DNA from: an uncultured Gammaproteobacteria bacterium
GTDB taxonomy: Bacteria > Pseudomonadota > Gammaproteobacteria > Magnimaribacterales > TMED112
Direction: 5' to 3'
Assembly: GCA_913044115.1 (NCBI GenBank)
Contig: CAJWNO010000007.1
Location: forward strand, 1-37,949
DNA: 37,949 bases
Shown: positions 1 to 37,949 of the stretch, one piece after another
How the letters are laid out: every line of letters begins with the position of its first letter
How positions within the stretch are numbered: position 1 is the stretch's first letter
The notes under the pieces: model-generated
Databases searched by the model: none
What the model saw: the letters and a program-made list of their open reading frames with translations, nothing else
Told to the model about the DNA's origin: nothing
Made by a program: the position numbers and the translations under genes

Positions 1-101
1 TTGAAAAAATGTCTTTACTAGAGAATAATCTAAGGTTACCGTTACATCCACTTTCCGTGGAATACAGGGAAAAAATTTATGAAACTTTCAAAAAAATTTA
101 G
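1..101 (+). CDS. dapA: 4-hydroxy-tetrahydrodipicolinate synthase, C-terminal end (partial)
   Basis: This is the tail of a gene that enters from the left edge, read in the frame starting at base 3 and ending at TAG 99-101. The visible residues end in LRLPLHPLSVEYREKIYETF, which resembles the DapA C-terminus (LRLPLxPL followed by a short helix). DapA condenses pyruvate with aspartate semialdehyde in lysine and diaminopimelate synthesis. Its stop lies 23 bases inside the following bamC-like gene, so the two are translationally overlapping. The order dapA-bamC-purC is the classical gammaproteobacterial one and supports the call. Only about 32 residues are seen, so the catalytic part cannot be checked. 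Confidence 0.8.
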   Translation, partial: EKMSLLENNLRLPLHPLSVEYREKIYETFKKI

Positions 102-1047
102 TGTCGTCTTAATAGCAATATTTGTCTTGCAAAATTGCACTATACCTGAAAGTAGAAAACAGTATTGTCCTGAGAGCGGTTGTTTTCTAGAAAAAAGAGA
201 GAATCCAAATGAAAGGTATAGTGAAGAAGGAGATAAATTGGATGATAATGGACAGCTTGAGTCATTAGAAGTTTTAGATGAATTCCCATATCCGCCAAAA
301 AGCCCAAGCTTCATAAAAGAGGGTGAAGTTCCAAGGCCAAAAAAGATTTTTTCATCCCAAGGATCTGAAAATGTAGAAGTAAGAAGGTTAGGAGAGATAT
401 ATTGGATATATATTGAAGCTTTACCATCTAAATCCTGGCCTCTAATCAAAGATTTTCTAGAAGATTCAGAATATGTTCTAGTGAATGATGACCCAACAAC
501 TGGAAAAATTACTGCGGAAAAAACAGGACAACTATTTCTAACGCTTGAACATGGAATAAAAAATAACAGTTCCGAGATATATCTTTTAGACAAAGATAAT
601 AACAGTTTAGATTTAGATTATTTTGAACAATTAGCCTCATATATCTCTGAAAATTTACCAGGGTATGAAGGTAATTCAATTGCAGCTCAGGGCCTTAATC
701 TAAATAAGAAAGCTAGAATTGTATATGTGCAAAAAGAAATTGGAATTGAATTCAGACTGCCCTTTGATAGAACATGGTCTGCTTTATCTAGGGCTGTGGA
801 AAAAGCGGATTTAAAAATAGCTGATAGAAATAGAGATTTAAAATATATTCAAGTTAAATTAGATGATGAAGAACCTGGATTCTTCAGAAGTTTTTTTCCA
901 AGCCAACAAACTGATGAAGTAGAAGCTGATTATGAGCTTATATTCACAGAATCAATGGGAAATACTATTCTAGAGTTTAAAAAGCTATCCGATATAGAGG
1001 TCTCTGTTGATGAGCTAGTCGATATAATAAATGAATCATTATCATGA
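79..1047 (+). CDS. bamC: BamC-like outer membrane lipoprotein (BAM complex)
   Basis: A 322-residue exported protein between dapA and purC, the position of bamC (nlpB) in gammaproteobacteria. BamC is a lipoprotein accessory of the BamA beta-barrel assembly machine. The N-terminus has a basic start (MKLSKK), a hydrophobic core and Cys20, as expected for a lipoprotein signal, but the residues before the cysteine are LQN rather than the usual LAG/LSA type. A low-complexity acidic and proline-containing segment (about 25-90) is followed by two regions (about 100-210 and 215-320) consistent with the two helix-grip domains of BamC. The call rests on synteny and architecture more than on strong motif identity. 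It overlaps purC by four bases (ATGA). Synteny makes BamC the best choice. Confidence 0.7.
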   Translation: MKLSKKFSVVLIAIFVLQNCTIPESRKQYCPESGCFLEKRENPNERYSEEGDKLDDNGQLESLEVLDEFPYPPKSPSFIKEGEVPRPKKIFSSQGSENVEVRRLGEIYWIYIEALPSKSWPLIKDFLEDSEYVLVNDDPTTGKITAEKTGQLFLTLEHGIKNNSSEIYLLDKDNNSLDLDYFEQLASYISENLPGYEGNSIAAQGLNLNKKARIVYVQKEIGIEFRLPFDRTWSALSRAVEKADLKIADRNRDLKYIQVKLDDEEPGFFRSFFPSQQTDEVEADYELIFTESMGNTILEFKKLSDIEVSVDELVDIINESLS

Positions 1048-1757
1048 TAAATAAAGGCAATTTACTTTCTGAGGGCAAAGCTAAATCTTTGTTTGAAACC
1101 GACCAACAAGAAAAACTCCTTATGGTTTATAGAGACGATACTTCAGCGTTTGATGGTAAGAAAAAAGAGGCACTAAAAGGCAAGGGCGAGATAAACAATA
1201 AATTTAACGCTCATATTATGAAATACCTAGAGGACAATGGTATTCAGACACATCACATAGAGACAATTTCAGAAAATGAAAGTCTTGTACGAAGGTTAGA
1301 TATGTTACCTGTAGAGTGTGTTGTGAGAAACATAGCTACTGGATCTATTTGCAGAAGACTTGGAGTTAAGCAAGGTTTAGTTTTTGAGGAACCACTATTT
1401 GAATTCTTTCTAAAAGATGATGATTTAGGAGACCCTCTAATTAATGACAACCATATTATTGCTTTTAAGTGGGGCACTGCAGATGAAATTGAGATCATGA
1501 AAGAAAAGACTCTCATTATAAATGGTTTGTTATGTAAGATTTTTTCAGAAGTTGGTCTTACCTTAGTTGATTACAAAGTAGAATTTGGAAGAAGTGGAGG
1601 AGATATTATCTTAGGCGATGAGTTTACTCCAGATGGTTGTAGAATTTGGGATAAAGAAACAGGCGAAAGCCTTGATAAAGATAGATTCAGAAAAGACTTA
1701 GGCGATGTTGTTGAATCCTATCAAATAGTTGCTCACAAACTTGGAATTAGTATTTAA
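1044..1757 (+). CDS. purC: Phosphoribosylaminoimidazole-succinocarboxamide synthase
   Basis: PurC (SAICAR synthetase) joins aspartate to CAIR using ATP in de novo purine synthesis in the cytoplasm. At 237 residues it equals the length of the E. coli enzyme. Recognisable family segments are EGKAKSLF near the N-terminus (nucleotide-binding strand), the DDTSAFDGKK stretch, VVRNIATGS in the middle and SGGDIILGDEFTPDGCRIWD towards the C-terminus, which contains metal and substrate ligands. Its ATG overlaps the TGA of the BamC-like gene, so it is probably co-translated with it. No unusual features. Confidence 0.97.
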   Translation: MINKGNLLSEGKAKSLFETDQQEKLLMVYRDDTSAFDGKKKEALKGKGEINNKFNAHIMKYLEDNGIQTHHIETISENESLVRRLDMLPVECVVRNIATGSICRRLGVKQGLVFEEPLFEFFLKDDDLGDPLINDNHIIAFKWGTADEIEIMKEKTLIINGLLCKIFSEVGLTLVDYKVEFGRSGGDIILGDEFTPDGCRIWDKETGESLDKDRFRKDLGDVVESYQIVAHKLGISI

Positions 1758-1784
1758 ATATTAGTCTAAGACCCTACATTAACT

Positions 1785-1790
1785 TATAAT
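1785..1790 (+). promoter_or_regulatory. TATAAT -10 box immediately upstream of iscS
   Basis: A perfect TATAAT lies six bases before the iscS ATG at 1797 in the 39-base purC-iscS gap. With normal -10 to start-site spacing, transcription would begin at or within a base or two of the ATG, giving a leaderless mRNA. No purine-rich ribosome binding site precedes the ATG. The -35 is poor (TTAGTC at 1761-1766). No IscR-type site or iscR gene is seen. Confidence 0.5.
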
Positions 1791-1796
1791 TAACTT

Positions 1797-3014
1797 ATGA
1801 AAAATAACCTAGTATATTTTGATTATGCAGCTACATGTCCAGTGGACCCACGAGTTGCAGATAAAATGAAAGACTGCCTTTTAATTGATGGAACGTTTGG
1901 TAATCCAGCATCCCGTTCGCATGAATTTGGCTGGAAAGCAGATGAAGCAGTCGAAAAAGCAAGATTACATGTAGCAAATCTTGTTAATGCTGATTCAAGA
2001 GAAATTGTTTGGACTTCCGGGGCTACAGAGTCTGATAACCTGGCAATTAAAGGCGCAGCTAGATTTTATAAAGACAAAGGCAATCATATAATTACATCAA
2101 AAATTGAGCATAAAGCTGTATTAGATCCTTGCAGGCAACTAGAAAGAGAAGGTTTTGAAGTTACTTACTTAGATCCTGACGAAAATGGGGTTATAACTGT
2201 TGAAAATATCCAAAAACACGTTAAAGATTCGACAATTCTTCTGTCAATAATGCACATTAATAACGAACTAGGTGCAGTAAATGATATTGAGGCAATTGGA
2301 AAATTCACTAGAGAAAATAAAATTATTTTTCATGTTGATGCTGCTCAAAGCACAGGGAAATTACCTATAGATTTATCTAATTTGGAAGTTGATCTGATGT
2401 CTTTTTCAGGTCATAAGACATATGGCCCCAAAGGAATAGGAGCTTTATACGTTCGAAGAAAACCAAGAGTAAGGCTAGAAGCTCTTATACATGGTGGTGG
2501 GCATGAAAGAGGTTTCAGAGCTGGTACTCTGCCTACTCATCAGATTGTTGGTATGGGAGAAGCCTTTAGAATTGCAGCTGAAGAAATGACTAATGACAAT
2601 AAAAAAATAGCAGAATTATCCAAGATTTTCTGGAAAGAAATTTCAGGAATCGAGGAAATCTATCTAAATGGTAGTTTTGATAACAAAGTTCCAAATATCA
2701 CAAATGTAAGTTTTGCTTACATAGAGGGAGAATCGTTAATAATGGCATTGAAAGATGTAGCAGTTTCATCAGGTTCTGCATGCACATCAGCAAGTCTTGA
2801 GCCTTCTTATGTTCTTAGAGCCCTCGGAAGAGCTGATGAGCTTGCTCACAGTTCTATTAGATTCTCATTTGGTAGATTTACAACAGAGAAAGAAGTTAAA
2901 ATGGTGGCCGAGACAACCAAAAAAGTTGTCCATCAATTAAGGGAACTTTCACCTCTTTGGGATATGTTTAAAGATGGTGTAGACCTTGAAAAAGTGGAGT
3001 GGGTGACCCATTAA
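1797..3014 (+). CDS. iscS: Cysteine desulfurase IscS
   Basis: PLP-dependent enzyme that removes sulfur from cysteine and passes it as a persulfide to IscU and other acceptors. At 405 residues it matches E. coli IscS (404). Visible landmarks are FDYAAT at the N-terminus, TSGATESDN (cofactor phosphate loop, about 73-81), HVDAAQ (Asp181), [10 protein letters not shown] with the PLP-binding Lys207, RAGT (241-244), and [10 protein letters not shown] with the sulfur-carrying Cys329. The C-terminus, ending in [17 protein letters not shown], is the IscS-specific IscU-contact tail, separating it from SufS and NifS types. It heads a reduced isc operon. There is no iscR upstream; purC precedes it directly. 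Confidence 0.97.
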
Positions 3015-3020
3015 TAAGAT

Positions 3021-3416
3021 ATGTATTCAAGAAAGGTAATTCAAAAATTCGAAGAAACATTAAATAATCCATCAGCTCACAATGTTGGGCGCATGGATGT
3101 TAATGCAAAGAATGTTGGAACTGGCATGGTGGGAGCACCAGCTTGTGGAGATGTTATGAGACTTCAAATAGAAGTTAATGATCAGAATGTGATTACTGAT
3201 TGCAAGTTTAAAACTTACGGTTGCGGTTCGGCAATTGCATCAAGCCAACAAATGATAGAAATGCTTATTGGAAAAACATTAGAAGAAGCTAAGAACATTA
3301 AAGATAGAGAAATTGCTGATCTTTTAGAGTTGCCATCAATCAAAGTGCACTGCAGTGTCCTCGCTGAAGACAGCATTAAAAAGGCAATAGCGGATTATGA
3401 ATCCAAGAAAGCATAA
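3021..3416 (+). CDS. iscU: Iron-sulfur cluster scaffold IscU
   Basis: Scaffold on which [2Fe-2S] clusters are built before transfer. The three cluster ligand cysteines are present: Cys42 in GAPACGD, Cys68 in YGCGSA and Cys111 in VHCSVLAED, together with the conserved Asp44. The protein is 131 residues, with a slightly longer N-terminal segment (EETLNNPSAHNVG) than E. coli IscU. The segment that normally reads LPPVK, the recognition site of the HscA chaperone, reads LPSIK here (residues 104-108). This fits the absence of hscB and hscA from the operon. It starts seven bases after iscS and overlaps iscA by 20 bases. Confidence 0.96.
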   Translation: MYSRKVIQKFEETLNNPSAHNVGRMDVNAKNVGTGMVGAPACGDVMRLQIEVNDQNVITDCKFKTYGCGSAIASSQQMIEMLIGKTLEEAKNIKDREIADLLELPSIKVHCSVLAEDSIKKAIADYESKKA

Positions 3417-3792
3417 ACCAGAACTTTTAAATTTTACCACCAAAGCCCTTGCGCACTTTAAGCATATGGTTTCAATGCAAGGAAAAGAGAATAAAGTGAA
3501 ATTAGGTGTGAAAAAAATGGGCTGCAATGGTTATGCTTACTTTTTTGAATTTACCAGCAGGTCAAATAAATCCGATCATAAGATTAAAGTTGATGATATA
3601 GAATTTTTTATACCATCTGATTCTGTAGAAATTATTAGAGGCAGCCAAGTAGATTTCACAATCGAAGGTCTCAATCAGGGAGTAAAGTTCATAAATCCAA
3701 ATGCTAGTGCGGTATGTGGTTGTGGTGAAAGCTTTACTGTTAGAGACGAAGAATTTAACTCTGAACCCGACACGGCTCAAAAAAAAAGCTAA
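3397..3792 (+). CDS. iscA: A-type iron-sulfur carrier IscA
   Basis: A-type carrier that accepts Fe or clusters from IscU and passes them to apoproteins. The family cysteines are visible: Cys43 in KMGCNGYAY and Cys107/Cys109 in CGCGESF. IscA proteins normally end right after CGCGESF plus one or two residues. This one continues for about 16 residues (RDEEFNSEPDTAQKKS) and stops at TAA 3790-3792, just beyond a run of nine A. A -1 slip in that run would fuse the protein in frame to the conserved start of ferredoxin. It starts inside the last 20 bases of iscU. Identity as IscA is secure; whether the listed stop is always used is uncertain. Confidence 0.93.
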   Translation: MNPRKHKPELLNFTTKALAHFKHMVSMQGKENKVKLGVKKMGCNGYAYFFEFTSRSNKSDHKIKVDDIEFFIPSDSVEIIRGSQVDFTIEGLNQGVKFINPNASAVCGCGESFTVRDEEFNSEPDTAQKKS

Positions 3793-3839
3793 AAATTCTT
3801 CCTCATGAAGTTATATGTCCAGATGGACTAACTATCGAA
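3765..3839 (+). other. Conserved ferredoxin N-terminal coding with no canonical start; A9 slippery run between iscA and fdx
   Basis: The ferredoxin frame is open from 3765 (after TGA 3762-3764) to its first ATG at 3840. From 3786 it encodes KLKILPHEVICPDGLTIE, matching the N-terminal strand of E. coli Fdx (KIVILPHQDLCPDG). None of these codons is ATG, GTG or TTG; the only near-cognate candidates are ATT at 3795 and ATA at 3813, with no Shine-Dalgarno sequence. The iscA frame enters through nine A at 3779-3787 (CAA AAA AAA AGC TAA). Slipping back one base, or one extra A in the transcript, continues as QKKKLKILPHEV. Confidence 0.7.
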
Positions 3840-4118
3840 ATGAATCCAAATGAGACAATACTTGATGCTTGTTTAAGAAATGGCATAAATCTCGAACATG
3901 CCTGCGAAAAGGCTTGTGCTTGTACAACCTGCCACGTAATCGTAAAGGAAGGTTTTGATAGCTTAAATGAAGCATCAGATGATGAAGAAGATCTATTGGA
4001 TAAGGCATGGGGTCTTGAGTCAAACTCTAGACTTAGTTGCCAAGTATACCCTGTGGATGAAATGACAGTTATAGAGATACCAAAATATACAATTAACCAA
4101 GTTTCTGAGTTAACATAA
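3840..4118 (+). CDS. fdx: ISC-type [2Fe-2S] ferredoxin (first ATG; conserved domain begins upstream)
   Basis: Adrenodoxin-type ferredoxin that supplies electrons for Fe-S cluster assembly. The cluster loop EHACEKACACTTC holds three cysteine ligands and SRLSCQV the fourth, followed by the family C-terminus EIPKYTINQ. The coordinates use the only in-frame ATG, which gives 92 residues. The conserved first strand is encoded upstream of it, without a start codon (see the preceding entry). Beginning at the ATG would remove that beta strand. The gene is probably expressed as an extension of IscA by slippage, from a rare start codon, or the A run contains a sequence error. It is followed two bases later by iscX. 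Confidence 0.9.
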   Translation: MNPNETILDACLRNGINLEHACEKACACTTCHVIVKEGFDSLNEASDDEEDLLDKAWGLESNSRLSCQVYPVDEMTVIEIPKYTINQVSELT

Positions 4119-4120
4119 CT

Positions 4121-4318
4121 ATGCTTAAGTGGGTAGATACACTAGACATTGCGATTGAATTATCTGAAAGATATCCAGATATAGATCCCCAGTGGATAAA
4201 CTTCGTAGATTTACGTGAACTCGTTCAAAATTTAGAGGAATTTGACGACGACCCAGAAAAAGTAAACGAGAGAATACTCGAATCTATTCAACAAAATTGG
4301 ATTAAGGAGAAAGATTAG
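4121..4318 (+). CDS. iscX: IscX (YfhJ) Fe-S assembly protein
   Basis: Small acidic protein of 65 residues that binds IscS and iron and tunes cluster assembly. The family pattern is clear: [22 protein letters not shown], then the [11 protein letters not shown] helix, then a DDDP acidic segment and an [10 protein letters not shown] end. Length equals the E. coli protein (66). It closes the isc operon, two bases after fdx and one base before ndk. Its retention while the hscBA chaperone genes are missing is notable, because in E. coli the genes lie in one operon. Confidence 0.93.
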
Positions 4319-4319
4319 A

Positions 4320-4736
4320 ATGGAAATGACATTATCAATAATTAAGCCTGATGCAGTGGCTAAAAATGTAATTGGAAAAATCGAACAAAGATTTGAAGAT
4401 GCAGGATTGAAGATTGTCGCATCTAAGATGATGCATTTAAGTGTCGATCAAGCTAAGGGTTTTTATGCTGAACATGATGGAAAGCCATTTTTTGATGCAT
4501 TAATTGAATTCATGACATCTGGTCCTGTAGTTGTGCAAGTGCTAGCTGGAGATAATGCAATCATGCTTAATAGAGAATTAATGGGAAATACAAATCCAAA
4601 AGAAGCTGATGTTGGAACTATAAGAGCTGATTTTGCTGAATCCATTGATGCTAATGCAGTGCACGGTTCTGATTCTCCTTCAAGCGCCGAAAGAGAGATA
4701 AATTACTTCTTTGATAATACAGAGATATTTAGTTAA
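4320..4736 (+). CDS. ndk: Nucleoside diphosphate kinase
   Basis: Transfers the gamma phosphate of ATP to other nucleoside diphosphates through a phospho-histidine. The catalytic histidine is His115 in the signature NAVHGSDS. Other family segments are [15 protein letters not shown] at the N-terminus and [22 protein letters not shown] in the middle. At 138 residues it is about five shorter than E. coli Ndk at the C-terminus, within family range. In many gammaproteobacteria rlmN, a pilF-like gene and rodZ separate ndk from ispG; here ispG follows after five bases. Confidence 0.97.
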
Positions 4737-4741
4737 AGAAA

Positions 4742-5839
4742 TTGGAAGCTTCACCTGTTCAGAGAAAAAAAACGAGAAAAATCTGGGTAGGAGATGTGCC
4801 AGTTGGTGGTGGTTCACCAGTCTCTGTGCAGTCAATGACCAATACTGAGACAACCGATGTCTCAGCAACTGTTGATCAAGTTAATGAGTTAGAAGAAGCA
4901 GGTGCAGATATTGTCAGGGTTTCTGTGCCTAGTATGGATGCTGCTGAATCTTTTAGAGAAATAAAAAGTAATACTAATATTCCATTAGTTTCAGACATAC
5001 ATTTTGATTATAAGATCGCTCTTCAAGTTCTTAAATATGGTGTTGATTGTGTTCGAATTAATCCAGGAAATATAGGCAATGAACAAAAAATTAAAGAAGT
5101 TATTGCTGCAGCAAGAGATATGGATGTCCCTATCAGAATTGGTGTAAACGCTGGATCATTAGAAAAAGATCTACAAAAAAAATATGGTGAACCTAATGCT
5201 GATGCTCTAGTTGAATCTGCAATGAGACACGTAAATATCCTTTTAGATAATAATTATGAAAATTTTAAATTAAGTATTAAATCTTCAGATATTTTTATGG
5301 CTGTAGAAAGTTATGAGAAGATTTCTGATTTAATAGATCAACCCCTCCATCTTGGAATAACTGAATCGGGTTCTCTAAAGACAGGCACAGTAAAGTCATC
5401 AATTGGATTAGGTAGCCTATTAATGAAAGGTATAGGTGATACCGTAAGAGTATCTCTTGCATCAGATCCAGTTGACGAAGTTCATGTTGCATGGGAAATG
5501 CTTAAATCCTTGAAAATTAGGTCAAGAGGTGTAAAAATCGTTGCCTGCCCAAGTTGCTCTAGGCAGAATTTTAAAGTTATAAATACGGTTAATAAGCTTG
5601 AAAATGAACTTTCTTATTTAAAAGAAGAAGTTACTCTTGCTGTCATCGGCTGTTATGTAAATGGGCCAGGTGAGTCCAAAGTGGCAGATGTTGGTGTTAC
5701 AGGAGCGTCTCCTAAACACTTAATTTACCTGAACGGAAAGCCAGCATATAAGGTTGAAACTAATGAGCTAGAAAACGCTCTAATTAAAGAAGTTACTAAA
5801 ATAGCTGAACAAAAAAGAAATACAATATTAAAAGGATGA
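4742..5839 (+). CDS. ispG: 4-hydroxy-3-methylbut-2-en-1-yl diphosphate synthase
   Basis: IspG (GcpE) is the penultimate MEP-pathway enzyme, converting MEcPP to HMBPP with a [4Fe-4S] cluster. Cluster cysteines are Cys269 and Cys272 (CPSC) and Cys304 ([10 protein letters not shown]), plus the conserved Glu of NGPGE. The barrel domain shows [34 protein letters not shown] and [10 protein letters not shown]. The start is TTG at 4742, chosen because SPVQRKKT aligns with the E. coli N-terminus (APIQRRKS); no ATG is suitably placed. At 365 residues it is close to the E. coli length (372). It overlaps hisS by four bases (ATGA). Confidence 0.97.
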
Positions 5840-7074
5840 AAGACTTAAAAACGATAAGAGGAATGCCTGATCTCTATGATTTAGATATAGAGAGGATATC
5901 CCGCGTCGAAAATATCTGTATGGAAGTTTTTAAAAGCTTTAATTACCAAGAGTTTAGAACCCCAATAATTGAAAATAAGTCACTTTTTCAAAGGTCTGCA
6001 GGTGAAACATCAGATATTGTTCAAAAAGAAGTATATGAATTTGACGATAGAAATGGAGAGACTTTGTGCTTAAGGCCCGAAGGAACAGCTGGTCTAGTAA
6101 GAGCCTTAATTACCAACGGTTTATTGAGCGAAGAAATCAAAAAGTATTTTTATTTAGGCCCTATGTTTAGATATGAAAGACCACAAAAAGGAAGAAAAAG
6201 ACAATTCTTTCAGGCCGGGGTCGAGCTTATCGGAGAGGGGTCTTCAAAAAGTGACGTTGAAATAATTCTTGTTGGTAAAACTATTCTAGACAAACTAGGC
6301 ATAAATTTTTGTCTTGAGATTAATTATCTTGGAGGAGAAGAATCATTAAATTCTTACAGGACTTACCTAAGGGAATTTCTTCAAGAGAACAAAGATAGTT
6401 TTGAGGAGAAACTCTATTCCAGGCTTCAAAGAAACCCTGTAAGAGCCATTGATTCAAAAGACGAAAATATCCAAAAAGTTATTAAAGATGCTAAGGATAT
6501 AACAAATTTCTTAACAGACGAGGAAAAGCAATTATTTGCTGAGACGGTTGATACTCTTGATCAACTCAAAGTTGATTACAAAATAAATACTAATCTTGTG
6601 AGAGGGATGGACTATTACACTGGTACTGTTTTCGAATATACCGTTGATAGCTTAGGAGCACAAAATGCGGTAATTGGTGGAGGTAGATACGATAACCTTA
6701 TTAAAGAATTAGGAGGAAAAGACTTACCAGCAATTGGTTTTGCCTTAGGGATAGATAGACTTTCCGAAATTATTTCTCTTGAAGGAAAAACAAAAGATGT
6801 ATTTATAGGCTATGCAGAAGCCAAATCAGTAAGCTATGCCCAAGATATTGGTAATAAATTAAGACTAAATAATGGTTCTTTAGTTATAGAAAATTACCTT
6901 GGTAATGCAAATGTTTCAAAACAACTAAAAAAAGCTAATTCTCTGGGCTTTAAATTTGTTATCATAGTCGGCCAAGAGGAGCAAAACACAAAAATATTTA
7001 AAGTTAAGAACCTTACCCAAGATGAGGAAACAACCTTAAATGAAGTGGAATTGATGGAGTTTTTCAATGGTTGA
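5836..7074 (+). CDS. hisS: Histidyl-tRNA synthetase
   Basis: Class II aminoacyl-tRNA synthetase charging tRNA-His. Motif 2 is visible as [23 protein letters not shown], with [12 protein letters not shown] before it. The histidine-specific stretch is [16 protein letters not shown], and motif 3 is the GIDR in [12 protein letters not shown]. An anticodon-binding domain follows (about 325-412). Length is 412 against 424 in E. coli. It starts inside the ispG stop (ATGA) and overlaps the yfgM-like gene by eight bases, the usual ispG-hisS-yfgM order. Confidence 0.97.
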
Positions 7075-7666
7075 TAGAATTTTAGAATTTTTAAAAAACC
7101 GATATTTTATAGGCGCAGTTGTAGCTATTGTGGTTGGTCTGGGAATTAATTCCTTTTTAGCTTACTCAAAAGAAAAAGCCAATGAAGTCGAATTTAAAAA
7201 GTTTCAGGAAGTCAATGAGACCTTGGCTCTTGATCCAGAATTAGAGCCAAAATTAGATGAACTTGATTTGAATTTCGAGTCTTTGGGGTATGAGGTAATT
7301 ACAAAAACTGTTCTTGCAAAAAAATCAATTGACGAAAATGACTTCCAAAATGCAATAACTTTATTTAAAGATATTTATGTAAAAATTAGTTCAAGCAATA
7401 TTGCAAAAAGCTCTAAGGAAGTTCTATTAGAGCAGTATTCTGAAAACATTGTAAGACTTCATATGGAATTAGACGATTTTGAAAATGGTGACATATTTAT
7501 TAAGGAAAATATGATTCACACCGCACGATTTCATGATGTTGCAGGTGACTTTTACAAATACTTTGGTGAAGATGATGAGGCAAATATCCAATACGATAAA
7601 GCATTGAGTTTTGATATGGATGAGTCTCAAAAAAATCTAATTAATTTAAAAAGACCAATTAAGTAG
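7067..7666 (+). CDS. yfgM: YfgM-like membrane-anchored periplasmic protein
   Basis: 199 residues with a single membrane segment near the N-terminus (about residues 12-31, YFIGAVVAIVVGLGINSFLA) preceded by a short positively charged stretch, so the rest should be periplasmic. The soluble part is helical and looks like a degenerate tetratricopeptide-type fold (for example DDEANIQYDKALSFD near the end). YfgM works with the chaperone PpiD near the Sec translocon in E. coli. Sequence similarity is weak by eye; the call depends on topology, size and position between hisS and bamB, where yfgM is found in E. coli. It overlaps hisS by eight bases. Confidence 0.72.
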   Translation: MVDRILEFLKNRYFIGAVVAIVVGLGINSFLAYSKEKANEVEFKKFQEVNETLALDPELEPKLDELDLNFESLGYEVITKTVLAKKSIDENDFQNAITLFKDIYVKISSSNIAKSSKEVLLEQYSENIVRLHMELDDFENGDIFIKENMIHTARFHDVAGDFYKYFGEDDEANIQYDKALSFDMDESQKNLINLKRPIK

Positions 7667-7668
7667 TT

Positions 7669-8826
7669 ATGAATCATTTATTAAAATTAATTTCTATTTT
7701 ATTTCTCGCATCCTGCCAGACTTTGGGTCTAGTTCAGGAAGATCCTAATGGTCCGGTAAAATTAGATTTAAACTATGAAAGCTTCATGACAGAATCATGG
7801 TTAAATAAGGCAGAAACTTCTCTTATAAACTTCGATTTTTTTAGCGAAAACATTGAGTCTGAAATATTTTTTGACCTTAATGGTACAACCATATTTATAA
7901 TTAATGATGATCAACTTAATCTCATAGATTATGATTCCGGAGTAACTGAAAATACATTTATTTTAGAAACTAAAAGAATAATTTCTGGAATTTCAGTTGG
8001 TTACAATACCTTCCTTTATACAGATGCAGATGGTGTTGTTTATGCCCATGATCTAATTTCTGGAGATTTAAAATGGACAAAAGAGCTTGAAGATGTTGTA
8101 CTTTCTGAAATTCTAATTACTTCAACAGGAGTATTTATTCAGACATCATCCGATGTTCTGTATGGTCTAGATCTTCAAAACGGCGAAACTCAATGGTCCA
8201 AAAAAGCTCAAGCTCCCCTATTATCAATTAGAGGAACGGCTAAACCAGTTATTTTTGAGGGTTTAATTTTTACAAGTTTTTCAAATGGCAGACTTGCTGC
8301 AGTCAGAGCATTGGATGGTATTCAGTTATGGGAAAAACCAATTTCGAGACTAAAAGGATCAACTGAATTAGAAAAATTAATGGATGCTGATTCAGTGGCC
8401 ATACCAATAAACGAAGACGTTTTTGCAGCCAACTATAATGGTTCTCTAACAAGATTTAACATTAGAGGAGGAGATAAAATATTCTCTGTAGATCATTCCA
8501 CACTGAAACCAATTGTTTTACACAACAACACAATAATATCTATAAATACCGATGAAGAAATCATTGGATTTAACGCAGTAAATGGAACTGAGATTTGGCG
8601 AAGTCAGAAATTTAAGAACCGAAGCATCACTGATTTGGTTTTATACGATGATCAAATATATTTTGGTGATTTTGAGGGATACATTCATAAAATAAATCCA
8701 GAAAACGGAATGATTGCTGGTTTGACTAAATCAAACTTAAAAGCCATTCAACAGATTTCTATCTATTCAGATAAATTGATAGCCCAAGATAAAGATGGGT
8801 CAGTTTCTGGCTTTGATCTAAATTAA
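7669..8826 (+). CDS. bamB: Outer membrane protein assembly factor BamB
   Basis: Lipoprotein with a beta-propeller of PQQ-like repeats that supports BamA in outer-membrane protein folding. The N-terminus MNHLLKLISILFLASC is a clean lipoprotein signal with lipobox LASC (Cys16). The repeated strand pattern G-x-x-x-W follows: SGDLKWTKEL, NGETQWSKKA, DGIQLWEKP and NGTEIWRSQ, spaced as in BamB blades. Total 385 residues, close to E. coli BamB (392). It lies directly between the yfgM-like gene and der, its standard location, and der begins at the base after its stop. Confidence 0.92.
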   Translation: MNHLLKLISILFLASCQTLGLVQEDPNGPVKLDLNYESFMTESWLNKAETSLINFDFFSENIESEIFFDLNGTTIFIINDDQLNLIDYDSGVTENTFILETKRIISGISVGYNTFLYTDADGVVYAHDLISGDLKWTKELEDVVLSEILITSTGVFIQTSSDVLYGLDLQNGETQWSKKAQAPLLSIRGTAKPVIFEGLIFTSFSNGRLAAVRALDGIQLWEKPISRLKGSTELEKLMDADSVAIPINEDVFAANYNGSLTRFNIRGGDKIFSVDHSTLKPIVLHNNTIISINTDEEIIGFNAVNGTEIWRSQKFKNRSITDLVLYDDQIYFGDFEGYIHKINPENGMIAGLTKSNLKAIQQISIYSDKLIAQDKDGSVSGFDLN

Positions 8827-10137
8827 ATGAGCACCACAGTTTCACTTGTCGGTAGAACAAATGTCGGCAAATCTTCAATTTTTAATAAGCTAGCAAAGTC
8901 AAAGTCTGCTCTTGTATCTGAACAAGAAGGTCTAACAAGAGATATAAAAACTGCATCAATAAAAAAAGATAACAAGACAATCAACCTAGTTGATACAGGT
9001 GGATTCTATACATCTGAAGATGACAACTTTGAAGAGATGGTTTTAGCAAAAGCATTCGAAGCTATTGAAATTTCAGAAATAATACTTTTCGTCGTAGATA
9101 AAAAATTTGGTATTTCACCATACGATAAAGAAATTGCTTCGATCATACGAAAAAGCAATAAGAAAGTTATTTTAGTAATAAATAAAATAGACGTTAAGAC
9201 TGTTGAAGGAACATCTATATTTGATGAATTTGGGTTTGATGAAAAGATTGAAGTTAGTTCAGAACATAACTTAAACATTTCAGAATTAAAGAATTTAATT
9301 TTTTCTAAGATTAAAGAAGATGAGAAGGAAGATGACAATATTCTTCCAAAAATATGTGTTATGGGAAAACCTAATGTTGGTAAATCTTCAACAATCAATT
9401 CAATTATGAATCAGAAAAAAATGATTGTTTCAAATGTACCAGGAACCACAATTGATTCCATCGACACAAAAATTTCATATAAAGGCAGAAATTATCTATT
9501 CATTGATACGGCCGGGATAAGAAAAAAGAGTAAGACCGTCTCAAAAGAAGAAAAATTTTCTGTTATAAAGTCATTGGAATCTAATCAGATTGCAGATTTA
9601 TCAATAATCATGCTTGATGCATCTAGCTTCCTTCTTGACCAAGACCGAAAATTAATAGAGCGAGCGAGAGAAAATGGTAAAGCCATAGTAATTGCGATAA
9701 ATAAGACGGATTTATTAGATAAAGATACAAAGTTAGAAATAGAAAAGTCATTAAAAACTGATCCAATGCTCAATGGTTTGCCATGCTGTTTTATTTCAGC
9801 AAAAAATAGAGAGGGTATTAAGCACCTTTTTGATAATATTTATAGAGTTCTAGAGAACGTTAAAAAGAACATAACTACTAATAAATTAAACAATATCCTA
9901 AGAAAAGCTTTAGATGCCAAATCTATTCCTTTCAAAGGAAAATTTAGACCCAAAATTAGATTTGTACACCAGGGAGGAAAAAATCCGCATGTTATTACAT
10001 TGCATGGTAATTCTTTAGAAAAAATTGAGGGTAGTTATAGAAGATTTTTAGTAAATTTTTACCAAAAAAAATTAGACTTGCTTGGCATTACAATAAAACT
10101 AAAATTTATTACTTCTAAAAATCCCTACAAATCTTAA
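8827..10137 (+). CDS. der: Ribosome biogenesis GTPase Der (EngA)
   Basis: Tandem-domain GTPase needed for 50S subunit maturation. Both G domains are visible: G1 GRTNVGKSSIF (residues 8-18) with DTGGF as G3 and NKID as G4, and a second G1 GKPNVGKSS with DTAGI and NKTD. A C-terminal KH-like domain follows (about 345-436), with the conserved RFVHQGGKNPH and the NPYKS end. The first P-loop reads GRTNVGKSS where most Der proteins have GRPNVGKST, a mild variation. Length 436 is somewhat shorter than E. coli (490), mainly in the linker between the G domains. The order bamB-der matches gammaproteobacteria. Confidence 0.96.
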   Translation: MSTTVSLVGRTNVGKSSIFNKLAKSKSALVSEQEGLTRDIKTASIKKDNKTINLVDTGGFYTSEDDNFEEMVLAKAFEAIEISEIILFVVDKKFGISPYDKEIASIIRKSNKKVILVINKIDVKTVEGTSIFDEFGFDEKIEVSSEHNLNISELKNLIFSKIKEDEKEDDNILPKICVMGKPNVGKSSTINSIMNQKKMIVSNVPGTTIDSIDTKISYKGRNYLFIDTAGIRKKSKTVSKEEKFSVIKSLESNQIADLSIIMLDASSFLLDQDRKLIERARENGKAIVIAINKTDLLDKDTKLEIEKSLKTDPMLNGLPCCFISAKNREGIKHLFDNIYRVLENVKKNITTNKLNNILRKALDAKSIPFKGKFRPKIRFVHQGGKNPHVITLHGNSLEKIEGSYRRFLVNFYQKKLDLLGITIKLKFITSKNPYKS

Positions 10138-10167
10138 TTTTCTACGCTTAATTGCATTAAGATATTC

Positions 10168-10173
10168 TATAAT
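10168..10173 (+). promoter_or_regulatory. TATAAT -10 box of the sdh-suc block
   Basis: A perfect TATAAT sits in the 46-base gap between der and sdhC, ending 10 bases before the sdhC ATG at 10184. Initiation would fall about three to five bases before the ATG, leaving an extremely short or absent 5' leader with no Shine-Dalgarno sequence. No convincing -35 hexamer is present at 16-18 bases. This would be the promoter for the TCA-cycle block. Confidence 0.45.
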
Positions 10174-10183
10174 ACTGCTGAAA

Positions 10184-10558
10184 ATGACTAGGCGCCCAAC
10201 TTTTATAAATTTATTCTTAATAAAGCTGCCTATCACTGCTATTTCTTCAATAAGTCATAGACTCTCTGGAATAGTAAACTTTTTCATCGCGATACCAACC
10301 TTCGTATTATTCTTCCTAACTGACTATTTAGTGGATGAAAATATGAATTGGCATCCAGATAGATTTAATTTCGAAGTTCAGATCTTAATTTCAATATCAT
10401 TGCTGGCTATTACTTATCATATTTTCGCAGGATTAAGACATTTAATTACAGATTTCTCTAATCATGGCCATGAATTTCATGAAGCAAAATTTTCCGCTTT
10501 AGTTGCCTTTATTCTCACCTTTTTAGTTTCGATTTTTTTAATTATGGAGGTTTGGTAG
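10184..10558 (+). CDS. sdhC: Succinate dehydrogenase cytochrome b556 subunit
   Basis: Membrane anchor subunit of complex II that binds heme b and quinone with SdhD. The family signature SISHRLSG is at about residues 22-29, and the second-helix YHIFAGLRHLITD carries the expected heme-ligand histidine. Three transmembrane helices are apparent: about 28-50, 65-88 and 104-124. Length is 124 (E. coli 129). It is followed immediately by sdhD, whose ATG begins at the base after the stop. Confidence 0.95.
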   Translation: MTRRPTFINLFLIKLPITAISSISHRLSGIVNFFIAIPTFVLFFLTDYLVDENMNWHPDRFNFEVQILISISLLAITYHIFAGLRHLITDFSNHGHEFHEAKFSALVAFILTFLVSIFLIMEVW

Positions 10559-10924
10559 ATGGGAACCTTTTTGTGGATTGCTCAAAGAGTTAGTTCATTA
10601 ATTATATTGAGTTACGTACTTTTGATATTAATAAGCTATTTCATTAAACCATACCAATATGATGCAAGCATTTGGTATTTTGATATTCACACAATAACAA
10701 TGAAAGTTTTCACAAGTGCATTTCTAATAGTTATGGTTGGTCATGCACTCCAAGGGCTCAAAGCAATTGAAGATGATTATTTTACAGAACGCACAATAGG
10801 TATGTTTTTGCCTGGTATGAGTTATTTAGCAAAAATACTTAGATATGCATATCGAGGATTTATAGTTTTAGTAATAATAGTGCTTACTTATGTAGTGGTA
10901 TTTAGTTATTTAATGGAACTTTAA
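10559..10924 (+). CDS. sdhD: Succinate dehydrogenase membrane anchor subunit
   Basis: Second membrane anchor of complex II, 121 residues, with three predicted helices (about 12-29, 45-68 and 92-118). Weakly conserved as usual for SdhD, but QRVSS near the N-terminus and HALQGLKAIEDDYF in the second helix correspond to the family heme-ligand histidine and the Asp-Tyr pair near the quinone site. Position between sdhC and sdhA makes the call firm. It starts directly at the sdhC stop. Confidence 0.92.
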   Translation: MGTFLWIAQRVSSLIILSYVLLILISYFIKPYQYDASIWYFDIHTITMKVFTSAFLIVMVGHALQGLKAIEDDYFTERTIGMFLPGMSYLAKILRYAYRGFIVLVIIVLTYVVVFSYLMEL

Positions 10925-10936
10925 ATAGATGACGTT

Positions 10937-10942
10937 TATAAT
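10937..10942 (+). promoter_or_regulatory. Possible internal -10 box upstream of sdhA
   Basis: TATAAT occurs in the 39-base sdhD-sdhA gap, 21 bases before the sdhA ATG at 10964, within a strongly AT-rich stretch (TTTATAATTATATATAAG). The gap is the longest inside the sdh operon. It could be an internal promoter or chance in AT-rich sequence; no good -35 was seen. Confidence 0.25.
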
Positions 10943-10963
10943 TATATATAAGCATAATTGATA

Positions 10964-12742
10964 ATGGAAATTGGTGGAATAACTGTATCAGAAAAAAAAT
11001 TTGATGTAGTAATAGTTGGTGGAGGCGGCTCAGGTCTTAGAGCCTCCCTTGAAATTTCTAAATCAGGCCTTGATGTTGCTGTTGTTTCAAAAGTATTCCC
11101 AACAAGATCACATACGGTCGCTGCTCAAGGTGGAATAACTTGTGCTATTGCTAGCGCAGATCCTAACGACGATTGGAGATGGCACATGTTTGATACGGTT
11201 AAAGGTTCGGATTACATTGGTGACCAAAATGCCATTGAGTATATGTGCTCAGAAGGCCCTGATGCTATTTTCGAATTAGAGCATATGGGCTTGCCTTTTT
11301 CTAGGTTTGAAAATGGACGAATCTATCAAAGACCATTTGGTGGTCAATCAAAAGAGTTTGGTGAAGGTGGTCAAGCTGCAAGAACTTGTGCAGCTGCTGA
11401 CAGAACTGGCCATGCCCTATTACATACGCTTTACCAAGCAAATTTAAAAGCTGGCACAAATTTTTTAAATGAATGGTTTGCTATTGATCTTATTAAAAAC
11501 GACGAAGGTGTTATCAAAGGCTTAAGTTGTTTTGACATGGAAACTGGTGAAGTTTCAATTATAAGGTGTGATTCAGTTGTATTGGCAACAGGTGGTGCTG
11601 GCCAAGTATATGAACAAAACACAACTTCATTGATATGTACTGGAGACGGTTTAGGTATGGTTTTGAGACAAGGTTATCCATTACAAGACATGGAAATGTG
11701 GCAATTTCATCCAACTGGCTTGTACGGAAATGGTTCTTTGATGACAGAGGGTTGCAGAGGTGAGGGTGGTTACTTAATAAACTCAGAGGGCGAACGTTTT
11801 ATGCCTAATTATGCTCCTAAAGCAAAAGATTTAGCATCTAGAGATGTAGTTTCCCGATGTATTGTCCAAGAATTATTAGCAGGAAGAGGTTGTGGTGAAC
11901 ATAAGGATCATGTTCTTTTAAAAATCGATCACCTTGGGGAAGAAGCAATAATGAAAAAGCTTCCAGAGATAAGGGAGATCTCTATGACATTTGCAGATGT
12001 TGATCCAATTAAAGCCCCCATACCAGTTGTACCTACTTGCCATTATATGATGGGAGGAATACCTACTAATGTGCATGGGCAGGTTCTAACAACAAAAAAT
12101 GAACAGGATGAGGTGGTTCCAGGATTATATTCAATAGGAGAAGCAGCTAATGTTTCAGTGCATGGAGCAAATAGATTGGGTGGTAACTCATTGCTTGATT
12201 TAGTTGTTTTTGGAAGAGCGGCAGGTAGACACATTAATAGTGAAATCTCTGAATCAACTTCTAGTGATATATCCAAAACTAATATTGAAGAGTCTCTCGA
12301 GATGTTTAATAGAATTCAAGCTACACAAAATGGCGAAAGTGTTTTTACCTTGAGGGCTGAAATGCAAAATATAATGCAGAACCATTTTGGGGTGTATAGA
12401 AATGAAAAGTTAATGAAAGAGGGTATAGAAAAACTTGAAGATGTAACTGAAAGAACAAAGAACATTCACCTTATAGACAAATCAAATCAATTCAATTCAG
12501 AAAGAGTAGAAGTCCTTGAATATTTCAATCTACTGGAGATAGCAAATGCTACAGCTTATTCAGCAATAGATAGAAAAGAAAGTAGAGGGGCGCATGCTAG
12601 AGAGGATTATCCTGATAGAGATGATAAAAATTGGCTATGCCATTCATTATTCTTTAAAAATAACAATCTTGTTTCAAAAAGGGATGTTAATCTTTCACCC
12701 AAAACCGTTGATGCATTCAAGCCTAAGGCAAGGGTATATTAA
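10964..12742 (+). CDS. sdhA: Succinate dehydrogenase flavoprotein subunit
   Basis: Catalytic FAD subunit oxidising succinate to fumarate. The dinucleotide fold [14 protein letters not shown] opens the protein. The covalent FAD attachment histidine is in [11 protein letters not shown], and substrate-site elements include [28 protein letters not shown]-type sequence ([11 protein letters not shown]) and [19 protein letters not shown]. The ORF track starts at TTG 10958, adding two residues; ATG 10964 is preferred ([13 protein letters not shown]). About 592 residues, close to E. coli SdhA (588). Its stop shares one base with the sdhB ATG (TAATG). Confidence 0.97.
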
Positions 12743-13458
12743 TGGCAAAGAAATTGCAGTTAAGTCTTTATAGGTTTGATCCAGAAAAAGACGAGAGACC
12801 TTACATGTCTGATTATGAAGTAGATTATCCTGCTACTGGAAATATGATGGTGATAGATGCAATTAGGCTAGCTCAAGAAAAAGATTCAACGGTAACTTTT
12901 AGAAGGTCTTGTGCACAAGGTGTATGTGGCTCTGATGGTGTAAATATGAATGGAAAAAATGGTCTAGCATGTATAACCCCAGTTTCAGATGTAATTACAA
13001 GAGGCAAGCTAGAAGTAAGACCACTTCCCGGATTACCAGTCATAAAGGATTTAATTGTTGATATGAAACCTTTCTATGAGCAATACGAAAAAGTTAAGCC
13101 ATTTTTAGATAACGAAGATGAGGTTACAACTGGTCATGAAAGATTACAGAGCCCTAATGATAGAGATAAATTAGATGGCTTATACGAATGTGTTTTATGT
13201 GCTTGTTGCTCAACAAGCTGCCCATCATTCTGGTGGAATCCAGAAAAATTTGTTGGTCCAGCAGCACTCTTACAGGCATATAGGTTTATTGCTGATACAA
13301 GAGACAACCAAAAGAAACAAAGACTAAAAAAATTAAACGATGCATTTAGTGTTTATAGATGTCATGGGATAATGAATTGTACATCGGTCTGTCCAAAAGG
13401 TTTAAATCCTTCAAAGGCGATCAATGAAATTAAAAAGGAGTTGAGAAAAATAGGATAG
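12742..13458 (+). CDS. sdhB: Succinate dehydrogenase iron-sulfur subunit
   Basis: Electron-transfer subunit of complex II with three clusters. The [2Fe-2S] ligands are in RRSCAQGVCGSDG and the following LAC, and the [4Fe-4S]/[3Fe-4S] ligands are in CVLCACCSTSCPSFWWN and CHGIMNCTSVCPKGLNP. At 238 residues it matches E. coli SdhB. Its clusters must be supplied by the ISC machinery encoded about 10 kb upstream. The stop TAG shares its last base with the GTG start of sucA, indicating tight coupling of sdh and suc. Confidence 0.97.
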   Translation: MAKKLQLSLYRFDPEKDERPYMSDYEVDYPATGNMMVIDAIRLAQEKDSTVTFRRSCAQGVCGSDGVNMNGKNGLACITPVSDVITRGKLEVRPLPGLPVIKDLIVDMKPFYEQYEKVKPFLDNEDEVTTGHERLQSPNDRDKLDGLYECVLCACCSTSCPSFWWNPEKFVGPAALLQAYRFIADTRDNQKKQRLKKLNDAFSVYRCHGIMNCTSVCPKGLNPSKAINEIKKELRKIG

Positions 13459-16241
13459 TGGCAAAATCAATAGAGGAGAGGTTTGAAGAAAGTTTCAAAT
13501 ACGGGGGAAATTCACAATATCTAGAACAACTTTACGAAGATTACATAGAAGATCCATCAAAACTTAAGCCGGAGTGGAAAAATTATTTTGATTCAATTCA
13601 AAATGGTCAGGCTGACATTAGTCATCATGAAGTAATTGAGAGTTTTAAAAACCTAAAACCAAGCTCAGTTTCAATAGCCTCTGCAAAGAGCTCAAAATCT
13701 TCCGATGTTCAGAATTTGATTAATGCTTATAGAAGGAGAGGCCATCAAGTTGCAAAAATTGACCCATTGCACTTACGTGAAAATAAAATAGTGCCTGATC
13801 TAGAGCTTGAATACCATAATTTATCAAAAAGTGATCTAAATTCAGAATTCTCAATTTCAAATTTTCAAAACTCCAAAAAACTTAAACTGCAAGATATTTT
13901 AGAATCAGTCAAAAAAACGTATACCTCAAGTATTGGCTACGAATTCATGCATATCATGAACAGCAAAATAAGATCTTGGTTTATAGAAAGAATAGAAGGT
14001 AAAGAGACTCCCTACGAATTTAATATATCTGAAAAGCAGCATATTTTAAAAAGATTAGTCGATTCAGAAGGGCTGGAAAAATTTCTTGCATCTAAGTATC
14101 CGGGGGCAAAAAGGTTTGGTCTTGAAGGTGGTGAATCATTAGTTCCATTATTGGATACATTAATTGAAGACTTCGGCTCAAAAGGAGCAAAAGAGATTGT
14201 AATGGGGATGTCACATAGGGGCCGCTTGAATGTTCTCATAAATGTAATGGGCAAAAAACCTAGCGAACTATTCACAGAATTTGCTGAGGACATTGAAGAA
14301 GACATTGAACATACGGGTGATGTTAAATATCACTTAGGATTTTCATCAAATATTCTTACAAGCGGTGGAGAAGTTCATCTAGCTTTGGGATCAAACCCAT
14401 CACATTTAGAAATTGTTAATCCTGTCGTACTTGGATCAGTCAGAGCAAGACAAGATAGAAGGCTTGATCATGAGTATAAAAAAGTAGTACCAATTCTAAT
14501 GCATGGGGATGCATCTTTTTCTGCACAGGGCATTGTTATGGAGATACTTCAGCTATCACAAACCAGAGCATACGGAGTAGGCGGAACAGTTCATATAGTT
14601 GTTAATAATCAAATTGGTTTCACAACCAGCCTAAAAGAAGATGCTAGATCAACAGAGTACTGTACTGATGTTGCTAAAATGATTGATGCTCCAATAATAC
14701 ACGTTAATGGAGATGATCCAGAAGCATGCGTAATGGCAGCTAAATTAGCAGTTGAATTTAGAGATACATTTCACAGAGATATTATTGTTGATTTTGTTTG
14801 TTACAGAAGAAGGGGGCATAACGAAACAGACGAACCTTTTGCTACTCAACCATTAATGTACGGCGAGATTAAAACAAAAAATACTGTAACTGAATTATAT
14901 TTTGACCAGCTCGATAAGAATAAATCAATAAATGAGGAGCAATTCGATAAATTTAAAAAAGAGTACAGATCTCATATGGAAAAAGGTGAAACCGTTGCTG
15001 AGTCTCTATCAGCTACTCCTGATACAGGCTTACATTTTGATTGGTCACCGTATCTAACCCCTGATTTAAGTAAATCTTACCCTACTGCAATATCAAATGA
15101 CCTTCTACAAAGTTCTATGGAGGTTGGTTTAAAAATTCAGCAGGGCTTAGAGCTTCAAAAACAAGTAGCAAAGCTTTACGAAGAAAGAAATAAGATGTTA
15201 AAAGGAGAAATTCCAATAAATTGGGGTTTTGCTGAAATGGCAGCATATGCCTCTTTATTAAGCGAAGGATATCCTGTCAGAATGACTGGACAAGATTCTC
15301 GAAGAGGTACTTTTTCACATAGACATTTAGTAGTTAAGGATCAAAAAACGGGCATAGGTTATGTTCCGTTATCAAATCTAAACAAAGACAACAAAAAATT
15401 TGAAATTTATGATTCCCTTTTATCTGAGGAAGCAGTTTTAGGCTTTGAATATGGTTATGCATCTACCTGGCCTGAAGGCTTAGTTATTTGGGAAGCTCAA
15501 TTCGGAGATTTTGTTAATGTTGCTCAAGTAGTAATTGATCAATTTATTGTTAGTGCCGAGACTAAGTGGAACAGACTTTCTGGTTTGGTAATGTTTTTAC
15601 CTCATGGTTATGAAGGCCAAGGCCCAGAACACAGTAGTTGTCGTCTAGAAAGATTTCTGCAACTTTGTGCTTACGATAATATACAAGTTTGTGTCCCAAC
15701 TCTTCCTTCTCAAATATTCCATTTGCTCAGGAAGCAGGCTGTTAAACCTACTAGAAAGCCTTTAGTTGTTTTGACTCCTAAAAGCTTGTTAAGAAATCCT
15801 ATGGCCACCTCTCAAATTTCTGACTTAACCAATGGAACATTCAAAAATATAATCATTGATAATTGTGAGGGAGCTACAAAAAGAGTAGTTTTTTGTTCAG
15901 GAAAAATTTATTTTGATCTTCTTGCTGAAATAAAAGAAACCAAGGCAAAAAATGTTCAGCTTGTCAGAATTGAACAATTATATCCATTTCCTGAAGGTGA
16001 ATTATTAAGCTATACCAAAGATATTAAATGTAAGGATTTTCTCTGGGTTCAGGAAGAACCTGAAAATATGGGTGCTTGGTTAATGATTAGACATAGATTG
16101 GAAAAAGTACTTAATGAAACTAAGAAAGGATACAAATTAAATGTTGTAGCAAGGCATCCTTCGTCTGCTCCTGCCGGTGGATTTCAAAAATATCACCAGA
16201 AACGTCAAAAAGAGATAGTTAGTAAGGCTATAGAGTTATAG
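13458..16241 (+). CDS. sucA: 2-oxoglutarate dehydrogenase E1 component
   Basis: Thiamine-diphosphate enzyme that decarboxylates 2-oxoglutarate and succinylates the lipoyl group of SucB. At 927 residues it is close to E. coli SucA (933). The N-terminal SIEERFEESFKYGGNSQYLEQLYEDY-type segment is the E2-binding tail. MGMSHRGRLNVL, the TPP fold HGDASFSAQG followed by NNQIGFTT, and the C-terminal transketolase-like domain with LPHGYEGQGPEHSS and RHPSSAPAGG complete the family pattern. The start is GTG at 13458, overlapping the sdhB stop by one base. Confidence 0.97.
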   Translation: MAKSIEERFEESFKYGGNSQYLEQLYEDYIEDPSKLKPEWKNYFDSIQNGQADISHHEVIESFKNLKPSSVSIASAKSSKSSDVQNLINAYRRRGHQVAKIDPLHLRENKIVPDLELEYHNLSKSDLNSEFSISNFQNSKKLKLQDILESVKKTYTSSIGYEFMHIMNSKIRSWFIERIEGKETPYEFNISEKQHILKRLVDSEGLEKFLASKYPGAKRFGLEGGESLVPLLDTLIEDFGSKGAKEIVMGMSHRGRLNVLINVMGKKPSELFTEFAEDIEEDIEHTGDVKYHLGFSSNILTSGGEVHLALGSNPSHLEIVNPVVLGSVRARQDRRLDHEYKKVVPILMHGDASFSAQGIVMEILQLSQTRAYGVGGTVHIVVNNQIGFTTSLKEDARSTEYCTDVAKMIDAPIIHVNGDDPEACVMAAKLAVEFRDTFHRDIIVDFVCYRRRGHNETDEPFATQPLMYGEIKTKNTVTELYFDQLDKNKSINEEQFDKFKKEYRSHMEKGETVAESLSATPDTGLHFDWSPYLTPDLSKSYPTAISNDLLQSSMEVGLKIQQGLELQKQVAKLYEERNKMLKGEIPINWGFAEMAAYASLLSEGYPVRMTGQDSRRGTFSHRHLVVKDQKTGIGYVPLSNLNKDNKKFEIYDSLLSEEAVLGFEYGYASTWPEGLVIWEAQFGDFVNVAQVVIDQFIVSAETKWNRLSGLVMFLPHGYEGQGPEHSSCRLERFLQLCAYDNIQVCVPTLPSQIFHLLRKQAVKPTRKPLVVLTPKSLLRNPMATSQISDLTNGTFKNIIIDNCEGATKRVVFCSGKIYFDLLAEIKETKAKNVQLVRIEQLYPFPEGELLSYTKDIKCKDFLWVQEEPENMGAWLMIRHRLEKVLNETKKGYKLNVVARHPSSAPAGGFQKYHQKRQKEIVSKAIEL

Positions 16242-16251
16242 AATATTCATC

Positions 16252-17526
16252 ATGGCAATCGACATAAAATCACCTCAATTTCCTGAGTCAATATTTGAAG
16301 GCACTTTGTCAAATTGGTTAAAAAAAGAGGGACAGGAAATAAAACAAGATGAGGTTTTAGCAGAGATTGAAACTGATAAAGTTGTAATTGAAGTGACGGC
16401 ACCATCAGATGGAATTATGGGAAAAATTATCATCGATGAGGGTTCAACAATTAAAAGCTCAGAAATTATTGGAACTTATGATGATGCAAAAGATGGTAAG
16501 CCTAAAGAAATTATTGAGGAAGTTCAGCCTGATCCAGAACCAGAGGTTGTGCAGGAAGTAAGCCCTACACCTGAACCAGTTCCAGTAGCTGATGAAGCAA
16601 AAAAACCAAGCCCTGTAACAAAAAAACAAACTTCTGAAACTAAAAAAGATCTTAAAGGTTTCAGAATGGGACCAGCTGCAAAAAAACTTTTAAATGAGAA
16701 AGATGTACCTGTTGAAAATATTCAAACATCAACTAAAAAAGGCGTTATTACAAAACAAGATATCTTAAATGCTGAATCTAAAAGTGAACCTAGCGTTTCT
16801 GGTAAAGTAGATGTTGCTAAGGAAACTTCATCTTCAAAAAGAGTTCCAATGACACGACTAAGATCTGTAGTCGCAAAAAGATTGCTCGAATCACAATCTC
16901 AGACTGCATCATTAACTACTTTTAATGAAGTAGATTTATTTGAGGTGAAAGAATTAAGAGCGAAATATAAAGAAACATTCGAGGAGAAATTTGGAGTCAA
17001 ACTTGGTTTTATGGGTATGTTTCTCAAAGCTTCTAGTATTGCATTACAAGAGATGCCTATTGTTAATGCTTCTATTGATGGAGAAGATATTGTTTATCAT
17101 GGTTTTCAAGATATTGGAGTAGCTGTATCAACTGATAGAGGTTTAGTTGTTCCTGTTGTAAGAAATGTTCAGAATCTTTCTATTGCAGAGATTGAACTTG
17201 CAATAAGGGATTATTCTATTAAAGCAAGAGATGGAAAATTAGGTATTGAGGACATGACTGGTGGAACATTCACAATTTCAAATGGGGGTGTTTTTGGCTC
17301 ACTTTTGTCCACACCAATACTGAATCCACCTCAATCAGCTATTCTTGGTATGCATAAAATTCAAGACAGACCTATGGTAGTAAATGGAAAAATTGAGGTA
17401 AGACCTGTAATGTACTTGGCATTAACTTATGATCATAGGTTGCTAGATGGAAAAGATGCAGTATCATTCCTTGTAAAAATAAAAGAGATTTTGGAATCAC
17501 CAGAATCAATGATACTTGGAGTTTAA
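16252..17526 (+). CDS. sucB: Dihydrolipoyllysine succinyltransferase (E2 of OGDH)
   Basis: E2 core of the 2-oxoglutarate dehydrogenase complex. Domains in order: one lipoyl domain (residues 1-75) with the lipoylated lysine in EIETDKVVIEV; a Pro-Glu-rich linker (about 85-125); a peripheral subunit-binding domain (about 135-175, RMGPAAKKLLNEKDV); and a catalytic acyltransferase domain (about 195-424) ending with the active-site DHRLLDGKDA. Length 424 against 405 in E. coli, the excess in the linker. lpdA starts at the base after its stop. Confidence 0.97.
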   Translation: MAIDIKSPQFPESIFEGTLSNWLKKEGQEIKQDEVLAEIETDKVVIEVTAPSDGIMGKIIIDEGSTIKSSEIIGTYDDAKDGKPKEIIEEVQPDPEPEVVQEVSPTPEPVPVADEAKKPSPVTKKQTSETKKDLKGFRMGPAAKKLLNEKDVPVENIQTSTKKGVITKQDILNAESKSEPSVSGKVDVAKETSSSKRVPMTRLRSVVAKRLLESQSQTASLTTFNEVDLFEVKELRAKYKETFEEKFGVKLGFMGMFLKASSIALQEMPIVNASIDGEDIVYHGFQDIGVAVSTDRGLVVPVVRNVQNLSIAEIELAIRDYSIKARDGKLGIEDMTGGTFTISNGGVFGSLLSTPILNPPQSAILGMHKIQDRPMVVNGKIEVRPVMYLALTYDHRLLDGKDAVSFLVKIKEILESPESMILGV

Positions 17527-18945
17527 ATGGAATATGATGTAGTTGTTATTGGCGGCGGACCAGGGGGTTATGTTGCAGCAATCAAGGCATCTCAGCTTGG
17601 TCTAAAAACAGCATGCGTAGAGTTTGATGAAGATAACTCAGGAAAAATTAAATTAGGCGGCACCTGTTTAAATGTGGGCTGTATCCCATCAAAATCATTA
17701 CTTGATTCCTCTTACAAATTTCAACAAATAAGTGAAAGCTTTAATGATCATGGCATAAAGGTCTCTAAGCCAACATATGATCTAAGCAAAATGATGCAAA
17801 GGAAAGATGAGATTGTTACAAAACTTACTGGTGGAGTAGCGCATTTATTTAAGCACAATAAAGTGGAATCTATTCATGGAAAAGGAAAGCTAATATCTGC
17901 AAATGAAGTTGAAGTAACAAAATCAAAAGGAAAAAAACAAGTTCTTAAAGCAAAAAATATAATTCTTGCAACAGGCTCAAGACCAATAAATATTCCATCT
18001 GTTCCGTGGAATGGCACTACAGTAGTAGGAAGTTCAGGCGCATTAGAATTTAATAAAACACCAAAAAAATTAGCAATTATCGGTGCAGGTGTTATTGGGT
18101 TGGAATTAGGAAGTGTATGGTCAAGACTAGGATCGCATGTAGATATATACGAAGCCGAAAAATCCTTACTTCCAATGCTAGATGATGATGTTTCAAGGCT
18201 TATTGAAAGAGAGTTCAGGAAGCAGAATTTAAATATTCACTTGGGAGCATTTGTGAAAGGTTCAAAAAAATCCAGAAAAGGAGTTTCCCTCGAGATTGAA
18301 ATAGACGGTAAAGCCAATAACGTTGATTACGAAAAAGTCATTGTGGCGGTAGGTAGAAGGCCTTTCACTGAAAACCTATTGAGTGAAAATATTAATTTAT
18401 CATTAGACGAAAAAGGATTCATACCTGTCAATGATTTTTGTCAGACATCAATTGATAACGTATATGCTGTTGGCGATATTGTTAGAGGCCCTATGCTTGC
18501 ACACAAAGCTATGGAAGAAGGTGTGATGGTAGCAGAAAGAATTGCTGGCAAAAGAATGGAAGTAAATTACGATCTAGTTCCAAGCGTAATCTATACTCAC
18601 CCTGAGATTGCATGGGTAGGTAAAACTGAAAAAGATCTTAAAGCAGACAATATTGATTACAAAAAAGGAAGCTTTCCATTTTCTGCTAGTGGAAGAGCGC
18701 TAGCTTCTGGAGATTCTGTGGGATTTGTCAAAATGCTTGCTGATAAAGAAACCGATGAAGTTCTTGGAGTACAGATTTTTGGAAATTCAGCTTCAGAAAT
18801 ACTTCAGCAAGGATTAATTGGAATGGAATTTTCAGCTAGTTCAGAAGACTTTGGTCTAACAATGTTTAGTCATCCGACTGTATCAGAAGCTTTGCATGAA
18901 GCTGCATTGGCAGTAAATAAACAAGCAATTCATATAGGCAATTAA
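17527..18945 (+). CDS. lpdA: Dihydrolipoyl dehydrogenase (E3)
   Basis: Flavoprotein that reoxidises dihydrolipoamide with NAD+. It shows the FAD fold VVVIGGGPGGYVAA, the redox disulfide GGTCLNVGCIPSK, the NAD fold AIIGAGVIGLELGSVW, the FAD-binding AVGDIV and the catalytic His-Glu pair in HPTVSEALHEAA. Length 472 equals the family. Placement between sucB and sucC follows the pseudomonad order (sucAB-lpdG-sucCD) rather than the E. coli one, where lpd lies with the pyruvate dehydrogenase genes. Its stop shares one base with the sucC ATG. Confidence 0.97.
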   Translation: MEYDVVVIGGGPGGYVAAIKASQLGLKTACVEFDEDNSGKIKLGGTCLNVGCIPSKSLLDSSYKFQQISESFNDHGIKVSKPTYDLSKMMQRKDEIVTKLTGGVAHLFKHNKVESIHGKGKLISANEVEVTKSKGKKQVLKAKNIILATGSRPINIPSVPWNGTTVVGSSGALEFNKTPKKLAIIGAGVIGLELGSVWSRLGSHVDIYEAEKSLLPMLDDDVSRLIEREFRKQNLNIHLGAFVKGSKKSRKGVSLEIEIDGKANNVDYEKVIVAVGRRPFTENLLSENINLSLDEKGFIPVNDFCQTSIDNVYAVGDIVRGPMLAHKAMEEGVMVAERIAGKRMEVNYDLVPSVIYTHPEIAWVGKTEKDLKADNIDYKKGSFPFSASGRALASGDSVGFVKMLADKETDEVLGVQIFGNSASEILQQGLIGMEFSASSEDFGLTMFSHPTVSEALHEAALAVNKQAIHIGN

Positions 18946-20108
18946 TGAATCTGCACGAATTCCAAGCGAAAGAATTATTTGAATCTTATGACTTGCCGGT
19001 ATCAAAGCGTGGCTTGATTAAAGAACTATCTGATATTGATAGTGCAATTGATTCAATTGATTTTTCAAATGGCTGTGTTGCAAAAGTTCAGGCGCATACA
19101 GGTGGTCGCGGAAAAGTTGGAGGCGTCAAGCTCTGCAAAAATAAGGAAGAAATTGAAAATTTTGCCAGTTCTTGGTTAGGAAAAAATATTGTAACTAACC
19201 AAACCGACGAAGCAGGACTTCCAGTCAATATAATCACAATAGATGAATTAACCGATATAGAATCTGAACTGTATATGAGTTTAATTGTTGATAGAGCAGA
19301 TAAATGTGTCTCAATGATTGTTTCAAAGGCAGGTGGAATGAATATTGAAGAAGTTGCTGAAACGAATCCTGAAAAAATTCTTAAACTAAGATTCAAAAAA
19401 AATAATCAAGCCTTCGATAAGGAATTAGATAACTTAAGTTCTAAGTTAGGTTTCAATTCAAACCAATCAACACAATTTGAAAAAATTGTTTTGAATACTT
19501 ATAAACTTTTTATGGATAAGGATCTAAGTCTTTTAGAAATTAATCCTTTAGTTATTACCAGAAAAGGCGATCTTCATTGTTTAGATGCAAAGATAAATGT
19601 TGATGAAAATGCTTTGTATCGACAAGAAGAAATTCTAGCTAAAAGAGATGCATCACAAGAAGATCAAAGAGAATATGAGGCTAAACAACATGATCTAAGC
19701 TATGTTGCTTTAGATGGAAATATTGGTTGCATGGTAAATGGAGCCGGCTTGGCAATGGGTACTATGGATACTATAAAACTTTATGACGGTGAGCCTGCAA
19801 ATTTCCTTGATGTCGGAGGAACTGCTACAAAAGAACGAGTAGGCGAAGCATTTAAATTAATTCTCTCAGATAAAAATGTTAAAGGTATTTTAGTAAATAT
19901 CTTTGGTGGGATTGTCCGGTGCGATTTAATTGCCGAAGGTATTATCGGTGCAATTACAGACATAGATGTAAATGTACCAATTGTGGTAAGACTACAAGGC
20001 AATATGAGTGATGAAGGTAAACTTCTTCTCAATAATTCGGGTTTAAATGTAATTGGACAAGATTCTTTGATGGAAGCATCAAAAAAAATAGTGGAATTAG
20101 TTAAATGA
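18945..20108 (+). CDS. sucC: Succinyl-CoA synthetase beta subunit
   Basis: Beta subunit (ADP- or GDP-forming) of succinyl-CoA synthetase, making ATP or GTP from succinyl-CoA. It begins with [20 protein letters not shown], the canonical start. The ATP-grasp region includes [16 protein letters not shown] and LLEINPLVI, and the C-terminal ligase domain includes [20 protein letters not shown] and [17 protein letters not shown]. At 387 residues it is the E. coli length (388). It overlaps sucD by four bases (ATGA). Confidence 0.97.
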
Positions 20109-20977
20109 GCATTCTTATTGATAAAGATACCAAAGCTATTTTTCAGGGATTTACAGGTTCGCAAGCGACTATGCATGCTGAACAATGTATTGCTTATGGA
20201 ACTAATATTGTTGGTGGAGTAACACCTGGCAAAGGCGGCCAACAACATTTAAATTTACCGGTTTTTAACAGTGTAAAAGAGGCAGTTGATAAGACAGATG
20301 CAGATACTTCGGTGATTTTTGTTCCTGCAAGATTTTCTAAGGCAGCAATTATTGAGGCAGCAGAAAATGGTATTAAGCTCATTATATGCATAACTGAGGG
20401 TGTTCCTGTTCTAGATATGATAGAAGTTACTGAGACTCTTAGTAGTTTTCCTGAAACAAGACTCGTTGGACCAAACTGTCCAGGAGTAATAACGCCCGGA
20501 GCAGCAAAGCTTGGCATAATGCCAGCCTCAATTCATAAACAAGGAACAGTTGGAATAGTATCAAGGTCTGGTACTTTAACTTACGAAGCAGTAAATCAAA
20601 CAACTGAAGCTGGCTTGGGCCAAAGCACTTGTGTTGGTATTGGGGGTGATCCAATAAACGGAACATCTTTTATTGATTGTTTAAAAATGTTCCAGGGAGA
20701 TACCCAAACAGAATCGATAGTTATGGTCGGAGAGATTGGTGGTAATGCTGAAGAGGAAGCTGCTGAATATATAAAAGAAAACGTTACTAAACCAGTTGTT
20801 TCATATATAGCAGGAGTCACAGCGCCAAAAGGAAAGCGAATGGGTCATGCTGGCGCTATAATTTCAGGCGGTAAAGGAACTGCTCAGGACAAATTTAAAG
20901 CTTTAGAAAGTGCTGGTGTTTCAGTTGTTACCGATTTGAATCTAATTGGCTCAAGATTAATAGAGCTTCTTAAGTAA
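20105..20977 (+). CDS. sucD: Succinyl-CoA synthetase alpha subunit
   Basis: Alpha subunit carrying the phospho-histidine. Family segments: [21 protein letters not shown] and GGVTPGKGG in the CoA-binding fold, [33 protein letters not shown], and the active-site histidine in [18 protein letters not shown]. Length 290 (E. coli 289). It is the last gene of the sdh-suc block. Its final 21 bases overlap the 3' end of a MATE exporter gene on the opposite strand, so there is no intergenic terminator between the convergent genes. Confidence 0.97.
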
Positions 20978-22312
20978 CTTCTTTTTATATTTTAGTCTCA
21001 AAGCATTCAATATAGCACTTATCGCTATACCAATAATCATACCAATCCAAATTCCCTCAGCTTCATTAGGTACTCCTGCATAATTACTAAAAGCCAAAAA
21101 TATGCCTATTGGTAAAGCAAAGAACCAATAAGAAATTATTAAATTCACCATCGTTGCGAAAGTATCTTTATGGCCTCTGAGAGATCCAATAGCAGAGAAA
21201 CCAATAGCATCTGGCACTTGGAAGATAGCTGCAAGCATTAATAACCCAATAGCTTTTGCAATTACAGGTAATTCTGTAGTGTATAAGCTTATTAAAAACT
21301 CACCGCCAACAATTATTAAAATAAAATTCAATATAGCTACGAAAAAAGAAAGCCTAAGACTAAAATTTGCTGCATAGTTTGCCTTTGAAAAACTTTTTTC
21401 TCCTATTAAGTTCCCAACCCTAATAGCAGAGGCTAATCCTAGAGATAATGGCAGCATAAATAAGAGACCAACAATGTTTATTGCAATTGTGTGAGCTGCT
21501 AATGATGTAGCTCCAAATAGTGAGATGACCAAAGCTGCACCACTAAACATACTTAATTCCACAAAAATCCCAAAACTAATTGGTCCTCCTATTCGAATTA
21601 ATTCAATAGCACTTTTAATGTCTGGCAGAACAAATTCTCCATAAATGAAAGCTTGTTTATATTGTTTAAGGACTATTGTAGCTAACCACATTGTGCCTAA
21701 ACCCAAAAAACTGATTATTGATGTTGCAATACCACAACCAATACCACCAAAACCAAAATGGAAGATAAAAATATAGTTCAAAGGTATATTAAGAAGGAAT
21801 CCTAATGTACCTATTATAAAGACTATTTTTGTTTGAGTTATGCCTTCACTATAGTTTCTTAAAGCTTGATAAAGGGTTATTGGTATAGCTCCAAAGGCAA
21901 CAGCTTTCAGGTACCCAAGACTTACCCTACTTATATTCTCCTCTGTTCCTAAAAGATTAATAATTATTCCAGCATTAAAAAGAAGAAAACTAAAAATTGC
22001 TCCAATTACTAAGCTAACCCATAAAAATTTTCTGGTTTTAAGTTTTATTTGATCGAATTCCTTTGCGCCAAAATGTTGTGCAATTATAGGTGCAATTCCA
22101 AACATTACCCCTGCCGTTAAAAAATATAGGGGATTAAAGATGGAGGCTCCTAAACCAACTCCTGCAAGGTCATTTGCTGAGTAGTATCCAGCCATAATAT
22201 AGTCAGTGGTTGTCATTGCATACATTACTAACTGACTCCCAAGTATGGGTAGACCAATCTTTTTAAAAATATTTGCTTCTTTTGAAAAATTAACCGAATT
22301 GAATTTGAACAT
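20957..22312 (-). CDS. MATE family multidrug/Na+ antiporter (NorM-type)
   Basis: Inner-membrane exporter of 451 residues with about 12 hydrophobic segments in two pseudo-symmetric halves. The start [39 protein letters not shown] is typical of NorM-like MATE proteins, as are [23 protein letters not shown] (helix 2) and the second-half equivalents [20 protein letters not shown] and [16 protein letters not shown]. The family extrudes cationic drugs or metabolites using Na+ or H+ gradients; the substrate here cannot be told. It is convergent with sucD (21-base overlap) and divergent from the acyltransferase gene. Confidence 0.9.
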
Positions 22313-22317
22313 CTAGG

Positions 22318-22332
22318 AAGCTATTCTAGCTT
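22318..22332. repeat. Perfect 15-base inverted repeat in the divergent MATE/acyltransferase promoter
   Basis: AAGCTA-TTC-TAGCTT, with six-base arms and a three-base centre. It lies six bases upstream of the MATE start codon and directly abuts the TATAAT at 22332-22337 that faces the acyltransferase. It could be an operator for a dimeric regulator, but one short palindrome in AT-rich DNA can also be chance. Confidence 0.4.
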
Positions 22333-22361
22333 ATAATTAGACTTGGAGCTTAATCATCAAC
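22332..22361 (+). promoter_or_regulatory. -10 box, Shine-Dalgarno and possible ATC start for the acyltransferase
   Basis: TATAAT at 22332-22337 is followed by GGAG at 22345-22348 and then two ATC codons, at 22353 and 22356, in the acyltransferase frame. The second is seven bases after GGAG, an ideal spacing. No ATG, GTG or TTG occurs in this frame before 22467. This arrangement suggests a non-canonical AUC start, or an ATG changed to ATC in this sequence. Confidence 0.5.
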
Positions 22362-22466
22362 ATAGAAAAAAGACCGTTCTGGCTTAAACATTTTTTTAAT
22401 GCGATAAGTTCGTTCTACATACATCATTTTCTAAAACCTAAATTTAAAAATTTTGGCAAACATGTA

Positions 22467-23069
22467 ATGATCCTTAACCCTCAACATTTAAAAATTTTCG
22501 GTAATAATATTTCAGTAGGAGACTATGCAACTTTAATTACGGCACCGGATAAGCGCATAGATTTATCAACCTGGGAAACTGACAAAATAAATGGAGATAT
22601 ATCTCTTGGGGCATACATCTTAATATCACCTGGAACCAGTATTAGAAGTGCAAAAAAAATCACTATTGGTGAATCAACTATGATTGCTTCAGATGTAACT
22701 ATTACTGACTCAGATTGGCATGGCATCTATGATCGTACAGATTATGTGGCAACACCAAAGGAAGTAGTTATTGAAGACAATGTTTGGATTGGAGAAAAAT
22801 CAATTATTCTCAAAGGCACAAAGATTGGTAAAAACAGTATCATTGGAGCAGGTTCAGTAGTAAGCGGAGAGATCCCAGAAAATGTTGTATATGCTGGCAA
22901 TCCAGCACGGGAAGTAAAAAAACTAGATCAAGAAGATTTTATTACCAGAAAATCACTTTTTGGTGAATCATCTACGTATCTTGATGACTTGCTTACTATT
23001 GAAAAGAAAACGCTTGAAAATAACACTTTTTTTGGATGGGTAAAATCAATTTTTTGGCCAAAAAAATGA
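22467..23069 (+). CDS. Left-handed beta-helix (hexapeptide) acyltransferase; coding extends upstream of this ATG
   Basis: Hexapeptide-repeat transferase of the WcaF/LacA/maltose-acetyltransferase-like superfamily. Repeats such as IGAGSVVSGEIPENVVYAGNPAREV and the active-site-like DSDWHGIYDRTD are clear; the acceptor is unknown. Listed coordinates start at the first ATG (200 residues). The frame is open upstream to 22341 and encodes NIEKRPFWLKHFF...FLKPKFKNFGKHV, which resembles the usual N-terminus of this family (KRPxWLK...FLxPxFxxLG), so the real protein is probably about 237 residues starting near 22356. The stop overlaps the pdxB ATG (ATGA). Not part of a visible polysaccharide cluster. 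Confidence 0.85.
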   Translation: MILNPQHLKIFGNNISVGDYATLITAPDKRIDLSTWETDKINGDISLGAYILISPGTSIRSAKKITIGESTMIASDVTITDSDWHGIYDRTDYVATPKEVVIEDNVWIGEKSIILKGTKIGKNSIIGAGSVVSGEIPENVVYAGNPAREVKKLDQEDFITRKSLFGESSTYLDDLLTIEKKTLENNTFFGWVKSIFWPKK

Positions 23070-24163
23070 AAATTCTAATTGATCGCAACATTCCATATGT
23101 TGAACACTTTTTTCATGACCACCTTGAAAAAATTGAATATTTCTCAGATCAAAACTTTGATATTGAGAAAGTGAAGGAAGATTCTATTGTTGTTGTAAGA
23201 TCAACTTATAAAACGCATGGAAAAAACATTCCTAAGTCTGTGAAATTTATTTGTTCTGCATCAACAGGCGAAGATCATATCGATAAGAATGCTTTAGATA
23301 AAATGAATATTCCTTATGCTTTTTCAACAGGTGCTAATGCAATAGCTGTTAGGGAATATGTCTTGTCTTGTATTGCACTTATGTTGCAAGAAAATAAACT
23401 CAATAAAAATGATCCAGCGCTAATAATTGGTTGCGGTAACATCGGTGAAGGCATTTTTAAAGTTCTTCAATATTTTGGTTTTGATGTAAGTACTTATGAT
23501 CCTTATAAGCCATGCACAAACAGTAATGAAAGCATAGAAGGGTATAGTCTTATCTCATTACATGTCCCGCTCACAAAATCCTCAGAGTCTGAGCATTTCA
23601 CAGAAAACCTTTTTTGTGCTGCAAAATTTGAAATGTGCAAAGAGGGGGCAATTGTTGTCAACACATCGAGAGGAGGTGTTGTATCTGAAAAAGATTTTCT
23701 AGAGTTCAATAGAGACAAAGATTGTATTCACTTAATTTCTGATGTTTATGAAAATGAACCTTCTATTAATAAAGATTTTTTTGAAAAGAACTTATTTGGA
23801 ACGCCACACATAGCTGGACACTCTCAGTATGCTCGTTATCAAATGACAAAAATGGCATACGAAAATATAGCTGATTTCCTCGGGGTCACAATTTATGAAA
23901 AAAACAATACTTTAAAAAATAAGATTATCAGTTTTGACAAAAATACTTTTGATCGCGACATACAAGAATTTGGTTTGCCGATATCTTTAATGCTCGATAC
24001 CTATAATCCCAAACTAGACCATTTTGATTGCTCTGATTTCAAAAAGATTCGTGATAATTACAACAACAGGATTGGATACTCGCAGGTATCGATCCAAAAC
24101 TGTGATTGTAAGTCTGATCTAAGAGCTCTTAAGATGCTTGGATTTAAAGTCGAAGAGAATTAA
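23066..24163 (+). CDS. pdxB: Erythronate-4-phosphate dehydrogenase
   Basis: NAD-dependent D-2-hydroxyacid dehydrogenase-family enzyme of the DXP-independent pyridoxal phosphate pathway. The ORF track starts at 23036; the ATG at 23066 is chosen because MKILIDRNIPYVEHFF matches the PdxB start (MKILVDENMPY). Family features: GANAIAVREYVLSCIALML, the Rossmann loop IIGCGNIGEGIFKVLQYFG, the catalytic region NTSRGGVVSE with Arg, Glu in VYENEP, and His in TPHIAGHSQYAR. A C-terminal dimerisation segment (about 285-365) distinguishes PdxB from SerA. Length 365 (E. coli 378). The product chain leads to PLP, the cofactor of IscS. Confidence 0.92.
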   Translation: MKILIDRNIPYVEHFFHDHLEKIEYFSDQNFDIEKVKEDSIVVVRSTYKTHGKNIPKSVKFICSASTGEDHIDKNALDKMNIPYAFSTGANAIAVREYVLSCIALMLQENKLNKNDPALIIGCGNIGEGIFKVLQYFGFDVSTYDPYKPCTNSNESIEGYSLISLHVPLTKSSESEHFTENLFCAAKFEMCKEGAIVVNTSRGGVVSEKDFLEFNRDKDCIHLISDVYENEPSINKDFFEKNLFGTPHIAGHSQYARYQMTKMAYENIADFLGVTIYEKNNTLKNKIISFDKNTFDRDIQEFGLPISLMLDTYNPKLDHFDCSDFKKIRDNYNNRIGYSQVSIQNCDCKSDLRALKMLGFKVEEN

Positions 24164-24168
24164 AAATA

Positions 24169-24174
24169 GTACAA
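24169..24174 (+). promoter_or_regulatory. TACAAT -10-like box immediately upstream of msrB
   Basis: TACAAT lies eight bases before the msrB ATG at 24183, in the 19-base gap after pdxB. If used, transcription would start within one or two bases of the ATG, giving a leaderless mRNA. No Shine-Dalgarno sequence precedes this ATG. Support is positional only. Confidence 0.3.
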
Positions 24175-24182
24175 TTTAGATA

Positions 24183-24566
24183 ATGAAAAAAATTAATGAC
24201 TCGCTTACTGAAGAAGAGCTTATTGTGTTGAGAGATAAAGGCACTGAAAGACCATTTACAGGAAAATTTAACGCTTTTTTTGAGGATGGAATTTATAGGT
24301 GTAAAAACTGTAATCAGGAGTTATTTAAGTCAGATACTAAATTTGATGCTGGCTGCGGATGGCCAAGTTTCTATGAAGCAGCAAATGAGGAAGCTATCAT
24401 TTATAAAGAAGATAACTCAATTTTTGGTAGACCGCGAACTGAAATATTATGTTCTGGTTGTAATGGTCATTTGGGGCATGTTTTTGAAGATGGCCCAGTA
24501 GAAAAAACCGGTCTAAGGTATTGTGTAAATTCAATATCGATGGACTTTGAATCAGAGAATAAATAA
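24183..24566 (+). CDS. msrB: Peptide-methionine (R)-S-oxide reductase
   Basis: Repairs methionine R-sulfoxide in proteins. The zinc-binding CxxC pairs are CKNCNQE and CSGCNGHLGHVFEDGP, the CGWPSFYEA loop is present, and the catalytic cysteine is in RYCVNSISM near the C-terminus. Length 127 is at the compact end of the family (E. coli 137). The next gene, murJ, begins with TTG directly after its stop codon. A 73-residue ORF in another frame inside it is a shadow. Confidence 0.95.
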   Translation: MKKINDSLTEEELIVLRDKGTERPFTGKFNAFFEDGIYRCKNCNQELFKSDTKFDAGCGWPSFYEAANEEAIIYKEDNSIFGRPRTEILCSGCNGHLGHVFEDGPVEKTGLRYCVNSISMDFESENK

Positions 24567-25874
24567 TTGAAAATTTCGAATTTTTGGAAATCTTCCTTTG
24601 GTTTTTCAGCCTTAACATTTATTTCTAGGATTTTCGGGTACGTAAGAGATTTATTGTTCTCATCCATATTAGGTGCCAGTGTTATACATGACATTTTTGT
24701 TGTAATTTTTAAAATTCCGAACGTTTTTAGAAGTTTTTTTGGAGAAGGTGCTTTAGCTCAATCATTAACGCCTAGCATAATTGAAGCAAAAGAAAATTTA
24801 CGTGAATTTTTGAATCAAATTTTTACAATTTTATTTACGGTCCTTTTAGCTTTTGTACTATTTGTTATTCTGTTTCCGTCAATTTTTGTGAGTATTTTTG
24901 CTCCTGGTTTCATTTCTGATGAATTAAAATTTCTTGCAGCTACTGAATTCCTAACGTATGTCTTTCCTTATATTTTGCTTATCTCACTTGTAGCTTTTTT
25001 TGGGGCAATCCAAAATTCCAAGAAAAAATTCCAAGTTGTTGCTGCTACTCCTATATTATTTAATTTAACCTTAATTACTTTTGCGTTCTTTGCTGAGGAT
25101 CTTTCCTTAAAAGTTATAGGAACTTCAGTTATTGTGGCAGGTATATTGCAACTACTTCTTAATCTGGTGGTTACAAGTAGGCTGGGTTATTTTCCAAGCT
25201 TTACTAAAAAATTCAATAACAGAATACTAAATTCATTTTTTGCAAGATTCCTTCCCGCAATATTAGCGGCTGGTGTTTATCAGCTAAATGTATTGATTGA
25301 TACAATCTTTGCTTCTTTCTTAATATCAGGTAGTCCAACATGGCTGTACTTATCTGATAGGTTGATTCAGTTTCCGATGGGATTATTTGGCGTAGCAATT
25401 GCGCTAGTTGCTCTACCAGACCTAACTGAACAGCTTATAAGTAAGAATAAAAAAGAGTTTATGAAAGTCTTTTATAAGGGTTTCATTTCAACATTCTTAT
25501 TGGGGCTTTTATCTGGATTATTTTATGTGCTTCTCTCATACCAGATTATTCAACTATTATTTTTTAGAGGAGAATTCACAAGTTTTGACGTGAATATGAC
25601 CTCATCTAGTCTAATTGCTTACTCATATGCATTGCCATTTTTATTGAGCTCAAAATTTTTTAATAGCGTGTTTTTTGCTGCATCAAAAACTAGGATTGTT
25701 CTTTTACTAGGATCAGTATCTTTGTTAATAAACTTGATACTTAACTATTTATTCATTTTTACATATGATTGGGGCCATGTAGGTCTGGCATTAGCAACGA
25801 CATTCGCTGCCATGACAGTATGGTTGCTGGCTATAATTTTTATTTTTAGGATGAATTCACAAAGAGCGATATGA
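24567..25874 (+). CDS. murJ: Lipid II flippase MurJ, C-terminally short
   Basis: MOP-superfamily flippase that moves lipid II to the periplasmic side for peptidoglycan synthesis. The N-terminus is typical (SRIFGYVRDLLFSSILGA, then FKIPNVFRSFFGEGALAQSLTPS), with the essential arginines of helices 1 and 2 visible; YLSDRLIQFPMGLFGVAIA in helix 8 carries another. Starts at TTG 24567, immediately after the msrB stop. The protein is 435 residues against 511 in E. coli. Alignment by eye ends after the segment equivalent to TM12 (GLALATTFAAMTVWLLAII), so TM13-14 are missing. ribF overlaps its stop (ATGA), so no remnant follows. The murJ-ribF-ileS-lspA order is standard. Confidence 0.92.
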   Translation: MKISNFWKSSFGFSALTFISRIFGYVRDLLFSSILGASVIHDIFVVIFKIPNVFRSFFGEGALAQSLTPSIIEAKENLREFLNQIFTILFTVLLAFVLFVILFPSIFVSIFAPGFISDELKFLAATEFLTYVFPYILLISLVAFFGAIQNSKKKFQVVAATPILFNLTLITFAFFAEDLSLKVIGTSVIVAGILQLLLNLVVTSRLGYFPSFTKKFNNRILNSFFARFLPAILAAGVYQLNVLIDTIFASFLISGSPTWLYLSDRLIQFPMGLFGVAIALVALPDLTEQLISKNKKEFMKVFYKGFISTFLLGLLSGLFYVLLSYQIIQLLFFRGEFTSFDVNMTSSSLIAYSYALPFLLSSKFFNSVFFAASKTRIVLLLGSVSLLINLILNYLFIFTYDWGHVGLALATTFAAMTVWLLAIIFIFRMNSQRAI

Positions 25875-26755
25875 GTATAGGTTTTTCAGCAACAATAGGA
25901 AATTTTGATGGTGTACATTTAGGCCATCAAGATTTAATTGATAATGTAAAAGAAGCTGCAAAGAAAAATAATTTAAAAACTAAGGTATTAACATTTAATC
26001 CATACCCTTTTGAATTTTTTCAATGGAATAAAAAAAGAATACTTTCTGAGTTAGATAAAAAAATAATTTTTGATGAACTCGAGATAGATGTTGTCCAATC
26101 GATTGAATTTAATGAAAAATTTCGAAGCCAAACGGCCAATGAATTCTTCATTAATTATTTGGTAAATGAGAATGTAAGGCACCTAATTGTTGGTAAAGAT
26201 TTTAAATTTGGTAAAGACCGTTTGGGTAACTTAGATCTTTTATCAAAACTTTGTGCTGAAAGTGAAATTCAATTAAATGTTATAGATGACTTTAAGACTG
26301 AGGGCACAAAAATTAGTAGCACACTTATCAGAGAGCATCTTTCCAATGCAAAGTTCAAAGAGGCTTCTGGGTGTCTAGGAAGGCCTTACGTAATATCTGG
26401 TGAAGTGATAAAAGGAAAAAGCCTAGGAAAAAGAATATCTACTCCAACTGCCAATATAAAAATTGATAATGTTGATTTCTGCTTTAGTGGTGTTTATTTA
26501 GGAAAAACATCAATAGAAAACGAAAACTATTTTTGCATAGTAAATTTTGGCCCAAAGCCAACTTTTGATGATTACCGACAATCACTTGAAGCCCATATTC
26601 TAGAATTTGACAAAAATATCTACGATCAGGCATTGAGCATTGAATTTTTATGTAAAATTAGAGATCAAGTTAAATTTAACTCAGTTGAAGAACTCAAGAT
26701 TCAAATCAATGAAGACAAAAATAAGGCAAGGGAGCTAGTAAAGGTTTATGAGTGA
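25871..26755 (+). CDS. ribF: Bifunctional riboflavin kinase / FMN adenylyltransferase
   Basis: Makes FMN and FAD from riboflavin. The N-terminal adenylyltransferase domain has GNFDGVHLGHQ (residues 8-18) and the ISSTLIR motif (about 155-161). The C-terminal kinase domain (about 170-294) shows GRPYVISGEVIKGKSLGKR and TPTANI. Length 294 (E. coli 313). The flavins are used by SdhA and LpdA in this window. It overlaps both murJ (four bases) and ileS (eight bases). Confidence 0.96.
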   Translation: MSIGFSATIGNFDGVHLGHQDLIDNVKEAAKKNNLKTKVLTFNPYPFEFFQWNKKRILSELDKKIIFDELEIDVVQSIEFNEKFRSQTANEFFINYLVNENVRHLIVGKDFKFGKDRLGNLDLLSKLCAESEIQLNVIDDFKTEGTKISSTLIREHLSNAKFKEASGCLGRPYVISGEVIKGKSLGKRISTPTANIKIDNVDFCFSGVYLGKTSIENENYFCIVNFGPKPTFDDYRQSLEAHILEFDKNIYDQALSIEFLCKIRDQVKFNSVEELKIQINEDKNKARELVKVYE

Positions 26756-29486
26756 TAAGAAAGATCAAAAACTAAACTTGCCAACAACAAGCATTCCCAT
26801 GAAGGCTAACCTAAATATAAGAGAGCCTGAAATGTTAAAAGAATGGGATGAGAGACAGGTTTATAAGAAGATAAGATCAAAAAGAGAAGGTAGAGAAAAA
26901 TTTCTACTGCATGATGGACCACCGTATGCAAATGGAAACATTCATCTTGGTCATGCTGTGAACAAGGTTCTGAAAGATATCATTATTCGTTCAAAAACTT
27001 TAGAAGGTTTCGATGCTCCATACGTACCAGGGTGGGATTGCCATGGTCTTCCTATTGAACATCAAGTTGAAAAAAAGATTGGTAAAAAGAGAAGAGAAAT
27101 AAGTCAATCAGAGTTCAGAGATTTGTGTAGGGAATTTGCTAAAGAGCAAATCCTTTTACAAAAGGATGATTTTATTAGGCTCGGAGTATTCGGTGCTTGG
27201 GATGAACGCTACGCAAGTTTAGATAAGTCGTTTGAGGGACAAGCAATCAACGGTTTCGCTCGCATTTATCATAATGGTCATGTAGAAAAGGGTTTCAAAC
27301 CTGTCCATTGGTGTTTAGAGTGCTCATCTTCATTAGCTGAAGCAGAAGTTGAATATATTGATAAAGATTCAATCTCTATCGATGTTAAGTTCGAATTAAA
27401 TGATCAAAGTTCAGATAAGTTGGCCAAGTCGCTTGGAATGGAATTAGATAAAAAAGTTTGTGTGGTAATTTGGACTACTACACCTTGGACCATACCAGGC
27501 AATCAGGCAGTTTGTTGTAATCCCGAAATAAATTACAAAATTCTTGAATCAGAAACTGAGTATTTGTTAGTAGCGGAAGATCTCTTAGATGAGTGTTTAG
27601 AAAGATGGGAAGACAAAAAAATTAATGATCTCAAAATGTCTTTTAAAGGAGCAGAACTTGAAGAATATATACTTTTACATCCCCTATATAAGAGAGAAAC
27701 TCCAGTATTGTTTGGTGATCACGTAACAACTGAAACTGGTACAGGTTTTGTACATACTGCACCAGCGCACGGTGTTGACGATTTCAATGTATGTTGCCAG
27801 AAAAAAATTGACATAGTAAATCCAATTTCAATGAATGGTTGCTACAAAGAAGACGTAGGACTATTTTCTGGTACACATGTGCGAAAAGTAGAGCCCATAG
27901 TAATAGAGGAGCTTGAGAAAAGTAATAGTCTTCTCAATCAAGAAAATTACCATCATAGCTACCCACACTGTTGGAGGCATAAAACCCCTTTAATTTTTAT
28001 GGCAACTCCTCAATGGTTTATTTCTATGTCTAAATCAGGTTTATTAGAAGGTGCAAATAGGGCAATTGAAGATGTTAATTTTATTCCTGATTGGGGAAAA
28101 GAAAGAATGCAAATTATGCTTCAAGACAGACCAGACTGGTGTATCTCAAGACAAAGAGACTGGGGTATTCCAATAACTCTACTCTATCAAAGTGATACTG
28201 GTGAACCACACCCAGATCAAGATGAAATTTTTAATAAAGCATCTCAAGCTATCAAGGACAATGGCATTGATTCATGGAATAGTCTGGACCTTGATACAGA
28301 TGATAAAAATTATGAGAAATCAAAAGATATCTTTGATGTTTGGTTTGATTCAGGTATCACGCATTATTGTGTCATGGATGAAATATTTGGGCCAAACACA
28401 CAATCTGATCTGTATTTAGAAGGTAGCGATCAACATAGAGGGTGGTTTCAATCCTCCTTACTTACTTCAATAGCTATGAAAGGTACAGCTCCTTATAAAT
28501 CTGTTCTTACTCATGGCTTCGTTGTTGATGAGGATGGAAGAAAAATGTCTAAGTCAATAGGCAATGTTGTTACTCCTCAAGAAGTAATAAAAGACTCAGG
28601 TGCAGATATTCTGCGGTATTGGATAGCATCAACTGATTTTAGAGGCGAGATGGCATTCTCTAAAGATATTTTCAATAGATCTATAGATGGATTCAGAAGA
28701 ATAAGAAACACTATGAGATTCATGGTTTCAAACCTGTACGATTATCAAAAAGATTTTAATAAAGAAGAATTACTTTTTCTTGATAGGGTTATCTTATCAA
28801 GGGCTTATAAGCTTCAAGAAGATATAAGAGAAAATTACAAAAATTATAATTTGCATCAAATAATTTCTAGAGTCTTAAATTTTTGCGTTAACGATTTAGG
28901 AGGCATGTATCTTGACGTTATAAAAGATCGTCTTTATACAATGAAAGCTGATTCGACAGGAAGAAGGTCTGCACAATACAGCATAGACGAAATTTTAAAA
29001 ATTTTAGTTAAAAGTATTTCACCAATATTGCCTTTCACTGCATATGAATTTGAAGAAAGCTTAAACCCAGGTAAAGGTGATGAAGTATTTTATACAGAAT
29101 TTATTGAAAATGATGACCTTGCAACCAAAGAAGATATTGAAAGGTTCGATTTCCTTCTCTCACTTAGAGCTAGGGTCTATCAAGCAATTGAATTAGAGAG
29201 ACAAAACGGGAATATAAAAAATGCTCTCGACTGTGATTTAGACATAACACTTCCCAAACAAGAATTTGACCTTATTTCATTATTAAGCGAAGAGCTTTCC
29301 AAATTCTTTATAAGTTCAAGTTGTGTTGTTAAAGAAGGGGACGCTGAAGCAATAAATGTGAAAAAATCACAGCATGAAAAATGCTCGAGATGTTGGCATA
29401 GATCAGAAAAACTTAATGATGAAAGCGTTTGCCAAAGATGCGAAGTTAATATGAATGGTGACGGAGAAATTAGGAGTTTCTTTTAA
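26748..29486 (+). CDS. ileS: Isoleucyl-tRNA synthetase
   Basis: Class I synthetase charging tRNA-Ile with a hydrolytic editing domain. It has the HIGH-type motif HLGH within DGPPYANGNIHLGHAV, the GWDCHGLPIE segment, the editing-domain WTTTPWTIPGNQA and TGTGFVHTAPAHGVDD, the KMSKS motif (about residue 600, DGRKMSKSIGN), and a C-terminal zinc module with CSRCWHR and CQRCEVN. Length 912 (E. coli 938). It is the bacterial zinc-containing IleS1 type rather than the mupirocin-resistant eukaryote-like form, judged from the zinc module. lspA starts at TTG right after the stop. Confidence 0.97.
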   Translation: MSDKKDQKLNLPTTSIPMKANLNIREPEMLKEWDERQVYKKIRSKREGREKFLLHDGPPYANGNIHLGHAVNKVLKDIIIRSKTLEGFDAPYVPGWDCHGLPIEHQVEKKIGKKRREISQSEFRDLCREFAKEQILLQKDDFIRLGVFGAWDERYASLDKSFEGQAINGFARIYHNGHVEKGFKPVHWCLECSSSLAEAEVEYIDKDSISIDVKFELNDQSSDKLAKSLGMELDKKVCVVIWTTTPWTIPGNQAVCCNPEINYKILESETEYLLVAEDLLDECLERWEDKKINDLKMSFKGAELEEYILLHPLYKRETPVLFGDHVTTETGTGFVHTAPAHGVDDFNVCCQKKIDIVNPISMNGCYKEDVGLFSGTHVRKVEPIVIEELEKSNSLLNQENYHHSYPHCWRHKTPLIFMATPQWFISMSKSGLLEGANRAIEDVNFIPDWGKERMQIMLQDRPDWCISRQRDWGIPITLLYQSDTGEPHPDQDEIFNKASQAIKDNGIDSWNSLDLDTDDKNYEKSKDIFDVWFDSGITHYCVMDEIFGPNTQSDLYLEGSDQHRGWFQSSLLTSIAMKGTAPYKSVLTHGFVVDEDGRKMSKSIGNVVTPQEVIKDSGADILRYWIASTDFRGEMAFSKDIFNRSIDGFRRIRNTMRFMVSNLYDYQKDFNKEELLFLDRVILSRAYKLQEDIRENYKNYNLHQIISRVLNFCVNDLGGMYLDVIKDRLYTMKADSTGRRSAQYSIDEILKILVKSISPILPFTAYEFEESLNPGKGDEVFYTEFIENDDLATKEDIERFDFLLSLRARVYQAIELERQNGNIKNALDCDLDITLPKQEFDLISLLSEELSKFFISSSCVVKEGDAEAINVKKSQHEKCSRCWHRSEKLNDESVCQRCEVNMNGDGEIRSFF

Positions 29487-29939
29487 TTGAAATACTTATA
29501 CTTATTTGCAGCAGTTTTATTAGCTGATCTAGGAGTTAAATTTTTCCTTAATACATCTAATATTGAATCTATAACTTTGATTCCATATTTTTTGGATTTT
29601 TATCTCACGAAAAATACTGGTATTGCATTAAGTTTGTTTAGCTCTTCTGGCGGGCTAACACAATTATTTTTAACGCTTACTATATTTGCTGCCTTGGTAT
29701 TTTTGGGCTACACCTTTTTTGGTACAGAAGATAAACATCAAAAGCTTGGTCTTATATTTGTGCTTTCAGGAGGTTTTGGAAACTTTTTAGAAAGATTATT
29801 TTTTGGCTCTGTTACAGATTATCTTCACTTAAGGATTGGAACAAACTCATTATTTGTTTTTAATCTTGCAGACTTTTTTATAACATTAGGTGCCATAATA
29901 ATTGTTCTAACCTGGTTAAAAAATGGAAAAAATGTCTAA
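29487..29939 (+). CDS. lspA: Lipoprotein signal peptidase (SPase II)
   Basis: Inner-membrane aspartyl protease that cleaves lipoprotein signal peptides such as those of the BamB and BamC-like proteins here. 150 residues, about four helices. Family boxes: ADLGVKFF in helix 1, LTKNTGIALSLF, GGFGNFLERLFFGSVTDYLHL and FNLADFFI. The two catalytic aspartates are in VTDY and NLAD. In the third box GNFLER replaces the usual GNxxDR, a conservative Asp to Glu change at a non-catalytic but conserved position. Starts at TTG 29487, directly after ileS; overlaps ispH by 17 bases. Confidence 0.94.
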   Translation: MKYLYLFAAVLLADLGVKFFLNTSNIESITLIPYFLDFYLTKNTGIALSLFSSSGGLTQLFLTLTIFAALVFLGYTFFGTEDKHQKLGLIFVLSGGFGNFLERLFFGSVTDYLHLRIGTNSLFVFNLADFFITLGAIIIVLTWLKNGKNV

Positions 29940-30870
29940 AGAAATTGTCTTAGCTAACCCAAGAGGATTTTGTGCAGGAGTTGATCGTGCGATCGATATA
30001 GTTGAAAAATCCTTGGAAAAATTTGATGAACCAGTTTTTGTGCGACATCAAGTGGTCCACAATAAAAAAGTTGTCGAGGATTTAGAAAAAAAAGGAGTTA
30101 AATTCGTCAAAGAAATAGATGAAATTCCTGATAATGCAGTGGCAATATTTAGCGCTCATGGGGTAAGTAAATCAGTTGAGGATGAGGCGAAAAATAGAAA
30201 ATTTATGTATTTTGATGCAACATGTCCTTTAGTTACTAAAGTTCATCTTGAAGTTCAAAGACATGCACGCAAAGGTCGAGATATTGTCCTCATAGGGCAC
30301 AAAGGCCATCCAGAAGTTATAGGCACTTTAGGCCGTCATCCTGCAGATTCAGATACAAATATATATTTAGTAGAAGATTATGAAGATATAAATAAATTAG
30401 AGATAAATTCTTCTGAAATTGCTTATGTAACTCAAACAACTTTATCAGTGGATGAGACGAAAGGCCTTATTGAAGCTCTTCAAGTGAAGTACCCTCAAAT
30501 AATTGGACCAAGTGCCGACGATATTTGTTATGCCACACAAAACAGACAGGATGCGGTGAAACAGCTATCTCTTGAATGTGAAATAGTGTTGGTTATTGGC
30601 TCTAAAACTAGCTCTAACTCCAACAGGTTAAAAGAATTAGCTGAAAAATGTGGAACAAAATCATTCCTTATTGATGATAAATCTGACATCAATATTGAAG
30701 AATTAAAGCATGCAACTTCTGTAGGTATTACCGCAGGTGCTTCAGCACCAGAAGAAATAGTTCAAGAAGTAATTTCTTTTCTATTTCCACTTGGCTATAA
30801 GACTGTAAGAAATTTATCTGAAAATAACGAAAGCATGACTTTCAAACTTCCTAAAGAACTAGCAGACTAA
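29923..30870 (+). CDS. ispH: 4-hydroxy-3-methylbut-2-enyl diphosphate reductase
   Basis: Last MEP-pathway enzyme, reducing HMBPP to IPP and DMAPP with a [4Fe-4S] cluster. The three cluster cysteines are in NPRGFCAGVDRAI, ATCPLVTKVH and DDICYATQNRQ. Substrate-binding segments HQVVHNK, SAHGVS, GHKGHPEVIGT, TQTTLSVDET, SSNSNRL and TAGASAPE are all present. Length 315 (E. coli 316). The start could also be ATG 29932 (MSKEIVL). Partner of IspG encoded at 4742-5839. Confidence 0.97.
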   Translation: MEKMSKEIVLANPRGFCAGVDRAIDIVEKSLEKFDEPVFVRHQVVHNKKVVEDLEKKGVKFVKEIDEIPDNAVAIFSAHGVSKSVEDEAKNRKFMYFDATCPLVTKVHLEVQRHARKGRDIVLIGHKGHPEVIGTLGRHPADSDTNIYLVEDYEDINKLEINSSEIAYVTQTTLSVDETKGLIEALQVKYPQIIGPSADDICYATQNRQDAVKQLSLECEIVLVIGSKTSSNSNRLKELAEKCGTKSFLIDDKSDINIEELKHATSVGITAGASAPEEIVQEVISFLFPLGYKTVRNLSENNESMTFKLPKELAD

Positions 30871-30900
30871 TTCACTGTCGTATTGTTAGCTTCGAAGGTT

Positions 30901-30906
30901 TAAAAT
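30901..30906 (+). promoter_or_regulatory. TAAAAT -10-like box immediately upstream of ampD
   Basis: TAAAAT lies six bases before the ampD ATG at 30913 in the 42-base gap after ispH, the same geometry as at iscS. It predicts a transcript starting at or next to the ATG. No ribosome binding site is visible. The nearest -35-like hexamer (TTGTTA, 30883-30888) is too close, so the call is weak. Confidence 0.3.
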
Positions 30907-30912
30907 CATACA

Positions 30913-31437
30913 ATGAGCCTCAAGATTGAAAATAATCTTATCGTTGGAGCTGAGGTTGAATTGTCACCAAACAGTTCAGAAAGGTATGACGATATAGAAT
31001 TGGTAGTAATTCACTGCATAAGCCTACCTGAGGGCGAATATAATAATAATTACCCAAAAGATTTATTTTTGAATAGGCTTGATTTCAGTATTCATCCAAG
31101 TTTTGAAACCTTAGAAAATCTTAAGGTTTCATCTCATCTTCTAATCAATAGGGATGGCACATTGCTTCAATTTGTGCCATTCGATAGATGTGCATGGCAC
31201 GCTGGACAATCAATATTTGAAGGCAGAGAAGATTGCAATAAGTTTTCCATAGGGATAGAACTTGAGGGGACAGTTAAAGAAAGCTACACCGATAAGCAAT
31301 ACCTTGTATTGAGTGACATAATTAATTTATTAAAGAGTAAATACCCAATCAAAAAAATTGTTGCACATAGCGAAATTGCTGCAGGTCGCAAAGATGATCC
31401 AGGCCCGTATTTCAATTGGGAAAAAATAAATGATTGA
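30913..31437 (+). CDS. ampD: 1,6-anhydro-N-acetylmuramyl-L-alanine amidase
   Basis: Cytoplasmic zinc amidase that cleaves the peptide from anhydro-muropeptides during cell-wall recycling. Amidase_2 landmarks: VVIHCISLPEGEY with the first zinc histidine and the AmpD-type SLPPG-like loop, SSHLLINRDGTLLQFVPFDRCAWHAGQS, SIGIELEG, and VAHSEIAAGRKDDPGPYFNW with the other zinc ligands (His and Asp) and the conserved Lys. Length 174 (E. coli 183). It overlaps by eight bases with an AmpG-type permease, forming an importer and amidase pair. Confidence 0.95.
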   Translation: MSLKIENNLIVGAEVELSPNSSERYDDIELVVIHCISLPEGEYNNNYPKDLFLNRLDFSIHPSFETLENLKVSSHLLINRDGTLLQFVPFDRCAWHAGQSIFEGREDCNKFSIGIELEGTVKESYTDKQYLVLSDIINLLKSKYPIKKIVAHSEIAAGRKDDPGPYFNWEKIND

Positions 31438-32986
31438 AAAACTGAGAAAAACACAATTCAACTTCATATTTTTTGGCATATCAGCAGCTATGCCCAGCTT
31501 TGCACTAGGCATTCCTTTTGGTTTATGGCTTCTTTCAGCAGGAGTAACTAAACAAACCTTGGGTTTGGTAACTGTTTCCTCAATCATAGTGGCATTAAAT
31601 TTTTTATGGTCCCCATTTATAAATAAAATTAAATTACCGATTATTTATAATCTTTTAGGCTTGAGAAGATCTTGGATATTTATTTCACAGATATTATTAG
31701 GCATCTTATTGTTATGTCTATCCGTGCTTAACCCACAAAATGACCTTTTATACGTTGTTGTCGTTGCTTGTTTAATTTATTTTTTCTCATCTGTACAAGA
31801 CATTGCTCTAGATGCTTATAGAGTTGAGTACGATAAGTTTTTTAAAGCAGAGAATTTGGCTACGGTTTATCAAATTGGCTATAAGGTTGGTGCTTTTTTA
31901 ATTGGTGCACAGGTCTATGGAATTATTGGCGCAGATAATTGGCAAGCAGTTTATATTTACTTGGCAATTTTAATGTTTTGTCTTCCTTTGGTTACTGTTT
32001 TGAGTATGAGAGTAGACGAAGGTGAAACGAAAGAATCAACTTCGAAACATTTCTTTTCAGCATTCCAAGATCTTCTGCGAAAAGATAATATTTTTATCCT
32101 ACTATTACTGGTTGGTCTTTATAAAATTTCAGATATAGTGCTTGGACCCATGGCAGCAGCCTTATACACCGATGTTGGTTTGAATAATCCTGCTTATCTA
32201 GAGCAAAAAAGCTATTACAACTTCCTTGCTACATTTGTTGGATCTGGAATAGCTCTCTGGTCAATTAAAAGTTTAAAAATACATTTAACTATGTTTATTG
32301 GTGCTCTTCTTGTAGTTAGCACAAATATGCTTTTTTCGTATTTATTTATTTTTCCAACTTTCTTTAATTTTATTTTTATTAATTTTTTGGATACGATTGC
32401 TCAAGCATTCACGGCTGTTTGTTTTATAACTTTTCTAGTTGATCAAGTTAATAGACGATATACAGCAATCCAGTATGCATTTTTAGCCTCTTTAGTCATA
32501 ATTCCAGGCACGCTTATGAAAGGAACGTCTGGTTTCATAACCGAGGGTGTAGGATTCTATAATTTCTTCCTAGTCATGGGGTTGATGGGGATTCCTTCAG
32601 TATGTCTTTCATATCTATTAACAAAGGGATTTACATTTAATCTTCAAAATAACCTTAGAATCCTTGCTATAGCTTTTGCTATGACTATTTTCATCTTTTC
32701 GTTAATTGAAATTGATCCTTCTAGAGAGTCTATGATTAACGATAAAATACTTCATTTCATTGCATATTTTTGTCTTGCGACTCTTGTCCTTGAAGCTAGT
32801 AAAATAACTAAGGTTTCTTACTTGCTAATAATTATTTTTTTAATGGGAGTATTTATTGAAATAATACAAGGAAAATTAGGTTTGAGGTATTTTGAGTATA
32901 TGGATATAATAGCCAATTCTTTAGGTATTTTAGGAGGTTTTCTAATTTACATAACGAGACATAAAACCTTGAAAAAAATATCTTGA
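31430..32986 (+). CDS. ampG: AmpG-type muropeptide permease with C-terminal VanZ-like domain
   Basis: 518-residue membrane protein. Residues 1 to about 405 are a major-facilitator fold resembling AmpG: GISAAMPSFALGIPFGLWLLSAGVTKQTLGL, FLWSPFINKI, GLRRSWIFISQ and SSVQDIALDAYRVE. AmpG imports GlcNAc-anhydroMurNAc peptides. The last hundred residues differ from AmpG and carry the VanZ pattern: DKILHFIAYF, GVFIEIIQGKLGLRYFEYMDIIANSLGILGG. The gene therefore looks like an AmpG-VanZ fusion. There is no frameshift or internal stop at the junction. Overlap with ampD supports a role in muropeptide recycling; the VanZ role is unknown. Confidence 0.85.
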   Translation: MIEKLRKTQFNFIFFGISAAMPSFALGIPFGLWLLSAGVTKQTLGLVTVSSIIVALNFLWSPFINKIKLPIIYNLLGLRRSWIFISQILLGILLLCLSVLNPQNDLLYVVVVACLIYFFSSVQDIALDAYRVEYDKFFKAENLATVYQIGYKVGAFLIGAQVYGIIGADNWQAVYIYLAILMFCLPLVTVLSMRVDEGETKESTSKHFFSAFQDLLRKDNIFILLLLVGLYKISDIVLGPMAAALYTDVGLNNPAYLEQKSYYNFLATFVGSGIALWSIKSLKIHLTMFIGALLVVSTNMLFSYLFIFPTFFNFIFINFLDTIAQAFTAVCFITFLVDQVNRRYTAIQYAFLASLVIIPGTLMKGTSGFITEGVGFYNFFLVMGLMGIPSVCLSYLLTKGFTFNLQNNLRILAIAFAMTIFIFSLIEIDPSRESMINDKILHFIAYFCLATLVLEASKITKVSYLLIIIFLMGVFIEIIQGKLGLRYFEYMDIIANSLGILGGFLIYITRHKTLKKIS

Positions 32987-32996
32987 ATACCTAAAT
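32967..32996 (+). promoter_or_regulatory. Candidate sigma-32 heat-shock promoter of groESL
   Basis: CCTTGAAA at 32967-32974 matches the sigma-32 -35 element (CTTGAA). ACCTAAAT at 32989-32996 is a partial match to the -10 (CCCCATTT), with 16 bases between CTTGAA and the CC. It overlaps the last codons of the permease gene and sits about 30 bases before the groES ATG. No CIRCE inverted repeat was seen. Confidence 0.4.
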
Positions 32997-33010
32997 AATT
33001 GTTAGTTATT

Positions 33011-33015
33011 GGAGG
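33011..33015 (+). promoter_or_regulatory. Strong Shine-Dalgarno sequence deciding the groES start
   Basis: GGAGG lies 11 bases before ATG 33027. This selects the ATG over the upstream in-frame TTG at 33009 used in the ORF track, which precedes the SD. It is one of the few strong ribosome binding sites in the window, consistent with high expression of groESL. Confidence 0.75.
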
Positions 33016-33026
33016 ATAACCTAAAA

Positions 33027-34963
<1,937 letters not shown>

Positions 34964-34985
34964 TTCAAAAAATACTGTTAGAAAA

Positions 34986-35011
34986 GGGAGCTTTAAGCTC
35001 CCTTTTTTTTT
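34986..35011 (+). terminator. Rho-independent terminator after groEL
   Basis: GGGAGC-TTTAA-GCTCCC hairpin (34986-35002) followed by nine T (35003-35011). The stem can extend two more A-T pairs into the loop. Four A before the stem could pair with the T tract. It is the only obvious intrinsic terminator in the window. Confidence 0.92.
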
Positions 35012-35033
35012 CACTTTAAATTAGACTTAAATA

Positions 35034-35210
35034 ATGAAAATTATTTTTAGTTTCGCATTATTATTGGCCTACCCAAACCTTATGTTTGCTCATAGTTCAG
35101 GCCTTATACATCTTCATGGTTATGAATTTTTTATTGCTATGTTGATCGCTTTATTTGTTGTTATGAATTCAAGAAAATTAATTAAATTAAGGAGAATAAA
35201 AAATGATTAA
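35034..35210 (+). CDS. Small His-containing membrane protein upstream of nickel SOD
   Basis: A 58-residue ORF absent from the ORF track: it begins MKIIFSFALLLAYPNLMFAH and ends LKLRRIKND at TAA 35208-35210. The first 19 residues look like a cleavable signal peptide (MFA before His20). A short HSSGLIHLHGYE stretch with histidines 20, 26 and 28 follows, then one hydrophobic helix (about 31-45) and a basic tail. It overlaps the sodN start by eight bases, and the sodN Shine-Dalgarno sequence (AAGGAG, 35190-35195) lies within it, which suggests co-translation. I do not recognise the family. The exposed histidines next to a nickel enzyme gene make metal handling conceivable, but that is a guess. 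Confidence 0.65.
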   Translation: MKIIFSFALLLAYPNLMFAHSSGLIHLHGYEFFIAMLIALFVVMNSRKLIKLRRIKND

Positions 35211-35664
35211 GATAGATTATGTAAATGCTCATTGTGATATACCTTGTAAAGTTTACGACCCTTACATGGCACAATATGCGGCCATTAGTGTTTTAAGATT
35301 AATTGATTTAATTGAAGAAATGCCTGAAAACCCTTCATCAAAGGCAGATTTGGCTAAACTATCAAGACTAGTTGAACAAAAAGAAGAACATGCTCATAAG
35401 GTTAAGGATGAGATAACTACAATCTGGGGAGATTACTTTAAACAACCCCAAATAGAAAAATTTCCAGATGTTCACGATTTAGCTCATTCAATAATGATGG
35501 CAGCATCAAAATGTAAACAAGAATTAGCAAGAGCAAATGGCGAAGATCTTTTAGATAAGGTGAACAAATTTGCAGAAATGTTTTGGCTATCAAAGGATGT
35601 AGAGGTTGAAACTGTTACTTCAAACAACCTACCTCACGTGGACATAGTTGTTCCAAAAAAATAA
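35203..35664 (+). CDS. sodN: Nickel-containing superoxide dismutase
   Basis: Ni-SOD converts superoxide to oxygen and peroxide using nickel held by an N-terminal hook. The precursor begins MIKIDYVNA followed by HCDIPCKVYDP; cleavage before His10 would expose His1, Cys2 and Cys6 as nickel ligands. The well-known hook reads HCDxPCGxYDP, so Lys replaces Gly after Cys6 here. The rest is a four-helix bundle, 153 residues in total. It is followed by its maturation protease sodX with no gap, the usual pairing. No other superoxide dismutase is in the window. Confidence 0.95.
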   Translation: MIKIDYVNAHCDIPCKVYDPYMAQYAAISVLRLIDLIEEMPENPSSKADLAKLSRLVEQKEEHAHKVKDEITTIWGDYFKQPQIEKFPDVHDLAHSIMMAASKCKQELARANGEDLLDKVNKFAEMFWLSKDVEVETVTSNNLPHVDIVVPKK

Positions 35665-35934
35665 ATGTTAAGCTTTTTTCAAGTTAGCGGTAGAAGCATG
35701 ATGCCTAGCTTTAAGCCTAGACAGTACGTTCTTTCAGTCAAATCAAAAAACATTAAAAAAAATGATGTGATTGTTTTTAGAGACAATCTGGATAAAAAAT
35801 TTATAAAGAGGGTAAGCTGGATAGATCGTGGAAAATTCCAAGTAGAATCAGATAACAGTGACTATCCTTCAATGATTACATCAAAAATTTTAAAAACAAA
35901 AAACATCATTGGGAAAGTAGTATTTAAATTTTAA
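35665..35934 (+). CDS. sodX: Nickel-type superoxide dismutase maturation protease
   Basis: Small S26-family (signal peptidase I-like) protease that removes the Ni-SOD propeptide. The catalytic serine is Ser11 in VSGRSMMPSFKP (SxMxP box) and the general-base lysine is probably Lys48 in KKFIKRV, followed by a box-D-like ESDNSDYPS. Only 89 residues and no membrane anchor, as expected for a cytoplasmic SodX rather than LepB. Its ATG starts at the base after the sodN stop; one base separates it from the next membrane gene. Confidence 0.93.
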   Translation: MLSFFQVSGRSMMPSFKPRQYVLSVKSKNIKKNDVIVFRDNLDKKFIKRVSWIDRGKFQVESDNSDYPSMITSKILKTKNIIGKVVFKF

Positions 35935-35935
35935 A

Positions 35936-36607
35936 ATGGATTCAACATTAAGTTTATATAACGAAATAGTCATATTCATTTTCTTTGTTGCAACAGTAAT
36001 CTGGATTGGTTTAACTTTTTATTCAAGTCTTATCTCGCAAGAATACCTTTTAAAAGCAAGCTTAAGCGAAAAGAAATCTTACATGTTGGATATACAAGCA
36101 AATGTAATGTGGTATATGAGGTGGTCTTCTTTGATATCGTTTTCTCTCTCGGTGTATTTAATGAGCTTTTTATCAAGCATTGAATTTGCATACAACATTG
36201 GTACTTCTTTAGCCTCATTGTTAATAACAATAATGTTCTTAAATACCTGGGCTATTATTTGGAGAAAGCAAAAAAGAATTATTGCTCAAACTTCTGATTG
36301 GGTTAAGTGTGAGTCTAGATATGATTTAGCAATCAGAACAAATACGTTATTCTCAGTACCTTTGCTAGCTTTAATGCTTTATTCTGCTCAAGCTAAAAAT
36401 GTGCTGAACCCTCTTCTTGAACTCGATGGAAGTATTGGGCCTGGTTGGTCTTCAATATCTCTATGGATAAGTTTGAGTCTAATACTTGTTGTGGAATTAA
36501 ATTTAATTTTTGGAAAAAATAGAAACTGGATGGACTCTGCTAAAAAACTTTTGATATCAGGATTAGTCCTAACTACTATTATTGGTTATTTGCTTAGATT
36601 TGCTTAA
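35936..36607 (+). CDS. Six-helix membrane protein, similar to the urate oxidase N-terminal (PuuD) membrane domain
   Basis: 223 residues with about six hydrophobic helices (roughly 9-30, 57-78, 83-104, 132-150, 170-190 and 200-220). ATVIWIGLTFYSSLIS in helix 1, MWYMRWSSLISFSLSV in helix 2 and LNTWAIIWRKQKRII after helix 3 are reminiscent of the membrane domain of PuuD-type urate oxidases and related proteins (WIG-SFY, WFKWEAYWTWLSG, NVFxVIxPxQxK). No heme c motif (CxxCH) is present, so it would be only the membrane part. Similarity was judged by eye and is uncertain. It is probably co-transcribed with sodN-sodX and overlaps the end of the convergent corB-like gene by four bases. Confidence 0.5.
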   Translation: MDSTLSLYNEIVIFIFFVATVIWIGLTFYSSLISQEYLLKASLSEKKSYMLDIQANVMWYMRWSSLISFSLSVYLMSFLSSIEFAYNIGTSLASLLITIMFLNTWAIIWRKQKRIIAQTSDWVKCESRYDLAIRTNTLFSVPLLALMLYSAQAKNVLNPLLELDGSIGPGWSSISLWISLSLILVVELNLIFGKNRNWMDSAKKLLISGLVLTTIIGYLLRFA

Positions 36608-37821
36608 GACGTTCTCGTTATTCTTGCTTGCTTAACTTTATTCAGCTCAATTTTAGATGTCTCAATTTTATAGGAATTTAGTTGGATGCATATATTTTTT
36701 GTTGGGATTTGATCAAGGTGATCAATAATAAGTCCATTTAAAGTTTTTGCTCCTTCCTCTGGTAGGTCCCAATCTAACTTTTTGTTTAACTCTCTGATTA
36801 TAGTTGAGCCATCTGCGAGCACGGTATTACTGTCTAAGACTTCATAATCATCTTCTTCCTCTTCTCCATTAAATTGTCCTACAATTTGTTCAATAAGGTC
36901 TTCCAAAGTTACCAGACCAGTAACTTCTCCATATTCATCGACTACCATTGCTACTTCAGCGCCATTTTTTTGAAAGTTTTTAAGTTGAGCAAATAATTGA
37001 GTACTTTCTGGAACAAAATAGGGTTCAATAAGAAAGTCTGTTAGGTTTGTCTTAAAATCTTCAAGCTGTTCTATCTCTTTTGAATGGATAAAGCCTATAA
37101 TGTCGGATTCCTGATCTCCATATACAGGATAAAATCTATTCCTCTCATCGTTTTCAAATTTTTCAATTTCTTCAAGTCTTAAAACAATAACTTGATTCAT
37201 TGGTATTAGAATATCTTGGACTGTTAGCTCTTTTAGATCTAATAATGATCTCATGGCTTCCATCTCCTCTTCATCAACTTGTTCCGTATCTTTATCCAGT
37301 ACCGATTTGAGCTCTTCTCTATTTAAGCTTTTCGCAAAATAATTTTCACCACCCTTTACACCGGTAATCCAAGAGCTAAAAAAGTTAAGTATTCTTGAAA
37401 GCCAACCAAAATAATTAGTAAGAAATTGAAGGATTATGCTTGCAGGATATGCAATGGCTTCAGGTTTTTTTGCAGCAAAATTTTTAGGAGCTATTTCAGC
37501 AAAAATTATAATTAACACTGTCAATAAGAGTGTCCCAACCCAAACATATTCATCTCCAAACTCTTTAATTACAAAATATGTAAGCAAAGCAGACGCAGAG
37601 ATATTCACTAAGTTATTACCTATTAAAATAACTCCTAATACTTCGTCTATCTTATTTCTTAGCGCATTAACTCTTTTAGCCGATTTTTGGCCTTTTTCTG
37701 CAGCATTATCAAGCTTAATTTGATTCATTGCTGTGATAGACGTTTCAGAACCAGAAAAGAAAGCCGATATGAAAATCAGCACAATCATTATGATTATTAG
37801 AAGCAAGCCAAAATTATCCAT
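36604..37821 (-). CDS. corB: CorB/CorC-type CNNM family protein (DUF21, CBS pair, CorC_HlyC)
   Basis: 405-residue membrane protein of the YfjD/CorB group, implicated in magnesium efflux in related proteins. Domain order: DUF21 membrane domain (about 1-170) with FFSGSETSITAMNQIKLDNAAEKG and ILIGNNLVNISASAL; a CBS pair (about 190-310) starting LTVQDILIPMNQVIVL and ending VVDEYGEVTGLVTLEDLIEQIVGQF; and a C-terminal CorC/HlyC transporter-associated domain (about 325-400) with LADGSTIIRELNKKLDWDLPEEGAKTLNGLI. In E. coli the homolog yfjD lies near ffh and rpsP; here rpsP is adjacent and divergent while ffh is not between them. Confidence 0.92.
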   Translation of the reverse strand: MDNFGLLLIIIMIVLIFISAFFSGSETSITAMNQIKLDNAAEKGQKSAKRVNALRNKIDEVLGVILIGNNLVNISASALLTYFVIKEFGDEYVWVGTLLLTVLIIIFAEIAPKNFAAKKPEAIAYPASIILQFLTNYFGWLSRILNFFSSWITGVKGGENYFAKSLNREELKSVLDKDTEQVDEEEMEAMRSLLDLKELTVQDILIPMNQVIVLRLEEIEKFENDERNRFYPVYGDQESDIIGFIHSKEIEQLEDFKTNLTDFLIEPYFVPESTQLFAQLKNFQKNGAEVAMVVDEYGEVTGLVTLEDLIEQIVGQFNGEEEEDDYEVLDSNTVLADGSTIIRELNKKLDWDLPEEGAKTLNGLIIDHLDQIPTKNICIQLNSYKIETSKIELNKVKQARITRTS

Positions 37822-37862
37822 TTATGTAATAAATAAAATTAATCAAGAAAATAAGAAATAAG

Positions 37863-37893
37863 TTGTGAATCTTCGCAAGAAAAGGTGTAAAAT
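37863..37893 (+). promoter_or_regulatory. Possible rpsP promoter in the 100-base corB-rpsP gap
   Basis: TTGTGA (37863-37868) and TAAAAT (37888-37893, preceded by TG) form a weak sigma-70 pair with a 19-base spacer, 28 bases before the rpsP ATG. An alternative -10 is TATTAT at 37906-37911. The gap is AT-rich and must hold promoters for both the divergent corB gene and rpsP. Confidence 0.3.
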
Positions 37894-37921
37894 TCCATTT
37901 TCAAATATTATACAGCAAAAT

Positions 37922-37949
37922 ATGGTAGTAATTAGACTTTCAAGAGCAG
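37922..37949 (+). CDS. rpsP: 30S ribosomal protein S16, N-terminal start (partial)
   Basis: The window ends nine codons into an ORF starting ATG at 37922 and reading MVVIRLSRA. Ribosomal protein S16 begins MVTIRLARGGAKK in E. coli, and the corB (yfjD)/rpsP neighbourhood is typical, so this is very probably the start of rpsP, usually followed by rimM-trmD-rplS. Only nine residues are visible. Confidence 0.72.

Follow-up and report, generated by a model that had tools for sequence, protein, structure and literature searches.

The protein described here draws on two known families, the AmpG permeases and the VanZ proteins. Reporter fusions have placed the termini of AmpG in the cytoplasm (PMC3022710), and in the permease of Pseudomonas aeruginosa the substitution G29A abolished function (PMC5154545). 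How the VanZ of the vanA cluster works has yet to be established (PMC7146870). A 2025 analysis puts VanZ in the lipocone superfamily, whose members form a cone of four helices with a His in helix 2 (H2), a Glu in H3 and an Asp in H4; the TelC toxin domain and phosphatidylserine synthases serve as the analogues from which lipocones are predicted to cleave or swap the phosphate-linked head groups of outer-leaflet lipids, the lipid in the case of VanZ being lipid II (PMC12419801). The same authors separate VanZ-2, marked by RKxxH and DxxxD, from VanZ-1, marked by an Asn in H2 and by DxDDxxxN (PMC12419801).

In the literature searched, the enzyme activity of VanZ stands as this published prediction. 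An earlier note on the DNA considered here spoke of VanZ-like proteins as being of unknown role, which since 2025 is no longer purely so, now that the family has a lipocone assignment and a predicted active site (PMC12419801). The words AmpG, MFS, permease, muropeptide and UppP do not occur in the main text of that analysis, and our literature search on AmpG together with VanZ, or on VanZ together with peptidoglycan recycling, returned no paper on such a link; the papers that name both VanZ and peptidoglycan recycling concern other subjects, to judge by title and abstract.

The window, that is, the whole stretch of 37,949 nucleotides that was analysed, comes from a SAR86 genome and carries a single gene in which the two families are joined (Table 1). 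This AmpG-VanZ fusion is a real, lineage-fixed joining of two known families whose genes are long-standing neighbours. The relatives of the protein that bear names are SAR86 cluster bacteria, at 42-92% identity; a scan of genome contigs found only three SAR86 relatives. The overlap of the fusion gene with the upstream ampD, noted before, amounts to 8 bases.

Table 1. Features of the ampD-ampG-vanZ region (positions are those of the window).
Feature	Positions	Strand	Basis and remarks
ampG-vanZ fusion gene	31430..32986	+	518 aa in an uninterrupted frame; 16 transmembrane helices predicted (12 + 4)
AmpG-type major facilitator part, residues 1-400	31430..32629	+	TIGR00901 4e-77; AmpG structures as best PDB fold matches
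VanZ (lipocone) domain, residues 401-518	32630..32983	+	PF04892 5e-9 on the domain alone; AlphaFold2 model
Codons of invariant D438, H442, E477, R486, D492	32741..32905	+	Each 40/40 in alignment A1; predicted active-site cluster, predicted periplasmic side
ampD, cytosolic anhydro-muropeptide amidase	30913..31437	+	NF008758 2e-65 (above cut-off), Amidase_2 2e-28
groES-groEL, a pair conserved on the 3' side of ampG-vanZ in SAR86	33009..34963	+	Synteny

Both halves proposed in the earlier note are recovered by profile searches. Over residues 9-395 the whole protein matches the NCBIfam AmpG model TIGR00901 (E=4e-77), with Pfam MFS_1 at 2.6e-9; its PDB sequence matches are AmpG entries only (9c3f, 8zgz, 9j9z, 8zbb), and the five best PDB fold matches of the full AlphaFold2 model are all AmpG structures (8zgz at 1.2e-12; 8zke with a TM-score of 0.86 to the target). 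Pfam VanZ (PF04892) matches residues 437-508 of the whole protein at 3e-7 with 31.5 bits, above the gathering cut-off of 30.1, and residues 401-518 taken alone raise this match to 37.3 bits and add NCBIfam vanZ_1 at 3e-6. The motifs by which the domain had been recognized read as quoted, beginning at residues 438 (DKILHF), 475 (FIEIIQ) and 492 (DIIANSLG).

The joint protein, for which the same note had proposed a structure prediction, was modelled with the combined alignment A3 (pLDDT 83.7, pTM 0.82). Twelve MFS helices are followed by a link of about six residues and by VanZ helices at 405-425, 438-456, 462-482 and 490-513; modelled alone, the VanZ domain again forms four helices (pLDDT 89.4). 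No solved structure in the PDB is related to this part by sequence or by fold, the fold search giving nothing below an E of 3. We also considered whether the domain might be the C-terminal helices of a standard AmpG, miscalled as VanZ, and rejected this reading, since the C-terminus of E. coli AmpG gives no VanZ match with Pfam relaxed to E<=10 and none with a SAR86 VanZ profile at full sensitivity.

The model and a 40-sequence alignment of SAR86 VanZ domains, fused and separate, together display the features that define lipocones: a four-helix core in which H2 holds a His, H3 a Glu and H4 an Asp. Gly499 is invariant in all 40 sequences, as are the five polar residues of Table 1, three of which (H442, E477 and D492) coincide with the published lipocone positions (PMC12419801). 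As to subfamily, H2 carries a VanZ-2-like DKxxH, H3 has ExxQ in 31 of the 40, and H4 reads DxxxN in 27 and DxxxD in 13.

A survey of the spread of the fusion, likewise proposed in the earlier note, finds it in all 17 genomes of the window's genus that have an intact locus; three further genomes of the genus, in which contig ends cut the locus, stand outside this count. An assembly or frameshift artefact as the source of the fusion is ruled out by its being common to 17 genomes. In one of the draft genomes the fusion gene occurs twice in nearly the same form, on contigs G019:C25 and G019:C27; these are probably two strain variants within one draft.

In 30 of 33 genomes from three sister SAR86 families, the gene directly 3' of ampG, in the same orientation, is a stand-alone vanZ of 108-142 aa, which often overlaps ampG (11/12 in family f3, 12/12 in f4 and 7/9 in f2; the count takes in G035). 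The order ileS-lspA-ispH-ampD-ampG-vanZ-groES-groEL is widely common in SAR86, and the ampG-vanZ adjacency is kept where ampD sits about 0.5-3 kb off (f4, f2) and, in f2, despite some 600 bases before groES. Where VanZ was counted per genome (the window genome, G020, G022 and G023), there is a single one, at ampG. Three SAR86 genomes have an ampG with no adjoining vanZ: in G054 and G036 (loci L060 and L061) the gap of about 600 bases before groES was checked and no VanZ remnant was found, and in G043 (L042) the region beyond ampG is rearranged.

The closest unfused SAR86 AmpGs are about 410-430 aa long and lack a C-terminal extension, with vanZ as the next gene. VanZ was thus added by joining, and does not stand in place of the extra AmpG helices as had been suggested. 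The fusion most likely arose by the joining of neighbouring ampG and vanZ genes, because in G022 the vanZ ATG follows directly, and in frame, on the ampG stop codon TAA, so that this one stop codon is all that separates the pair from a fusion. This argument is carried by synteny and not by the VanZ tree, which we dropped as proof of descent from the neighbouring gene since its deep branches are poorly resolved. Fused and separate SAR86 VanZ form no supported clade in it; a tree that places all SAR86 VanZ in a single clade is not rejected (p=0.22), and one that unites the fused domains with the bulk of family f3 does no worse than the unconstrained tree (p=0.52). The fused domains themselves form one clade (80/88), so that one fusion event suffices, and most simply the fusion arose once in this SAR86 lineage.

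Among 184 gammaproteobacterial genomes, with AmpG in 145 and VanZ in at least 101, no AmpG-VanZ neighbours are present outside SAR86 among the matches listed, where the nearest pair lies about 10 kb apart (G106); across 150 Pseudomonadota genomes, the matches listed include no other AmpG-VanZ pair within about 38 kb. The neighbours of stand-alone vanZ elsewhere were surveyed at 40 loci of other gammaproteobacteria. Directly upstream on the same strand lies uppP, encoding undecaprenyl-diphosphate phosphatase, at nine loci (L115, L122, L124, L127, L132, L136, L137, L141 and L144), which come from several families and often have cca next; at two more, uppP is one gene further away. Other neighbours are a wecA-type transferase at three loci (one family), the glutamate racemase gene murI at one and, on the opposite strand, mpl at one. 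The uppP- and wecA-linked VanZ sit on another branch of the tree, with support of 99/93, so that these neighbourhoods speak for the wall or the carrier lipid as the theme of the family and not for an identical reaction. A different, large VanZ architecture was also seen, namely open frames of about 1110-1190 aa with two VanZ matches each (G166:C1, G137:C53, G110:C54 and G150:C1).

The fusion to a transporter of a family with known cytoplasmic termini allows the orientation of the VanZ domain to be predicted. Given that the C-terminus of AmpG is cytoplasmic and that MFS helices 1-12 return the chain to the cytosol, VanZ helix 1 would start inside, and all five invariant polar residues would then lie at that end of the domain which faces the periplasm. 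The loop charges fit the positive-inside rule with this arrangement: K+R against D+E is 2.0 versus 0.1 in the H2-H3 loop and 3.2 versus 0.5 in the C-terminal tail, and D+E exceed K+R in the H1-H2 and H3-H4 loops. On this topology the predicted active-site residues of the fused VanZ are predicted to be on the periplasmic face, an orientation derived from the fusion that would independently fit the published outer-leaflet placement of VanZ.

The permease half is itself divergent, the change in the transporter coinciding with the fusion. The window protein scores 260 bits against TIGR00901, below the curated cut-off of 350; the values are 263-298 bits for those fused homologues that were tested, as opposed to 390-420 for unfused SAR86 AmpGs. 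At the position of P. aeruginosa Gly29, located through alignment A3 (window residue 20, 31487-31489), all 15 fused AmpGs have Ala or Ser and all 18 unfused SAR86 AmpGs have Gly; at that of Asp74, placed in the same way (window residue 65, 31622-31624), Asn is found in 15/15 fused proteins and Asp is kept in the unfused ones. Q131, D132 and D136 (P. aeruginosa numbering) are retained in the fused proteins, and the A129 position is Ser, as it is in half of the unfused SAR86 AmpGs. The transport substrate of the fused AmpG may have changed, because the AmpG score falls below the cut-off and the Gly29 position holds Ala or Ser.

As to the pathway, SAR86 has AmpD, AnmK and an Mpl-type ligase, with Mpl clear in families f2-f4 and weaker, in a separate frame of 424-433 aa, in most f1 genomes searched. 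A GH3 enzyme of NagZ size (about 340 aa) was not found in the five fused-clade f1 genomes searched (G013, G020, G007, G006 and G011), in which the GH3 frames are 646-833 aa only, though AmpD, AmpG and AnmK are present; the sole NagZ-sized one seen, of 358 aa, is in G022.

We tentatively propose that the fusion is a two-part wall-recycling protein of the inner membrane, an AmpG-type importer joined to a periplasm-facing VanZ that acts on a lipid-linked precursor. The N-terminal twelve helices would import anhydro-muropeptides, to be trimmed in the cytosol by the product of the overlapping ampD. The C-terminal four would hold the invariant Asp-His-Glu-Arg-Asp cluster toward the periplasm at the outer leaflet, where its most likely target would be a wall precursor carried on undecaprenyl, of the lipid II type, and in it the phosphate-linked head group. 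One polypeptide would then unite wall-fragment salvage with the turnover of lipid-linked precursors. The known AmpG substrate, GlcNAc-anhMurNAc peptides, differs from the product expected of lipid II cleavage, and the step that would couple the two is therefore a guess. A tighter, bifunctional arrangement, in which an outer-leaflet VanZ enzyme frees or processes the head groups of lipid-linked peptidoglycan for uptake by the altered AmpG to which it is joined, strikes us as improbable. If true, it would amount to a direct route from lipid II to the cytosol, which is not described in the literature searched.

The two proteins might instead have unrelated jobs, their overlapping, co-oriented genes having lost a stop codon in the course of operon streamlining, with no functional coupling. 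Such a fusion would spare a few bases and hold expression equal, and the SAR86 genomes examined are small, at about 0.7-1.8 Mb. The overlapping or abutting genes of the sister families, one stop codon apart in G022, suit this account as well, and with the whole block from ileS to groES conserved, adjacency alone is weak evidence of a common function. The adjacency nevertheless survives both the movement of ampD in f2 and f4 and the groES gap in f2, the VanZ neighbours elsewhere are again wall genes, and unrelated products rarely stay functional in a single chain. We regard streamlining as somewhat unlikely. Less likely again is a non-catalytic VanZ that stabilises AmpG, or that senses lipid-linked precursor and gates muropeptide import. 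VanZ domains do occur in sensor positions and fused to signalling domains (PMC12419801), and the AmpGs of E. coli and P. aeruginosa also have extra C-terminal helices, but invariance at every predicted catalytic position exceeds the need of a purely structural role. There is, finally, a small chance that the fused permease no longer serves as an AmpG and takes in some other wall- or lipid-derived molecule prepared by VanZ. The low TIGR00901 scores, the clade-specific changes at Gly29 and Asp74 and the missing NagZ-sized GH3 in the fused-clade genomes searched all lean that way, against which stand the unchanged ampD synteny, the continued presence of AnmK, the retained Q131, D132 and D136, and top fold matches that are all AmpG.

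The main value of the fusion, found in one branch of these abundant ocean bacteria, would lie in the lead it gives on VanZ. Attachment to a transporter whose C-terminus is known to be cytoplasmic yields a prediction of how the VanZ active site is oriented, and its partner points to a testable pathway, muropeptide recycling, for which the sister SAR86 lineages offer a ready-made unfused AmpG/VanZ pair for comparison.

Compared with the AmpG family (TIGR00901; 8zgz, 8zke, 9c3f), the protein shares the 12-helix MFS core, the QDIxxDA segment and the place beside ampD, and differs in its score below the cut-off, in Ala or Ser for Gly29, and in its C-terminus, which is VanZ here and consists of other helices in E. 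coli AmpG. With the VanZ family (PF04892; lipocone VanZ-1 and VanZ-2) it has in common the four-helix core, the H2 His, the H3 Glu within ExxQ, and the H4 Asp with the Gly at its end; its position behind an MFS transporter is a pairing absent from the main text of the lipocone analysis (PMC12419801). The VanZ of the vanA cluster, known from teicoplanin resistance, belongs to the same domain family and is likewise linked to peptidoglycan precursors, but it is a stand-alone Gram-positive protein that lowers lipoglycopeptide binding (PMC7146870), and nothing in our analysis suggests a role in drug resistance for the fused VanZ of SAR86. The stand-alone vanZ genes beside uppP or wecA in other gammaproteobacteria, finally, encode similarly small proteins, for the most part of about 120-180 aa, and are likewise surrounded by wall or carrier-lipid genes, yet they lack the ampG linkage and belong to a branch of their own.
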